Positions 1 to 64,000 of a stretch of 64,000 nucleotides of DNA are shown in pieces. The stretch is from Verrucomicrobiia bacterium (GTDB lineage Bacteria; Verrucomicrobiota; Verrucomicrobiia; Limisphaerales; CAIMTB01): the NCBI GenBank assembly GCA_019634625.1, contig JAHCBA010000011.1, positions 1 through 64,000 of the forward strand, written 5' to 3'. Made by a program: the position numbers and the translations under genes. The notes below the pieces were generated by a model. It had not been told where the DNA came from. It did no database searches and worked only from the letters and a program-made list of their open reading frames with translations. Every line of letters begins with the position of its first letter. Position 1 is the first letter of the stretch.

Positions 1-15
1 GTGTTGGGGAGGGGC

Positions 16-187
16 GGGTGAAAATGGACGGAATGATCGTGCATATGCACGAAGTTTGAGTTGGTGGAGAGGAGGGGACGTGTGGGAGTTGGAGTTGGGG
101 TTGATGAGAGGCAGGGGCGCGGTGTGGGGAGGGGGTGGGTGAAAATGGACGGAATTATCGTGCATATGCACGAAGTTTGCGTTGGTG
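16..187. repeat. 43-bp direct repeat pair carrying a 14-bp palindrome
   Basis: Two copies, 16-58 and 137-179, are 121 bp apart and differ at one base (G versus T at the fifth base of GAATGATCG/GAATTATCG). Similarity continues more weakly on both sides (GTTGGTG after each copy, G-rich runs before each). Each copy contains the perfect palindrome CGTGCATATGCACG (38-51 and 159-172). They lie just downstream of the leftward glycosyltransferase operon and copy 2 stops short of its last gene (stop at 221). In copy 1 an 11-codon frame (ATG at 25) ends right after the palindrome; I do not call it a gene. Function unknown; an operator, an RNA structure or a mobile-element end are all possible. Confidence 0.75.
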
Positions 188-220
188 AGGTTGAGGCCGT
201 GGAGGAGGGCGGAGAGGAGG

Positions 221-1219
221 CTACAGGAGCAGGGCGGTGAGGCCGCCGAGGAGGGCGGTGAGCCAGAGGAGGGCGACGGCCCGGGGGCGGGAGAGTCCGG
301 CGCGGACGAGGCGGTGGGAGAGGTGGTTGGTGTCCCCGATCCAGGGAGGGCGTCCGGCGCGGAGCCGGATCCAGACGACGCTGGCGAGATCCACGAGGGG
401 GACGATGAGGACGAGGAGCGGGCTGAGGACGGCCCAGGGGTTGGGACGTTCGGGCGAATGGAAGGTGGGGAGGATGGCAAGGACGGCGAGGAGGAAGCCG
501 GTGACGTGGCTGCCGGCATCGCCAAGGAAGGCGGAGGCACGGGGAAAGTTCCAGGGGAGGAAACCGAGCAGGGCGCCGGCGACGAGGAGGGCGATGGCGG
601 CGACGAGGTATTGTCCCTGGCGAACGGCGGCGAGGGCGAAGAAGGCGGCGGCGATGGCCCCGATGCCGGCGCAGAGGCCGTTCATGTTGTCGAGGAAGTT
701 GAGGGCATTGGTGATGCCGACGATCCAGAGGACGGTGACGAGGTAGCTGAAGGCGACGCTGGGGACGAAGAGGGTGACGCGGATGCCGGCGGCGGCGACG
801 AGGAGGGCGATGAGGATCTGGGCGGAGAACTTGGGGAGGGGGCCGAGTTCATGGCGGTCATCGAGCCAGCCGAGGAGGGTCATGGCGAGGAGACCGAGGA
901 GGATGGCCCCGAGCTGCCAGCGACGGGCGCCGAACCCGTAGTTGAGACGTTCGATGTCGTCGGGACCGAGTCCGGGGAGGGGGGTGCCGGCGGCGGCGAG
1001 GAGGAGGAGGGCAGCGGCCAGGAGGAGGGGCAGGAGGATGCCGGTCATGACGGCGAGTCCCCCGGCGAGGGGGATGGGTTCGCCGTGGATCTTGCGGGCG
1101 CCGGGATCGTCCACGTGTCCGGCGCGGAGGCACCAGCGTCGCCAGGCGGGGAGGGTGAGGCAGGAGGCGAGGAAGGCGCCGAGGAGGGAGGCCAGGTAGA
1201 GGGAGAAGGGGAAGGTCAC
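221..1219 (-). CDS. WecA/TagO/MraY-family undecaprenyl-phosphate sugar-1-phosphate transferase (GT4-type membrane enzyme)
   Basis: A polytopic membrane enzyme of 332 residues. The family transfers a sugar-1-phosphate (usually HexNAc-1-P) from a UDP-sugar to undecaprenyl phosphate at the inner face of the membrane, starting O-antigen, teichoic acid or exopolysaccharide synthesis. Visible family motifs are VDDPGARKIHGEPIPLAGG near residue 36, the Asp pair in GWLDDR, the Mg-binding NFLDNMNG and FLGDAG, and a late HLSHRL, set among about ten hydrophobic segments. The length is normal. The start is GTG, and GTGA overlaps the stop of the upstream glycosyltransferase by 4 nt, so the two are probably translationally coupled. 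The sugar and the final glycan cannot be told from sequence. Confidence 0.9.
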   Translation of the reverse strand: MTFPFSLYLASLLGAFLASCLTLPAWRRWCLRAGHVDDPGARKIHGEPIPLAGGLAVMTGILLPLLLAAALLLLAAAGTPLPGLGPDDIERLNYGFGARRWQLGAILLGLLAMTLLGWLDDRHELGPLPKFSAQILIALLVAAAGIRVTLFVPSVAFSYLVTVLWIVGITNALNFLDNMNGLCAGIGAIAAAFFALAAVRQGQYLVAAIALLVAGALLGFLPWNFPRASAFLGDAGSHVTGFLLAVLAILPTFHSPERPNPWAVLSPLLVLIVPLVDLASVVWIRLRAGRPPWIGDTNHLSHRLVRAGLSRPRAVALLWLTALLGGLTALLL

Positions 1220-2376
1220 GGCTGGCCGGGGAGGAGACGGAGGTAGAGGGCGTGGAGATCGTCGATCATCCGCTCGACGGGGAATACGTCGCGGACCAGG
1301 TCGCGTCCCTGGCGTCCGAGGGTGGCACGGTGATCGGGGTCGCTGGCGAGCCGGCGGATGGCGGCGCGGAGGAGGTCGAGGCGTCCGGGGGGAACAAGGT
1401 GGCCGGTCTGGTTGGGGAGACAGACTTCGGGGGCGCCGTCGCAGTCGTAGGCGACCACGGGGCGGCCGGCGGCGAGGGCCTGGGGGAGGGCGCGGGCGAG
1501 GCCCTCGCGGAGGGACAGGTGGACGAGAATGTCCATGACGCCGAGGAGAGCGGGGATCTGGGAGGGGGGAACGAGGCCGGTGAAGATGAAGTAGGGGGCA
1601 AGACCGAGGCGGTCGATGGCGGTTTGGAGACGGGCGCGGTGGGAACCGTCGCCGACGAGCAGGAAGCGGAGGCGCGGGATTTCGCGGATCAGATCCGGGG
1701 CGGCGGCGATGAGGTCGTCGTGGCCCTTGAGGGCGAAGAGGCGGGCGATTTTTCCGACGACGAAGTGATCGGGGTCAAGGCCGAGGCGGGCGCGGAGAGC
1801 GGGGTCGGGTTGGGCGGAGAGGAAGGGTTGGAGATCGAAGCCGCTGACGATGCGGGTGTATTGGGAGGGGATGCCGATACCGGCGGCGAGGTACTGGCGC
1901 GTCATGGCGTCGGCGACGGTGACGAAGTGGGTGGTAAGGCGGCCGGCGAGGCGTTCGGCGGCGCGGAGGAGGAGGTTGGGGATGCGGCCCTGGAAGGGTC
2001 CGAAGGAGGGGCCGTGGAGGGTGTGGACGACGACGGGGACGCGGGCGAGGCGGGAGGCGAGCCGGCCGAGGAAGCCGGCCTTGCCGCTGTGGGTATGGAC
2101 GATGTGGGGCTGGGTGGAACGGAAGTGGCGGGCGAGGGCGAGGAGGGCGATGGGATCGAGGACGGGATGGATGGGGCGGACGAGGGAGGGAAGGACGGTG
2201 AGGAGATTGGGGACGGCTTGGGCGGCGGGTTCGAGGGAACCTTCGGGGCCGGAGGTGGGTCCGGAGAGGAGGCGGGCGTCCAGGCCGTGGCGGGTGCGGA
2301 GGCCGAGGACGGAAGCGAGGGTGTTTTCCTGGGCGCCTCCGATGATCAGGCGGGTGATGAGGTGGAGGACGCGCAT
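1216..2376 (-). CDS. GT4-family glycosyltransferase (GT-B fold)
   Basis: A 386-residue glycosyltransferase with a GT-B fold. The N-terminal acceptor domain begins with the typical MRVLHLITRLIIGGAQENT and contains the HTHSGKAGFLGRLA motif near residue 95. The C-terminal nucleotide-sugar domain shows VGKIARLFALKGH, LLVGDGSHR and the EGLARALPQALAAGRPVVA loop with the E-x7-E-like pair typical of GT4. It is cytoplasmic or membrane-associated and probably adds a sugar to the lipid-linked intermediate made by the phosphosugar transferase that follows it, with which it overlaps by 4 nt. Donor and acceptor are unknown. ATG start; the 96-bp gap to the upstream GT-C/TPR gene suggests the three are co-transcribed. 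Confidence 0.92.
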   Translation of the reverse strand: MRVLHLITRLIIGGAQENTLASVLGLRTRHGLDARLLSGPTSGPEGSLEPAAQAVPNLLTVLPSLVRPIHPVLDPIALLALARHFRSTQPHIVHTHSGKAGFLGRLASRLARVPVVVHTLHGPSFGPFQGRIPNLLLRAAERLAGRLTTHFVTVADAMTRQYLAAGIGIPSQYTRIVSGFDLQPFLSAQPDPALRARLGLDPDHFVVGKIARLFALKGHDDLIAAAPDLIREIPRLRFLLVGDGSHRARLQTAIDRLGLAPYFIFTGLVPPSQIPALLGVMDILVHLSLREGLARALPQALAAGRPVVAYDCDGAPEVCLPNQTGHLVPPGRLDLLRAAIRRLASDPDHRATLGRQGRDLVRDVFPVERMIDDLHALYLRLLPGQP

Positions 2377-2472
2377 GGGTACGGGGACCTGGCGACGTCC
2401 GGGCGTGGGGTCCGGGAATTGGGACCGGGTGTTGGGGGGGGGTGTGGGGGAGGAGGGAGGGAGGGAGGGGGA

Positions 2473-5316
<2,844 letters not shown>

Positions 5317-5401
5317 AGGCGACGGAGGGGGGAGTTTGGGGAGGGCCTTCGCGCGTTGGCAAGAAGGCGTTCGGCCGGGGACGGGGGAAATCGTGAAAGG
5401 C

Positions 5402-6019
5402 CTAACGGCTCAGATCGAGGAAGTTTCGGAGGAGAGTGAGACCGATCTCCTGGCTTTTCTCCGGGTGAAACTGGGTGGCGAACAGGCGTCCGCGCCAGAT
5501 GGCCGAAGCGAAGCGTTCGCCGTAATCGGTCCAGCAGGCCACCACGGACGGATCGGCTGGGCGGGGGAAGTAGCCATGGACGAAATAGGCGTGGCTGCCG
5601 TCGGGGATGCCGCGGAACAGGGGGCAGTCGGCGCGGGCGAAGTGGAGCCGGTTCCAGCCGATCTGGGGGATTTTGAGGTCGGGGGTGGGGGTGAAGCGGA
5701 CGACGGGACCGGGTAGGATGCCGAGGCCGGGTTCAGTGGAGGCGAACTCCTCGCTGCGATTGAAGAGGGCCTGGTATCCCACGCAGATGCCGAGGAAGGG
5801 CCGGTCGGCGGCGATGAAGTCCTTCAGGACGGTGAGGAAACCCTGGGCCTGGAGGGCGCGGAGACAGTCGTCGAAGGCGCCCACGCCGGGGAGGACGGCG
5901 GCGCGGGCGTCGGCCAGTTCGTCGCCGTGCCGGACGATGCGGACCTCGGCGCCGACCTGAAGGAGGGCCTTATGGACACTGCGGAGATTGCCCGAGCCGT
6001 AGTCGATCAACGCAAGCAC
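5402..6019 (-). CDS. hisH: Imidazole glycerol phosphate synthase glutaminase subunit HisH
   Basis: HisH (205 residues, normal length) hydrolyses glutamine and channels ammonia to HisF, which forms IGP and AICAR in histidine biosynthesis. The class I amidotransferase fold is clear: IDYGSGNLRSV at the N terminus, the nucleophile elbow GICVGYQ (usual family form GICLGMQ) near residue 78, PQIGWN, YFVHGYF, and the catalytic His/Glu in QFHPEKS near 185. GTG start. No hisF or other his gene is adjacent, so the pathway genes are scattered or elsewhere. The neighbours (TPR membrane protein upstream, DUF4870 protein on the other side) have no clear link to histidine. Confidence 0.95.
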   Translation of the reverse strand: MLALIDYGSGNLRSVHKALLQVGAEVRIVRHGDELADARAAVLPGVGAFDDCLRALQAQGFLTVLKDFIAADRPFLGICVGYQALFNRSEEFASTEPGLGILPGPVVRFTPTPDLKIPQIGWNRLHFARADCPLFRGIPDGSHAYFVHGYFPRPADPSVVACWTDYGERFASAIWRGRLFATQFHPEKSQEIGLTLLRNFLDLSR

Positions 6020-6092
6020 GGCGCGAGAGTGGGGCGTGCCGGGCGCCTGAGCAATCCGGGAGCGCCTCGCGGGCGTGCTGGGAGGGTGACGG

Positions 6093-6554
6093 TCAGGTAA
6101 AGAAGCGGATGGTGAAGGGGTATTGGAAGGTCTCGCCGTTGCTGACCTTGATGGAGGCGACGATGGCGAGGATGAGGGCGGCCAGGCTGACGACGAAGGC
6201 GCAGAACAGGAAGAGGAAGCCGACGAGGATGAACAGGGTGGCGGCGCCGAGGAGGCCGAGTCCCCAGGAATAGATGAGGGCGGAGAGTTGGAAGTTGAGG
6301 GCTTCCTTGCCGTTGGCGTCGATGGTCGGGTGGTCGTTGCGTTTGACGAGCCAGAACACCAGCGGGCCGACGACGGCGCCGAAGGACGGGATGAGGAGTC
6401 CGGTGAGTGCGGCGAGGTGACAGAGCATGCTCCAGAGTCGCACCTCCTTTTCGGGCAGGGCTGGCGTGGTGATGGGGGTCATGGGGGGCGAGGGGGCGGA
6501 CGGATGGGGCGGATCGGGCGGATCGGGCGGCGGGGGGGGTGAGGTGGGGTTCAT
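6093..6554 (-). CDS. DUF4870 small membrane protein
   Basis: A 153-residue protein of the DUF4870 family. A low-complexity Pro-rich cytoplasmic head of about 30 residues (PPPPPDPPDPPHP, encoded by short GGCGGATCG-type repeats at about 6500-6535) precedes the core. The core has the family signature: MLCHLAALTGLLIPSFG, GPLVFWLVKR, GKEALNFQLS, then two hydrophobic helices and the ending NGETFQYPFTIRF. Three to four transmembrane helices are predicted. The biochemical role of the family is unknown. ATG start at 6554, though a Met near residue 25 could also serve and would drop the Pro-rich head. Confidence 0.88.
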   Translation of the reverse strand: MNPTSPPPPPDPPDPPHPSAPSPPMTPITTPALPEKEVRLWSMLCHLAALTGLLIPSFGAVVGPLVFWLVKRNDHPTIDANGKEALNFQLSALIYSWGLGLLGAATLFILVGFLFLFCAFVVSLAALILAIVASIKVSNGETFQYPFTIRFFT

Positions 6555-6572
6555 GGCGGGGGAATTGATCTG

Positions 6573-7856
6573 TCAGGCACCACCCGCCCAGGCCGGTTTT
6601 TGTTTCAGGTGGAAGAGCATTTCTCCGGCGCGGGGGACGAGGAGCACGCCTTCTTCTTCGCGATTGCGGAAGTCCTCGGGCTGGAGGGAGGCGGGGTCGC
6701 GATAGCCGAGGTTGATGCGGCGGCAGGTTTCGGGGGGGATGGCGGTGGCGAGGGTGACGCGGGCGCGAGGGGTTTCGATGCCCTCGTGGTAGGTGCCGAG
6801 GCCGTGGACATGGCAGCTATGGGCGAGGACGCCCCAGGGGTAGTCGCGGAAGCGGTTCCATTGCTGGAGAAAATAATCGCGACAGTGGTAGCCGATTTCG
6901 AGGAGGAGCCGGCCGTGGGTGGCGGAGATTTCGCGGATGTGGGGGGCGTAGATGATCAATTCGCCGCCATCGGCGAGGACCGGTTCGAGCTTGTACATGC
7001 ATTTCCCTCCGGTCCACAGCTCGTCGTACATGGTCGGGGCGCAGGAGAGGATGGTGTGGAAGGGGCGGTCCCGGTAGGTGATGTGAACGTCGCGGGAGAG
7101 GTCGCTGGCGGCGGCCCAGGCCTCCTCCGGGGTTCCGGCGAAGAGGCCGGCGAGGGAGCGGTCGGGGCGGACCACGAGGCAGAAGCAGGTTTTGGGGAGG
7201 GGAACCATGGCCCCGGCGCGATCGACCACCTGCCGGACCGGGGTGCGGGCCTGGCCGATGATCATCGGGTTGGTCACCACGGCGCCGAGCCAATGGAAGA
7301 AATTGAGGATTTCGGGGCCGGCGACGCCAGGGAAGAGGTACTTGTTGCCGCCGGAGAAGCCGACGACTTCGTGGGGGAACACCGGGCCGACGATGAGGAT
7401 GTGGTCGTAGTCGAAGAGCCGCCGGTTGACCCGGACCGGGACATCCATGGCGAACCGGCCACCGGTCAGGTGCTCGATTTCAGCCGCGGGAATGGTCCCG
7501 AGGGTCTGGAGGGCGGCGTCGTTGTCCCATTCGTGGTTGAAGAAACGGACGTTGCGGTACCGGGATTGGCGTTCGGCTTCGGAGAGATCGAGGCGCTGGC
7601 AGATGGCGGGTTCGGACAGGGGTTGATGGGTGCCGAGTGCGATCATGACATCCAGGGCGGCGCAGGCGTCCCCGAGGTGGTCGTGAAGGGCCCGAAAAAG
7701 GAGACCAATCGGGGCGGTCCGGGTGAGGTCCGGGACGATCAGCAGCAGGCGCCGTCCGCGGAAGGTGTCGAGGGGACAGGCGCGGGCGACGCAGGCGGCG
7801 ACCTCGGCGGGAGAGACCGGGCGATCGGGGTGGGCGATGCCGTGGGGTGCGGACAT
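6573..7856 (-). CDS. LarA-family (DUF2088) nickel-pincer racemase-like enzyme
   Basis: A 427-residue member of the lactate racemase LarA family. LarA racemises alpha-hydroxy acids using a covalently bound pyridinium nickel-pincer nucleotide. Known active-site residues of Lactobacillus LarA have counterparts here with matching late spacing: His77 (ALGTHQPL), His162 (GPVFPHE), Lys172 (FSGGNKYLFPG, cofactor attachment) and His188 (FHWLG). The 10- and 16-residue spacings equal those of H174-K184-H200. Length is typical. No larB/C/E cofactor genes are nearby, so the cofactor would come from elsewhere and the substrate may not be lactate. ATG at 7856 is chosen; an in-frame GTG at 7877 is possible. 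Confidence 0.85.
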   Translation of the reverse strand: MSAPHGIAHPDRPVSPAEVAACVARACPLDTFRGRRLLLIVPDLTRTAPIGLLFRALHDHLGDACAALDVMIALGTHQPLSEPAICQRLDLSEAERQSRYRNVRFFNHEWDNDAALQTLGTIPAAEIEHLTGGRFAMDVPVRVNRRLFDYDHILIVGPVFPHEVVGFSGGNKYLFPGVAGPEILNFFHWLGAVVTNPMIIGQARTPVRQVVDRAGAMVPLPKTCFCLVVRPDRSLAGLFAGTPEEAWAAASDLSRDVHITYRDRPFHTILSCAPTMYDELWTGGKCMYKLEPVLADGGELIIYAPHIREISATHGRLLLEIGYHCRDYFLQQWNRFRDYPWGVLAHSCHVHGLGTYHEGIETPRARVTLATAIPPETCRRINLGYRDPASLQPEDFRNREEEGVLLVPRAGEMLFHLKQKPAWAGGA

Positions 7857-7897
7857 GGGGGGAGCGTAGCGGGCCACGGCTGGCGGGGCGAGCCGAT

Positions 7898-7928
7898 GGA
7901 CGGAAGGGACGGAAGGGACGGAAGGGAC
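7898..7928. repeat. 9-bp tandem repeat (GGACGGAAG)x3.4
   Basis: Three perfect copies of GGACGGAAG plus GGAC lie in the 84-bp spacer between the LarA-like gene and the upstream TIM-barrel gene. It is a simple minisatellite and no function is evident. Confidence 0.8.
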
Positions 7929-7939
7929 TGAGGGGGGGG

Positions 7940-8899
7940 TTAATCCAGGACCGAGGCGACGGCGGATCGGAGGGCGGCGATGGTTTGGGCGCAGGCGGGG
8001 TCGTTATCGAGCTGGTTCAGGGGAGCATTGAAGGGCTCGGCGCGGACGGGTCCGTCGTAGCCCATGGTGAGGAGGGCGCGGAGGAAGCCGCGGACGGGGA
8101 TGACGCCGGTGGCGGCGGGGAGTTCGCGGCGGTTGTCCTGTTGTTCGGCGAGGGGGATGCCGGCGGGGGCATCGTTGAGATCGACGGCGACGACATCGGC
8201 ATTGCGGACGGCGGCGAGGTCTTCGGGGGATTCGCCGGCGGTCCACCAGTGCCAGGAGTCGAGGATGAGGCCGGTCCCGGGAACATCGATGGCGGCGAGG
8301 AGTTCGCGGGTTTGGGAGAGGTTGTGGACGAACGGGAACTGGAAGCGGGCGCGAAGGCTTGGGGTGCCGACGTATTCGAGGCCGAAGCGGAGACCGTGGT
8401 CGGCGAGGATCCGGGAGACGGCCCGGAGCCGGGAGGCATGGAGATGGAGGTTTTCGGCGTAGGGACGGTCGTTGCTGCCCGGCGAGATCCAGGTGCCGAT
8501 ACGGGTGGCCCCGGCGCGTTGAAGGGCGGCGGCGACGGGGGGCAGGCGGTCGAGATCACGCCGGAAGGTTTCCTCGTCGCGCCGGTATTCGACGGGAAGG
8601 CCGGCGGAGCCCCAGCGGAGGCCGAGTGCCTGGAGGGTTTCGATCGCCCGGGCGAGACCGTCCTGGTCCTGGCGGGCGAGGAAGGCGCCGTCGGGCTGAA
8701 CGGATTCGAAGCCGTGGGCATGGGCGAGGCGAAGGAGGGCGAGGGGTTCGGCGGAAACGCCGATGGCGCCGGGGGTGAGATCGAGGGTGAAGCGTCGGCG
8801 GGGCAGGGTGGCGGCGAGGGAGAGGCGGTGGAGGGTGGCCAGGGACGCGGTGGCGAGTGAGAGTTGGGTGAGGAACCGGCGTCGGGGGAGCGCATTCAT
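7940..8899 (-). CDS. Tat-exported sugar phosphate isomerase/epimerase-like TIM barrel
   Basis: A 319-residue protein of the xylose-isomerase-like TIM-barrel superfamily (AP endonuclease family 2 fold). The N terminus RRRFLTQLSLATASLATLHRLSLA is a good twin-arginine signal, so the protein is probably exported folded. The barrel shows typical acidic metal-site neighbourhoods: LRFGLEYVG, LILDSWHWWTAG (Asp/His pair), DVVAVDLNDA and GYDGPVRAEPFN near the C terminus. Exported members of this family are abundant in Verrucomicrobiota and Planctomycetota and often act with Gfo/Idh/MocA oxidoreductases on sugars or polyols. The exact substrate is unknown. ATG start fits the Tat signal. Confidence 0.88.
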   Translation of the reverse strand: MNALPRRRFLTQLSLATASLATLHRLSLAATLPRRRFTLDLTPGAIGVSAEPLALLRLAHAHGFESVQPDGAFLARQDQDGLARAIETLQALGLRWGSAGLPVEYRRDEETFRRDLDRLPPVAAALQRAGATRIGTWISPGSNDRPYAENLHLHASRLRAVSRILADHGLRFGLEYVGTPSLRARFQFPFVHNLSQTRELLAAIDVPGTGLILDSWHWWTAGESPEDLAAVRNADVVAVDLNDAPAGIPLAEQQDNRRELPAATGVIPVRGFLRALLTMGYDGPVRAEPFNAPLNQLDNDPACAQTIAALRSAVASVLD

Positions 8900-8932
8900 G
8901 GCGGCGGGAGGGTGCGGGGCCGAGAGGCGGCC

Positions 8933-9018
8933 TCAGGCTTCAGGTTCAGGTCTCAGGTTTCAGGTCTCAGGTTTCAGGTTTCAGGTTTCAGGTTTCAGGT
9001 TTCAGGTCTCAGGTTTCA
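8933..9018. repeat. Heptanucleotide tandem repeat (TCAGGTY)x12
   Basis: About twelve imperfect copies of TCAGGTT/TCAGGTC fill nearly the whole gap between the histidine kinase and the TIM-barrel gene. On the leftward strand the unit reads RACCTGA. The last unit supplies the TGA stop (9016-9018) of the kinase, so repeat-length changes would move DNA directly next to the stop codon. One unit near 8940 is a base short. Origin probably replication slippage. Confidence 0.85.
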
Positions 9019-10578
9019 AAGTGGCTGAACAGTCCTGGGTGGGGCATCGGGCCAGGTGAAGCGGAAGGTGGTGCCGACGCCCTCTTCGGAGGCCACATGG
9101 ATCTGGCCGCCGCGGCGCTCGACGATGCGTTTGACGAGGGCGAGGCCGACGCCGGTTCCGGGGCGGTCGGGGAGGAGTTCGAGGCGCTGGAAGAGGCCGA
9201 AGATCTTCTCATGAAAGCGGGCGGGGATCCCGGGGCCGTTGTCGGAAACGCTGAACTCCCAGGCGGGGCCGACGCGGCGGGAGGTGACCTGGATGCGGCC
9301 TTCGGGTTTGTCGAGGAACTTGATGGCGTTGTCGAAGAGGTTGAGGAAGATCTGATGGAGCTGGTGGGGGACACCGGAGACGGTGGGGAGGGGTTCGGGG
9401 GTGCGGATGGTGAAGTTGGGGGGTGGATCGAGGAGCTTGGAGAGTTCCGCGACGAGGCGGTTAAGATCGACGAGCGACTCCGGGCCGAGGCCGCGTCCGA
9501 CGCGGCTGTAGGCAAGGATGCCGTCGATCAGGGCGTGGAGTTTGCGGACGCGGCCCTGGAGTTTGCCGATGAGGAGGCGGCCATCGTCGCCGAGGCGTTC
9601 CGCGTGGTCTTCGCTGAGGAGTTCGGCGAGGCGGGCCACGCCGCGGAGGGGGGCTTTCAGGTCGTGGGTGACGGCGTACACGAGGTCAGTGAGCTCGCGG
9701 TTGGCCTGTTGGAGGGCTTCGGTGCGGCCATGGACCAACTCCTCGAGTTGTTCCTGGGCCTGGCGGAGGACTTCGTCGGCCTGGCGTTGGAGGGTGATGT
9801 CCTCGGTGACGCCGACGCTGGTGGCGATGCGGCCTTCGGGGGTCCAGGAGTGGGCGATGCGGGTTCGGACCCAGCGGACATCGGTTCCGGGGGAATTGAC
9901 GCGGAACTCGGAGGTGAACTCGCGGGTGCCGTGCTGGGCGCTCTGCCACTGGGTGAGAACGCGGTCGCGGTCTTCAGGGTGGACCATCTGCCACCAGACG
10001 CCCTGGGGTTGGGGCACGTGGAGGAGGTCGGCGAGGGTGCGCCAGCGGCGGTTGGCATAGCGGAGGCGGCCGGCGGCGTCGGTGATGAAGACGCCGCAGG
10101 GGGCGTGCTGGCTGAGGAGGTGGAGGAGAGCATCGCTTTCGCGGAGGCTCTCGGCCTCTTTGTGGCGTTCGGTCAGGTCGGTGAAGACGGCATGGACTCC
10201 GCCACGGTGATCGCCTTCGAGGATGGGGGTGCCGGCGGTTTCGACGGGGATCTGGCGGCCATCCGAGGCGAGGAGGAACAAGCGGGTTCGGCCTCCGGCG
10301 ACCTGGCGGCAGGCGGACTGCATCCAGGCCTGGCAGGCCGCGTGGTCGTGGGGATGGACGATATCGAAGAGGCTGACGCCCTGGAGCGGGGCGTCCGCGG
10401 GTGCGATCAGGGTGCGGAGGGCGCGATTGGCGAACACGACCCGGCCCTTGGAATCGAGGATGGCGACGCGGTCGGGCGCGGTTTCGTAGAGGTCGAGGAA
10501 GGCCTCGGCACCGGAGGTGGGCGGTGCCGTGGCGGGGGGCGGGGCTTGGGGCGACGTCAAGGGGTGGTGTTGGCTCAA
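9016..10578 (-). CDS. Soluble PAS-PAS sensor histidine kinase
   Basis: A 520-residue kinase with no transmembrane segment. Domain order: PAS (about 28-140, ending VFTDLTERHKEAE), PAS/PAC (about 150-265, ending GVTEDITLQRQAD), a short coiled coil, DHp with phospho-accepting His305 in AVTHDLKAPLRG, and HATPase with N-box NLFDNAIKFLD, G1 DNGPGIP and G2 GTGVGLALVKRIV. The DHp/ATPase type matches phytochrome-like or bacteriophytochrome-associated kinases. No receiver or partner regulator is adjacent, so its partner is unknown. The longest frame begins with TTG; no better upstream start exists. Its TGA lies in the heptamer repeat downstream. It is separated by 54 bp from the porin gene. Confidence 0.9.
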   Translation of the reverse strand: MSQHHPLTSPQAPPPATAPPTSGAEAFLDLYETAPDRVAILDSKGRVVFANRALRTLIAPADAPLQGVSLFDIVHPHDHAACQAWMQSACRQVAGGRTRLFLLASDGRQIPVETAGTPILEGDHRGGVHAVFTDLTERHKEAESLRESDALLHLLSQHAPCGVFITDAAGRLRYANRRWRTLADLLHVPQPQGVWWQMVHPEDRDRVLTQWQSAQHGTREFTSEFRVNSPGTDVRWVRTRIAHSWTPEGRIATSVGVTEDITLQRQADEVLRQAQEQLEELVHGRTEALQQANRELTDLVYAVTHDLKAPLRGVARLAELLSEDHAERLGDDGRLLIGKLQGRVRKLHALIDGILAYSRVGRGLGPESLVDLNRLVAELSKLLDPPPNFTIRTPEPLPTVSGVPHQLHQIFLNLFDNAIKFLDKPEGRIQVTSRRVGPAWEFSVSDNGPGIPARFHEKIFGLFQRLELLPDRPGTGVGLALVKRIVERRGGQIHVASEEGVGTTFRFTWPDAPPRTVQPL

Positions 10579-10632
10579 GGCGTGGGACGCCAGGCGGTTG
10601 GGTCAACGCGGCGCGAGGCGGAAAGCCGGGGC

Positions 10633-11940
10633 TCAGAACGAGAAGCCGTAGGCACCGGAGAGGAGGTGGACATCCACCTCGTAGCGGCCGAGGAAGCCGG
10701 GGTTCTGGTTGCTGGCGATGCGGCGATCCGCATAGAACACCCGGGAGTAGGCCAGCCCGAGGCGGTGGCGTCCATGCCGATATCCCACTCCGGCGGCGAT
10801 GGCGTGCTGGTTGGCGTCGGGGATTTCGGGGGAGAAGGTGTGATCGGGTACGGGGCTTTCGAAGAACTGGTAGCTGGCCTGGAGGCGCCAGCCGGAGCCG
10901 AGGTCCCAGGTGCCGGCGACGCCGACGGTGAGGGTATCGCGCCAGTCCTGACGGATTTCGGGCGCGAGGAGTCCGGCGAAGGGGCCGAGGGCGGCGGCGG
11001 GAACGCCGATGGGCAGGGTGTCGAAGCGGGAGAATTCGAGCCATTCGAGGTTGGCTTCGACGCGGAAGGCGTCGGTGATCTGCCATCCGTAGCCGACGGC
11101 GAGGATGGTGGGGAAACGGATGCGGCTGGCGAAGGGGGCACCGAGGGCGCCGCCGGGCACGCCGGGCACGCCGGTGGCCAGGAGGTTGCCGTCGTAGTTG
11201 ACGTTGAGGGGGGTGCGCAGGGTGGCGGCGAGGCGGTGGTTGGGGACGAACTCCCAGGTGACGCCAAAGTTGGCGCCGATGCCCGTGCCGGAGCCGTCGA
11301 GGCGCAGGTCGCCATCGGGGAGTCCGGGGATGCCGGTGAGGAGCCCGAGCGGCATGAAGCGGCGGAGGGACAGTTCGGAGTACATCACATCGAGGCCGAA
11401 GCCGAGATGGAGGCCGTCGGCGGCGCGGACGGCGAGGGAGGGATTGAAATTGAAGCTGCTCAACTCGACGTAGCGGGCGGCGGTGTAGCGCAGGGCGTCG
11501 CCTTCGCCCCAGTCGATGGAGAGGCCGTAGGGGACGCTGACGCCGAAGCCAAGGGCGACGCGGTCATCGACGAGGGGTCCGCCGGCGAAGAAATGGGGGA
11601 GGAGTTTCCATGGGTCCTCGGTACGGGCGGAGGCGCCGGCGGGGGAGGTGTAGCGAACGGAATGGTGGACGAAGGTGGGTTCGGCGGAGGCTTCCCAGCG
11701 CTGCAGTTCGAGGAGATTGGCCGGGTTGTGAAAGACTGCGGAGGCGTCGTCGATGAAGGCGATGCGGCCGCCGGTGGCGGCGAGACCGGCGGTGCCGGTG
11801 GTGGGGCTGCGGAAGCCTTCGGCGTGAGTGCCGACGGTGCCGACGGTGCCGACGGTGGCGGCGAGGGTGGCGGTCAGGACGGAGAGGCTCCCGCGGGCGG
11901 CGGCGCGAGGGTATTTCGCGGAGACGATGCAACTCGACAC
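10633..11940 (-). CDS. FadL/TodX (OMPP1) family outer-membrane transport protein
   Basis: An outer-membrane beta-barrel of the FadL/TodX family, which imports hydrophobic compounds such as long-chain fatty acids or aromatics. After the signal peptide come the family hatch-like start FRSPTTGTAGLAATGGRIAF, the DASAVFHNPANL motif, alternating amphipathic strands and the C-terminal SGAYGFSF ending in Phe, as in proteins inserted by BamA. I place the start at GTG 11940, which gives a basic n-region, a hydrophobic stretch and cleavage after THA. An ATG at 12039 adds 33 Pro-rich residues that do not look like a signal. The signal region contains GTCGGCACC triplications, and a 26-bp imperfect duplication occurs near the start (CAAAHGSLG/RAAARGSLS). 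Confidence 0.85.
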   Translation of the reverse strand: MSSCIVSAKYPRAAARGSLSVLTATLAATVGTVGTVGTHAEGFRSPTTGTAGLAATGGRIAFIDDASAVFHNPANLLELQRWEASAEPTFVHHSVRYTSPAGASARTEDPWKLLPHFFAGGPLVDDRVALGFGVSVPYGLSIDWGEGDALRYTAARYVELSSFNFNPSLAVRAADGLHLGFGLDVMYSELSLRRFMPLGLLTGIPGLPDGDLRLDGSGTGIGANFGVTWEFVPNHRLAATLRTPLNVNYDGNLLATGVPGVPGGALGAPFASRIRFPTILAVGYGWQITDAFRVEANLEWLEFSRFDTLPIGVPAAALGPFAGLLAPEIRQDWRDTLTVGVAGTWDLGSGWRLQASYQFFESPVPDHTFSPEIPDANQHAIAAGVGYRHGRHRLGLAYSRVFYADRRIASNQNPGFLGRYEVDVHLLSGAYGFSF

Positions 11941-12254
11941 CCCGAGGCTTCCGTGGGCGGCGGCGCAAGGGGATGGGAGCCTGGGGTCTGGGAGAGGTGC
12001 GGGGGACGAGACAGGGGACGGGAGGGGATGGGAGTGCATGACTTTCTGAATTCTTATGCCCGCGGGGGGATGGAGGAAGCAAGCGGCGTCTATGATGAGG
12101 GTTCTTCAAAAATACTCTCACCGGAGTTTTGCTTTCCTACGAAGGGATGGTGTAGGAACGCCGCATGCGCCGAAGCGAGTTGTTCCGGGGCGAAGAAGCG
12201 GCGCGGGCAACCGGGGGTGCGCCTTAGTCACGCCCGCTTAAGTGATTCCATTAC
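11941..12254. other. Divergent intergenic region between the porin and the phc-like operon
   Basis: About 310 bp between the leftward porin and the rightward methyltransferase operon, so promoters for both must lie here. The stretch 12091-12140 is AT-rich relative to its surroundings and is the likeliest promoter zone. I see no convincing -35/-10 pair, operator or RNA structure. There is no Shine-Dalgarno sequence just before the ATG at 12255. Confidence 0.5.
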
Positions 12255-13712
12255 ATGGGACTGAGCAACAGCGACAATCCGCTGCTAGTGAGTCGCGACT
12301 TACTGGTCACGTGTCGGAACAGTCTTGGGGCGCCGGTGCGAGCGACGCCGGTACGACTGTCGCGGTACACGGCGCTCCTGGAGATCTACAATCCGCACAG
12401 CATTCTTCAGTTGTCGGAGGTGCTGGCGGAGTTTCGGATCAACATCGGGGAGCGGTGTGTGTACGCGGGGCGGGGGGTGGTGAGCAGCATCGTCAACACC
12501 GGCATCATGGTGATGTGCGAGGTGACGCTGGACGACGGGTGGCTGGACGTTGATTTGTTCTCGCCGATCGCGCAGCCGGAGCGGTTGCGGGAGGAGTTCC
12601 AGGGATTCATCGCCAACTGGCGGCGGCTGCAGGCGATCAGTCCGGACTTCAAGGTGGCGGTGGCGGATTTCCAGATGTTGCTGACGGAGCTGCGGCGGTG
12701 GCTGGACCAGGTGGAACTGGGGGTGCGATCCGAGCCGGTGGGGATGCGATCGGAGATGGAGAAGCGGGTTTTGACGTCGCTGGAGTTGCGGATTGTGGAG
12801 GAGGCGAACGAATGGTTCGGGAAGTTCGACGCGGTGGCGAGCCAGGTGGATGAGGAGACGCGACCGGCGCACCGGGCGTATGCGCGGCGGCAGATTCATC
12901 CGCTGGTGATGTGTTCCCCGTTTGTGTACCGGACGTTCCACAAGCCGCTGGGATACGCCGGGGACTACGAGATGGTGAACATGATTCTGCGGGAGCCCCA
13001 CGAGGGGGCGACGCTGTTTGCCAAGCTGGTGAACGCGTTGTTTCTGCAGAATCCGCCGGCGCAGGCGCACCGGAACCGGATTCATCATTTGCGGGCGCGG
13101 CTGGTGGAGGAGACGGCGCGGGTGGCGGCGCGGGGACGGAGGGCGCGGATTTTCAATCTCGGGTGCGGGCCGGCCCGGGAGGTGCAGTTGTTCCTGGGGG
13201 AGAACGGGGAATCGGACGAGGCGGACTTTGTGCTGGCGGACTTCAACACCGAGACGCTGGGGTTTGCGCGGGGATTGCTGGAGGAGTTGAAGGGGCGGCA
13301 CCGTCGGCGGACCGGGCTGGAGTATGTGGAGAAGTCGGTGCACCAGCTCTTGAAGGAGGCGATGCGGGGCGGGGACGGGCCGATGGCCGGGGGGTTTGAC
13401 TTCGTGTATTGCGCGGGGTTGTTCGACTATGTTTCCGACCGGGTGTGCCGGCGGCTGACGGAGTTGTTTTACTCGATGCTGGCTCCGGGCGGGCTGATGC
13501 TGGTGACCAATGTGGATGCTTCGAAGCCGTTCCGGCACTCGATGGACTATCTGTTGGAGTGGCACCTGATCTTCCGGGACCGGAACCAGATGCGGACGCT
13601 GCTGCCGGAGAGCGTGTCGGCGGTGGAGCGGAACGTGCTGGCGGACCCGATCGAGGTGAACCTGTATCTCGAGGCCCGCAAACCCCCGGAGGCGGCGCCC
13701 GCGCATGGCTGA
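12255..13712 (+). CDS. PhcB-like SAM-dependent methyltransferase with N-terminal PilZ-like domain
   Basis: A 485-residue protein and first gene of a three-gene signalling operon. Residues about 10-110 form a PilZ-like beta domain (VYAGRGVVSSIVNTGIMV) without an intact c-di-GMP motif. A helical linker follows, then FHKPLGYAGDYEMVNMI, a motif I associate with the family named after PhcB, the enzyme making 3-hydroxy fatty-acid methyl ester signals in Ralstonia. The C-terminal Rossmann methyltransferase has SAM motif I at about 299-307 (FNLGCGPAREV), an acidic motif II (VLADFNTE) and FDFVYCAGLFDYVSD. Its stop overlaps the sensor kinase start by 8 nt. That it makes a diffusible lipid signal is inferred from family resemblance and context. 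Confidence 0.72.
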   Translation: MGLSNSDNPLLVSRDLLVTCRNSLGAPVRATPVRLSRYTALLEIYNPHSILQLSEVLAEFRINIGERCVYAGRGVVSSIVNTGIMVMCEVTLDDGWLDVDLFSPIAQPERLREEFQGFIANWRRLQAISPDFKVAVADFQMLLTELRRWLDQVELGVRSEPVGMRSEMEKRVLTSLELRIVEEANEWFGKFDAVASQVDEETRPAHRAYARRQIHPLVMCSPFVYRTFHKPLGYAGDYEMVNMILREPHEGATLFAKLVNALFLQNPPAQAHRNRIHHLRARLVEETARVAARGRRARIFNLGCGPAREVQLFLGENGESDEADFVLADFNTETLGFARGLLEELKGRHRRRTGLEYVEKSVHQLLKEAMRGGDGPMAGGFDFVYCAGLFDYVSDRVCRRLTELFYSMLAPGGLMLVTNVDASKPFRHSMDYLLEWHLIFRDRNQMRTLLPESVSAVERNVLADPIEVNLYLEARKPPEAAPAHG

Positions 13713-16605
13713 GCTTGGCAAGGAGGTGTTGTCGGCATTTCGCCGGCACGAGCGGTCGATCGGGCTGCAGCGGCTCCGGCTCGGGTGCTGGATTGCGATG
13801 GCGCTGACGCCGCCGGGCCTGGTGATCGACGTGCTGTATTACAAGCCGAAGCAGGATGTGTCGGTGGACATCATCGTGCTGCTGTTCATCCGGCTGATCT
13901 GCACGGCGGCGATCCTGCCGATCCTGTACCTGTCGTGGCAGCGTTTCGGAATCCGGCATTACCGGCTGCTGGGGGTGCTGCTGGCGGCGGCGCCGGCATT
14001 GTGCATGGCGTTGATCATCGGGGTCACCGACGGGACGGCGTCGCCGTATTACGCCGGGCTGAATCTGGTGCTGCTCGGGGTGGGGATGGTGATGCAGTGG
14101 ACCCTGGTACAGAGTCTGTCGGCGGCGGTGATGGTCATCGTCATGTATCTGGGGGCGGTGATTCTGTCGCCGTCGTCGTTCCAGGCGGGGATCTTCCTGA
14201 ACAACATCTGGTTCATGCTGCTGACCTCGATCATCGTGGTGATTGGGAGCCAGGTGAGCAGCAAGCTTCGGTTCAGCGACTTCGTGTCACGGCACAATCT
14301 GGACCGGAGCCGGCACGATTTGGAGGCGACCAACGAGCGTCTTGGGGAGACGAACCAGCGTCTGGCGGAGACGAACCAGCGCATGCGGGAGCTGGACGAG
14401 CTGAAGGGCCGGTTCTTCGCGAATATCAGTCATGAGCTGCGTACGCCGCTGACCCTGCTGCTGGGGCCGATCGAGCATCTTTCGCAGCACCCGGCGATCG
14501 TCCGGGACGAGCGTCTGCGGGAGTATGTGGGGACGATGCAGGACAACGCGCTGCGATTGTTGAAGCTGATCAACGATCTGCTGGACCTGGTGCGGCTGGA
14601 TGCGGGGCAGTTCCGTCTGCACAAGGTGCGGTTCGAGGTGGCGACCTTCACGGCGGGATTGCTGAACGCGGTGCGACGGTTTGCGGAGGACCGGGGATTG
14701 CGGGTGAGCTGCAACAACGCGCCGGAGTTGTCAGAGATGTGCGGGGACCCGGACAAGCTGGAGAAGGTCCTGCTGAATCTGTTGTTCAACAGCATCAAGT
14801 TCACCCCGGCGGGGGGCGAGGTGCGATTGAACGGGTATCGGGACGGGCCCTGGGTGGTCTTCGAGGTGAGGGACACGGGCATGGGGATCTCGCCGGAGAA
14901 CCTGGCGCAGCTTTTCCAGCGCTTCTGGCAGGCCGACAGCTCGTCGCACCGGAAGTACCAGGGAGCCGGACTGGGCCTGGCCCTGGTGAAGGAGCTGGTG
15001 GAGGCGCACGGCGGCGAGGTGATGGCGCGGAGCGAGGTGGGGAAGGGGACCACCATGACCGTGCGGCTGCCGTTGGAGGGCGAAGGGGAGGCTGCCAAGG
15101 GGACGGGGCGGGCCGCGGCGCCGGCCGGGGAGAAGGGGAACGAGGCGACAGGACACGGGACGGCAGGCGGCGACGCGGGGCCCGCGGGCGTGGCGGTGGG
15201 TGCGGCGTCCCGGCCGGTGGAGGGCGACGGAGGGAGGAACGGGTCCGGGGCCGGGGAGGAGGAGGTGGAAGGGGAGGGGGTGGAGGCCGGGGTCGAGGCT
15301 GGGGGGTCGGGGACGCCGGCGGGGTTTGAGACGCGGCGGCACCTGGCGGCGCTGTACAAGCGGGCGGAGCTGCATGCGAGCATCACGCCGTTACGGGCGA
15401 GTCTGCGGCCGTGGGATCCGGGACGGGGTGGGAATCGCCCGGAGATCCTGGTGGTGGACGACGAGCCGGACATGCTGCGGTTTCTGCGGAGCCAGTTGGA
15501 AGACGATTACCAGGTGCGGGAGGCGGTGGACGGCGATCAGGCGACGGTGATGGCCTCGCAGTATCTGCCGGACGCGGTGGTGTGCGACATGATGCTACCG
15601 GAGAAGGACGGGCTGCAGGTTTGCCGGGAGTTGCGGGCCAATCACACCACCCGATCGCTGCCGTTCCTGATGCTGACGGCGCGGGCGGACGACGAGACGA
15701 AGCTGGCGGCGCTGGGGGCGGGGGCGAGCGACTTCTTGCCGAAGCCGTTTTCGACGGCGGAATTGAAGCTGCGTTTGAAGAACCTGGTGGATGCGCACCG
15801 GCTGCAGGAGGAGCTGGCGCGGCAGAACCGGAAGCTGGCTTCGACTCTGGAGGAGCTGCGGGAGACGGAGATGCAGCTTGTGCAGGCGGAGAAGATGGCG
15901 TCGCTCGGGCGTCTCAGCGCGGGGATCATCCACGAGATCAACAATCCTCTGAACTTTGCGCGGACCGGGCTGCACGTCCTGAAGCGGCACAGCCAGCATA
16001 TTCCGGCGGAACTGCGCGAGGAGTACGACGAGGTGTTGCAGGACATCGGGGACGGCATCGTGCGGGTTTCGACGATTGTGGGGGATTTGCGGCAGTTCAG
16101 TCATCCCCAGGGCGACGCCGTGGCGGAGGTGGATGTGGGGACGGCGGTGGAGGCGGCATTGCGGTTCCTGTCGGCGGACTGGAAGGACGGGCGGGTGGAC
16201 GTGGCGAACGAGATTCCGGAGGGATTCGTGGTGTACGCGAACCGGAACAAGCTGGTGCAGGTGTTGCTGAACCTGTGTCAGAACGCGATCGACGCGATGC
16301 GGGACCATCCGCCGGCGGAGGGCAAGGCGCGGCTGCAATTGCGGGCGTGGCAGGAGGACGGGCGACGGCGGCTGGGGGTACGGGACAACGGCCCGGGCAT
16401 CCCGGCGAACCACCTGGCGCACATTTTCGAACCGTTTTACACGACGAAGGACGTTGGCAAGGGCATGGGGCTCGGGTTGAGCATCTGCTACCGGATCATG
16501 GAGGAGGTTGGGGGGCGGATCACGGTGGACACGGAGGAGGGGCAATACTGCGAATTCGTCTTGGACTTTCCCGATCGGTTTGACGATAAGGAAGCCGAAG
16601 GATAA
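13705..16605 (+). CDS. Six-TM hybrid sensor kinase HK-REC-HK (PhcS-like)
   Basis: A 966-residue membrane kinase. Six hydrophobic helices (about 27-185, including SPYYAGLNLVLLGVGMVMQW) form an input domain like that of lipid-signal sensors such as PhcS and LqsS. Then come a coiled coil with ETNQRL repeats, DHp His243 (NISHELRTPLTLLLGP), and HATPase (NLLFNSIKF, DTGMGIS, GAGLGLALVKEL). A low-complexity Gly/Ala/Glu linker (about 455-545) leads to a receiver with Asp628 (VVCDMMLPEKDG), a coiled coil and a second kinase with His743 (GIIHEINNPLNF) and its own ATPase domain (DNGPGIP, GKGMGLGLSICYRI). It overlaps the methyltransferase gene by 8 nt and is followed 30 bp later by the receiver-ATPase gene. 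Confidence 0.9.
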   Translation: MAELGKEVLSAFRRHERSIGLQRLRLGCWIAMALTPPGLVIDVLYYKPKQDVSVDIIVLLFIRLICTAAILPILYLSWQRFGIRHYRLLGVLLAAAPALCMALIIGVTDGTASPYYAGLNLVLLGVGMVMQWTLVQSLSAAVMVIVMYLGAVILSPSSFQAGIFLNNIWFMLLTSIIVVIGSQVSSKLRFSDFVSRHNLDRSRHDLEATNERLGETNQRLAETNQRMRELDELKGRFFANISHELRTPLTLLLGPIEHLSQHPAIVRDERLREYVGTMQDNALRLLKLINDLLDLVRLDAGQFRLHKVRFEVATFTAGLLNAVRRFAEDRGLRVSCNNAPELSEMCGDPDKLEKVLLNLLFNSIKFTPAGGEVRLNGYRDGPWVVFEVRDTGMGISPENLAQLFQRFWQADSSSHRKYQGAGLGLALVKELVEAHGGEVMARSEVGKGTTMTVRLPLEGEGEAAKGTGRAAAPAGEKGNEATGHGTAGGDAGPAGVAVGAASRPVEGDGGRNGSGAGEEEVEGEGVEAGVEAGGSGTPAGFETRRHLAALYKRAELHASITPLRASLRPWDPGRGGNRPEILVVDDEPDMLRFLRSQLEDDYQVREAVDGDQATVMASQYLPDAVVCDMMLPEKDGLQVCRELRANHTTRSLPFLMLTARADDETKLAALGAGASDFLPKPFSTAELKLRLKNLVDAHRLQEELARQNRKLASTLEELRETEMQLVQAEKMASLGRLSAGIIHEINNPLNFARTGLHVLKRHSQHIPAELREEYDEVLQDIGDGIVRVSTIVGDLRQFSHPQGDAVAEVDVGTAVEAALRFLSADWKDGRVDVANEIPEGFVVYANRNKLVQVLLNLCQNAIDAMRDHPPAEGKARLQLRAWQEDGRRRLGVRDNGPGIPANHLAHIFEPFYTTKDVGKGMGLGLSICYRIMEEVGGRITVDTEEGQYCEFVLDFPDRFDDKEAEG

Positions 16606-16635
16606 GAGGACCCACGGAGCATCGACGGTGCCGGC

Positions 16636-17898
16636 ATGAACTCGATCTACGATTACAAGCGGTTCGCCATTCTCTATGTGGATGACGAAGAGAAGTCGCT
16701 GAAGTACTTCACGCGCGCATTCACGGACACGTTTCGCATCTTCACGGCGAACAGCGCGCAGGAGGGGTATCGAATTCTGGAGGACCACCAGGATGAGATC
16801 GGCGTGGTGATGACGGATCAGCGCATGCCTGGGGAGCAGGGCGTGCAGTTCCTGGAACGGGCCCGGAGGCTGCGGCCGCAGATCATCCGGATCCTGGCCA
16901 CGGCGTTCGCCGACCTGGACGCGGCAATCTCGGCGGTGAACAGCGGCGCCATCTACAAGTACGTGACCAAGCCGTGGGAGCCGACGGAGCTGGAGACCAC
17001 GCTGAAGCGGAGTCTCGAGTTCTTCTCGGTGCAGATCGAGCGGGACCTGTTGCTGCGGGAGAAGCTCTCCGTGCTGCACCGGCTGTTGATCACCGACCGG
17101 GTGTTGAGCCTTGGGGTGCTGGCGGCGGGTCTCGGCCGGCACGTCCGGCACGCGTTGGAGGCGGTGGGGACGTTCCTCGAGCTGGCGCCGAACATGGCGG
17201 GATCGGAAGTGGTGGACCTGGACCGGTTGCGGGAGCCGAACTTCTGGGAGGCGCTGCACAACCATGCCCACGGGCGGCTGCGGTTCATCCTGGGGTTGCT
17301 GGACGACCTGGCGGAGGACCGCGGCGCCAGCTTCCGGTTTGACCAGGAGGTGCGGTTGCGCGAGGCGGTGGACGAGGGGATCCAGCCGATTGCCGGGGAT
17401 CTGGCGACGCGACGGATCGAGGTGGCCAATCTGGTTCCCGCGGATCTGCCGGCCGTGCTGGTGGATCCGAGGCGGTTCCGGAAGCTCTTCTCGTTCCTGC
17501 TGCGCCATGAGCTGGCGACGCTGCCCGAGGGTTCCGTGGTCCGCATCGAGGCGAGCCTGCGTCCTTCCGGAGGGGACCGGGCGGAGGAGATCGACGTGTT
17601 CGTGACGGACAACGGCAAGGGAATTCCGCCGCAGACGGTGTTGTCCTTGTTCGACCCGCTGCAGGTGGACGGTCAGCCCACGTCGGAGTCGGAGATGTAC
17701 CTGATGGCGGTGTACTTCATTGTGTACCACCACGGCGGGCGGATCCAGGTGGGGCAACCGGCCGGGCGGGGTTTGGCGTTGACCTTGACGCTGCCCTTGC
17801 GGCCGAAGCCGAGCGAGCCTGGGGACGAGACGCGGGATTTCCTGGTGCGGGCGATGACCAACGAGCGGCTTTGGGATCGGCTGCTGGCCGGGGTCTAG
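16636..17898 (+). CDS. Receiver domain fused to kinase-like ATPase domain (PhcR/PhcQ-like)
   Basis: A 420-residue cytoplasmic protein closing the operon. The N-terminal receiver (about 8-125) has phospho-acceptor Asp61 in VVMTDQRMPG, Lys in YVTKPWEP, and Asp-Asp near 16. A helical segment follows with GRHVRHALEAVGTFLELAP (His169 and His172), where a DHp helix would lie. This lacks the canonical H-E/D-x-x-N/T-P motif. The C-terminal HATPase-like part has DNGKGIPPQTV, but its N-box is weak (FSFLLRHEL). A receiver followed by a kinase-like domain is the unusual layout described for PhcR and PhcQ of Ralstonia. There is no DNA-binding domain, so output must go through protein contacts or another regulator. 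Confidence 0.8.
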   Translation: MNSIYDYKRFAILYVDDEEKSLKYFTRAFTDTFRIFTANSAQEGYRILEDHQDEIGVVMTDQRMPGEQGVQFLERARRLRPQIIRILATAFADLDAAISAVNSGAIYKYVTKPWEPTELETTLKRSLEFFSVQIERDLLLREKLSVLHRLLITDRVLSLGVLAAGLGRHVRHALEAVGTFLELAPNMAGSEVVDLDRLREPNFWEALHNHAHGRLRFILGLLDDLAEDRGASFRFDQEVRLREAVDEGIQPIAGDLATRRIEVANLVPADLPAVLVDPRRFRKLFSFLLRHELATLPEGSVVRIEASLRPSGGDRAEEIDVFVTDNGKGIPPQTVLSLFDPLQVDGQPTSESEMYLMAVYFIVYHHGGRIQVGQPAGRGLALTLTLPLRPKPSEPGDETRDFLVRAMTNERLWDRLLAGV

Positions 17899-17922
17899 GG
17901 CGGTCTCGCGGGTTTTCCGGCG

Positions 17923-17954
17923 GGGGGCGATTTTCTTTGTAAGAAATCGCCCCC
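17923..17954 (+). terminator. Strong hairpin after the phc-like operon
   Basis: Inverted repeat starting 25 bp after the operon's last stop. The arms GGGGGCGATTTTCT and AGAAATCGCCCCC pair over 13 bp with one bulged T around a short TTTGTA-type loop. No U-run follows (CTTCGTGCG), so it is not a classical intrinsic terminator, but its position fits transcript termination or 3'-end stabilisation. Confidence 0.6.
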
Positions 17955-18154
17955 TTCGTGCGTTTACCGGGGGAGCCCGCTGCGGGCCGGGCGAATCAAG
18001 GAGTCGCCAAGGGTCGCTGTGGGGCAAGGAAGGTCCGTCTTTACCGACCGACCGACCGTCCGCCATCCGTCCGCCATCCGTCCGGTGTTCCGGAGGGGGG
18101 CGGGGGAGCGGGGTTTCGACATCACCGCAAACCTTCACCAACCGTTAACCTGCC

Positions 18155-18490
18155 ATGTCGTCATCGAACAAGCCCGCGCATGAGGTCCGCCTGGGGGCGG
18201 TCAAGGCCACCATCTGGCGGAACGAGCACGAATCTGGAGTGCGTTTCAACACGGTGCTGAGCAAGATCTATCGGGAAGGGGAGCAATGGAAGAACACCGA
18301 CAATTTTGGCCGGGAAGATCTGCTGCTGGTGGCGAAGGTGGCTGACGCCGCCCACACCTGGATATACGCCCAGAACCGGGAGGGGACGGGGCAGGGTGGG
18401 AGTGGAGGTGCGGGCGGAGGTGCGGGCGGAGGTTCGGCGGGCGGGAGCGGCCGTTCCGGCGGAATGGGAGGGGGGATGCGATCGCGCTGA
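18155..18490 (+). CDS. Small conserved protein of unknown function with Gly-rich tail
   Basis: A 111-residue protein. Residues 1-80 have a conserved look (LGAVKATIWRNEHESGVRFNTVLSKIYREGEQWKNTDNFGREDLLLVAKVADAAHTWIY, quoted in part by motif: AVKATIW, FNTVLSKIYR, GREDLLLVAKV). I have seen similar small unnamed proteins in Planctomycetota, Verrucomicrobiota and Bacteroidota. The predicted fold is a few beta strands followed by one amphipathic helix. The last 30 residues are Gly/Ser repeats ending MGGGMRSR, a layout reminiscent of single-stranded nucleic-acid-binding proteins, but that is only analogy. It has its own 256-bp upstream region and probably its own promoter. Confidence 0.75.
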   Translation: MSSSNKPAHEVRLGAVKATIWRNEHESGVRFNTVLSKIYREGEQWKNTDNFGREDLLLVAKVADAAHTWIYAQNREGTGQGGSGGAGGGAGGGSAGGSGRSGGMGGGMRSR

Positions 18491-18564
18491 GCCCTTGGGG
18501 GTGGGGGGACCGGGGCGACGCCGGAATTCGGCCCCGGAACGCCGGCACGAACGGGGCGCACCGG

Positions 18565-18803
18565 GCGCATCCCGGAGTCGTGGGGCGAGGTGCGAACTTC
18601 GCGAAGGGACGCCTCGGGGGCGGATTTGGGAGGCTCACGCTGGAGCGAGTCCACCGAACGGTTCCGGCAGGGCGGGGACGTGGGGGCACGGGGTCGGTCG
18701 GACCTGGTTTGGTGTGCACGCTTTAGCGTGTCGGGGGTCGAGTTCCACGAGGCCGCAACGGTGTGGCGCGTTGGGTTGAGGACTCGCGGAGTTCGTCCCC
18801 CCG
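18565..18803. repeat. Dispersed inverted-end element, degenerate copy A
   Basis: The left end GCGCATCCCGGAGTCGTGGGG (18565-18585) matches the inverted termini of the complete elements at 23046-23210 and 45508-45669. The conserved core appears at 18739-18803 (AGTTCCACGAGGCCGCAACGG then ACTCGCGGAGTTCGTCC) in the same orientation as the 45.5-kb copy. About 150 bp of unrelated sequence separates end and core, and no right end was found. It lies immediately 3' of the DUF1080 gene (stop at 18857). The rest of the 18491-18856 spacer holds nothing else I recognise. Confidence 0.7.
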
Positions 18804-18856
18804 AATTGCTGCCGGCTCACCGACCCTTCGCGGACGGACCCGCGCCGCAGGGGGAA

Positions 18857-20197
18857 TCAGCGGAGGGGCTTGACCTCGACCTGCCGGAAGGCGACGGGGT
18901 CGCCATGGCCGGCGAAGCCGAAGTAGCCCTCGGTGCGATTTCTGCCGGGGTAAGGCTGGGTGCCCATGAACTCGGTGACGGCGGCGAGGTCGGCGTTGAG
19001 GATGCGGGTGCCGTTGAGTTCGACCTCGATCCGGCTGCCGCGGACGGAGACGCGCTGATAGTTCCATTCGCCGACGGGGCGTTGGTGACCGCGATGGGCG
19101 GCCACCATGCCGTAGGCGGAGCCATGGTATTGGCGGGGGTCGAGGCGGGCGTATTTCTCGGCCGTGTCATCCAGCACCTGAAGTTCGCACATGCCGACGT
19201 AGGCGGTATCGCCCTGGCCCGGATAACGGAGGGCGAGGCCGTTGTTGCCTCCGGGAGGGAGGAGGAAGTCGAGGAGGACGGTGAAGTCGGAGAATGCCTG
19301 GGCTTGATAATAGACGGTGCCGCCCTTGCCCGGGCGACAGCGGAGCATGCCGTCCACGAACTCGTACTCGTCGATGGGGCCGCCCCAGCCCTGGGTGCCG
19401 GTGGCGGCGGAGAGAATGGGGAAGAACCCGGCGGCGCGGTCTTTCTGGCGGAGGATCGCATTGGCTTCGGCGGCGGGGATTTCGCGAACGAAGAGGTTGC
19501 GCCAGCGGATTTCGCCGCCGTGGGTCTGGAGTTGGAGGGGGCCGCGGGCGGGGACGGGGAGGCTGCGGTTGAAGAAGTTCTCGAGCCGGGCGTGGTCCAC
19601 GACGAGTTGGTCGTTGAGGTGGACGGAGACGCGCTCGCCGATCATGCGGATGCGAAAGCGATTCCACTGGCCGAAGGGCCGGTCGGCGGCGACCAGCGGG
19701 TTCCTGCCCGGGGCGCCCTTGGAGTTGTTCCAGAGGCCGCCGGAACCGTATTCCGCCCCGAGATCCCCGCCCCACTTGCCACCGGCCTGGGTGGAATCCC
19801 AGATCTGCACCTGCGGAATGCCGCGGAGATAGATGCCGGAATCGGCGCCGGCGACGGTACGGTATTCGAGGAGCAGCTCGAAGTCGCCGAAGTCCTTTTC
19901 GGTGGTGAGGTAGAGGCCTTCGCCGTCGTTGACCAGTTCGTCGCCTTCGACCCGCCAGTGGCGTTGGATGTTGGGCAGGCTGGCTGCTTTCTTGCGGGCA
20001 AGGTCATCGGGCGGGAGGGCCTGCCATTTGGCGGGGTCCTCGGTTCCGAGGCCCCACCAGCCGCCGAGGTCACGCCCGTTGAAGAGCGGGGTGAAGCCCT
20101 GTGGAGGGGTGGCAGCGTGGAGGGTGGGAAGGGCGAGCGCCAGGGCGGCGGAGGCGGTGAAAAGCCGAAGGAGCAGGGGAATGGAGGCAGGTCGCAT
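18857..20197 (-). CDS. Secreted protein with two DUF1080 (3-keto-disaccharide hydrolase-like) domains
   Basis: A 446-residue secreted protein. The start at 20197 gives a clear Sec signal (RPASIPLLLRLFTASAALALALPTLHA); an in-frame ATG 72 bp upstream would bury it. Two tandem LamG-like beta-sandwich DUF1080 domains follow: domain 1 starts GFTPLFNGRDLGGWWG and contains FGDFELLLEYR and SGIYLRG; domain 2 contains FSDFTVLLDFLLPPGGNNGLALRYPG and HRGHQRPVGEWN. Some family members hydrolyse 3-keto-glycosides produced by Gfo/Idh/MocA dehydrogenases, so a role in sugar breakdown in the periplasm is plausible. Such proteins are expanded in Verrucomicrobiota and Planctomycetota. Confidence 0.9.
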   Translation of the reverse strand: MRPASIPLLLRLFTASAALALALPTLHAATPPQGFTPLFNGRDLGGWWGLGTEDPAKWQALPPDDLARKKAASLPNIQRHWRVEGDELVNDGEGLYLTTEKDFGDFELLLEYRTVAGADSGIYLRGIPQVQIWDSTQAGGKWGGDLGAEYGSGGLWNNSKGAPGRNPLVAADRPFGQWNRFRIRMIGERVSVHLNDQLVVDHARLENFFNRSLPVPARGPLQLQTHGGEIRWRNLFVREIPAAEANAILRQKDRAAGFFPILSAATGTQGWGGPIDEYEFVDGMLRCRPGKGGTVYYQAQAFSDFTVLLDFLLPPGGNNGLALRYPGQGDTAYVGMCELQVLDDTAEKYARLDPRQYHGSAYGMVAAHRGHQRPVGEWNYQRVSVRGSRIEVELNGTRILNADLAAVTEFMGTQPYPGRNRTEGYFGFAGHGDPVAFRQVEVKPLR

Positions 20198-20319
20198 GAG
20201 GGTGGGCCGATGACGGTTGACGGGGGCGATCATCCGGAACCGGGGCTGTCCAGCGAGCCAAAACAGCACGTCCGACGGAATCGGTACCGGGCGGACGAAT
20301 GCCTGCCGGCCTGGCGTGG

Positions 20320-21300
20320 CTAAGGTTTGGGGGGTGGAGCGGCCCGGGAGGGGACGGGTTCCGAATCGACGGTACGGACGGAGTAGCCGCGGGAGCGGTC
20401 GTCGGCGGGTTCGAGGCGGAGGAGGCCGCGGTTTTCGGCTTCGATGAGGAGATCGCTGAAGGTGCGGAAGCCGAAGGCGCGTTCGTTGAAGCCGGGGTTA
20501 CGCCGCTTGATGGCATCCTTGATCATGGAGCCCCAGATGCGTTCGTCCTCTTCGCGTTCCTCGGTGAGGGCTTCGAGCGTTTCGACGACCATGTCGAGGG
20601 CGCGGAGGGGGTCGAGGCGTTTGGGTTCGGCCTTGACGGGTTCGGAACGGGCCGGGGCCTCGGTCCTGCTGTCGGTTTTGGCGTCGATCCTGGGGTCGAT
20701 CCGGGTGTCGGGCCGGGGTTCCGGTTTGGGTTCGGAGCGCGGCTCGGGTTTGGGGGATTCGGTGCGGGCGGTGGGCTTGGCGGGTCCGGATGGGGGGCGG
20801 GGGATGGTCTTCTTGATGGGGCTGGGGCGGACGAGGTCGTCGTAGTAGAGGAACTCGTCGCAATTCTTGAGGAAGAGATCGGAGGTGGAGTTCTTGACGC
20901 CGACGCCGACGACCTTCTTGGCGTTTTCGCGGAGTTTGCTGACCAGGGGGGAGAAATCCGAATCGCCGCTGATGATGACGAAGGTGTCGAGGTGACCCTT
21001 GGTGTAGCAGAGGTCGAGGGCGTCCACGACCATGCGGATATCGGCGGAGTTCTTGCCGGACTGGCGGAGGTGGGGGATTTCGATGAGTTCGAAGGCGGCC
21101 TCATGGAGGCCGCGTTTGTATTCGCGATAGCGGTCGTAGTCGCAGTAGGCCTTTTTGACGACGATATGGCCCTTGAGGAGGAGGCGTTCGATGACCTTTT
21201 CGATGTCGAAGTTGGGGTAGCGGGCGTCGCGGACGCCGAGGGCGATGTTCTCGAGGTCGAGGAACACCGCCATGGTGGCGTGGGTGGACAGGGTGCTCAT
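20320..21300 (-). CDS. NYN-domain ribonuclease-like protein with C-terminal LOTUS (OST-HTH) domain
   Basis: A 326-residue protein. The NYN/PIN-like domain (about 8-155) has a complete acidic set: Asp15 (FLDLEN), Asp87 and Asp93 (SADIRMVVDAL) and Asp113/Asp115 (SGDSDFSPL), so metal-dependent RNase activity is likely. A disordered linker (about 165-225) consists of Pro/Glu/Arg and R-I/T-D repeats (EPRSEPKPEPRPD, TRIDPRID). The C-terminal 85 residues form a LOTUS-type winged helix (WGSMIKDAIKRRNPGFNERAFGFRTFSDLLIEA, in part), which binds RNA or protein partners in other systems. It follows the PQQ gene by 18 bp and probably shares its transcript. Confidence 0.88.
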   Translation of the reverse strand: MSTLSTHATMAVFLDLENIALGVRDARYPNFDIEKVIERLLLKGHIVVKKAYCDYDRYREYKRGLHEAAFELIEIPHLRQSGKNSADIRMVVDALDLCYTKGHLDTFVIISGDSDFSPLVSKLRENAKKVVGVGVKNSTSDLFLKNCDEFLYYDDLVRPSPIKKTIPRPPSGPAKPTARTESPKPEPRSEPKPEPRPDTRIDPRIDAKTDSRTEAPARSEPVKAEPKRLDPLRALDMVVETLEALTEEREEDERIWGSMIKDAIKRRNPGFNERAFGFRTFSDLLIEAENRGLLRLEPADDRSRGYSVRTVDSEPVPSRAAPPPKP

Positions 21301-21318
21301 GGCCGGCGGGCCGGGCGC

Positions 21319-22614
21319 CTAGCGGGCGGCGACCTGGGGGCGGAGGTCGAGGCAGACGCCCTCGACGGTGCTGCGGACGTAGAGGAGGCCACCGGCGTAG
21401 GTGGGGGTGGTCCAGCACTTGCCGCTGACGACGTTGGCGCGGGCCTTTTCGCGGTAGGCGGCCGGGCTGGCTTCGGCGAGGACGAGCTGGCCGGCGTCGC
21501 CGAGGACGATGAGGTGACCGTCAACGAGGGTGACGTTGCCGGGGCCGAAGCCATCCTGGGACCACTTGATTTCGCCGGTGGCGAGTTCGATGCATTGGAG
21601 GGGATTCCGGCCGTAATTGGCGTGTCCGAAGAGGCCGTAGAGGTGGCCGTCGTGGTGGACCGGCGTGCTCCAATGGTTCATCAGGGCGTTGGGCTTCATC
21701 CAGACGGTGGTGGACGTGAAGCGGCTGCCATCGCGGCCGATGCGGTAGAGCCCGGCGCCGCGTTCATAGGCGGCCGAGGCATAGACGAGGTCGCCGACGA
21801 CGATGGGAGAGGCGGCGGTGGAGATGCGGAAGGGGTGTTCCTGCTGCCAGAGGATGGCGCCGGTATCGGGATGGAGGGCGGTGAGGCCGGCCTGGGTGAA
21901 GAAGATGACCTGGCGTTGTCCGTGAAGGGTGGCAACGACCGGGGTGGCGTGGGTCATTTTGTCATCGCCCGACTTCCACAGGGTTTCGCCGGAGTTCTTA
22001 TCCACGGCGATCATGGACTGGCCCTCTTCGGAGCTGGCGGTGGCGACGAAGATGCGGTGGCCCTCGATGACGGGGGAGGCGGCACCGCCCCAGGTGATGA
22101 CGCGGCCGCCGTATTCGCGGAGGACGTTCTTGCGCCAGACGGGTTCGCCGGTGGCGACGTCGAGGCAGACGAGGAGGAGGCGGGAATCGAGGGCGTAAAC
22201 CCGGTTGCCGTCGAGGGTTGGGGTGGAGCGGGGGCCGTCGCCGCCGCTGTTGTCGGGGGTGCCGGCGTTGCCGCCATCGTGGCCGTAGGCGGGGACGGCC
22301 ATGGGGAAGGCCCAGAGTTCCTGGCCGGTTGCGGCGTCGAGGGCGACGACGGTTTCGCGGGTGACGCCGTCGATTTCGCGGTTGACGAGGGTGAAGGCGC
22401 GGCCGTTGGCGACGGTGAAGGAGCTGAAGCCGTCGGGGGTGGGGACGCGCCAGAGGGTGCGGGGGCCGGACGCGGGCCAGGAGGTGGCGACGAGCTTCTC
22501 GGTGGAGATGCCGTCATGGTTGGGGCCGCGGTAATTGGGCCAATCGGCGGCGAGGAGGGTGGGGCAGGCGAGGCCGAGGGCGAGGGCGGGGAGGGCGAAG
22601 GAGGAGCGTTTCAT
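21319..22614 (-). CDS. Secreted PQQ-like beta-propeller protein
   Basis: A 431-residue protein with a Sec signal (KRSSFALPALALGLACPTLLA) followed by WPNYRGPNHDGIS, the typical start of exported verrucomicrobial and planctomycetal PQQ-repeat proteins. Propeller blades are visible as repeated V.ALDAATGQELW, VCLDVATGEPVW, AVDKNSGETLW, ALHPDTGAILWQ and ECIELATGEIKW motifs. It lacks the extra domains and active-site Asp/Glu pattern of PQQ alcohol dehydrogenases, so it is probably a scaffold or BamB-like protein, not a proven quinoprotein. It lies 23 bp after the Fe-S carrier gene, suggesting a leftward operon with the NYN gene. Confidence 0.9.
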   Translation of the reverse strand: MKRSSFALPALALGLACPTLLAADWPNYRGPNHDGISTEKLVATSWPASGPRTLWRVPTPDGFSSFTVANGRAFTLVNREIDGVTRETVVALDAATGQELWAFPMAVPAYGHDGGNAGTPDNSGGDGPRSTPTLDGNRVYALDSRLLLVCLDVATGEPVWRKNVLREYGGRVITWGGAASPVIEGHRIFVATASSEEGQSMIAVDKNSGETLWKSGDDKMTHATPVVATLHGQRQVIFFTQAGLTALHPDTGAILWQQEHPFRISTAASPIVVGDLVYASAAYERGAGLYRIGRDGSRFTSTTVWMKPNALMNHWSTPVHHDGHLYGLFGHANYGRNPLQCIELATGEIKWSQDGFGPGNVTLVDGHLIVLGDAGQLVLAEASPAAYREKARANVVSGKCWTTPTYAGGLLYVRSTVEGVCLDLRPQVAAR

Positions 22615-22637
22615 GAGGGGACGGATGGGGTGTGGGA

Positions 22638-22985
22638 TCAGGCTTCGAAGGACTTGCCACAGCCGCAGGACTGGCGGGCGTTGGGGTTGGTGATCTTGAA
22701 GCCGCCGCCGGTCAGGGCATCGGAGAAGTCCACCACGGCGCCCTGGAGGTAGCTGGCGCTGAACTCGTCCACGAGGACGCGGACGCCATTGAACTCGGAT
22801 TGCCGGTCGCCGTCGCGGGCTTCATCGAAGACCATGCCGTACTGGAGGCCGGAGCAGCCACCGCCTTCGACGAAGACGCGGAGGTGTTTGCCGGCATGGG
22901 CGGGGTCCCGGGTGGTCATGGACTGGATCTCGCGGGCCGCGGATTCGGTAAGGGTGACGATGGTGTCGGCGGTGGTTGTGCTCAT
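22638..22985 (-). CDS. erpA: A-type iron-sulfur cluster carrier (ErpA/IscA/HesB family)
   Basis: A 115-residue A-type carrier that receives a nascent Fe-S cluster and delivers it to apoproteins. The three ligand cysteines are present in GGCSGLQYGM and the C-terminal SCGCGKSF, with the usual FVEGGGCSGL and DEFSASYLQGAVVDF strands and NPNARQSCGCG end. The ATG at 22985 (MSTTTADTIV) is the natural start; the frame opens slightly upstream with TTG. ErpA versus IscA cannot be settled without a tree. No isc or suf genes are close, but the window's Fe-S photolyase and the Rrf2 protein are potential users of the clusters it delivers. Confidence 0.92.
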   Translation of the reverse strand: MSTTTADTIVTLTESAAREIQSMTTRDPAHAGKHLRVFVEGGGCSGLQYGMVFDEARDGDRQSEFNGVRVLVDEFSASYLQGAVVDFSDALTGGGFKITNPNARQSCGCGKSFEA

Positions 22986-23045
22986 GACCAATTGAGTCGG
23001 ACGCTAGCAGGCAGGGATGGGAGGGTCAAACCGGAGGGGGGATAC

Positions 23046-23210
23046 GGTGCATCCCGGAGTTGCGGGTGAGGGGGGCAGCGAATCGGAGGGACGAGCTCCG
23101 CGAGTCCTCCATCCGTTGCACCATTCCGCTGCGGCCTCGTGGAACCCGGCCCTCCGGGGCGACGCTCCGCGAGAATCGCACCTTTCCCCACAACTTCGGG
23201 ATGCATGGTG
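23046..23210. repeat. Dispersed inverted-end element, copy B (complete)
   Basis: A 165-bp element with imperfect terminal inverted repeats: GTGCATCCCGGAGTTGCGGG at the left, and at the right CCCCACAACTTCGGGATGCAT, whose complement reads ATGCATCCCGAAGTTGTGGGG. The core carries GGACGAGCTCCGCGAGTCCTC and GCGGCCTCGTGGAACCC, the reverse complement of the core in the 45.5-kb and 18.6-kb copies. It fills the gap between the Fe-S carrier gene and the 3' end of the TPR gene (stop at 23236). It encodes nothing, so it would be non-autonomous. Confidence 0.8.
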
Positions 23211-23235
23211 GGGGGATGGGCCCTGGGAAGGCGGG

Positions 23236-25883
23236 TCAGGGCGCGCGCAACTGGGCGGCGCGCTGGCGGAAGGCGGTGGCGGAGGAGGGGAAGGTTTGGG
23301 CGAGGGTTTCGTAGACGTGGGAGGCCTGGTCGCGTCGGCCGAGGGATTCTGCGAGGCGGGCGGCTTCGAGGCCGGCGCGATTGACCCAGAAGGGGGAGGC
23401 GAGTTCGCCGGGGCGGAGGTTGCGGAAGTGGAAGACATTGAGGTGATGGGCGAGGGCTTCCTCGATGCGGGTCTGGCGCGGGGCGGGATCGAGGAGTGCG
23501 GCCTGTTTTTCGCGGACCAGGCCGAGACCGACCTCGGCCTGGCTGCGGATGGAGACGGGGGCGTTCGGGGCCTGGAGGACGTCGAGGTAAAGGAGGGCGG
23601 CGTTGGTGTAGGCGGCGGGGGCGAGGGCCGGGTCGAGGGAGGCGGACTGGAGGTGGCAATCGGCGAGTTTGCCGCGGGCGAGGAGGGCTTCGCGGGTATG
23701 GGGGAGTTGTTCAATGAGGCGGGTGAAGGCCGTCATGGCGTCGCTGAGGCGGGAGTCGCTTTCGGGTTCCTCGATGAAGCAATCGCCGAAGGCGAACCAG
23801 GCCTGGGCGACGAGTTCGGGGGGGATGAGGGAGTTGGGGACGGCGGGGGGCCCGTTTTCGATGAGCCAGCGGAAGTAGTCCTTGGCATCCCGGTAGCCCT
23901 GGCGGACGAAGGCGGCGCGGCCGGCCATGAGGCGGGCCTCGTGGGTGAGGCGGGAGACGGGCCAGTTGGTGCGTTGGAAGACGATCTGGTAACTGGCTTC
24001 GGCGGCGACGAAGTTGCCTTGTCGGAAGTGGTGATCGCCGACCCAGACCTGGGCCTGGGGGGCGGACGGGTGGTCGGGGAAGCGGGCGAGGAAGTTGGTG
24101 AAGAGGGAATGGGCGCGGGCGTGGTCGGCGGCCTTGTAAGCGGCCCAGGCGCGTTCGAATTCGGCGCGAGCCATCCCGGAATGGTTGGGGTAGGAGCGGG
24201 TCCAGTCGTCGAGCTGGTGGAGGGCATTGGACCAGCTTCCGTCCTGGAGGAGGGACCGGGCGGCGGCGAGCTGGATTTCCGGGAGAGCCGGGGAGTTGGT
24301 GAACTGGGCTCCGAGGCGCTGGAGGAGGGTGCGGGCGCGGACCGGGGAATCGAGGCGGGCGAGGGTCTGACCGTAGAGGACACGGGTATCGTCGCGGAAC
24401 TCGCCATTGGGGAATTCGACGACGGCGCGTTGGGCGAGATCGTGGGCGATGTCGTGCTGGCCGGCTTCGAGGGCGGCGAGGGCGCCCTGGTAGAGGGCGC
24501 GTTCGAGGATGGCGCCGCGCACGGGGGGGCGGCCGCCGAACTCGCGGATGAGGCGTAGGAAATGCTGGAGGGCGGGTTCGTGCTGGGCGGCCTGCTGGAG
24601 GCCGTCTGCGAGCTTGAAGATCGCGAGGGCCTGAAGGGGCGAGCCTTCGAGCCGGGCGACGGCGCGGGCGAAGGCATCGGTGGCGGGGCTGGGGCGTCCG
24701 GCGGCGAGTTCGGTCCAGCCGAGGTTGAACCAGGCGCGCCCTTCGAGAGCGGGGGACGGGGCGTTGGTGAGGACGAATTGGAGGAGGGAGCGGGCTTCGG
24801 GGAGGGCATTCGAGGAGGCCGGGGACGGTGGGCCGAAGTGCTGCTGGAGGCGGAGTTCGGCGAGGGCGACCCGGGCGGCGCTGGCGGTGAGGTCCTGGGG
24901 CGGGCCGGAGGCGAGGGACGAGAGGAGATGGATGGCGGGATCCAACTGGGGCGGGAGGAGGGGGAGTTCGGCGACGGCAAGGAGGGCATCGCGCCGCCAG
25001 GCGGCGGGGGCGTCGCTGGCGAGGTTGTTGGTCAGGGTGGCGAAGGCGTCCGCCATGCGGCCCGCCTGGCGGAGGACGTCGGCGCGCATGGCATGGCTGC
25101 GGGCGGCAAGGTCGCGGGAGGCGGCGGTATGGGCGAGGGCGAGGAGGTTGGAGGAGGCGACGAGGGCGGCGTCGGTCTGGCGTTGCGCGAGGAGGAGGGA
25201 GGTGGCGATCCACTCGCGGTCCCAGGCCTGGGAGGGGGTGAGGGGGCGATCGGCGAGGCGATCGAGGGTGAGGCGGGCGGTGGCGGGCAGGCCGGCTCGG
25301 ATCTGGGCTTCGGCGAGGAGCAGTGTGCCGCGCACGGAGGACTCGTCATCGGGCTGGCGTTCGGCGGCGCGCCGGAAGGCGCCGTTGGGATCATCGAGGA
25401 GGGAGATGGCGCGCTCGAAATCGCGGGCGCGGAAGGTCGCCATGGCTTCGGCGAAGGCGGCCTGGAGGAGGAGGGGCGACTCGGGGGTTTCGGTCACCAG
25501 GCGGCGGTAGGCGCGGGCGGCATCGTGGAAGCGGTTTCCGTGGAGCTGGACTTCGCCAAGGAGATGGAGGGCCTGGTCCTTGAGGGAATCCCAACGTTCG
25601 AGGTGACGGGTCAGGGTCGCGATGGCGGCATCTGGTTGGCCGATATCGAGACGGGCTCGGGCCTCGATGAGGGAGGCGTGGGGGGCGAGGGGGGAATCGG
25701 GGTGGAGGCGGATGAACTCGGCGAAGTCGCTGGCGGCCTTTTCGGCGAAGCCGCCTTCGCGGGCGCGGATGGCGGCATCGAAGGCGATCTGCTGCCCGGG
25801 GGTCTGGCCGGGCGCGGGTGCGGAAGCCGCCAGGACGAGCAGGGCCAGGAAGGAGGCAAGGGCTGGGGCGGGGAGGAGGGGCA

Positions 25884-25884
<1 letters not shown>
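23236..25884 (-). CDS. Large secreted TPR protein (YbgF/BamD-like repeats)
   Basis: An 882-residue protein with a Sec signal (LLPAPALASFLALLVLAASAPAPGQ) and about fifteen TPR-like helical pairs. Motifs such as GGFAEKAASDFAEFIRLHPDSPLAP, SRFPERL-type turns, FPNGEFRDDTRVLYGQTLARL and FPDHPSAPQAQVWVGDHHFRQG resemble the repeats of YbgF and BamD. It probably acts as a periplasmic scaffold for envelope assembly. No enzymatic domain is visible. Its ATG overlaps the uvrA TAA in a TAATG arrangement, a 1-nt overlap that allows re-initiation, so it is likely translated from the uvrA transcript. Confidence 0.82.
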
Positions 25885-28835
<2,951 letters not shown>

Positions 28836-29137
28836 AGTCCGGAATTTCGCGACTCGAATGACCCGTCATCCTACGGAGGGAGATCGACGGTGTCCACGGC
28901 GACGCAACGTGCCGATGGCAGGTCGCCAAGGTTGATTGGTGAATAGGGGGTGGCCCTTCATGCTGCTGCGTCCCCGTCTGCCTCCTGCCCCAGGCTCTAA
29001 AGAGGACCGTCCGCCCGGACAGGCGGCAAGGGGCAATTCAGGGAGCAACCCGATGGCCGCGGCGAGCCCTTGCAAGCCTCAGTTCAGTGCGTGCCGGCTT
29101 CGTGCTTCGTGGCGAAGGCGAAGGTGGCGCTGAGGAT
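28836..29137. other. Intergenic region upstream of uvrA
   Basis: About 300 bp between uvrA (leftward) and the 3' end of the stress-protein gene. It should hold the uvrA promoter, near 28850-28960, but I cannot point to a clear -35/-10 pair. No gene, RNA or repeat is recognisable. Base composition changes about here: to the left the top strand is strongly G-rich, to the right it becomes C-rich. Confidence 0.4.
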
Positions 29138-29704
29138 TCAGACTGCCGGGGCAACGGCGGTGTCGAGTCCGGATTCCTCGCGGCGAACGACGAGGACGGG
29201 ACATGGGGTGTAGCGGACGACCTGTTCGGCAATGCTCCCCATGATGACATGTTTGAGCCCGGTGTAGCCGTGGGTTGAAATGACGACGAGGTCGGCGCCA
29301 AGTTCGCGGGCGACATCGGCGATCACCTTGGCGGGGCTTCCCTCGCGGACGAGGCTCTCGGCGGACAATCCAGTGGAGGTGGCCGTGGCGACCTGTGCGG
29401 ACAGCTCTTTCTCGGCCCCGCCGCGCATTTCACGTTCGAGGGAGGTGAAGTCGATGGCGCCGAACTCACCGTAGGCGTAATTGACTTGGATTACGTGGAG
29501 GAACGTGAGACTCGCGCTGAACTGGCGGGCAAACGCGGTGGCATAGGCCACCGCCTTGCGGGAGTGAGTGGAGAAGTCCACCGGAACCAGGATTCGGCGA
29601 ATACTCCCCAGTTCGGGGGATTGGCCGGCTTTTTCGAGGAGGGGATCGTCGTTTTGACCGAGTTCCACCACCACATTGCCTGACTTCGTCGGTTTGATTT
29701 TCAT
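29138..29704 (-). CDS. Universal stress protein (UspA family)
   Basis: A 188-residue UspA-fold protein with an N-terminal extension of about 35 residues (MKIKPTKSGNVVVELGQNDD) before the domain. The domain starts IRRILVPVDFSTHSRKAVAYATAFA and ends with the ATP-binding pattern THGYTGLKHVIMGSIAEQVVRYTPCPVLVV, which contains the G-x2-G-x9-G-S/T-type loop; ATP-binding is therefore likely. Such proteins bind nucleotides and act in stress survival by mechanisms not yet clear. ATG 29704 is chosen because the extension MKIKP is a common start among relatives; a start at 29761 is also open. No operon partner. Confidence 0.9.
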   Translation of the reverse strand: MKIKPTKSGNVVVELGQNDDPLLEKAGQSPELGSIRRILVPVDFSTHSRKAVAYATAFARQFSASLTFLHVIQVNYAYGEFGAIDFTSLEREMRGGAEKELSAQVATATSTGLSAESLVREGSPAKVIADVARELGADLVVISTHGYTGLKHVIMGSIAEQVVRYTPCPVLVVRREESGLDTAVAPAV

Positions 29705-29833
29705 GGCGCGTGCGGGTTGGAGGGTGGATGTCACTGTGTTTGGGGTGGGGTGGGGGTGCAATGCAAAATCCGCCGGGCGTCCTGTGGTCCCGATGCATAG
29801 CGGGCCAATCCTGGGATGCCCTGAAGCCGCCCT

Positions 29834-30814
29834 TTATCCCACCGCGTCAACGCGGAGATCCCTCAGCACGGTCAGCCCCGGGATGGGGGCGCCCCGAATG
29901 GTCCGCGCGCCGCTCTTGCGCCGCTGGCCGAACTTGTCCCGGTGCCGCTCCCACATCTGGTCCACGAACTCCTTCGACCCAAGAAACACTCCATCGGTCA
30001 TGTGCCGGATCCGCAACCGCAGGATCTGACCCAGCGGTAGTTGACCGCCCCGCGCCAGTTCCGCCCGGATCGCCTCCGGGTCCAGCACCCGCTTGTCGCT
30101 GCGCCCCGACGTCCCACCAATCACGTAAAGCGCCAGGCGATATTCTGCTGACGCGGCGCTCCAGTCGGAGGTCCCCAAAAAGCCCATGATTCCGCGACGG
30201 ATGACCTTGTCGCCGGTGAGGGCGGCGGCGTAGCCGCAGAAGCGGTAGTCCTTGGGATCGTTTACCAGGCCTGCGCGGACGGGGTTGAGGTCGATATAGG
30301 CGGCGATGGCGCGGAGGGTGCTGGGACAGTCCTCCACCAGGACACTGCGGAAACGTTCGCCCCAGAGGTAGCCGGTGCGGTCGTGACGGCGGTTGTACCA
30401 GCGGGAGAAGCGTTGCTTGAACTCCTGGAGGAAGATGGAGAGATCGGCGATGCGGGAGAGGACGGCCTGGCGGATGTCGTCTGGGATGGGTTGGCCCTTG
30501 TTGAGGGCGGCGCGGGCGAGGGAGGGAAGGGTGGCCTTGGGGCCGTAGAAGTCCTCGAGTTTGGCGAGGATGACGTCGTCCGGGATGGAGTCGGGAAGGG
30601 GTTTGGGGGGGACGCGGATGAGGAGATGGAAGTGGTTGGACATCATGCAGAAGGTGATGACGTCGATGTCGCAGAAGCGGGCGAGGTGATGGAGGATGTT
30701 GAGAAGTTTGTGCTTGGCGGAGTCGTCGAGGAGAGGGAGGCGGCCGGCGACGCGGGACATGCAGTGATAGACTGCAGGGAGGGAGGGATCGGCTTTGATG
30801 CGAGGGATTCTCAT
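29834..30814 (-). CDS. REP-associated tyrosine transposase (RAYT, IS200/IS605-like Y1 HUH)
   Basis: A 326-residue single-domain Y1 transposase-like protein. It has the opening MRIPRIKADPSLPAVYHCMSR, the HUH metal site in MMSNHFHLLIRVP, and the catalytic tyrosine in the AAYIDLNPVRAGLV motif with the preceding YLWGERFRSVLVEDC. RAYTs are usually single-copy, chromosomal, not flanked by their own inverted repeats, and process REP/REPIN palindromes. No IS ends are seen around it, which supports RAYT over an active IS. ATG 30814 is chosen; an ATG at 30856 would add 14 residues. The left part of its frame has a C-rich top strand and the right part a G-rich one. Confidence 0.88.
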   Translation of the reverse strand: MRIPRIKADPSLPAVYHCMSRVAGRLPLLDDSAKHKLLNILHHLARFCDIDVITFCMMSNHFHLLIRVPPKPLPDSIPDDVILAKLEDFYGPKATLPSLARAALNKGQPIPDDIRQAVLSRIADLSIFLQEFKQRFSRWYNRRHDRTGYLWGERFRSVLVEDCPSTLRAIAAYIDLNPVRAGLVNDPKDYRFCGYAAALTGDKVIRRGIMGFLGTSDWSAASAEYRLALYVIGGTSGRSDKRVLDPEAIRAELARGGQLPLGQILRLRIRHMTDGVFLGSKEFVDQMWERHRDKFGQRRKSGARTIRGAPIPGLTVLRDLRVDAVG

Positions 30815-30856
30815 GGGGAGAAGGCGGGAGGGCTGTGAATTGGGAACGCGTGCCAT

Positions 30857-30976
30857 GCAGTTGAACTGGATGACGGGGAGGGACGGTAACCAGCCCGCTT
30901 GCGGCGGATCAATATCATTATGACAGGCGATTTGTAGGAGGCGTGACCCACTACAGCTCCGCTGCTAGTCTGCGGC
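30857..30976. promoter_or_regulatory. AT-rich spacer between RAYT and ubiD with GCCTG-type motif
   Basis: A 120-bp divergent spacer that must contain the ubiD promoter. CATTATGACAGGCG (30916-30929) is, on the opposite strand, CGCCTGTCATAATG, a relative of the motif repeated upstream of the Rrf2 operon. AATATCATTAT nearby is the most promoter-like AT stretch. Transcription start is not determinable. Confidence 0.4.
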
Positions 30977-32530
30977 ATGGCGTTCGATTCGTTCCGCGAC
31001 TGGGTTCAACACCTCGACCAAGCCGGTGAATTGAGGCGGATACCGGAGCCGGTGGCCACCGAACTGGAAATCACCGCGCTTGCCGACCGGGAGATGAAGA
31101 AGTCAGGTGGTGGCCAGGCGCTGCTCTTTGAGAACCCCACCGTCAACGGCGAACGAAGCCCCTTTCCCGTTGCCATCAACACCCTCGGTTCGTGGCGCCG
31201 CATGGCCCTCAGCATGGGCGCCGCCTCGGTCGATGAAGTTGCCGACGAGTTGGGCACGCTCGTCAAGGCCAAGCCCCCCACCTCGATCCGTGATGCCATG
31301 CGACTCCTTGGTACCGCCATTGAATTGCGTCACGCCCGCCCCAAGGTGATCCGCGACGGTCCATGCAAAGAGGTCATTCACCGCTTCGATCCCGCCGAAA
31401 CCCGCACCACCCCGTGGCCCCCAGCCCCAGACATTCTGGCCAACTCCAATGGGCTCGCCGTTCCGTCAGGTCCGGTTCCCACCTTGCTGAACCTTCCGAT
31501 TCTCCGGTGCTGGCCACTCGACGGCGGTCGCTTCGTCACGCTGCCATGCGTGGTGACCCAGGATCCCGACACCGGGGACCGCAACGTCGGCATGTATCGG
31601 ATTCAAGTCTACGATGACCGCACCACCGGGATGCACTGGCAGTTGCAGAAGGTTGGCGCGCGCCACGGACGCCGGTACTACGAGACCGGCACCCGCATGC
31701 CTGTCGCCGTGTTTCTCGGTGGGGATCCGATGTTCCCCTTTGCGGCCACCGCCCCGCTTCCCGACGGACTCGATGAATTCCTTCTCGCCGGCTACCTGCG
31801 AAAGAAGTCCGTCTCGCTAGTCAAGTGCGAGACCAATGACCTCCTCGTTCCCGCCAACGCCGATTTCGTCATCGAAGGCTACGTGGACCCACGGGAACCT
31901 CTTCGGGAGGAGGGCCCCTTCGGCGATCATACCGGGTTCTACACCCTCCCCGATCCGTACCCGGTCTTCCACGTCACGGCCATCACGCATCGCAAGAATG
32001 CCGTGTATCCGGCCACCATCGTGGGCCAACCGCCGATGGAGGACTTTTACATCGGCGGCGCCTCGGTGAAGCTGTTCCTTCCGGTGTTCAGGATGAACTT
32101 TCCGGAGATCGTTGACATTGCGCTCCCCGCCGAGGGCGTCTTCCACAACCTGGTCTTCGTCAGCATCCGCAAGACCTACCCCATGCAGGCCTACAAGATC
32201 ATGCACGGGCTCTGGGGCATGGGGCAGATGATGTTCTCGAAGTACCTCGTCGTGGTGGACGACGATGTCGATGTCCACAACACCAGCGAGGTCCTCTTCC
32301 GCCTCTGCGCCAACACCGATCCGCAACGGGACTGCCTGTTTACCCGCGGGCCCGCGGACGTCCTTGATCATGCCACGCCGGACGTTGCCATCGGCACCAA
32401 GCTCGGCATCGACGCCACCCGGAAGCTCCCGGGTGAAGGCTTCCGACGCGCCTGGCCGCCGCTGATCCGCATGGATCCTGCCATCCTGGATCGTGTGCGG
32501 ACGCTATTCGACAGGCCGTCGGAAGAGTGA
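30977..32530 (+). CDS. ubiD: UbiD-family prenylated-FMN decarboxylase
   Basis: A 517-residue UbiD-family protein. These enzymes decarboxylate or carboxylate aromatic and unsaturated acids with prenylated FMN; UbiD itself acts on 4-hydroxy-3-polyprenylbenzoate in ubiquinone synthesis. The N-terminal FRDWVQHLDQAGELRRI is typical, GMYRIQVYDDRTTGMHWQ marks the prFMN-binding region, and REEGPFGDHTGFY carries the catalytic Glu with Arg/Glu partners. The C-terminal part includes KIMHGLWGMGQMMFSKYLVVVDDDVDVHN and DATRKLPGEG. No ubiX (prFMN synthase) is adjacent. Whether it serves menaquinone synthesis or aromatic metabolism is undecided. ATG start. Confidence 0.93.
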   Translation: MAFDSFRDWVQHLDQAGELRRIPEPVATELEITALADREMKKSGGGQALLFENPTVNGERSPFPVAINTLGSWRRMALSMGAASVDEVADELGTLVKAKPPTSIRDAMRLLGTAIELRHARPKVIRDGPCKEVIHRFDPAETRTTPWPPAPDILANSNGLAVPSGPVPTLLNLPILRCWPLDGGRFVTLPCVVTQDPDTGDRNVGMYRIQVYDDRTTGMHWQLQKVGARHGRRYYETGTRMPVAVFLGGDPMFPFAATAPLPDGLDEFLLAGYLRKKSVSLVKCETNDLLVPANADFVIEGYVDPREPLREEGPFGDHTGFYTLPDPYPVFHVTAITHRKNAVYPATIVGQPPMEDFYIGGASVKLFLPVFRMNFPEIVDIALPAEGVFHNLVFVSIRKTYPMQAYKIMHGLWGMGQMMFSKYLVVVDDDVDVHNTSEVLFRLCANTDPQRDCLFTRGPADVLDHATPDVAIGTKLGIDATRKLPGEGFRRAWPPLIRMDPAILDRVRTLFDRPSEE

Positions 32531-32641
32531 TCTCCCAGAACCGCCGCTCATGAGGTCGAAAGGGAGATGACGCAACGTCTTGAGGATGTGCGGAACTCGT
32601 CCTTCCGGACATCGCGGGTGGGGGCTGTCCGTTCGTCCGGA

Positions 32642-33952
32642 TCAACGTCCGGTCTCCTCGACGCGATAGAGCATGGTGCGCGAACGCAGCACCAGCGCGT
32701 CGCCGATTGCCGCGGGTGACGCCATAAAGCCGTCCCCGAGCTCGTTGTCCGCCAGTTTGCGAAACGTCCGGCCGGCCGACACCACAGTGGTCTTCCCCTC
32801 TTCGTTGAGGAAGTAGATCCGCCCGTCGGCCAGGATCGGCGAGGCCGAATGATTGCCTCCGATCCGTTCGTTCCAGAGCACCTCGCCGGTGGCCGCATCC
32901 CAGCACGTTGCCACGCCGCCATCCTCGATCCCGAACAGCAAACCCTCGTGCAGCAGCAGGGACGGCTTTTTCGGGGCGCCCCGCCGGGTGCTCCACTGGA
33001 CCGCGAGTTGGGAGCCCTGGAGTGCTGCAACGTTGGCGTCGATCACCTCCCCGGCCCGGCCCGGCCGCAGTGCCAGCACCTGTCCTTGCGAAAAGCCGGT
33101 GGTGACGAAGATCCGGCCGGCTGCGTAGAGCGGGCGGGTGCTGGCGGAATGATTCAGCCGCTCCTCCACCCGCCACAACTCGGTCCCGGTCTCTGGCAGG
33201 TAGGCATAAATCGCCTTGGCTCCCTGGCTGATCAGCGTCGGGACCCCATCGATCCGCGCCACGTGGGGGGTTGCATAGGCTTTTCGGAAGTCCCCCTCGG
33301 CTTCGGGTTCCCCGTTCGGGAGGAGATCCTTGAAGTCGATGGACCGCTCCACGCGCCACACCGTCTCGCCCGTGTGCTTGTCCAGTGCCACCACGAACTG
33401 GGCGTCGCTCCCGTCGAAATGCATCAGGAGGAGATCCCCGTACAGGATCGGCGATGACCCGGCCCCCCGGAAGTGATTGCAGACGAAGTCCCGGCGTTCC
33501 CAGCGCACCCGCCCGGTCACGGTGTCTAGACTGGCGGTTCCCGGCGAACCGAAGGTGATGTAGAGGCGCCCCTCCTCCACCACCGGGGTGGGCGAGGCAT
33601 AGCTATTGAAGCGATGGCAGAACTGCGGCTCCTCGACCGTGAACAGTTTCCGATCGAGCCGGATCGCCCCCGACGAGGCATCGACGGACACCACGGACAA
33701 TTCCCGTCCGTCCTCCGTCGCGGTTGCCAGCCAGATGGTGTCGCCCCAGATCACGGGTGAAGCCCAACCCTTCCCGTGAATCGATGTCGCCCAGCGCACA
33801 TTGTGCTGCTCGTCCCACTGGATCGGCGGACGCGTTCCCCGGGCGATCCCATCCCCTTCCGGGCCCCGGAACTGCGGCCAGTGGGGCGCGGCGGACACGG
33901 CGACGAGAGAGGATCCCAAGGCGACAACGGCGAGGCGGGCGGCACGATGCAT
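32642..33952 (-). CDS. Secreted PQQ-like beta-propeller protein
   Basis: A 436-residue exported propeller. ATG 33952 gives a Sec signal (HRAARLAVVALGSSLVAVSA) followed by the typical HWPQFRGPEGDGIARG; the open frame reaches 100 codons further upstream but without signal or motif. Repeated blades are recognisable: VVSVDASSGAIRLDRK, SLDTVTGRVRWE, VALDKHTGETVWR, AYLPETGTELWR, TCWDAATGEVLWNE. It resembles the propeller proteins at 21.3 and 50.2 kb in start and blades but clearly is not a recent duplicate. Function unknown; BamB-like scaffolding or glycan binding are possible. A possible decayed relative of the dispersed element core lies just 3' at about 32575-32605. Confidence 0.88.
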   Translation of the reverse strand: MHRAARLAVVALGSSLVAVSAAPHWPQFRGPEGDGIARGTRPPIQWDEQHNVRWATSIHGKGWASPVIWGDTIWLATATEDGRELSVVSVDASSGAIRLDRKLFTVEEPQFCHRFNSYASPTPVVEEGRLYITFGSPGTASLDTVTGRVRWERRDFVCNHFRGAGSSPILYGDLLLMHFDGSDAQFVVALDKHTGETVWRVERSIDFKDLLPNGEPEAEGDFRKAYATPHVARIDGVPTLISQGAKAIYAYLPETGTELWRVEERLNHSASTRPLYAAGRIFVTTGFSQGQVLALRPGRAGEVIDANVAALQGSQLAVQWSTRRGAPKKPSLLLHEGLLFGIEDGGVATCWDAATGEVLWNERIGGNHSASPILADGRIYFLNEEGKTTVVSAGRTFRKLADNELGDGFMASPAAIGDALVLRSRTMLYRVEETGR

Positions 33953-34293
33953 GCGACACGTTAGGGCGACCGGCGGGGATGGGGCGACGATTTTTGCCCA
34001 CTCTGCGGTTGCCGTACGCCGTCCGTTTGCTACCAATGTCACCGATGTTCCTCGTGAGGCACTCCAGCCGAGCTGGATTTCCCGAAGCGCCCGCTTCGGG
34101 AAGGGATGCCTCTTTGAGTTCTCTCTCCAGCCGCTTGGCGGCCTGTCGCCCGTCTGGGGGCAGGACCCGCCGCTGACCCCGGCAGGCCCTGGCCCCTTCC
34201 TCCAGCCACTGCGCCGATCATCGGTGCTCGAAGGCGCGAGGATCCGGACCACCCGAAACCCCGTTATCCCATTCCCAAACGCCCCATTCTGCC
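33953..34293. promoter_or_regulatory. Divergent intergenic region with a perfect inverted repeat
   Basis: 341 bp between the leftward propeller gene and the rightward rnk-like gene. At 34079-34102 the arms TTCCCGAAGC and GCTTCGGGAA flank GCCC, a perfect 10-bp stem with a 4-nt loop. It is not followed by a T-run, so an operator or an RNA structure in the leader of the rnk-like gene is more likely than a terminator. No coding potential I trust is present. Confidence 0.55.
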
Positions 34294-34734
34294 ATGAGCA
34301 ACAATCCTCAAATCGTCGTGTCGGAAACCGATGCCCATCACCTTCGCGTCCTTGTCAGCAGCCCGCCCAAGGGAGTCGATGCCGCCAGCATCGACTGGCT
34401 TCGCGCCGAACTCGATCGCGCCCGGATCGTTGCCGATGATCAAGTGCCGGACGATGTGGTTTCGCTGCATTCCACGGTGGAGGTCGAGGACCTGACGGAC
34501 GGCGAAATCGACACCTACACCGTGGTGCTCCCCGCCGAGGCGGATCCCGCCCGGGGCCGCATCTCGATGCTCGCCCCCCTCGGGATGGGCATGATTGGTT
34601 ATCGCGCTGGCGCGGAGTTCGAATGGCCGGTGCCGGCGGGCATGGCCCGGTATCGCATTCACCGCATTGTCACCAAGGATGCGGCGCCCGCCGCCCCGCC
34701 GCCGTCACCCTTCCCCATCCCGTCCCTCCGATGA
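34294..34734 (+). CDS. rnk: Rnk-like GreA/GreB C-terminal-domain protein
   Basis: A 146-residue protein. The C-terminal half (about 45-125) is a GreA/GreB C-terminal FKBP-like domain of the Rnk type: VPDDVVSLHSTVEVEDLTDGE, TYTVVLPAEADPARGRISMLAPLGMGMIGYRAGAEFEWPVPAG. Rnk binds RNA polymerase at the secondary channel but, lacking the long coiled coil, does not stimulate cleavage and is thought to compete with GreA or DksA. The N-terminal 40 residues would form the short coiled coil. ATG start. It converges with the YggS-like gene: their 3' ends overlap by 30 bp (34705-34734). Confidence 0.82.
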   Translation: MSNNPQIVVSETDAHHLRVLVSSPPKGVDAASIDWLRAELDRARIVADDQVPDDVVSLHSTVEVEDLTDGEIDTYTVVLPAEADPARGRISMLAPLGMGMIGYRAGAEFEWPVPAGMARYRIHRIVTKDAAPAAPPPSPFPIPSLR

Positions 34735-35421
34735 ATCGCGGGGCGGTCGTTCCCCAAACAGGGCCGTGCCGATTCGCACCAGGGTGGACCCCTCCTCGAT
34801 GGCCACCTCGAAGTCGCCGCTCATGCCCATGCTAAGCACGGACAGCGGTGCGCCCAGCATCTGAGCGGCCTCCTGGGCGAGTTCCCGGCACCGGCGAAAC
34901 ACGGGGCGGACCGTCTCCGCCCGGGTGGCGTAGGGTGCCATGCACATGAGCCCGTGGATCTCCAGACGCCGCAGCGCGTTCAACTCCGGCAGTTCCTCGA
35001 TCAGCCGCGCTGGAGCGTAGCCAAACTTGGTGGATTCGCGGGCCACGTTCACTTCGATCAGAACCCGGACAGTGCGTGCCGCCGCCTCGGCACGGCGTTG
35101 CAGATCGCGGGCGAGTTCCAGGCTGTCCACACTCTGGATCATCTCGAACAGCGATACCGCGTCCCGGACCTTGTTCGATTGCAGATGTCCGATCATGTGC
35201 CAGCGGAGGCGACCCGGGCAGCGGGGAATCTTCAAGCGTGCCTCCTGAACACGGTTCTCCCCGAACAGGCCTACTCCCAATGCTGCCAGGGCCGTCACCG
35301 AGGCGGGCGGATGATTCTTGCTCACGGCCAGCAACTCGACGGTTGCTGGATCGCGTCCCACCCGTGCGCACGCCGCTTCGATCCTCTCCCGTATCCCAGC
35401 CAGATTCTCAGCCAGATCCAC
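34705..35421 (-). CDS. YggS/PROSC-family PLP homeostasis protein
   Basis: A 238-residue pyridoxal-phosphate protein with an alanine-racemase N-terminal TIM-barrel fold. PLP-binding Lys35 is in LLAVSKNHP. Other family motifs are FGENRVQEA, WHMIGHLQSNKVRDAV, SVDSLELA, LIEVNVARESTKFG, LEIHGLMCMAPYA, and LSMGMSGDFEVAIEEGSTLVRIGTALFGER with the phosphate-binding SMGMS. It keeps PLP and amino-acid pools balanced and has no known racemase activity. GTG start. The last residues overlap the 3' end of the rnk-like gene on the other strand. Confidence 0.94.
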   Translation of the reverse strand: MDLAENLAGIRERIEAACARVGRDPATVELLAVSKNHPPASVTALAALGVGLFGENRVQEARLKIPRCPGRLRWHMIGHLQSNKVRDAVSLFEMIQSVDSLELARDLQRRAEAAARTVRVLIEVNVARESTKFGYAPARLIEELPELNALRRLEIHGLMCMAPYATRAETVRPVFRRCRELAQEAAQMLGAPLSVLSMGMSGDFEVAIEEGSTLVRIGTALFGERPPRDSSEGRDGEG

Positions 35422-35801
35422 CGGCGCAGGTTACGAAACCGGGCGCCACGGCGGAATCGCGAATCCGCCCGCCCCAACCGTGCGTATCTACAGCAGGGTA
35501 CCGTTATTGACTGGACGTGCCAGCCCCCCCCACCCCCTGAAACTCATTGGCGGCGGCAGGCGATCCAGCGCCTTGGCGGTCAACAATACTTACTTAATAA
35601 TGGGCCAGGCATACTGCAATAGTTCGTCAAGTAACTCTGCCGGGCGCATTATTTGAGCAATTAGGTCAATTATATTTATACTGGCGCTTTATAGAGAAAG
35701 CTTCGGTATAGGCGTTGACCCTCGCGAGTGGGCGGCGTTTGATCCTCGGGGCCGCGAGCCGTTCCCACACGCCCGCTCCATCCTCCCGCCCAGCCCGAGC
35801 C
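35422..35801. promoter_or_regulatory. Intergenic region with AT-rich block upstream of GH32
   Basis: 380 bp between yggS-like and the GH32 gene. The block 35570-35700 is strikingly AT-rich for this genome and includes GTCAACAATACT (35577-35589 region), TTAATAATGGGCCAGGCAT (35594-35612; opposite strand ATGCCTGGCCCATTATTAA) and GGTCAATTATATTTATACTGGCGC. The first string recurs at 55139 and the second is a relative of the motif repeated at 40.5 kb. It is the likely promoter zone for GH32 but may also be decayed repeat DNA. Confidence 0.5.
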
Positions 35802-37901
35802 ATGCGAACCCGGTTTTCCGCCCACGCCTTCGTCGTCCCGCTCACTCTCACGGGCACCCTGCTCGCCAGACCAGCACTCCCCGCGGTTCCGCTCTATGGG
35901 GAGCCGTGGCGGCCCCAGTTCCATTTCACGCCGGAAAGGAACTGGATGAATGACCCGAACGGGATGGTGGTGTACGACGGCGAGTACCACCTCTTCTACC
36001 AGTACAACCCCTTCGGCGACCGCTGGGGTCACATGAGCTGGGGCCATGCGGTGAGTCGCGACCTGGTCCGCTGGGAACATCTGCCCCTCGCCCTCGCCGA
36101 GGAGGACGGGGTGATGATCTTCTCCGGGAGTGCCGTGGTGGACTGGCACAACACCAGCGGCTTCGGGACGGCCACCCAGCCTCCGCTGGTCGCCATCTAC
36201 ACCGGCCACCACACGACTCGCCCGCTCCAGGATCAACAGATCGCCTACTCGACCGACCGGGGCCGCACATGGACGAAGTACGCCGGCAATCCGGTGCTCG
36301 ACCTTGGCCTGGCGGACTTCCGAGATCCGAAGGTCTTCTGGCACGAACCCACGTCGCGATGGATCATGGCGGTCGCCCTCCCGGTCGATCGAAAGATCAG
36401 TTTCTACGCCTCCCCAAACCTCAAGGCATGGACGCACATGAGCGACTTCGGTCCCGCCGGCTCGGTGGCCGGCATCTGGGAATGCCCGGACCTGTTCCCG
36501 CTGCCTGTCGAGAACGGACGCGGACGTGACCGCTCCCGCTGGGTTCTGATTGTCAATGTCGGCTCCGGCGCCCCGGCCGGCGGTTCGGGTTGCCAGTACT
36601 TTGTGGGTTCCTTCGACGGCACCCGGTTCACGCTTGATCCCGATTCCCTTCCCCCGTTCCAACCCGCGGTCGCCCCTGAGGGACGCCTGCTCGCGGATTT
36701 CGAGGGTTCCGACTACGGGGCCTGGACGGCGACCGGGGACGCCTTCGGTTCTGGCCCCGCGAGGGGCGCGTTTCCGGGCCAGCAGCCGGTTACCGGCCAT
36801 CGGGGGGAAGGTCTGGTCAACACGTTCCGGGGCGGCGACGGGCCCCAAGGCACGCTCACCTCGCCGGAATTCGAGATCGACCGCGATCACCTCAATTTCC
36901 TCATCGGCGGCGGTGCTCATCCGGGTCGCACCTGCCTCAACCTCCTGGTCGACGGTCAGGTTGTCCGCACTGCCACCGGCGACGCCGCGGAACGCCTGGA
37001 CTGGAAATCCTGGAACGTCCGCGAGCTTCGTGGCCGGCGTGCCGTCCTTGAGATCGTTGATCGCGAATCCGGCGGATGGGGCCACATCAATGTCGATCAC
37101 CTGGTCCTTGCCGACGCCCCGGCCCGGCCGGCCGTGACGCCGGCGCTCTGGGCCGACTGGGGACCCGATTTCTACGCCGCGGTATCATGGTCGGATGTTC
37201 CGGCCCGGGATGGCCGCCGGTTGTGGCTCGGATGGATGAGCAACTGGGAATACGCCCAGGACGTTCCGACCTCGCCATGGCGCAGTGCCATGACGGTTCC
37301 CCGCTCCATCACCCTTCGGCGCATCCCCGACGGGCTCCGACTCGTCCAGCGTCCGGTGCGGGAACTGGAATCCCTGCGCCAGCCGGGTCGCCGTCTCGGC
37401 CGTTCCTCGGTCGCCGCGGCCAACGCCTGGCTGGCCGCCGGGGGCGATGCGGGTGAACTCCTGGACGTGCGCCTCGAATGGCGCGGACTCGGTGAGACCG
37501 ACACCTGCGCCGTGCGCATCCTTGGGGTGGACGGCGAGGAAGTCGTGGTGGCCTATGACGCAGCCGGGGGGCGCCTGCGTCTGGACCGAACCCGTTCGGG
37601 CCGGGTGGATTTTCACGCACGCTTCGCCGGGGTGGCAGAGGCGCCCTGGCGAAGCCGGGACGGGCGTCTCGGGCTTCAACTGCTCATCGATACGTCGTCC
37701 GTCGAGGTGTTCGCCCACGACGGCGAAGTGGTCTTCAGCAGCCTGATGTTTCCCGCGGCGACCGGCCGTCGGATCGAGTTGTCCGCCGAGGGGAATCGTG
37801 TGCGGGTGCAGCGCTTGGAGATACAGCCCCTCGGATCGATCTGGTCGGGGTCCACGCCTTCCACCCACGAAAACCTTGGAGGCGGCGGGCGGGTTCACTA
37901 G
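35802..37901 (+). CDS. Secreted GH32 fructan hydrolase with an inserted beta-sandwich module
   Basis: A 699-residue secreted GH32 enzyme (levanase, inulinase or invertase-like). ATG 35802 gives a Sec signal. The five-bladed propeller has all three catalytic residues: nucleophile Asp51 (WMNDPNG), transition-state Asp175 (FRDPKVF) and acid/base Glu227 (WECPDLF). Between the propeller's fourth and last blades (about 288-445) sits a separate module ([20 protein letters not shown] through [12 protein letters not shown]) of jelly-roll type, possibly carbohydrate-binding. The propeller then resumes ([16 protein letters not shown]), followed by the GH32 C-terminal beta-sandwich ([19 protein letters not shown]). 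The next gene 26 bp later encodes a Gfo/Idh/MocA oxidoreductase, so a sugar-use operon is plausible. Confidence 0.93.
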
Positions 37902-37927
37902 CGTCCGGGCTTCCAGAAACAACTCAT

Positions 37928-39070
37928 ATGAAACCGCTTCGCATCGGCATCATCGGCTACGGCTTCATGGGCCGCGCGCACTCCAACGCCTACCGCAAGG
38001 TCTCGAACTTCTTCGATCTGGAATACCAGCCGGTGTTGCAGGCGGCCTGCGCCCGGGACGAGGCGAAGGTGAAGGATTTCGCGAAGCGCTGGGGTTACGC
38101 CTCGGTGGAGACCGACTGGAAGAAGCTGATCAAGCGGGACGACATCGATGTGGTGGACATCGCGGTGCCGAACAACCTGCACGCCGAGATGGCGATCGCG
38201 GCGGCCAAGGCCGGCAAGATGATCCTCTGCGAGAAGCCGCTCGGCCTGAATGCGAAGGAGGCGGAGAAGATGGTCGAGGCGGTGACCAAGGCGAAGGTGC
38301 CAAACATGGTCTGGTACAACTACCGCCGTTGTCCGGCGGTGGTGCTGGCCAAGCAACTCATCGACGAGGGACGGCTGGGGAAGATCTTCCATTACCGGGC
38401 GAACTTCCTCCAGGACTGGACCATCAGCGCGGACTTGCCGCAGGGCGGGGCGGCGCTGTGGCGTCTGGACGTGAAGGCGGCGGGCTCGGGGGTGACCGGC
38501 GATCTGCTGGCCCATTGCATCGACACTGCCATGTGGCTCAACGGCGGGATCAAGGACGTTACCGCCATGACCGAGACCTTCATCAAGGAGCGCAAACACA
38601 ACCTCACCGGAAAGGTCGAGAAGGTCGGCATCGATGACGCCTGCGCGTTCCTCTGCCATTTCCAGAACGGGTCGCTCGGGCTGTTCGAGTCCACCCGGTA
38701 CGCCCGTGGCCACAAGGCGTTGTACACCTTCGAGATCAACGGCGAGCACGCCTCGATCAAGTGGGATCTGCACGACCTGCACCGGCTCGACTATTTCGAT
38801 CACCGGGACCCCGGTGTCGTGCGCGGCTGGCGGAGCATCCATGTGAGTGACGGCGACCAGCCCTACATGAAGCATTGGTGGGTGCCCGGGCTGCAGATCG
38901 GCTACGAGCACAGCTTCGTCCACCAGGTTGCCGACTTCCTCAAGGGCCTCGAAACCGGGAAGCCCGCCAAACCCGACTTCAAGGACGGTCTGGCTTCGGA
39001 TTACGTCGTCGATGCCGTGCTGGCCTCCGCCCGGACGCGAAGCTGGACGAAGGTCAAGCAGGTCAAGTGA
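37928..39070 (+). CDS. Gfo/Idh/MocA-family NAD(P)-dependent oxidoreductase
   Basis: A 380-residue oxidoreductase. The Rossmann domain starts [18 protein letters not shown] (dinucleotide GxGxxG) and contains [30 protein letters not shown] with the conserved EKP lysine. The C-terminal alpha/beta domain holds HCIDTAMWL with the catalytic-region histidine. Relatives act on inositol, glucosides or 3-keto sugars. No export signal is seen, so it is cytoplasmic. It probably shares a transcript with the GH32 gene 26 bp upstream. Substrate unknown. ATG start; stop is 4 bp from the stop of the convergent HlyD gene. Confidence 0.93.
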
Positions 39071-39074
39071 GCGG

Positions 39075-40295
39075 CTACGGTGCGAGGCTCAGCGGGCGGA
39101 CGCGGATGCCGTCGGTGATACGGTCGCCGGGATAGAGGATGACCGTGTCCCCTTCATCGAGTCCATCGAGGATCTGGGTGGCTTCCGGGCTGGCGTGTCC
39201 CGCCCGGACGGTCCGAAGCCGGGCCCGGCCGTCGATAATTCCATAGGCCGCCCAGTTCGTTCCCTGCCGGAAGAGCGCGCCCGAGGGGGCCCGCAGGGTG
39301 TCCATGGCGGACCATGTCACGATGTGGGCCTCGACACGGAACTGGTCCCCGAGCCCCGGGCGCTGTGCGGGCGGGGTGACAAGGTTGGCCACGACGTTCA
39401 CGCGCTGTTCCTCGACGCCGAGGGCGGAAACCTTGGTGAAGGCGGCAGGTTCAACGTGCCGGACCCTGGCCTGAAGCGGTTGGGGGCCGCCCCAATGCGT
39501 CAGTTCGACCGGGGTCCCGGGGGCGATGGCCGCGCCGTCACGGGAGAGGACTTCGATGACCACTTCCAGGTCGGCGGGATCGCCAAGCTCGAGGATCGGA
39601 ACACCAGGCGTGACGACGCGGGCGTTCTCCTCGAAGACGCGCAGGATCCGGCCTGACGTAGGGGCGAGGAGTTCGACCGGACGCGATCCGTCGGGGGCGT
39701 TGCCCGCGTCGGTGGGATAGTGGTCCGCAAGTTCGGCTTCAGCCTCCCGAAGGGCGCTTTCGGCGGCGGCGAGCTCCTGGGCGGCGGCCGCCTCGCGCCA
39801 CTGGAAAGACTCGAGTTCCTGGGCGGAGACGGAGCCTTCCCGGAACAGTCGTTCGAAGCGCTCCCGGTCGCCCGCCGCGAACCGGAGGGCGGTGCGGGCT
39901 TTTTCGACCTGGGCGGCAATCGCATCGCGCCGTGCGACCGCCAAGGAACGGGATCGGGCGTCGAGCGGCGGCGGGCGAATGGGATCAATGATCGCGATGA
40001 CCGTGGTTTGGGCCACCACTTCCGCGCCCTCCTTGAGCGGCAAGCGGCGGAGTTGTCCGGCGACCGGGGCGGAGACCCGGAAACGTTCGCGGATCCGGGT
40101 ACGCCCTTCCTCCTGCACGACCGTGCGGAGTGGGCCACGGTCCACGATGCCCGTCTCGACCGGCACTGGGCGCGGCCGGAAGCCGGCGATCAGCAGGGCG
40201 ATCAGAAGTCCTCCGAGAGCGTAGGGAATCCATCGACGGGGGCGGGTGTGGGGACGTCGTGCGGCAGGTTTTGAGGACGGCGCGTTGGGGGACAT
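39075..40295 (-). CDS. HlyD/RND-type periplasmic adaptor (membrane fusion protein)
   Basis: A 406-residue adaptor. One N-terminal transmembrane anchor (WIPYALGGLLIALLIAG, about 22-38), then RTRIRERFRVSAPVAGQLRRLPLKEGAEV (lipoyl half-motif), a coiled-coil hairpin (about 100-195: ARRDAIAAQVEKARTALRF ... SALREAEAELA), the second lipoyl half LLAPTSGRILRVFEENARVV, and beta-barrel/membrane-proximal domains ending DTVILYPGDRITDGIRV. Such proteins bridge an inner-membrane RND or ABC pump and an outer-membrane channel. No pump or TolC gene is next to it here, so it either works with distant partners or its operon was broken. ATG start. Confidence 0.88.
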   Translation of the reverse strand: MSPNAPSSKPAARRPHTRPRRWIPYALGGLLIALLIAGFRPRPVPVETGIVDRGPLRTVVQEEGRTRIRERFRVSAPVAGQLRRLPLKEGAEVVAQTTVIAIIDPIRPPPLDARSRSLAVARRDAIAAQVEKARTALRFAAGDRERFERLFREGSVSAQELESFQWREAAAAQELAAAESALREAEAELADHYPTDAGNAPDGSRPVELLAPTSGRILRVFEENARVVTPGVPILELGDPADLEVVIEVLSRDGAAIAPGTPVELTHWGGPQPLQARVRHVEPAAFTKVSALGVEEQRVNVVANLVTPPAQRPGLGDQFRVEAHIVTWSAMDTLRAPSGALFRQGTNWAAYGIIDGRARLRTVRAGHASPEATQILDGLDEGDTVILYPGDRITDGIRVRPLSLAP

Positions 40296-40652
40296 GGGCG
40301 GGAGCGGGTCGCCAGCGACGCGGGCTGTCGTAACGGGGGCTGCACCCGGCGTCCAGAAGTTCCCATGGACACAACACCGGGACCGGGACCCGAATCTTCC
40401 ACTATTTGTCCAGTTGGAGTTGTTGGAGGGGAGCGGGGGAACAGACTGACGCGGGGCGTCAGTTTTATTATGCCAGGCCTATTGTTGGCAGGCGTCATCA
40501 AGATTTTGCCTGTCTAATAGTCTGCCTGACTAATTGTTGACTTGGCGCTGTCAGTAATATGGCGCCTGTCTAATTGTTTTTGGTCCTTGGATCAGTTAGG
40601 CCAAAAATTTTGCTCCCCTGAATCCTCCGGATCTCGGTAGATTTTGCGGACG
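40296..40652. promoter_or_regulatory. Divergent regulatory region with repeated GCCTGnCTAATnGT motif upstream of the Rrf2 operon
   Basis: 357 bp between the adaptor gene and the Rrf2 gene. The part 40456-40620 is AT-rich and contains three clear direct repeats: TGCCTGTCTAATAGT (40507-40521), TGCCTGACTAATTGT (40523-40537) and CGCCTGTCTAATTGT (40563-40577), with a weaker copy at about 40545-40558 (CGCTGTCAGTAAT). Upstream, TGCCAGG...TTGGCAGGCG (40471-40494) gives the motif in inverted form. Spacings of 16, about 22 and about 18 bp suggest sites for a multimeric regulator. Rrf2 proteins commonly autoregulate, so these are candidate Rrf2 operators, but similar motifs occur in other spacers of this window. 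Confidence 0.55.
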
Positions 40653-41111
40653 ATGTTGTCACAAAAGGCCAAGTACGGGATTCGGGCACTCCTGTACCTG
40701 GGGCGTCGCGGGGAAGGGGTTCCGGTGTTGATCCGCGAGATTGCGGAGCGGGAGCATCTGCCACGCAAGTTTCTGGAGGCGATCTTGTTAGAGTTGAAGG
40801 GGACGGGGATTCTGCACAGCCGGCCGGGGAAGGGCGGGGGATACACCTTGAATCGTCCACCGCGATCGATCGGGCTGGGCCGGGTGATCCGGCTGATTGA
40901 CGGGCCGTTGGCCCCGATCCCGTGCGTAAGCCAGACGGCGTACGTGCCGTGCCGGGATTGTCTGGACGAGAAGACCTGCGTGGTCCGGGCGGTGATGAAG
41001 CGGGTGCGGGATGCGACGGCCCAGATTCTGGATGAGATCACGCTGGCGGATTTGCTGGAGGAAGAGGCCCAATTGGGGCGGGCGGCGACGGTGCTGGATT
41101 ACACGATCTGA
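40653..41111 (+). CDS. Rrf2-family transcriptional regulator with four-cysteine cluster
   Basis: A 152-residue Rrf2 regulator. The winged helix-turn-helix shows MLSQKAKYGIRALLYLG, IREIAEREHLPRKFLEAILLELK and the wing RPGKGGGYTLNRPP. Cys91, Cys100, Cys103 and Cys109 (PCVSQTAYVPCRDCLDEKTC) lie where IscR/NsrR-type proteins bind an Fe-S cluster, though with one cysteine more than the usual three. Heading an operon with sulfate transporter genes, it probably senses sulfur or Fe-S status, as CymR does for cysteine. ATG 40653 is preferred over an in-frame TTG at 40644. Candidate operators lie immediately upstream. Confidence 0.88.
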   Translation: MLSQKAKYGIRALLYLGRRGEGVPVLIREIAEREHLPRKFLEAILLELKGTGILHSRPGKGGGYTLNRPPRSIGLGRVIRLIDGPLAPIPCVSQTAYVPCRDCLDEKTCVVRAVMKRVRDATAQILDEITLADLLEEEAQLGRAATVLDYTI

Positions 41112-41178
41112 GCGGTGGGATGGGACCGGGTGTGGCCGGGCGTGGGATTGGGGCGGTTGGAATGCGGGACAGCGAACG

Positions 41179-42402
41179 ATGGCGGATTTCTTACAGAACG
41201 TGGTGCCGACCTTCACCCTGCTGGGGGAGGAGGATCTGGGGCGCCTGGAGCGGAGCATCGTGCGGTCGGCGCGTCGGGCACCGATTGGGGTGATCATTCC
41301 GGCTTTGTTCAGCGACTTCTCGTCGGCGGCGATGGAGAACATTATCCGGGAGCTGGCGGGGATGGCGTTTGTGTCGAGGGTGTACATCAGCCTGGATCGG
41401 AGCACGCGGGACGAGTTTGAGCGGGCGCGTGAGATCATCCGGCCCCTGGGGTCGGTGGGGGTGCTGTTGTGGAACGACGCACCGGAGGTGCAGGCGGTGC
41501 TGGAGCGGATCGACCAGACGGTGCCGTTAGGGACGCGGGGCAAGGGTCGGGCGGTTTGGACGGCGCTGGGGTATGCGTTGGGAAAGGGGGAGGTATCGGT
41601 GCTGGCGTTTCACGACGCGGACATCCTGACCTACGACCGGGGTTTCCTGCTGCGGCTGCTGTATCCGGTGGTGCGGCTGCGGTACCAGTTCGCGAAGGGG
41701 TTTTATGCGCGGTACTCGGACCGGCTGCACGGGCGGGTTGGGCGGTTGTTCTACTTTCCGTTCGTCAAGGCGCTGAAGGACATCCTGGGGAAGCTGGACT
41801 TCCTCGAGTACATGTCCGACTTCCGGTATCCGCTTTCCGGGGAGTTCGCCACCTTTACGAGCATCGCCACGGATCTGCTGTTCCCGTGCGACTGGGGGAT
41901 CGAGGTGGGGGTGTTGGCGGAGATGTACCGGGTGACACGTCCGCACCGGATCTGCCAGGTGGAGATCACGCGTCGGTACGATCACAAGCACCAGGACATC
42001 GGGGACGGGCCGGGGTCGGGGTTGCAGAAGATGGCCTCGGACATTGGCCGGACGTTTTTCACCCGCCTGTCGGCGGGGGGATCGATTCTGACCCTCGATT
42101 TTCTGCGGACGCTCAAGCACACCTACCTGGCGAATGCTCGATCGTATGTGCGGACCTACGAGGCCTACGCGGAGATGAACCACCTGGCGAAGTTCGACCG
42201 GCACCACGAGCTGGGATTGATCGAGGCGTTCGCCGGGGCGCTGGACCGGGCGTTTTCGGAGTACCAGGACCACCTGTTCGGGTCGCCGATGATCCCGGAG
42301 TGGCGGCGGATCGAGGGGGCTCTGGAGGGGGTGCTGCCGGAACTGGTGAATGCGTTCGAGTCCCAGACAGGTCCTGCGCCGGGCGTAGGAGGGGTCGGTT
42401 AG
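41179..42402 (+). CDS. GT2/GT81-like glycosyltransferase, resembling glucosyl-3-phosphoglycerate synthase
   Basis: A 407-residue cytoplasmic glycosyltransferase with a GT-A fold and no membrane anchor. It shows GVIIPALFSDF, GTRGKGRAVWTALGYALG, the metal-binding DAD (Asp146-Ala-Asp148, in LAFHDADILTYDRGF) and, later, GDWGIEVGVL-like CDWGIEVGVLAEMYR and RYDHKHQDIG. The order GKG...W...DAD matches GpgS (GT81), which joins glucose from UDP-glucose to 3-phosphoglycerate for glucosylglycerate or methylglucose lipopolysaccharides. It lies 67 bp after the Rrf2 gene and 12 bp before cysT, so it belongs to the operon, in the place where a sulfate-binding protein would be expected. Substrate assignment is inference. 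The ATG at 41179 begins the conserved part. Confidence 0.7.
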   Translation: MADFLQNVVPTFTLLGEEDLGRLERSIVRSARRAPIGVIIPALFSDFSSAAMENIIRELAGMAFVSRVYISLDRSTRDEFERAREIIRPLGSVGVLLWNDAPEVQAVLERIDQTVPLGTRGKGRAVWTALGYALGKGEVSVLAFHDADILTYDRGFLLRLLYPVVRLRYQFAKGFYARYSDRLHGRVGRLFYFPFVKALKDILGKLDFLEYMSDFRYPLSGEFATFTSIATDLLFPCDWGIEVGVLAEMYRVTRPHRICQVEITRRYDHKHQDIGDGPGSGLQKMASDIGRTFFTRLSAGGSILTLDFLRTLKHTYLANARSYVRTYEAYAEMNHLAKFDRHHELGLIEAFAGALDRAFSEYQDHLFGSPMIPEWRRIEGALEGVLPELVNAFESQTGPAPGVGGVG

Positions 42403-42414
42403 GCGAGAGGGAGG

Positions 42415-43257
42415 GTGACAGTCCTGCACAGAATGGCCCGCACACGATACAGAACGCTGCCCGGATTTGGGCTGACGCTGGGGTACACGTTGTTTTACCT
42501 GAGCCTGATCGTGCTGATCCCGCTGGGGGGGTTGTTTTTCAAGGTGGGGGAGATGACGTGGGGGCAGTTCTGGGAGGTGGCGATGCACCCGCGGGCGATG
42601 GCGGCCTACCGCCTGACGTTCGGGGCGTCGTTTGTGGCGGCGTCGATCAACGCGGTGTTCGGCACCATCACGGCATGGGTGCTGGTGCGGTATCATTTCC
42701 CGGGAAAGAAGCTGCTGGATGCACTGGTGGATTTTCCGTTCGCGCTGCCCACGGCGGTGGCGGGTCTCACGCTGGCGAGCCTGTTTGCGGCCAACGGATG
42801 GCTGGGACGTCACCTGGTGCCAATGGGGATCGAAGGGGCGTACACGAGGCTGGGGGTGGTGATTGCTCTGACGTTTGTGGGATTGCCGTTCGTGGTGCGG
42901 ACGTTGCAGCCGGTGCTGGAGGATCTGGAACGGGAGACGGAGGAGGCTGCGGCGACGCTGGGGGCGGGGCGGCTGCGGACCTTTTTCCAGGTGATTGCGC
43001 CGACGCTGCTGCCGGCGTTGCTGACCGGGTTTGCGCTGGCGTTCGCCCGGGCGATTGGGGAGTACGGGTCGGTGATCTTCATTGCCGGCAACAAGCCGTA
43101 CGAGTCGGAGATTGCGCCGCTGCTGATCGTGATCCGGCTGGAGGAGTACGACTACCCGGCGGCGATGGCCATTGCCGTGGTGATGCTGCTGGCGTCGTTT
43201 GCGGCACTGACGATCATCAACTTGCTCGAGCGTTGGGCCAGCCGGTACCAATCCTGA
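42415..43257 (+). CDS. cysT: Sulfate/thiosulfate ABC transporter permease CysT
   Basis: A 280-residue permease with six transmembrane helices. It forms the channel with CysW and takes sulfate or thiosulfate across the inner membrane. Family motifs are GLTLGYTLFYLSLIVLIPL, TAWVLVRYHFPGKKLLDALVDFPFALPTAVAGLTL, the EAA loop EEAAATLGAGRLRTFFQVIAP and ARAIGEYGSVIFIAGNKPYESEIAPLLIVIRLEEYDY, the latter typical of CysT. The GTG at 42415 has a purine-rich stretch before it; an ATG at 42433 would shorten the protein by six residues. It is third in the rrf2-gt-cysT-cysW-cysA operon. Confidence 0.95.
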   Translation: MTVLHRMARTRYRTLPGFGLTLGYTLFYLSLIVLIPLGGLFFKVGEMTWGQFWEVAMHPRAMAAYRLTFGASFVAASINAVFGTITAWVLVRYHFPGKKLLDALVDFPFALPTAVAGLTLASLFAANGWLGRHLVPMGIEGAYTRLGVVIALTFVGLPFVVRTLQPVLEDLERETEEAAATLGAGRLRTFFQVIAPTLLPALLTGFALAFARAIGEYGSVIFIAGNKPYESEIAPLLIVIRLEEYDYPAAMAIAVVMLLASFAALTIINLLERWASRYQS

Positions 43258-43276
43258 ACCGAAACGACACCCAGTC

Positions 43277-44197
43277 ATGGCAGGGCACATTCAACGGCGC
43301 CGCATCGAATCGGCGAGCAAGTCGGCGCGGGGCGCGGAGGAGACGCCCCTGGTGAAGTGGGCGTTGATCGGGGTGGCGGGGTTGTTCCTGGCGCTGTTTC
43401 TGCTGTTGCCGCTGGTGAACGTGTTTGCACAGGCGTTCGGCAAGGGGCTGGGGGTCTATTTCGAGGCGCTGCGACATCCGGACACCCTGGCGGCGGTGCG
43501 ATTGACGTTGTTGGTGGCGGGAATTTGCGTGCCGATGAACGTGGTGTTCGGGGTGGCGGCGGCGTGGTGCGTGGCCAAGTTCGAATTTCGGGGCAAGGCG
43601 TTCCTGACCACACTGATCGACCTGCCGTTTTCGGTGTCACCGGTGGTGGCGGGGCTGATCTTTGTCGTGCTGTTCGGGCTGCAGGGGATTTTCGGGGAAT
43701 GGCTGATGGAGCGGGACATCCAGATCGTCTTCGCGGTGCCGGGGATCGTGCTGGCCACGCTGTTCATCACCTTTCCCTTCGTGGCGCGGGAGTTGATTCC
43801 GGTGATGCAGGCCACCGGGACGGAGCAGGAGCAGGCCGCCATGACCCTGGGGGCGAGCGGGTGGCAGACCTTCTGGCGGGTGACGTTGCCGTCGGTGAAG
43901 TGGGGGTTGCTGTACGGGATCATCCTTTGCAATGCCCGGGCGATGGGCGAGTTCGGGGCGGTGTCGGTGGTGTCGGGACACATCACGGGCCAGACCGACA
44001 CCATGCCCTTGCGGGTGGAGAAGCTGTACCACGAGTACAACGCGGTGGGTGCGTTTGCCGTGGCGAGTCTTCTGGCGGTGCTCGCGCTGATCACCCTGGC
44101 GATCAAGAGCTACCTCGAATGGAAGCAGGAGGCGCAGTTCGCGGAGGCTCAACGGGTGGCCGCCTCCGAGGAACTGCCGACGGCGGAGTCGTCATGA
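43277..44197 (+). CDS. cysW: Sulfate/thiosulfate ABC transporter permease CysW
   Basis: A 306-residue permease, the partner of CysT. A basic N-terminal tail of about 25 residues precedes six transmembrane helices. Typical motifs are AAAWCVAKFEFRGKAFLTTLIDLPFSVSPVVAGL, the EAA loop EQAAMTLGASGWQTFWRVTLP and NARAMGEFGAVSVVSGHITGQTDTMPLRVEKLYHEYN, which is diagnostic for CysW. It starts 19 bp after cysT, and its stop overlaps the start of cysA in an ATGA arrangement, so translation of permease and ATPase is coupled. Confidence 0.95.
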   Translation: MAGHIQRRRIESASKSARGAEETPLVKWALIGVAGLFLALFLLLPLVNVFAQAFGKGLGVYFEALRHPDTLAAVRLTLLVAGICVPMNVVFGVAAAWCVAKFEFRGKAFLTTLIDLPFSVSPVVAGLIFVVLFGLQGIFGEWLMERDIQIVFAVPGIVLATLFITFPFVARELIPVMQATGTEQEQAAMTLGASGWQTFWRVTLPSVKWGLLYGIILCNARAMGEFGAVSVVSGHITGQTDTMPLRVEKLYHEYNAVGAFAVASLLAVLALITLAIKSYLEWKQEAQFAEAQRVAASEELPTAESS

Positions 44198-45297
44198 GCA
44201 TCGAACTGAAACGGATCTCGAAGCGGTTCGGCGACGTGGTCGCCGTGGACGACGTGACCTTCACGGTTGGGGAGGGCGAACTGGTGGCGCTGCTGGGTCC
44301 GAGCGGTGGAGGCAAGACGACGGTGCTGCGCATGATTGCGGGGCTCGAATTGCCGACATCGGGAGACATCCTCATCCGGGGACGGCGGGTGAACGATCTG
44401 CCGGTGCAGCGACGGAACATCGGGTTCGTGTTCCAGAACTACGCCTTGTTCAAGACCATGTCGGTCTTCGACAACATCGCGTTTGGTCTGCGGATCAAGA
44501 AGTGGCGTCAGGCCCAGATCGAGGAGCGGATTGGCGAGTTGATGGAGCTGTTCGATCTGAACGGGCTTCGGAAGCGCTATCCCCACCAGCTTTCGGGCGG
44601 GCAACGGCAACGGGTGGCCATCGCCCGGGCCCTGGCTCCGAAGCCTGGGGTGCTGTTGCTCGATGAGCCGTTCGGCGCGGTGGACGCCAAGATCCGGCAG
44701 GAATTGCGGGAATGGCTGGTGCGCCTCCACCACGAACTCAACGTCACCACGGTCTTCGTCACCCATGATCAGGAGGAGGCGATGGAGGTGAGCAACCGGA
44801 TCGTCATCTTTTCGCGGGGTCGGATGGAGCAGATCGGCTCGCCGCGCGAGGTGTACGAGCAGCCCGCCAATGAGTTCGTAGCGCGGTTCATCGGCGTGAT
44901 GAATGTGCTCGATTGCGTGGTGCATGACGGTCAGGCACGGGCCGGGGAACTGGCGTTCCCTGTCCCCAACGCCGCCAATGGCGCCCAGGTGCGCATCGGA
45001 TTCCGGCCCTACGCTGTGGCCGTGTCCCGAAACGTACGGCACTACCCCCACCGCGCGACGCTCCGCCACACCTACTTCCTGGGCATCCTGTTGCGGGTCG
45101 AATTCGAGCTGCCTTCCGGATTGATCGTGCGGGCTCGCATGACCAAGGAGGAGCACGCCCAACTCGGCTTGACCGACGACTGCGAAGTCTCGTTGCAGAT
45201 CAAGAGCTACCGGGTTCTGGCTCGGGACGATGCGCCGCTCGGTGCCGAATGGCCCGCCCCGGCCGAGGGGCCGATCCACATCGCCGAGAACATCTGA
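44194..45297 (+). CDS. cysA: Sulfate/thiosulfate ABC transporter ATP-binding protein CysA
   Basis: A 367-residue ATPase that powers CysTW. It has Walker A GPSGGGKTT near 39, the Q-loop VFQNYALFKTMSV, signature LSGGQRQRVAIARAL, Walker B VLLLDEPFGAVD, the H-loop VFVTHDQEEAMEVS, and a C-terminal TOBE-like regulatory domain (about 240-355) with VRIGFRPYAVAVS. ATG 44194 overlaps the cysW stop. The operon has no sbp/cysP binding-protein gene on either side, so either a distant gene supplies it or the transporter's substrate capture differs. Confidence 0.96.
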   Translation: MSIELKRISKRFGDVVAVDDVTFTVGEGELVALLGPSGGGKTTVLRMIAGLELPTSGDILIRGRRVNDLPVQRRNIGFVFQNYALFKTMSVFDNIAFGLRIKKWRQAQIEERIGELMELFDLNGLRKRYPHQLSGGQRQRVAIARALAPKPGVLLLDEPFGAVDAKIRQELREWLVRLHHELNVTTVFVTHDQEEAMEVSNRIVIFSRGRMEQIGSPREVYEQPANEFVARFIGVMNVLDCVVHDGQARAGELAFPVPNAANGAQVRIGFRPYAVAVSRNVRHYPHRATLRHTYFLGILLRVEFELPSGLIVRARMTKEEHAQLGLTDDCEVSLQIKSYRVLARDDAPLGAEWPAPAEGPIHIAENI

Positions 45298-45358
45298 ACC
45301 GCAACGCTGGCGAACCGGGATCGGTTGAGAAAGTGAACAGGAGTGACTGGGAGAAAAT

Positions 45359-45434
45359 TGGCGACCCCACGGGGATTCGAACCCCGGTTACTGCCGTGAA
45401 AGGGCGGTGTCCTAGGCCTCTAGACGATGGGGTC
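45359..45434 (-). tRNA. tRNA-Glu (anticodon UUC)
   Basis: A 76-nt tRNA on the leftward strand, running 5' to 3' from 45434 to 45359, with CCA encoded. The acceptor GACCCCA pairs with TGGGGTC before G-CCA. The T arm CGGGG-TTCGAAT-CCCCG is perfect, and the anticodon loop CTTTCAC gives UUC. The D arm GTC...GAC with AGAGGCCTAG matches tRNA-Glu of other bacteria. One anticodon-stem pair is a C-A mismatch (C28-A42: CCGCC against GGCAG), where most bacterial tRNA-Glu have C-G. It is probably a functional tRNA. Confidence 0.96.
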
Positions 45435-45451
45435 GCCCGGAAGCGGCGGGC

Positions 45452-45479
45452 ACTATAAGGAATGGGCCGGACCTGTCAC
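45452..45479 (-). promoter_or_regulatory. Putative sigma70-type promoter of tRNA-Glu
   Basis: On the leftward strand GTGACA (45479-45474) and TATAGT (45457-45452) are separated by 16 bp. The -10 element ends 17 nt before the tRNA 5' end, implying a leader of about ten nucleotides. Element sequences and spacing are close to consensus, so this is the clearest promoter in the window. Confidence 0.6.
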
Positions 45480-45507
45480 CAGCAATTCCCAGGTTGGCTT
45501 CACACGC

Positions 45508-45669
45508 CGTGCATCCCGGAGGTGCGGGGAGAGGCGCGACCGCCGCTAAGCGTCGCTTTGGAGGGCTGAGTTCCACGAGGCCGCAACGGTGTGGAGCGTT
45601 GGATTGAGGACTCGCGGAGCTCGTCCCTCCGATTCGCGCCTCCTCATCCACAACTCCGGAATGCACCGG
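45508..45669. repeat. Dispersed inverted-end element, copy C (complete)
   Basis: A 162-bp element. The left end is CGTGCATCCCGGAGGTGCGGGG, given here as GTGCATCCCGGAGGTGCGGG. The right end CCACAACTCCGGAATGCACC complements to GGTGCATTCCGGAGTTGTGG. The core has AGTTCCACGAGGCCGCAACGG and GGACTCGCGGAGCTCGTCC, inverted relative to copy B and parallel to copy A. It lies between tRNA-Glu and the SRPBCC gene and ends 2 bp before that gene's stop codon (45671). Non-coding. Confidence 0.8.
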
Positions 45670-45670
45670 A

Positions 45671-46186
45671 TCACACGGGGCATCTCCGTTTCTTGCGGCA
45701 GGACTGTCCAGCAACCCTTGGAGTCACCGCCTCTGCGGCTTCCTCCCCGAACAGGGCGAGAAGGCGCTTGCGGCGGTAGGCGAAGATTCGCTCGACATCG
45801 CGCCGCACGAAAAGCTTGTCGATCAACCAGCCTCCGCGTGGCCGGTACCGGACGACATCCCGGCACTGGGTGCCTCCGTCCCGTTCCTCGAAGGCATGGG
45901 TGTGATGCCACAGCGTGTAGGGACCGCGGCGCTGGACATCGACGAAGCGATGCGGCGGTTCCCATTCGGCGATCTCCGTCCGCCAGCGCAGAGGAATGCC
46001 GTGGACCCGGATGCGGTAGTCGATGAGGGCACCCGGGTGCATGGGGATGGGCTCCGGGGTGAGGACCTCGAAATGGAGCCAGGGCGGAGTGAGGGTTTGC
46101 AGGTTCCGAGCCGAGGCGAAGAAGGGGAAGACCTCATGGCGCGGCCGCGGGAGCCAGAGTTCGGATTCGAAGAGGGTCGCGCTCAT
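45671..46186 (-). CDS. SRPBCC-superfamily ligand-binding protein
   Basis: A 171-residue START/Bet v 1-like protein. It begins FESELWLPRPRHEVFPFFASARNLQTLTPPWLHFEVL, the standard opening of the SRPBCC family found with photolyase genes. It continues with IDYRIRVHGIPLRWRTEIAEWEPPHRFVDVQRRGPYTLWHHTHAFEE and DVVRYRPRGGWLIDKLFV. The fold has a deep hydrophobic pocket for lipids, polyketides or cofactors, but the ligand is unknown. ATG 46186 is chosen over an ATG 21 bp upstream because the family starts there. It is divergent from the SDR-photolyase pair and may share its regulation. Confidence 0.85.
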   Translation of the reverse strand: MSATLFESELWLPRPRHEVFPFFASARNLQTLTPPWLHFEVLTPEPIPMHPGALIDYRIRVHGIPLRWRTEIAEWEPPHRFVDVQRRGPYTLWHHTHAFEERDGGTQCRDVVRYRPRGGWLIDKLFVRRDVERIFAYRRKRLLALFGEEAAEAVTPRVAGQSCRKKRRCPV

Positions 46187-46506
46187 GGTCCGGGGTCGAA
46201 GATCCACCTGCGAATCCCACCTGAGGTGGATCGAACCCTCGACATTGGGTCGTGTCCTATCACGAACAAATCTTAGACATCAAAAGAGCGAACTCGCAAC
46301 AGCCAACCGCAACAGCCCTGCATCATCCTCGCATTAAGTCAGATATATTCGAACAAGACCCCGGGAGATGCCGGATGCCCCGGAGTCGCCATATAATAGA
46401 CAAAATATTGACAAAACGACCATACCCGGCACGGTGCAGGGGTTTGGCCGGCAGGTGGGTGCAGAGGCGATGCAGGCGGAGAAGGGGTGAAACGACGAGG
46501 TCTTTT
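46187..46506. other. Divergent intergenic region with AT-rich segment
   Basis: 320 bp between the SRPBCC gene and the SDR-photolyase pair. The segment 46245-46430 is AT-richer than the surroundings (ATATATTCGAACAAG, CATATAATAGACAAAATATTGAC), and GCAACAGCC is directly repeated about 13 bp apart near 46297-46318. Promoters for both directions should lie here; ATATAAT (46391-46397 region) is the best -10 candidate for the rightward genes but has no convincing -35. Confidence 0.45.
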
Positions 46507-47256
46507 ATGAATCGACATGTGGCGATCGTCGGGGCTACGGGCGGCATAGGTGGCGCACTGGCACGGCAGTTGGCTTCGGCCGGGTACCAATTGAGTCTGG
46601 CCGCCCGGGACCGGTCCAGGCTGGATCCGCTGGTTGCGGAACTGGGGGCCCACGGGGCATTGGTGGATGCCACGCAGTCGGGGGAGGTGGATCGGTTTTT
46701 GGAGGAAGCGACGGACCGGTGGGGACGACTCGACGGGGTCGTGAACGCGGCAGGCTCCCTGCTGTTGAAGCCCGCGCACACGACCGGGGACGCCGAATGG
46801 GCCTCGGTGCTGGCGACCAACCTGACCAGTTCCTTCCATGTACTCCGGGCTGCGGTGCGGATCATGATGCGTGGGGACGGCGGTTCGATCGTGCTGATGG
46901 CATCGGCGGTGGCCATCCGGGGGATGATCCATCACGAGGCGATCGCCGCGGCCAAGGCCGGGGTGGTCGGTCTGGCGAAATCGGCGGCTGCGACTTATGC
47001 GCGGCATCGGATTCGGGTGAACTGTGTGGCGCCCGGGCTGACCCGGACACCACTGACAGCCGCATTGACGCGGCACGAGGCCTCCCTGAAGGCGTCCGTG
47101 GCCCTTCACCCATTGGGGCGGATCGGGGAAGCGGACGAGGTGGCGGGGGCCATCCGATGGTTTCTGTCGTCGGAGCAATCCTGGGTGACGGGTCAGGTGC
47201 TGGCGGTGGACGGCGGACTCAGTTCGATTCAACCGCGACCGACCTTGGGAACGTGA
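46507..47256 (+). CDS. SDR-fold protein lacking the catalytic tyrosine
   Basis: A 249-residue short-chain dehydrogenase/reductase-fold protein. The cofactor motif is intact (AIVGATGGIGGAL, TGxxxGxG-type), NAAG is present, and Ser133 and Lys150 occupy the catalytic positions. The expected tyrosine 13 residues after the serine is Ile146 (sequence [11 protein letters not shown]), so classical SDR oxidoreduction is doubtful. The C-terminal VTGQVLAVDGG is normal. It starts at ATG 46507 with GACGAGG before it and overlaps the photolyase start by 4 nt (GTGA). Similar Tyr-less SDRs are found beside photolyase genes, suggesting a joint, unknown role. Cofactor binding without catalysis is one option. 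Confidence 0.8.
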   Translation: MNRHVAIVGATGGIGGALARQLASAGYQLSLAARDRSRLDPLVAELGAHGALVDATQSGEVDRFLEEATDRWGRLDGVVNAAGSLLLKPAHTTGDAEWASVLATNLTSSFHVLRAAVRIMMRGDGGSIVLMASAVAIRGMIHHEAIAAAKAGVVGLAKSAAATYARHRIRVNCVAPGLTRTPLTAALTRHEASLKASVALHPLGRIGEADEVAGAIRWFLSSEQSWVTGQVLAVDGGLSSIQPRPTLGT

Positions 47257-48836
47257 AGAACCTGATCGTGGTCCTTGGCGACCAACTGGACGCAAAGTCC
47301 GCGGCCTGGGACGGTTTCGATGCGGGGTGCGACGCGGTGTGGATGGCCGAGGTGAGCGGGGAGAGCACGCACGTCTGGTCGCACAAGGCGAGGATCGCGC
47401 TGTTCCTGAGCGCCATGCGGCATTTCCGGGAGGACCTGAAGGAACGGGGTATTCCTGTTCACTACCGGGAGCTGGAGTCGGGGGACGGTCGGGACACGCT
47501 GGGGCTGGCCCTGCGGGAGGCGGTGGACCGGTGGCGGCCGCAACGGCTGATCACGGTTGAGCCTGGCGAATGGAGGGTGCGTCGAGATCTCGAGGAGGTG
47601 GCACGGGAGACCGGGGTGCCGCTTGAGGTGCGGAATGACCGGCACTTCCTGAGTACCCGGGAGGAGTTCGAGCAGCACGCGGCGGGGCGGCGGCAGTTGA
47701 GGATGGAATACTTTTACCGCGAGATGCGCCGCCGCCACGGGGTGCTGATGGATGGAGCCGAACCGGAGGGCGGACGTTGGAACTTCGATGACGAGAACCG
47801 GGAGGCCTTTGGGAAGGGTGGGCCGGGGGAAGTTCCGATGCCACGGGGGTTCGCGCAGGATGCCGTGACCCGGCAGGTCCTGGAGTTGGTGAACCGGCGC
47901 TTTCCGGGGCACCCGGGACGGTTGGCGCGGTTCGACTGGCCGGTGACGCCGACCGAGGCGCGGGCGGCTTTGGAGGATTTCGTACGGCACCGGCTCGACC
48001 GGTTTGGGCGGCACCAGGATGCCATGTGGGCGGGGTGTCGGGACGGCCTGCCGGGATTCGATGGCGGGTCATCCGCCTGGTTGTTCCATTCCCGGCTTTC
48101 GGCGGCCATGAATCTCAAGCTGCTCGATCCGAGGGAGGTGGTGGCGGCGGTGGAGCGGGCCTGGCGCGAGGGACGGGTGCCGCTGGCCTCGGCGGAGGGC
48201 TTCATCCGGCAGGTGCTCGGGTGGCGGGAGTATGTACGGGGGATTTACTGGCGGTTCATGCCCGGGTACGCCGATCGGAACCACCTGGGTGCAGATCAAC
48301 CGCTGCCCCGGTTCTACTGGACGGGCGAGACGGGCATGAACTGCCTGAAGGAAGCCATCGGGCAGACCCTCGAGTATGGGTACGCGCATCACATTCAGCG
48401 GTTGATGGTGACCGGTTTGTTTGCCTTGCTGCTGGGGGTGCGTCCGCGTGCCGTGCACGAATGGTATCTCGCGGTCTATGTCGACGCGGTCGAATGGGTG
48501 GAACTGCCGAACACCCTGGGGATGTCGCAGTTCGCCGACGGGGGACTGATGGCCTCGAAACCGTACGTGGCCTCCGGGAAATACCTTCAGCGGATGAGCA
48601 ACTATTGCGCGTCCTGCCGGTTCGATCCGGCCCAAGCCACCGGGGAGCGGGCGTGTCCCTTTACCACGCTGTACTGGGATTTCCTGTCGAGGCACCGGGA
48701 CGCGCTGACACGAAACCCGCGGATGGCGATGGCCTTGCGGAACCTGGAGCGTCTGGACGCCGGGCGGAGGGCCGCGATCGGGAGGAAGGCGGATGGTATC
48801 CGGGGCGCCTGTGCCGCCGGGGGCGACCCGTCATGA
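47253..48836 (+). CDS. Iron-sulfur bacterial cryptochrome/(6-4) photolyase (FeS-BCP, PhrB type)
   Basis: A 527-residue flavoprotein of the prokaryotic (6-4) photolyase family. It begins LIVVLGDQLD, typical of this group. The four [4Fe-4S] ligands are Cys364, Cys452, Cys455 and Cys468, with spacings of 88, 3 and 13, identical to those in Agrobacterium PhrB (C350, C438, C441, C454). FAD-binding and substrate motifs include AEGFIRQVLGWREYVRGIYW, HIQRLMVTGLFALLLG and EWVELPNTLGMSQFADGG. It probably repairs UV-induced (6-4) photoproducts with blue light. The GTG start is coupled to the SDR-like gene. Its last 6 bp overlap the end of the opposing symporter gene. Confidence 0.93.
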   Translation: MKNLIVVLGDQLDAKSAAWDGFDAGCDAVWMAEVSGESTHVWSHKARIALFLSAMRHFREDLKERGIPVHYRELESGDGRDTLGLALREAVDRWRPQRLITVEPGEWRVRRDLEEVARETGVPLEVRNDRHFLSTREEFEQHAAGRRQLRMEYFYREMRRRHGVLMDGAEPEGGRWNFDDENREAFGKGGPGEVPMPRGFAQDAVTRQVLELVNRRFPGHPGRLARFDWPVTPTEARAALEDFVRHRLDRFGRHQDAMWAGCRDGLPGFDGGSSAWLFHSRLSAAMNLKLLDPREVVAAVERAWREGRVPLASAEGFIRQVLGWREYVRGIYWRFMPGYADRNHLGADQPLPRFYWTGETGMNCLKEAIGQTLEYGYAHHIQRLMVTGLFALLLGVRPRAVHEWYLAVYVDAVEWVELPNTLGMSQFADGGLMASKPYVASGKYLQRMSNYCASCRFDPAQATGERACPFTTLYWDFLSRHRDALTRNPRMAMALRNLERLDAGRRAAIGRKADGIRGACAAGGDPS

Positions 48837-50126
48837 GGGTCCGGGATCGGCTTGCACCGAGCGGTCCACGATGACGGCGGTGACCACGTCGGCGGTAACG
48901 TTCAGGGCGGTACGGGCCATGTCGAGGATGCGATCGACGCCGATGACCAGGGCGATGCCCTCGGGGGGAAGGCCGAAGTTGATGAGAAGTCCGACAATGA
49001 GCGGGAGCGATCCGCCGGGAATGCCGGCGACCGCGACGGAACTCAGGACGGCCAGGAGCACGAGCACGATCTGCTGGGGGATGGGCATCATCCCACCAAA
49101 GACCTGGGCCACGAACAACACGACACAGCCCTCGTAGAGCGCGGTGCCGCTCATGTTCATGGTGGCGCCGAGGGGGAGGACGAATCCGGCCGTGCTGGGG
49201 GAAACGCCGAGGCGTTCCCGGGCGATGCGAATACTGGTCGGGAGGGTGGCGCTGCTGGAGCTGGTGGAAAAGGCGGTGACCAGCACCGTGGTGACCGCCG
49301 GGAAGAACTCCCGGAGCGAACGGCGGCCGAGGAGGGTCACCAGCAGCGACATGGTGCCGAACAGGTGGATGGCGATGCCGCCCAGGACACAGAGGACGAA
49401 GACGAGAAGCTTGCCGACGAAGAACTCGATGCCGAGTTTGACGGCTACGCTGAAGACCATGGCGGCCACGGCGAACGGGGCCAGCAGCAGGGCGTAATGG
49501 ACGATTCGCGTCATCAGGTCGCAGACCACCTGCATGGCGCGTTTGATGCCGTTGCGTTCCTCCTCGGGCAACTGGGTGCCGGCCACCCCGAGGATCAGGG
49601 CAAAGGCGATCAGCGGGAGCATCTGGAACTCGACCACCGCCTTGGCGAGGTTCCGTGGGAAGAACATATCGACCAGGGTGCTGAAGCTCATGCCGGGCCC
49701 GGTCTCGGAGCGCACCCGGGCCTCGCTGGCGCCCGTTTGAAATTCCTCCATGAGGCGGTCGCGGGTGGCGTCGTCGATCCGGCCACCGGGTCGGACCGTG
49801 TTCATCACCACCAGACCGATGGTGACCCCGATGGCCATGTTGAGACCGAACAGCGCGAAGGTCCTTCCGGCCAGGGGGCCGAGGCGGTCGAGGCGGCCGA
49901 GTTGGACCACGCCAAGGGTGAGCGATGCGAACACCAGCGGGATCACCACGAAGAACAGGAGGCCAAGGAAGATCCGGCCGATCGGGTCGCAGAACTGGAC
50001 CGCCACGGTGCGGGCATTCTCGATGAAGGCCTCGGAACCGGTGAGGACCACGGCGGCGCCCAACACCGCACCAATGACCAGTCCGGTCAGGATTCGGACA
50101 GCGAGTTTGTCTCCTCCGGCGCTCAT
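48831..50126 (-). CDS. Dicarboxylate/amino acid:cation symporter (SLC1/DAACS family)
   Basis: A 431-residue secondary transporter of the glutamate/dicarboxylate symporter fold with eight transmembrane helices and two re-entrant hairpins. HP1 carries SSSSATLPTSI, and TM7 has NMSGTALYEG, where most members have NMDGT, so the cation site may differ. HP2 shows AGIPGGSLPLIVGLL. It imports C4-dicarboxylates, glutamate, aspartate or neutral amino acids with Na+ or H+; the exact substrate is unknown. ATG 50126 is chosen; the frame opens 63 bp upstream with TTG. Converges on the photolyase gene with a 6-bp overlap. Confidence 0.92.
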   Translation of the reverse strand: MSAGGDKLAVRILTGLVIGAVLGAAVVLTGSEAFIENARTVAVQFCDPIGRIFLGLLFFVVIPLVFASLTLGVVQLGRLDRLGPLAGRTFALFGLNMAIGVTIGLVVMNTVRPGGRIDDATRDRLMEEFQTGASEARVRSETGPGMSFSTLVDMFFPRNLAKAVVEFQMLPLIAFALILGVAGTQLPEEERNGIKRAMQVVCDLMTRIVHYALLLAPFAVAAMVFSVAVKLGIEFFVGKLLVFVLCVLGGIAIHLFGTMSLLVTLLGRRSLREFFPAVTTVLVTAFSTSSSSATLPTSIRIARERLGVSPSTAGFVLPLGATMNMSGTALYEGCVVLFVAQVFGGMMPIPQQIVLVLLAVLSSVAVAGIPGGSLPLIVGLLINFGLPPEGIALVIGVDRILDMARTALNVTADVVTAVIVDRSVQADPGPS

Positions 50127-50192
50127 GATGCGCCGGTGGGCGTAGTCGGAATCGGCAGGGGTGTCGAGACGGGAGTTCGATGTCGGCAATAC

Positions 50193-51347
50193 CTAACGCC
50201 CGAAGGCGTACACGACGCCGTCGTCGGCGCCGATGACGAAGCGGTCCTGGACGACGGCCGGGGAACTCTGCACCGCCTGACCGACCTCGTAGCTCCAGCG
50301 TTCGCGTCCGTCGTCGAGGTCGAGGAGGTAAATGCGTCCGTCATCGGAGCCGACAATGACCCGGTTGCCGGCAACCACGGGCGAACTCTCCACCCTTCCG
50401 CGGGTGCCGAAGGTCCAGCGGGCCTTGCCGGTGGCACGGTCCACCGCGTGGATCCGCCGGTCGCGTCCGCCGAAGATCACGAGCTGGTCGGTGACGGCGG
50501 GCGAGGCTCCGTAGGGGAAGTTGCGGTCGCGATAGCGCCACGCGACCTCTCCCTTGGCGAGGTCAATGGCAAGGAACTCGTTGCCGTACTGACCCACGTA
50601 GGCGAAGCCGTCCACAATCGCAGCGGACCCGATGATGTAGGCGCCCCCGTCGATTTCCCGGGCCAGCGTACCGTCGGCAAGGTTGACCACATGCACGATG
50701 GCATCGCAGCCGCCGAAGGCGGTCACGCCGTCGCCGACGGCGGGGACGCCGTGGACGTAGTTGCCCGTTTCATAGACCCAGTTGGAACGGCCTGTGGCGG
50801 CGTCGAGGCAATGAAGGCGGTTGTCGTAGCCGCCAAAGACGAGCCAGGTGCCCTTGCCGTCCGGGGCCGCAAACGGACTGGCGCTGCTCTTGATTTCGGC
50901 GTCGATGCCGTGGCGCCAGACTTCCTTTCCAGTGGCGAGTTCGAGGGCGTAGAAGTTGGTGCCGGCGGATCCGACGAAGATCCGCCCGTCCCGGATGAGG
51001 GGGGAGGAAAGCACGGGGCCATCCGTCTGGAACGACCAGGCCTTGGTGCCGTCGGCCATTCGCAGGGCGTACACATGGCCATCGTCCGATCCCAGCACGG
51101 CGAGGCCATCCACGATAGCGGCGGTGGATTTCACCGGGCCGCCGGTGGTGAAGGACCACAGGAGCCGGGGGGCATCGGGGAGAGTGGCCCGGGTGACGCC
51201 GCGGAGGGAAGGGGTGCCGCGAAAGGAGGACCAAGCATCGGGCGGGGCGGCGTCGGCGGCATCCGTGGCAGGATGAGCGCCGGGCGCATGGACAAGGAGT
51301 GCCAAGGGCACGGCGAGGGCGAGGAGGCGTCGGATTGGCATCTGCAT
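50193..51347 (-). CDS. Secreted PQQ-like beta-propeller (BamB-like)
   Basis: A 384-residue exported propeller. ATG 51347 starts a signal (PIRRLLALAVPLALLVHAPGA). Very regular blades follow: VYALRMADGTKAWSF, FYALELATGKEVWRHG, HCLDAATGRSNWVYE, HVVNLADGTLARE, LAIDLAKGEVAWRYRD, HAVDRATGKARWTFG and YLLDLDDGRERWSYE, with intervening P.V..G.V..GS.D turns. Seven or eight blades of pure repeat with no catalytic extras make it BamB- or scaffold-like. It is 66 bp downstream of nothing obvious and precedes the symporter gene, which could be co-transcribed. Confidence 0.9.
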   Translation of the reverse strand: MQMPIRRLLALAVPLALLVHAPGAHPATDAADAAPPDAWSSFRGTPSLRGVTRATLPDAPRLLWSFTTGGPVKSTAAIVDGLAVLGSDDGHVYALRMADGTKAWSFQTDGPVLSSPLIRDGRIFVGSAGTNFYALELATGKEVWRHGIDAEIKSSASPFAAPDGKGTWLVFGGYDNRLHCLDAATGRSNWVYETGNYVHGVPAVGDGVTAFGGCDAIVHVVNLADGTLAREIDGGAYIIGSAAIVDGFAYVGQYGNEFLAIDLAKGEVAWRYRDRNFPYGASPAVTDQLVIFGGRDRRIHAVDRATGKARWTFGTRGRVESSPVVAGNRVIVGSDDGRIYLLDLDDGRERWSYEVGQAVQSSPAVVQDRFVIGADDGVVYAFGR

Positions 51348-52047
51348 GGCACGCGAAACGTGGGCGACTATTCGGCGTGACGGTCCGGTTGGCAAACCTG
51401 CACCGGGTGCTCCGAAGGGACCTCGAATCCCTGGCGAACGGTTGGGCGTGAGGATGGTTGATTTCCTATGGGGATTTGGGGTTCTGCGGAGCGGAGGGTG
51501 TGGGGGCGGGTTGGCATTCGCCATTCCGCCGATGGGATACCCGGTCCGACGGGACAGGGAGAACAGAACAGTGGAAGGAACCGCATTGCATTGACCGTTC
51601 CACTATAATAAGCCCGGCCATATAAGGTTGCCCGTCCTCATCCCCGAATTCACCGAACCGTCGGTGCTCGATCTCGGCGAACTCCTCCTCCAACCCCTCG
51701 AGTAGTGTCCCGCAATCCCCACCTGCCGCCGTATCGCGCCGAAGGGGTCGGTTCTCACTACTGCCCCACTCCGCCCGGCTTGGAGCCGCCCCCGCCGCGC
51801 CCGAACTCTCCCTCGTCTCGATCCCCGACCCTTCGGCAGACACGCCAGGTTTCGACCGCAACCGCGCTTCGCCGACACATCGGGCCGACGCCTCCCCACG
51901 CGTCACCGGACCTTGCCGTCAAACCGCTTCCGGCAAGAGTGAGAACCGATACCTTTTCCTTTTGACTCCCCGGGGAATCGTACGCGACGCGCGATTCGCT
52001 TCGCGAACCCGTAACCGACAAACTCTCGGCGCCCCCTACGCCTCGGA
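51348..52047. other. 700-bp intergenic region without a recognisable gene
   Basis: Between the propeller gene start and the 3' end of the DUF3857 gene. Frames are open on both strands because of high GC, but none has family-like sequence. A short frame at about 51604-51705 (HIRLPVLIPEF, ending LLLQPLE-stop) might be a gene remnant. AT-rich CTATAATAAGCC and CCATATAAGG occur at 51602-51627. The top strand is C-rich from about 51600 on, unlike the left flank. Confidence 0.4.
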
Positions 52048-54657
52048 TTATCGCACAAATGTGGCGGTCACCCGCCGGGAACGGAGCAGATAGGTCGTCC
52101 AGATCACCGCGGCAACCCCCGCTCTGATCAGGTCCCGCTTCGAGGCGGTGTCGGCGTTCTCCGCCACCGACGGAATCGTGTTTCCCCAGACCTCGTCGAT
52201 TCCCAGGAACAGCGCGTTCCCGATCAGGAGCGTCATCATCACGGCCGGGAACACTCGATGCCGCCGGAAGAACAGGGTGATCGCCAGGAGATTCAGGCTC
52301 AGCAGCCACGTATTGATCGTGACCTCGAATACCAGGAGCGCACCGAACGCCGGATGATATGCCTCGCTTCCCGGCGTCGTCACCGCCCTCCAGACTTCCA
52401 TCGAAAAGAAGCCCTCCCTCGCACCCCAGAGCCCGTGCAATCGCACCAGCGGCGAAATGCAAACCCCGATCCCCAGCAGAATCAACCAGCCCCCAATGCC
52501 GCTCCATCGGGGATCCCCCGAACCGGGCCCCGGCAAAGGCGGCGGTCGTTGGTGCAGGACGATCGCCGCGATGCCGACCGCCGCCACGGCGAGGAGAAAA
52601 TTCAACATCACCCATGCCGCCATGTAACCGTTCAAGTTCGCGAACCACCCGCCCTCCCCCCCTGACCCAGGCTGGTACAGCGTGTCGCCCAAGAGATCCT
52701 GCACCTCCCGCACCTTCCGCAGATAGCCCTGCAACGCCCCCGGCGCGATCTCACCCGCACGGGATTCGAGTTCGTACTCGAACCGCATTCTCGTATCCGC
52801 CGGCACCCGGCGGAACCGGAATCGAAACGTGTCATGAACCACCTCCTCTTCCATCCCGGCAAGCTCGTCCCACCCCCCGTCGGGCAGATGCACCTCGATC
52901 TCCTGAAGCAGATGCTGTGGATGCTTCAAAGCCAGCGGCGCGGTTCGACGGCGCGATCCGGACTCGCGCAGCGCATGAATCATCAGGTCCGGCATGAAGG
53001 TCGCCATCTCCCGGCCCGAGTCCCCGTCCGCTTCCCACAGATCCTCCACCCAATACCGTTCCTTCAACCTCAACTCGTTCGTCCGCCGGTCGTCCACAAC
53101 GTCCAGCGGTTCCGCATCCCGGATCCCGGGATAATACTCCGCGTAAAAAATCTCGTACTCCTTCGCGATTTCCCCCCAGTCCCGACGCGCAAGCTGGCGC
53201 CGCATCCGATCCGCCTCCGCACCCCGGAACACCGACATCACCGTCATTCGCGCCGCGGCGCCGTAATCGCTCACGTCGAACCGTGTCATCAGCCACTCCG
53301 AAACGCCCGCTCGCACCGGAACAGACACCGGCTCCAATTCCGTCACGCCGTCGCGGATCGGCAACGCCCACCCGAACGCGTCCAGCGCGCGTTCCGCCAG
53401 ACTCCCTCCCTGGTGCGAACGCGTCGGGTCCAGCCAGATCACCTGTCCGTCCAACTCCAACCGGACAATCACGTGATCGAACACAAACGGCGTGGGCAGC
53501 CGGGAGGGCAATCCTCCTCCGGACTCGCTGTGCACCAGCGCGGGAACCGCGTCATAACCCCATCGCCTCAAAATCGAACACAAGAGTACGGACTTGTCCT
53601 TGCAGTCACCAAACCGACGCTCGAACACCTCCCCCGGAGGCGAGGGCTCGAATGCCTGCGGCCCGATCGCAACCGAGGTGTAACGGATCTCGTCCTGGAT
53701 GAACTCCAGCGCCCGCAGAATCCGTTCCTCCCCCGACCCCCCCGCATCCGACCACTCTGAAATCCTGGCTTCCAAGGACGCCGGCAGCGGCGCTTCCACA
53801 AGTCCGTAAGCCCGGATCGCCCAGGCAACCACCTCCCGCCATTCCGAGAAATCACTGAACTCAATCCGTGCCGACGGCTCATACCCCGACGGCATCCATT
53901 CCTCGTACGTCACACCCGGGACATCCGTCAGGTCCCACAGGTAAACCGTTCGCCCGTTGTCCCGCTGAATTTCCGGTTCGGGAACATGACCGCGCGCACG
54001 CATCTGCACGGTCCGTCCCGAATCCCACACCATCCGGATCCGCCTTCGGTCGGTCCGCGAAACGCCGGAAATCCGGATCTCGGCCCAATAATGCCCGTCC
54101 ATCGATGGATTCCGCCCCCGAATCGTGTATCGGGTCTCCAAACCGTCCCCCACGCTCAACCCCTCCACCAGGTACACCGCCACGCTTGTCCCCGTGAGCA
54201 TCTGGTCCCGCAGTTGGTCCTCCGACTGATGCACCCGGATCCGCCCGGCATCGAGGACGTCCATCGGCTCACCCCGCCGCCAGATCCGAACCTGATGCAG
54301 AAGAAGCTCCTCGTGCGCCGGATTGAACGGGAACGTCAGATTCCCCGTGTCCTCAAGACCCGACTCGTTCTCGATGGACACGAACGATCGGAAAAACCGC
54401 TCGCCACGGTCCGCGTAATCCTGTCTCTCCAAGATGCGATACCGCGAGCCTTCCCCCTGCCAACGGGTGCCGCTCTCCCCAGCCGACTGCATCGCGACAT
54501 CATCCAATGTCCGAACCCAATCCGGCTGGGGCGTGACGGACACCCGGGACGCGGGATCCGCCTCGGCCCCATACACTCCCCCCGCCCAGAACAGGAACCA
54601 TGAGAGAAAACCCGCAATCCACCCGGCCACACGCCCGCCACCACGCCTTGCGTTCAT
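52048..54657 (-). CDS. DUF3857-transglutaminase-like-DUF2569 envelope protein
   Basis: An 869-residue protein. A signal/anchor (VAGWIAGFLSWFLFWAGGVYGAEA) starts at ATG 54657. DUF3857 spans about 60-270, followed by a transglutaminase-like domain with catalytic triad Cys352 (RRFGDCKDKS), His395 (FDHVIVRL) and Asp410 (WLDPTRS). The C-terminal about 200 residues have four to five transmembrane helices, beginning GIGGWLILLGIGVCISPLVRL, typical of DUF2569. The catalytic part is predicted to face the periplasm. Such proteins may be peptidases or cross-linking enzymes; the substrate is unknown. Its coding strand is G-rich, opposite to most leftward genes of this window. Confidence 0.88.
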   Translation of the reverse strand: MNARRGGGRVAGWIAGFLSWFLFWAGGVYGAEADPASRVSVTPQPDWVRTLDDVAMQSAGESGTRWQGEGSRYRILERQDYADRGERFFRSFVSIENESGLEDTGNLTFPFNPAHEELLLHQVRIWRRGEPMDVLDAGRIRVHQSEDQLRDQMLTGTSVAVYLVEGLSVGDGLETRYTIRGRNPSMDGHYWAEIRISGVSRTDRRRIRMVWDSGRTVQMRARGHVPEPEIQRDNGRTVYLWDLTDVPGVTYEEWMPSGYEPSARIEFSDFSEWREVVAWAIRAYGLVEAPLPASLEARISEWSDAGGSGEERILRALEFIQDEIRYTSVAIGPQAFEPSPPGEVFERRFGDCKDKSVLLCSILRRWGYDAVPALVHSESGGGLPSRLPTPFVFDHVIVRLELDGQVIWLDPTRSHQGGSLAERALDAFGWALPIRDGVTELEPVSVPVRAGVSEWLMTRFDVSDYGAAARMTVMSVFRGAEADRMRRQLARRDWGEIAKEYEIFYAEYYPGIRDAEPLDVVDDRRTNELRLKERYWVEDLWEADGDSGREMATFMPDLMIHALRESGSRRRTAPLALKHPQHLLQEIEVHLPDGGWDELAGMEEEVVHDTFRFRFRRVPADTRMRFEYELESRAGEIAPGALQGYLRKVREVQDLLGDTLYQPGSGGEGGWFANLNGYMAAWVMLNFLLAVAAVGIAAIVLHQRPPPLPGPGSGDPRWSGIGGWLILLGIGVCISPLVRLHGLWGAREGFFSMEVWRAVTTPGSEAYHPAFGALLVFEVTINTWLLSLNLLAITLFFRRHRVFPAVMMTLLIGNALFLGIDEVWGNTIPSVAENADTASKRDLIRAGVAAVIWTTYLLRSRRVTATFVR

Positions 54658-54791
54658 AGACACTTGTACCCAATAGCCATGGCCACGGTCCGCACTCGAC
54701 CGATCTGTGCGTCCTGAACCGGAGTAGAACCTGTGCATTCGTCCAACCGCCCGCAAGAAGGAACCCTGCCCGCACCACGACGATCGACACC

Positions 54792-54962
54792 GTGACGGTT
54801 CCCCACCGAACCGAGCGCGTGCTAACCGACTCCGCGATTTCCGGAAAGCGCCAAGCCAAGCTTGGTGGTTCAACCCGCTACATCCACTTTCCCGGCTGGA
54901 GCGAGCTCTTGGACTTCATGATGCGGGGTCTCGAACTGGGGCCGTACGCGAAGAAAGCCTGA
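54792..54962 (+). pseudogene. 56-codon frame resembling a protein C-terminus, possible gene remnant
   Basis: A GTG-started frame (54792-54962) ending STRYIHFPGWSELLDFMMRGLELGPYAKKA, quoted in part as RYIHFPGWSELLDFM and LGPYAKKA. Its composition (aromatic and acidic helix) is more protein-like than the Arg/Pro-rich frames produced by GC bias, and its upstream part is not. I read it as the decayed 3' end of a lost gene or a tiny gene; the family is not recognised. It lies upstream of the DUF3857 gene, in the opposite direction, and is followed by GC-rich inverted sequences at 54957-55010. Confidence 0.35.
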
Positions 54963-55422
54963 CCGGGAGATCCTCCCGCAACGCGGCCCTTCGGTCCGCG
55001 GGGCTCAGGCTTTGCCCGAATCTCCCTTCTGCCCTCCCCCAGGGCTCTCCCCGTCGATCACGCTACGTTTCCATCACCCTCGCGCTCAGGCCGCCCTCTC
55101 AAAATGAGAACTGCTGGGGGACATCGGGCGGGTCTTGATGTCAACAATACGACGCCGGAGGATTTTTTAGTTTCGGAGTCAACATCTTATATGCCTGCCT
55201 CATTGATTCGGAAATGTATTATTGACCACCTGCGATCAGGTCATCCCCAAGGGCCGGGCGAGTGGAATTGCGGGGGGTATCGGCCGGGGAATTGGTGTCA
55301 ATGAGGAAAAGCCTGACTTGTAACATGCTTTTTGGTCAACAACAGCGTGCCTGCCAAATAGCAAGTCTCCTGGTTGCGTCTGTCCCGTTGCGTCGGGGGC
55401 GGGGCCCGGGCAGGGTGGCGCG
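54963..55422. promoter_or_regulatory. Intergenic region upstream of galK with hairpin and AT-rich block
   Basis: 460 bp. GCCTGACC (54957-54964) and GGGCTCAGGC (about 55000-55010) can pair around a GC-rich inner stem (CGCGG...CCGCG), a probable 3'-end structure of the upstream remnant. The block 55130-55370 is AT-rich and has GTCAACAATACG (55139), TGCCTGCCTCATTG (55192-55205) and TGCCTGCCAAATAG (55348-55361), relatives of the motif at 40.5 kb. The galK promoter probably lies in this block; no -35/-10 pair is certain. Confidence 0.45.
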
Positions 55423-56580
55423 GTGAATGGAACGACGGTGGTGGCGGGGTTCCGGCAGGTGTACGGCCGGGAGCCTGGCGGCGTGAGCCGCGCGCCGGGA
55501 CGGGTCAATCTCATCGGGGAACACACGGATTATAATGACGGGCTGGTCCTGCCGGCAGCGCTGGACGAGGCCACTTGGACGGCGGCGGCGGCGCGGGACG
55601 ACCGGCGGGTGCGGGTGCAGGCGGCCAATCCCGGGGAGTCGGTGGAGTTCGAACTCGACGCGCCCGGTGCTCCCCGGCAGGGGCACTGGAGCGACTATGT
55701 GCGGGGCATCGCCGCGGCGATCGAGGCTGACGGGTATCGATTGCGGGGGGCGGATCTGAGGGTGTCCGGGACGGTGCCGGAGGGGGCGGGATTGAGTTCC
55801 TCGGCGGCGCTGACCATGAGTGTGGGGGTGGCGTTGCTGGCGACGGCGGGGTTGACCTGGGACGGGGTGCGGCTGGCGCTGGCGGGACAGCGGGCTGAAC
55901 GGGAATATGCGGGGACGCAATGTGGGGTGATGGACCCTTTCGTATCGGTGCATGCGCGGGCAGGGACGGCCCTGTTGCTGGATTGCCGGTCGCTGGCGTT
56001 CCGGCACCTGCCGATTCCGGGGGAGCTGCGGCTGGCGATCTGCGACAGCGGCGTGCGGCATCAGTTGGCCGGGGGCGAGTACAACCGGCGCCGGGCGGAA
56101 TGCGAGGAAGGTGTGGAACGGTTGCGCGCACGCTGGCCGGAGATCCGGGCGTTGCGGGACGTGACGTTGGAGCGGTGGGCGGAAGGGGCGGAGGCCTTGC
56201 CCGCAACGATCCGGCGCCGATGCCGCCACGTCGTGGGGGAAAACGGGCGGGTCGAGGCGTTCGCAGTGGCGCTCGAACGGGGGGACCGAACCGGGATGGG
56301 GAAACTGATGGAGGCCTCGCACCGGAGCCTGCGGGACGACTACGAGGTGAGTTGTGAGGAGCTGGACCTGCTGGTGGAACTGGCGGGGATGGCACCCGGG
56401 ACCGTGGGGGCACGCATGACCGGGGGCGGGTTTGGCGGCAGCACGGTGAACCTGGTCGAGGCGGGATCGGTGGAGGCGTTTCGGGAGGCCATGAGCGACG
56501 GCTACCGAAGGGGAACCGGCCGTGACCTGCGGGTGTGGGTCACGACGGCGGGGGAAGGCGCCTCATGGAGTCCGTTGTGA
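55423..56580 (+). CDS. galK: Galactokinase
   Basis: A 385-residue GHMP kinase that phosphorylates galactose at C1 with ATP, the first committed step of the Leloir pathway. It has the substrate motif APGRVNLIGEHTDYNDGLVLP near 30, the ATP-binding GAGLSSSAAL near 122, catalytic Asp in CGVMDPFVS, and the C-terminal GHMP motif ARMTGGGFGGSTVNLV. The start is GTG at 55423. No galT or galE is adjacent; instead an MFS transporter gene overlaps its end by 16 bp, suggesting transport and phosphorylation of galactose or a related sugar are co-expressed. Confidence 0.96.
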   Translation: MNGTTVVAGFRQVYGREPGGVSRAPGRVNLIGEHTDYNDGLVLPAALDEATWTAAAARDDRRVRVQAANPGESVEFELDAPGAPRQGHWSDYVRGIAAAIEADGYRLRGADLRVSGTVPEGAGLSSSAALTMSVGVALLATAGLTWDGVRLALAGQRAEREYAGTQCGVMDPFVSVHARAGTALLLDCRSLAFRHLPIPGELRLAICDSGVRHQLAGGEYNRRRAECEEGVERLRARWPEIRALRDVTLERWAEGAEALPATIRRRCRHVVGENGRVEAFAVALERGDRTGMGKLMEASHRSLRDDYEVSCEELDLLVELAGMAPGTVGARMTGGGFGGSTVNLVEAGSVEAFREAMSDGYRRGTGRDLRVWVTTAGEGASWSPL

Positions 56581-57809
56581 GGGACGCCAGCTGGTGGTCG
56601 AGCCGGGGTCAATTGGGGGCGCTGTTCTTCCTGCACGGGATGGCGTTGGGGATGTGGTTTGTGCCGATGAGCCCGGTGCTCGATGCGCACGGGTTGTCGG
56701 GGATCAAGCCGTATGCGTTCGCGACGTCGGCGGTGGCGGCGCTGGTGTCCCCGCTGATTTTCGGAGCCATCGCCGACCGGCACGCCACGCCAATCGGAGT
56801 GTTGCGGTGGTTGTCGGTGGCGACGGCGGCGTTGATGGCGATGGTGGCGGTGGCGATTGAGCGGGGATGGTCGGCAGGGGTGGTGTTGCTGTGGATCCAG
56901 TTGCATGCGCTGGCGGCGGCGCCGTCGTGGGGGCTGTCCACCACCATTGTCCTGGCGCGGTTGCGCGATGCGCGGCGGGAGTTTGGGCCGTTGCGGGCCA
57001 TGGGAACGCTGGGCTGGATGGCAGGGTGCTGGTGGATCAGCGCCTTGCGGGCGGATGCCTCGACGTTGTCAGCCTACGCGAGCGCCCTGACCTGGGTGGT
57101 TCTGGCGGGTTTCTCGCTGGCGGTTCCGGGGGTGAAGCCGGTGGGGACTTCGGGGCCGTTGACGGTGCGGCAGCGGCTGGGTCTGGACGCGCTGGCGCTG
57201 TTGCGGAACCCGGACCACCGGGTGGTGCTGGTGACGGCCTTTCTGGTGGCGGTCCCGCTGGCGGCGTTCTATCCGTACACGCCGCCGCACATGCTGGCGT
57301 TGGGGTTGGAACGGACGTCGGCGTGGATGAGTGTGGGCCAGGTCACGGAGATCCTGGCGATGCTGGGGCTTGGGGTGTTGATCACCCGCTGGCGGTTGAA
57401 GTGGATCTTCGCGTGCGGGTTGGTGTTCGCGCTGCTGCGGTACCTGCTGTACGCGGCGGACGACCGGGTTCTCCTCATGGCCGGGGTGTCGCTGCACGGA
57501 CTGGCCTTCACGCTTTTCTTCGTCACGGTGCCGATCTACCTGAACGAACGGGTGGACCCGGCCTGGCGGGCCCGGGCCCAGGCGCTGTTGTCGCTGCTCG
57601 CGTTGGGCGGCGGGAACCTGATCGGTTATCTGGGCTCCGGGGCATGGTTTGCCGTGTGCGACGGGCCGTCGGGAGTGCGTTGGACGCAGTTCTGGCTGGG
57701 CTTGGCGGGAAGCGTCGCGGTGGTGCTGGGCTATTTCCTCGCCACTTACCGTGGTCGCGGTCGCCTGCCTCCGCCGGAACCGGCGGGGGCGTCCGGGACG
57801 GGCGGCTGA
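56565..57809 (+). CDS. MFS transporter (nucleoside/sugar:H+ symporter type)
   Basis: A 414-residue, 12-TM major facilitator. The first helix LGALFFLHGMALGMWFVPM and the loop GAIADRHATPIGVLRWL are typical of the LacY/NupG-like branch (nucleoside:H+ symporter or MFS_1-like). The central half has VTAFLVAVPLAAFYPYTPPHMLALGL. Since its ATG lies inside galK with a 16-bp overlap, galactose, galactosides or nucleosides are candidate substrates. Its 3' end overlaps the opposing EVE-domain gene by 64 bp (57746-57809), with the last residues low-complexity (PPPEPAGASGTGG). Confidence 0.9.
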   Translation: MESVVRDASWWSSRGQLGALFFLHGMALGMWFVPMSPVLDAHGLSGIKPYAFATSAVAALVSPLIFGAIADRHATPIGVLRWLSVATAALMAMVAVAIERGWSAGVVLLWIQLHALAAAPSWGLSTTIVLARLRDARREFGPLRAMGTLGWMAGCWWISALRADASTLSAYASALTWVVLAGFSLAVPGVKPVGTSGPLTVRQRLGLDALALLRNPDHRVVLVTAFLVAVPLAAFYPYTPPHMLALGLERTSAWMSVGQVTEILAMLGLGVLITRWRLKWIFACGLVFALLRYLLYAADDRVLLMAGVSLHGLAFTLFFVTVPIYLNERVDPAWRARAQALLSLLALGGGNLIGYLGSGAWFAVCDGPSGVRWTQFWLGLAGSVAVVLGYFLATYRGRGRLPPPEPAGASGTGG

Positions 57810-58216
57810 CCCTGTCGGCCGAGTTCGAGGAGGCGTTTCCACTGGGCCGGGGAGACCGGCATGACCGAGAGGCGGGATTGCCGGACCAGGGCGAGTTCCC
57901 GGAGGTTCGCGTCGTCGCGAATGGCGGCGAGGGGAACGGGGTATGGGAGGGGTTCGCCTGCCTTCAGATCGACGCAGGACCAGTCGCCCTCGGTGGCGGT
58001 GGGATCGGGATAGGCCTCGCGGACGACCGAGGCGATACCGACCACCTCCCTGCCCTCCCCGCTGTGGTAGTAGGCCACCTGGTCACCTTCCCGCATGGCA
58101 CGGAGGTGATTGCGGGCCTGAAAATTGCGGACGCCGGTCCAGGCCGTGCGGCCGTCGGCGACGAAGGCAGTCCATGCGTAATCGGCGGGTTCCTGTTTCA
58201 CGAGCCAGTGATTCAT
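57746..58216 (-). CDS. EVE-domain protein
   Basis: A 156-residue EVE (PUA-like) protein. It starts NHWLVKQEPADYAW, the family start, and continues with WTGVRNFQARNHLRAMREGDQVAYYHSGEGREVVGIASVVREAYPD, as in the small single-domain EVE proteins of many bacteria. EVE domains bind modified bases (5-methylcytosine, 5-hydroxymethylcytosine) or modified RNA. The binding partners of the short bacterial form are unknown. ATG 58216 is the natural start even though the frame is open to 58375. The C-terminal about 20 residues (PVPDAPAGSGGGRRPRPR) overlap the MFS gene on the other strand. Confidence 0.92.
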   Translation of the reverse strand: MNHWLVKQEPADYAWTAFVADGRTAWTGVRNFQARNHLRAMREGDQVAYYHSGEGREVVGIASVVREAYPDPTATEGDWSCVDLKAGEPLPYPVPLAAIRDDANLRELALVRQSRLSVMPVSPAQWKRLLELGRQGQPPVPDAPAGSGGGRRPRPR

Positions 58217-58301
58217 GAGAAGAGTGCGCCGCGGGGCCATCCCGGGGGGCAGTGCGGCGTCCATTCTGTCGAAGGAGGGGACGCTCAACAACCGATCCCT
58301 T

Positions 58302-58326
58302 TTCCCACGACTCCGGGATGCACGGG
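58302..58326. repeat. Solo end of the dispersed element
   Basis: CCCACGACTCCGGGATGCAC (within 58302-58326) equals the right end of the elements; its complement GTGCATCCCGGAGTCGTGGG matches copy A's left end in 17 or more positions. No core or partner end is near. It lies in the spacer upstream of the EVE gene and of the large secreted protein. Confidence 0.6.
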
Positions 58327-58379
58327 GTTCGAGAAATTCCGGAATTTTTGGTTTGTCCGACGCACGCGCTCCCATCTAG

Positions 58380-61300
58380 ATGCGCGCAATCATGGATGCC
58401 CGATGGCGATGGGCGCGGAGGCTGACCGCGCTGGCGATGCTGGCGATGGGGCTCGATGCGGGGGCGCAACCGAGGCTGGATGTCTCCCTGATGCCCGGAG
58501 GGGCCATTCGACTGGTCTGGGAGGATCCTGCCGGCGGCTACGCCCTGGAGCGGTCGGGGGGAGTGGGGGGAGGGCTGGGTTGGGAGACCGAGACGCGGGT
58601 GCCGGTCCTGGAGGGCTCGCGATGGGCGGTCGAGGTTCCGATTGTCTCGGAAGCGCAGTACTTTCGATTGCGGTTGCGGGACGCGGCGGGGCCGATGACG
58701 ACGGTGGTCGAGACATCGCCAGCGGGGGGGGAGACTTCGGTCTCTGTCACGCGCGAGACGGTGTTTCAACTCTCGAAGCCGCTGGCGGCAGGGACGGTCC
58801 TGGGGTCGCAGCGGGTGGTGGCGGAGGCGCTGGGCCGGACGTTGCTCGCTCGCGCTGAACTGTCCGGTGACCGGCGCCGGGTGACCCTGTACTACCTGGA
58901 GCGGCTGCCACCCGGAGCCCGGGTCTGGGTCCGGTTCGACGGGGACGGATTGATGGACGAATCCGGGCGGCCGGTGGATCCGGATGGGGACGGCTTTCCG
59001 GGGGGGCAGTTGTGGTTGCGATTCGAGACGGCGAACTCGGCGCCGCTGGCGAACACGGCGGTGATCGGGCGGGTCCTGGCATCCGAACCGGGACCGGGCG
59101 GAGTGGACGTGCCGTTGCCGGGTGTGACCATCACGGTGGACGGCCAGGAGGAGGCGTTGCGGACGGTGACCGACGCGGAGGGGCGATTTCGACTCGATCC
59201 ATCGCCGGTGGGGCGGTTCTTCGTCAACATCGACGGGAGGACGGCGACAGCGAGCGACTGGCCGGACGGCGCGTACTATCCGCTGCTGGGGAAGGCTTGG
59301 GAGGCCGTGGCGGGGCGTCCGGACAATCCGGCGGGTGGGACCGGGATCCTCTACCTGCCGAAGGTCGCCGCCGGAACGCTTCGTCCGGTGAGCGCCGTCG
59401 AGGAGACGCGGGTCACGTTTCCCGAGGCGGTCCTGGCGGAGTGGCCGGGCATGGAAGGGGTCGAGATCGTGGTGCCGCCGAACGGCCTGTTCAGCGACGA
59501 CGGAACGCGCGGGGGGCGTGTCGGGCTGGCGCCGGTGGCGTCGGACCGGTTGCCGGAACCGCTGCCGGCGGGGTTGACCCATGCGCTCGACATCTCGATC
59601 CAGACCACGGGCGGGCAGAACTTCGACCGGCCGGTGCCGGCGCGATTTCCGAACCTGCCGGACCCGGTGACGGGGGAGCGCCTTCCGCCGGGAGCGGAGA
59701 CGGCGTTGTGGAGTTTCAATCACGACACCGGCCGGTGGGAGATGCAGGGGCCGATGACGGTGACCGCGGACGGGTTGTACGCCGAGACCGATCCGGGCGT
59801 GGGAATCCGGCAGCCGGGCTGGCACGGGTCCTCGCCGGGATCGAGCGGAGGCGGGGGACCCGGCGGCCCGCCGCCGTGCAGTCCGCCCGGAATTCTGGCA
59901 CCGGGCACCTCGGAGTGCCGGGACGATGACGACGGGTGTCCGGACGATCCCGGCGAGGCGAAGAGGAGCCAGCAGGAGTGCCTGTCGAAGGCCGCCGAGT
60001 GCGCGATGAAGTGTTACCAGAAGTGCGGCAGCAGCGGGCCCATCACGAGCTGGTTCAAGGTGGGACGCGCGGGTTACGAGTGCCAGAAGGCGGCGCGCTG
60101 CGCGAAGGACTGCAAGGATTCCGGGAACCGCTGCCGGGACCGGTGGGACCCGTGCGTGCTGGGCGGCGGGGGGTTCGCCCGGTTGCTGCATGGCCGGCTG
60201 CGTCAGGGCGGGGCGGAGTTGGCGGATCCCGTGGTGGAGGCGGCGTTGCGGATTCTGGATGAGATCGAGATGCAGGAGGCCTTGTGGGACCAGTTGGTGG
60301 CGATCCTGGATCGGGCGCCGACCTTCGAGGAACTGACGTTGCCGGACCAGGCGGCTGCGGAGGCGGTGGCGCGGCAATTGGATGCCCTGTACGGGAACCG
60401 TTCGCCCGAGGCCTACTACGCGGACCAGCATCGGACCTTCCAGCAACGGGTCCTCCAGTCGTTCCATGCCGACGCGGTGTATCCGCCGGTGGAGGGGTAT
60501 TACGCGCTGGAGGATCTCGAGACCGGGCTGGTGCGGCGGGGCCGGACCGAGCCGCGGGGTTACCTCAACGGCATCGTGCTGCGGGCCAACGCGCCGTACC
60601 GCATCCGGCTGCTGCTTGGCCCGGCACTGATCTATCACGAAGCCGAGTTCGTCAGTGAGCGGGCGGGCCGGGTCACCCGGATTCCCTACGGCGAGGCTCT
60701 GGAAATGCCCGCGGTGGACCTGGACGGCGACGGGATCCCGGCGGTGGCGGAGTTTGTGCTGGGGACGCGGGATGACCTGGCGGACTCGGATGGCGACGGG
60801 GTGTCCGACCTTGAGGAATTGAAGAACGGGACCGATCCGCTGGACGGGCGACCGCGCTTCAACGGCGTGGTGGCGTCCCTGTCCCTGCCCGGGACGGCCG
60901 TGGATCTGGCGTTGTCGGGAAACACGCTGCTGGTGGCCGGAAGTGCGGCCGGGGTGTCGGTGGTGGAGGTCACGGACCCGTTGCGACCCACGGTGGCGGC
61001 CCAGTTCGCGCTGGGCGGAACCACCCGGGCGGTGGCGATCGACGGCACCCGGGGGGCGGCGGCGGCAGGGAACGAACTGGTGCTGCTCGACCTGATTGAC
61101 CCGACGCTGCCGAGGATTTATGCGCGGGTTCCCCAGGGCGCCGAGACGCGGGCCGTCACCGCCGCGGACAACACCGCGTATGCCGGGCTCATCAACGGGC
61201 AGGTCACGGCGAACGATCTGCTGGCCGGGGTGGAATGGGGAAGGGTTGCCCTGCCGGGAGGAGCGCGGGTCGAGGACGTCATCCATCACGGCGACTGGGT

Positions 61301-62900
61301 GCTCGCATGGGCGGCCGGAACGCTGCACGTGTTGACCGGGAGGAATGGCGATTTTCGTTGGGTGGCCTCGGCGAGCGGCGGGGTGGGCGCAGGGACCGCC
61401 GAACGGCGCCTGCGGATCCGGCCGAGTCTTGGACTGGCGTACGGGGCCTATCCGGAAGGCGTGGCGGTCTTCGATCTCCGCAATCCCGCGGCTCCGGCGC
61501 TGCTGGCGAGGCGGAACACGCCGCAGCGCGGATGGAAACAGTTCCTGCCGGTGCTGCCTGACCTTGCCATCGCGGCCGACGGCCTCGATCCCGTGGGCAC
61601 GGCTTCCCAGGACGTCTCGATGTACGGGATGGGCGGGGACGGAACGGAACTGACCTTCCTGGGCAGCTTTCCCACGCCGGGGGTGAGTCATGCCCTGGTG
61701 GTGGATCGGGGCGTTGCGTACCTGGCCGACGGGGCAGCGGGACTGCAGGTCATTCATTTCGTCCCGGCCGACACCGGATCGGTGGCTCCGACCCTTGTAT
61801 TGGAGGCCGACTTTTCGCTGGATCCACCGGGCATCGAGGCGGGGCAGCGCGGTCGGATCACAGCGGTGGCCAACGACGACATCTTCGTGCGGGAGGTCGA
61901 GTTTCATGTGGACGGACGGCTGGTGGCGGTGTCGAGGGCCTGGCCGTTCGTGTACACCTTCACGGCCCCGGCTCCGTCGGCCGGCGTGGACACGTTCCGC
62001 TTCCGGGCCCGTGCCGTGGACACGGCGGGCAACGCGACGTGGTCCGACGAATGGAATGTCGCCCTGCTTCCCGACCGGACCCCGCCCCGCGCAGTGGGTT
62101 CGTTCCCGCCCGATGGCGGCGTGCCCGAGACGGTCCAGACGCTGTGGGCGCGGTTCAGCGAGCCCCTCGACTTCACCTCGCTGACCGCGTCCCGGGTCCG
62201 GCTGATCTCGGCCGGGCCGGACCTTCAGTTTGGAACCGACGATGACCGCCTGGTGACGGCGGGAACGGTGGGGTACTCGCCGACGGCGTGGGCGGCCACG
62301 ATCGAGTTTGCCGAACCGCTGCCGATCGGGCGCTATCGTTTCGAGGTGTGGGAGGTCCGCGACATCGCGGGCAACATGCAGGAGGAACCGGTTCGGGTGT
62401 CCTTCTGGATCGCGCCCGGCGGGCCGGACGGTGATGCGGATGGCGATGGCCTGACGAATTCCGAGGAGGGGCTGGCGGGAACGAATCCCTTCGAGGAAGA
62501 CACCGACGGCGACGGGTGGGTGGACGAAGTGGAGGTCAACGAGGGCACCGATCCCCGGGATCCGAACTCTTTTCCGTCGTACCTGGTGCGGGCCTTTCCC
62601 CGGGTCGAGGTGCTGGCCGAGGACCCGCAGGAGATCCTGCCGCCCCACCCCGGGCCCGTTGTCGGAAGGCCACCGGTAAGCGTGTTGGTCGAACCCGATA
62701 CCGAACTGGCCCCGCCCGGGCCGTGGATCGCGCGACCGGAGGTGACGGTTCTGCGGGGGTCGGATGCCGAGGAAGCGGCGCCCGGGCCGTGGGTGGCGCG
62801 ACCGGAAGTCACCGTCCTGCGCGGGTCGGATGCGGAGGAGATGGCGCCGGGGCCTTGGCGCGGACGACCGCCGGTGATTTTGAGAGTTCTGAGACCCTGA
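58380..62900 (+). CDS. Giant secreted multidomain protein with calcium motifs and C-terminal 22-residue repeats
   Basis: A 1506-residue exported protein of unknown function. Order: Sec signal (RRLTALAMLAMGLDAGA), beta-sandwich modules, an Ig-like Big_5-type domain and a carboxypeptidase-regulatory-like module (about 235-290), a Cys-rich region (about 499-592) with at least twelve cysteines (ECAMKCYQKC, CAKDCKDSGNRC), Asp-rich calcium motifs (DLDGDGIP, DSDGDGVSD, about 780-825), a propeller-like LVIVD-type region (about 827-1140), another Ig-like domain, a Big_5-type domain (about 1240-1345), further calcium motifs (DADGDGLTNSEEG, EDTDGDGWVDEVE) and four 22-residue repeats plus a partial fifth (R-P-x-V-T-V-L-R-G-S-D-A-E-E). 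Probably cell-surface or matrix. An ATG at 58392 is an alternative start. Confidence 0.82.
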   Translation: MRAIMDARWRWARRLTALAMLAMGLDAGAQPRLDVSLMPGGAIRLVWEDPAGGYALERSGGVGGGLGWETETRVPVLEGSRWAVEVPIVSEAQYFRLRLRDAAGPMTTVVETSPAGGETSVSVTRETVFQLSKPLAAGTVLGSQRVVAEALGRTLLARAELSGDRRRVTLYYLERLPPGARVWVRFDGDGLMDESGRPVDPDGDGFPGGQLWLRFETANSAPLANTAVIGRVLASEPGPGGVDVPLPGVTITVDGQEEALRTVTDAEGRFRLDPSPVGRFFVNIDGRTATASDWPDGAYYPLLGKAWEAVAGRPDNPAGGTGILYLPKVAAGTLRPVSAVEETRVTFPEAVLAEWPGMEGVEIVVPPNGLFSDDGTRGGRVGLAPVASDRLPEPLPAGLTHALDISIQTTGGQNFDRPVPARFPNLPDPVTGERLPPGAETALWSFNHDTGRWEMQGPMTVTADGLYAETDPGVGIRQPGWHGSSPGSSGGGGPGGPPPCSPPGILAPGTSECRDDDDGCPDDPGEAKRSQQECLSKAAECAMKCYQKCGSSGPITSWFKVGRAGYECQKAARCAKDCKDSGNRCRDRWDPCVLGGGGFARLLHGRLRQGGAELADPVVEAALRILDEIEMQEALWDQLVAILDRAPTFEELTLPDQAAAEAVARQLDALYGNRSPEAYYADQHRTFQQRVLQSFHADAVYPPVEGYYALEDLETGLVRRGRTEPRGYLNGIVLRANAPYRIRLLLGPALIYHEAEFVSERAGRVTRIPYGEALEMPAVDLDGDGIPAVAEFVLGTRDDLADSDGDGVSDLEELKNGTDPLDGRPRFNGVVASLSLPGTAVDLALSGNTLLVAGSAAGVSVVEVTDPLRPTVAAQFALGGTTRAVAIDGTRGAAAAGNELVLLDLIDPTLPRIYARVPQGAETRAVTAADNTAYAGLINGQVTANDLLAGVEWGRVALPGGARVEDVIHHGDWVLAWAAGTLHVLTGRNGDFRWVASASGGVGAGTAERRLRIRPSLGLAYGAYPEGVAVFDLRNPAAPALLARRNTPQRGWKQFLPVLPDLAIAADGLDPVGTASQDVSMYGMGGDGTELTFLGSFPTPGVSHALVVDRGVAYLADGAAGLQVIHFVPADTGSVAPTLVLEADFSLDPPGIEAGQRGRITAVANDDIFVREVEFHVDGRLVAVSRAWPFVYTFTAPAPSAGVDTFRFRARAVDTAGNATWSDEWNVALLPDRTPPRAVGSFPPDGGVPETVQTLWARFSEPLDFTSLTASRVRLISAGPDLQFGTDDDRLVTAGTVGYSPTAWAATIEFAEPLPIGRYRFEVWEVRDIAGNMQEEPVRVSFWIAPGGPDGDADGDGLTNSEEGLAGTNPFEEDTDGDGWVDEVEVNEGTDPRDPNSFPSYLVRAFPRVEVLAEDPQEILPPHPGPVVGRPPVSVLVEPDTELAPPGPWIARPEVTVLRGSDAEEAAPGPWVARPEVTVLRGSDAEEMAPGPWRGRPPVILRVLRP

Positions 62901-62935
62901 CCTTTAAGACAGCCATGAAACGAGGAGACGCGAGC

Positions 62936-64000
62936 ATGAACACGAGACGAATGCCGGTTGGCCGTGCCGGTGCCTGGGTGGCGGCGCTTGTCCTGAGCCT
63001 GTGCGGCGGGCGGGTGGCGGCGTTCACACCCGGCAGCAACGGATCCTACGGGCCGATGACCATCACAGCGAACACGACTCTCGAAGTGCCGCCCGATGGC
63101 GTCTTCCACTGCACCACCATCTCCGTGGCCGGCGGCGTCACCCTGCGGTTCGCCCCCAATCCCCTGAACACGCCGATCTTTCTGCTGGCCACCGGGGACG
63201 TGACCATCAGCGGCAACATCGACATCACCGGGGCAGCCGCCAGCGGGGCCATTCCCGGGGTGGGAGGGCCGGGCGGCTTCGATGGCGGCTTTGGCGGCTT
63301 TGGCGACAGCGCTCCGGCCAACCGCGGGGGGGATGGCAATGGTCCCGGGCGCGGAGTGAACGCCACTCAACTCAACAACGCCGCCCATGCGACTGCGGCA
63401 GGATCCAACACCAACGTGTACGGCAACGTCCTTATCCTCCCGATGATCGGGGGCTCCGGCGGGGCCGGTTCCAATGGGAATCCCGGGGCGGGCGGCGGGG
63501 GTGGGGGCGGCGCGCTGCTGATCGCGTCCGCCACCCGGATCACCGTCAATGGCAACATCCGGGCCATGGGCGGATTCTCCGGTGCGGGCGGGTCGGGCAG
63601 CGGGGGGGCGGTCCGGTTGGTGGCACCGACGGGCGGCGGCAACGGATCCATCGATGTGCAGGGGGGCTCCGGGGCCGGCACGGGCCGGATCCGGATCGAC
63701 TGCACGGCGTGGGACGCCTTCCGCAACCTGCGCCTGTTCGGTCGTTCGACACGGGGCACGCGCATGTTCGTGTTCCCGGTCAATCCGCCCAGCCTGCACA
63801 TTGTCGAAGCGGCCGGGCAGACAATCGCCGTCGGGGCACCATCGGGCGTGACCGTCGAGTTGCCGGCCGGCTCACCGACGACGCAGACCGTTCGACTGCG
63901 GGGACAGGGGTTCAGCGGGAACGTGCCCGTGACGCTGGTGGTGAATCCCGAGCACACCGCCTCGACCACCTACAACCTGGTGCTCAATGGAAGCGCGAAT
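62936..64000 (+). CDS. Gly-rich secreted protein, 3' end beyond the window
   Basis: The first 355 codons of a gene that runs off the right edge. ATG 62936 has GAGGAGA eight bases upstream, one of the better Shine-Dalgarno sequences here; an in-frame ATG at 62915 is less likely. A Sec signal (RAGAWVAALVLSLCGGRVAAF) is followed by PGSNGSYGPMTITANTTLEVPPDGVF, quoted in part, and a beta-helix-like domain with V-T-I-S-G-N-I-D-I-T-G motifs and Gly-rich loops (GGPGGFDGGFGGFGD, GGGGGGGALLIAS), then FGRSTRGTRMF and Ig-like beta strands. It lies 35 bp after the giant secreted protein and is probably co-transcribed. Surface protein, function unknown. Confidence 0.8.
   Translation, partial: MNTRRMPVGRAGAWVAALVLSLCGGRVAAFTPGSNGSYGPMTITANTTLEVPPDGVFHCTTISVAGGVTLRFAPNPLNTPIFLLATGDVTISGNIDITGAAASGAIPGVGGPGGFDGGFGGFGDSAPANRGGDGNGPGRGVNATQLNNAAHATAAGSNTNVYGNVLILPMIGGSGGAGSNGNPGAGGGGGGGALLIASATRITVNGNIRAMGGFSGAGGSGSGGAVRLVAPTGGGNGSIDVQGGSGAGTGRIRIDCTAWDAFRNLRLFGRSTRGTRMFVFPVNPPSLHIVEAAGQTIAVGAPSGVTVELPAGSPTTQTVRLRGQGFSGNVPVTLVVNPEHTASTTYNLVLNGSAN

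Follow-up and report, generated by a model that had tools for sequence, protein, structure and literature searches.

The operon analysed here probably encodes a verrucomicrobial module for cell-cell signalling by lipids, of the Phc type, a reading to which we assign a probability of roughly 0.68. It lies in a stretch of 64,000 nt (the window) belonging to contig 11 of an 88-contig, 6.74-Mb assembly that is 97% complete. A first-pass annotation of the sequence alone had described three tightly packed genes; their coordinates, the 8-nt overlap between the first and the second and the 30-bp gap between the second and the third were all verified (Table 1). The motifs it had pointed out, HKPLGYAGDYEM in the methyltransferase and SPYYAGLNLVLLG in the six-TM domain, were also found and are kept in homologues. 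Its main inference stood up to profile, tree, neighbourhood and structure tests. The complete synthase-sensor-responder triad that it proposed stands as a module but not as phcB-S-R: because the middle protein carries a histidine kinase-receiver insert and the third is a joint relative of PhcQ and PhcR, the plain PhcB-S-R reading was rejected in favour of phcB-phcS(+inserted HK-REC)-phcQ/R. Together, these results suggest Phc-type chemical communication in another phylum, running without its usual master regulator. NCBIfam contains no specific model for any of the three proteins, and PADLOC gave no defence-system match, so that a defence-system reading was rejected. The functional unit probably extends upstream, beyond 12255-17898, to the divergent fadL gene.

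Table 1. Features of the operon and of the genes upstream of it (window coordinates)
Feature	Coordinates	Strand	Evidence
PAS-PAS histidine kinase downstream of fadL, role uncertain	9016..10578	-	Pfam, neighbourhood clusters
Divergent FadL/OmpP1/TodX outer-membrane long-chain fatty-acid channel, proposed signal channel	10633..12039	-	PF03349
PhcB-type SAM-dependent methyltransferase, 485 aa, proposed signal synthase	12255..13712	+	Identity, motifs, tree, model
PhcS-type hybrid membrane sensor, 966 aa, 6TM + HK1 + receiver + HK2	13705..16605	+	Pfam, genome search, TM profile, tree
Six-TM PhcS sensor domain with SPYYAGLNLVLLG	13705..14352	+	Six-helix model, fold matches
HK1, HisKA + HATPase, His243 in FFANISHELRTPL, inserted, no PhcS counterpart	14404..15078	+	Pfam, tree
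Internal receiver, Asp628, not PhcR/PhcQ type	15445..15777	+	Pfam, receiver tree
HK2, His743 in SAGIIHEINNPL, orthologous to PhcS kinase	15862..16572	+	SH-aLRT 95, 38% identity
PhcQ/PhcR-type response regulator, 420 aa	16636..17898	+	PhcQ search, receiver tree, alignment

The first protein matches C. necator PhcB over its full length (42% identity over 462 aa). In it, an N-terminal beta domain (residues ~16-92) is followed by a helical middle and by a domain with the class I methyltransferase fold. The segments KPLGYAGDY, NLGCGPAxE and YCAGLFDY are conserved in the protein and its homologues, and the motifs of the catalytic domain are invariant from Burkholderiales through Verrucomicrobiota. 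Pfam returned generic methyltransferase matches only, all under the cut-off. The N-terminal part is common to the first protein and C. necator PhcB, and is missing in the shorter relatives carried by rhizobial and other plasmids. In the tree, Burkholderiales PhcB and the verrucomicrobial proteins formed one group, apart from the superfamily relatives, with a support of 100/100. The full-length match and this grouping thus sustain the earlier view of a PhcB-like methyltransferase, and no affiliation with an unrelated family was seen. The verrucomicrobial side of the tree is far more diverse than that of Burkholderiales, whose PhcB may be nested inside verrucomicrobial diversity, with a weak rooting on a very distant outgroup. 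The AlphaFold model (pLDDT 80) has as its top PDB match 3ocj (Z 20.4), a Bordetella protein without a stated function. The superfamily also includes standalone methyltransferases without kinases, which counts against a signalling reading.

A PilZ domain at the PhcB N-terminus, plausible by eye, was rejected as Pfam supported it in none of 14 members. Part of a type I polyketide synthase encoded on an Enterobacter ludwigii plasmid (NZ_CP134637, 46587-47552) resembles the PhcB-like methyltransferase (25%, E 2e-16).

The second protein had been described as a six-TM kinase. The six TM segments were retained, while the simple kinase was not, Pfam identifying two HisKA/HATPase modules that flank a receiver. 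C. necator PhcS as query gave 59 kinase matches genome-wide. HK2 of the operon sensor ranked first (E 2e-47) and the front half of this sensor third, in a match that starts at PhcS residue 17; nowhere else in the genome did a match cover both the TM region and the kinase (residues 17-442). In a comparison of TM domains, which the first-pass annotation had proposed, the profiles of the verrucomicrobial and PhcS groups aligned over 211 columns, the whole length of the domain (E 1.2e-41), and the segment YYAGLNLV is identical in the window sensor and C. necator PhcS. HK2 grouped with PhcS kinases in the kinase tree (SH-aLRT 95; 38% identity), whereas HK1 did not. From these placements and from the plain PhcS form at one locus (L040), where the HK1-receiver insert is absent, the operon sensor is a PhcS with an inserted kinase-receiver module. 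Of its catalytic residues that were checked (His, Asp, N/G-box), none is altered in either kinase or in the receiver. A fusion of PhcS and PhcR was also considered and was rejected, as the internal receiver does not group with PhcR.

The model of the six-TM domain (pLDDT 86) contains six TM helices. Its fold matched ImcA (Z 14.6) and the membrane anchors of human adenylyl cyclases 5, 9 and 8 (Z 12-14) over ~200 residues, the next rows reaching Z 9 over ~110 residues. This predicted likeness is suggestive, helical bundles scoring high by chance. It agrees with reports that cyclase-type anchors are interchangeable with those of the quorum sensor CqsS (PMC4821796) and that adenylyl cyclase anchors are lipid-responsive (PMC12414865).

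Sensor architecture varies among relatives. Three loci of the same genus (L025, L026 and L027) encode ~130 aa between TM5 and TM6 that are absent from the window's sensor, possibly an additional ligand-binding element that members of the genus acquired or lost. At a locus from another class of the phylum (L152), the sensor is apparently split into two genes, one for TM segments and kinase (485 aa) and one for a second kinase (395 aa), and no PhcQ-type gene was detected at this locus.

In the third protein, the receiver joined to a kinase-like ATPase domain that had been proposed is indeed present, but the kinase half is degenerate. The protein comprises a receiver, a DHp-like segment and a degenerate HATPase domain, and a DNA-binding domain is absent. 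It ranked first in the genome-wide search with C. necator PhcQ (4e-38; runner-up 6e-19), with 42% identity across residues 11-199, and it contains the PhcQ-like linker ERDxLLREKLSVL. In the receiver tree it joined PhcR and PhcQ, without a settled branching among the three, and was separate from the internal receiver of the sensor; one gene representing PhcR and PhcQ alike would fit this picture. A separate PhcR (receiver plus histidine kinase) is absent from the operon, which has one PhcR/Q-type gene only. The N-box Asn is lost from the kinase-like half in all 15 aligned family members, and the His of the DHp-like box, kept in 11 of these 15, is replaced by Arg in the window protein. Judged from these two changes, the third protein is probably not a kinase in this genome. 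The exchange of the phospho-acceptor His for Arg is found in 3 of 4 genus members, most other families retaining His. At four loci from several families (L029, L030, L031 and L038), a further receiver-HATPase gene occurs downstream of the triad, adjoining it in three; it is a possible relay partner.

The verrucomicrobial origin suggested for the DNA is likely. The 16S probe site in the genome reads ACACCTACGGGTGGCAGC, a site targeted by probe EUB338-III, which serves to detect Verrucomicrobiales; more weakly, the genome has a match to Verru_Chthon_A, below the cut-off, of a kind found in none of 14 control genomes. The absence of a phcA-type regulator, noted earlier for the window, extends to the whole 6.7-Mb assembly: no PhcA orthologue was found genome-wide, the C. 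necator PhcA query giving one weak match (24%, E 1.7e-5). In Ralstonia, PhcQ binds PhcA (PMC13320629). Since the genome has no PhcA orthologue, the partner of the third protein must be a different one.

As reference Phc system we used that of C. necator UYPR2.512 (L098), where the operon order is phcB-phcS-phcR-phcQ and a LysR gene stands 22 kb off beside fur, where phcA is known to lie. This layout agrees with that of C. metallidurans, where phcBSRQ is Rmet_2949-52 and fur-phcA is Rmet_2976-77 (PMC2864759). Between C. necator JMP134 and R. solanacearum, the Phc proteins share 56-75% identity (PMC2842291). In the survey of gene neighbourhoods that had been proposed, the order of the triad recurred in nearly all complete loci read, from other families and orders of the same class, and this recurrence argues that the order is not due to chance. 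Full-length synthase homologues occur in 22 of the 41 genomes examined in the order, including that of the window (in one of the 22 the gene is broken in two). Of 289 genomes sampled across the phylum, 17 to 18 have such a homologue, most of them from the same class. No earlier report of PhcB in Verrucomicrobia was found in the literature searched, the co-mentions opened being incidental.

Some Burkholderiales loci lack PhcR or its kinase half. In Paraburkholderia (L045-L061), PhcR is apparently reduced to its receiver (~134 aa in P. graminis), while a search between phcS and phcQ at three further loci (L067, L095 and L112) revealed no phcR. These loci are natural phc operons without the PhcR kinase.

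The divergent gene upstream of the operon encodes the only FadL of the 6.74-Mb genome (PF03349, E 9e-48, 163 bits versus a cut-off of 29.7, profile positions 3-421 of 421). Of the 22 genomes from the order that have a complete synthase gene (the one with the gene in two pieces included), 14 carry fadL within ~5 kb of it, against 0.06 expected by chance from genome sizes and FadL numbers (P ~1e-31, or 3e-27 without the three congeners of the window, kinship being otherwise ignored). Its arrangement varies: divergent, co-directional upstream or, in other families, downstream, the last type being verified by Pfam in three loci. No FadL was found near the operon in the other 8 genomes, in one of which the contig ends just upstream, nor in any of 80 Burkholderiales phc loci up to 8 kb on each side. 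Neighbours pointing to a non-lipid signal, which had been named as evidence against the proposal, were not seen; the recurrent neighbour is FadL. This linkage hints at a hydrophobic, fatty-acyl signal and is the strongest independent hint of a long-chain lipid. FadL homologues help rhizobia to import and sense long-chain AHL signals (PMC5977203). The gene for a PAS-PAS histidine kinase is also kept beside the operon within the genus. Just 5' of the synthase start codon, a TAAnTGATTnC motif (12235-12262) is kept in three genomes of the genus, in an intergenic region that is mostly not conserved within it.

The analysis establishes the homology and domain composition of every part, the conservation of their order, the link to FadL and the lack of a PhcA orthologue. 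The substrate and signal, the direction of transport, the order of the phosphorelay, a dependence on cell density and the targets are inferred, and the best inference is that the module makes and senses a methylated fatty acid. The PhcB-like enzyme would methylate a fatty acid, probably one with a 3-hydroxy group, at its carboxyl to give a diffusible methyl ester, which would cross the outer membrane through the divergently encoded FadL channel. The six-TM PhcS-type domain would bind the ester within the inner membrane, and binding would alter the phosphorelay that leads from HK1 via the internal receiver and HK2 to the third protein's receiver. As the third protein has no DNA-binding domain, it would act by protein contact on an effector other than PhcA, in the way that Ralstonia PhcQ acts on PhcA. 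Against this explanation count the missing PhcA, the 8 of 22 genomes where no FadL was seen near the operon and the kinase half of the third protein, which looks inactive in this copy; FadL could, moreover, serve nutrition rather than signalling.

The same module could carry another methylated hydrophobic signal, in which case it would be Phc-like but without 3-hydroxy fatty acid methyl esters. Candidates are acyl esters with branches or double bonds, methylated hydroxy-lipids and polyketide-like acids. The 58% sequence divergence from PhcB and the many hydrophobic compounds taken by the FadL family (OMPP1/FadL/TodX) would leave room for such a signal. Even close PhcB homologues may make a variant one, since C. 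metallidurans gave activity but not 3-OH PAME itself (PMC2864759). We nevertheless regard this as unlikely, the motifs of the catalytic domain being invariant from one phylum to the other.

More improbable still is a sensor that monitors exogenous fatty acids via FadL rather than taking part in cell-cell signalling, with a methyltransferase that alters or eliminates the ligand or adjusts sensitivity. The FadL family is best known for its part in uptake, the operon has no linked secretion gene and the third protein has no DNA-binding domain, all of which would suit cue sensing. However, almost every locus has the gene for the PhcB homologue joined to that of the sensor, here by the 8-nt overlap, and the same joining is seen in phcBSRQ, where PhcB is the synthase (PMC8578825). 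An ordinary two-component operon, in which the methyltransferase acts on an internal protein or membrane lipid and fadL is an unrelated neighbour, could account for the generic, sub-threshold Pfam matches and for the several standalone superfamily members without kinases. It is scarcely credible in view of the full-length PhcB homology including the N-terminal domain, the PhcS-type TM domain, the PhcQ-type regulator and the strong FadL linkage. The Phc-type signalling module remains our preferred reading.

Phc signalling has been described as a speciality of Ralstonia and Cupriavidus, tied to PhcA and, in Ralstonia, also to plant virulence. A broader and more tentative proposal, to which we give somewhat less than an even chance, is that of an old, conserved fatty-acyl quorum sensing of Verrucomicrobiota with a dedicated FadL channel and a PhcA-independent output, of which the phc system of Burkholderiales would be a later or transferred offshoot. 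If true, this ancient system would be the first PhcB-kind lipid signalling known outside Betaproteobacteria. A homologous module that lacks PhcA and shows greater diversity in Verrucomicrobiota than in Burkholderiales would uncouple the core of the signalling from virulence, and a phylum common in soil would gain a candidate fatty-acyl language. The FadL linkage would suggest a route for hydrophobic signals across the outer membrane, and the conserved YYAGLNLV segment in an adenylyl cyclase anchor-like fold would be a place to seek the ligand site of this receptor class.

Among known systems, the closest is phcBSRQ with phcA (Ralstonia solanacearum, Cupriavidus). The likeness extends to the full-length synthase homologue (42% to C. 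necator PhcB), the PhcS six-TM domain with its kinase, a PhcQ/PhcR-type receiver protein without DNA-binding domain, an identical gene order and tight spacing. In contrast to phcBSRQ, the window operon has an extra HK1-receiver module inside PhcS and one PhcQ/R-like gene instead of two, its genome has no PhcA orthologue, and fadL adjoins the synthase gene, an arrangement absent from all 80 Burkholderiales loci. The operon is Phc-like in design, but as it comes with neither PhcA nor a separate PhcR, we do not class it as the Phc system itself.

In the Vibrio CqsA/CqsS and Legionella LqsA/LqsS systems, the gene near that of the sensor encodes a synthase that is a PLP-dependent acyltransferase. 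Here, no PLP-dependent synthase was found beside the sensor, and the adjoining candidate is a SAM methyltransferase; what is shared is the nearness of synthase and sensor genes, together with a six-TM histidine-kinase sensor of a lipophilic signal (PMC4821796). With rhizobial long-chain AHL sensing (PMC5977203), the operon has in common a FadL-family channel tied to a long-acyl signal system, although the rhizobial FadL serves a LuxI/LuxR-type system while that of the window is linked by position to a PhcB/PhcS-type module, with a proposed role as signal channel. Finally, the six-TM anchors of class III adenylyl cyclases and ImcA resemble the sensor in fold (Z 12-14.6, ~200 residues) at a sequence identity of 11-16%, the effector in the window being a histidine kinase.
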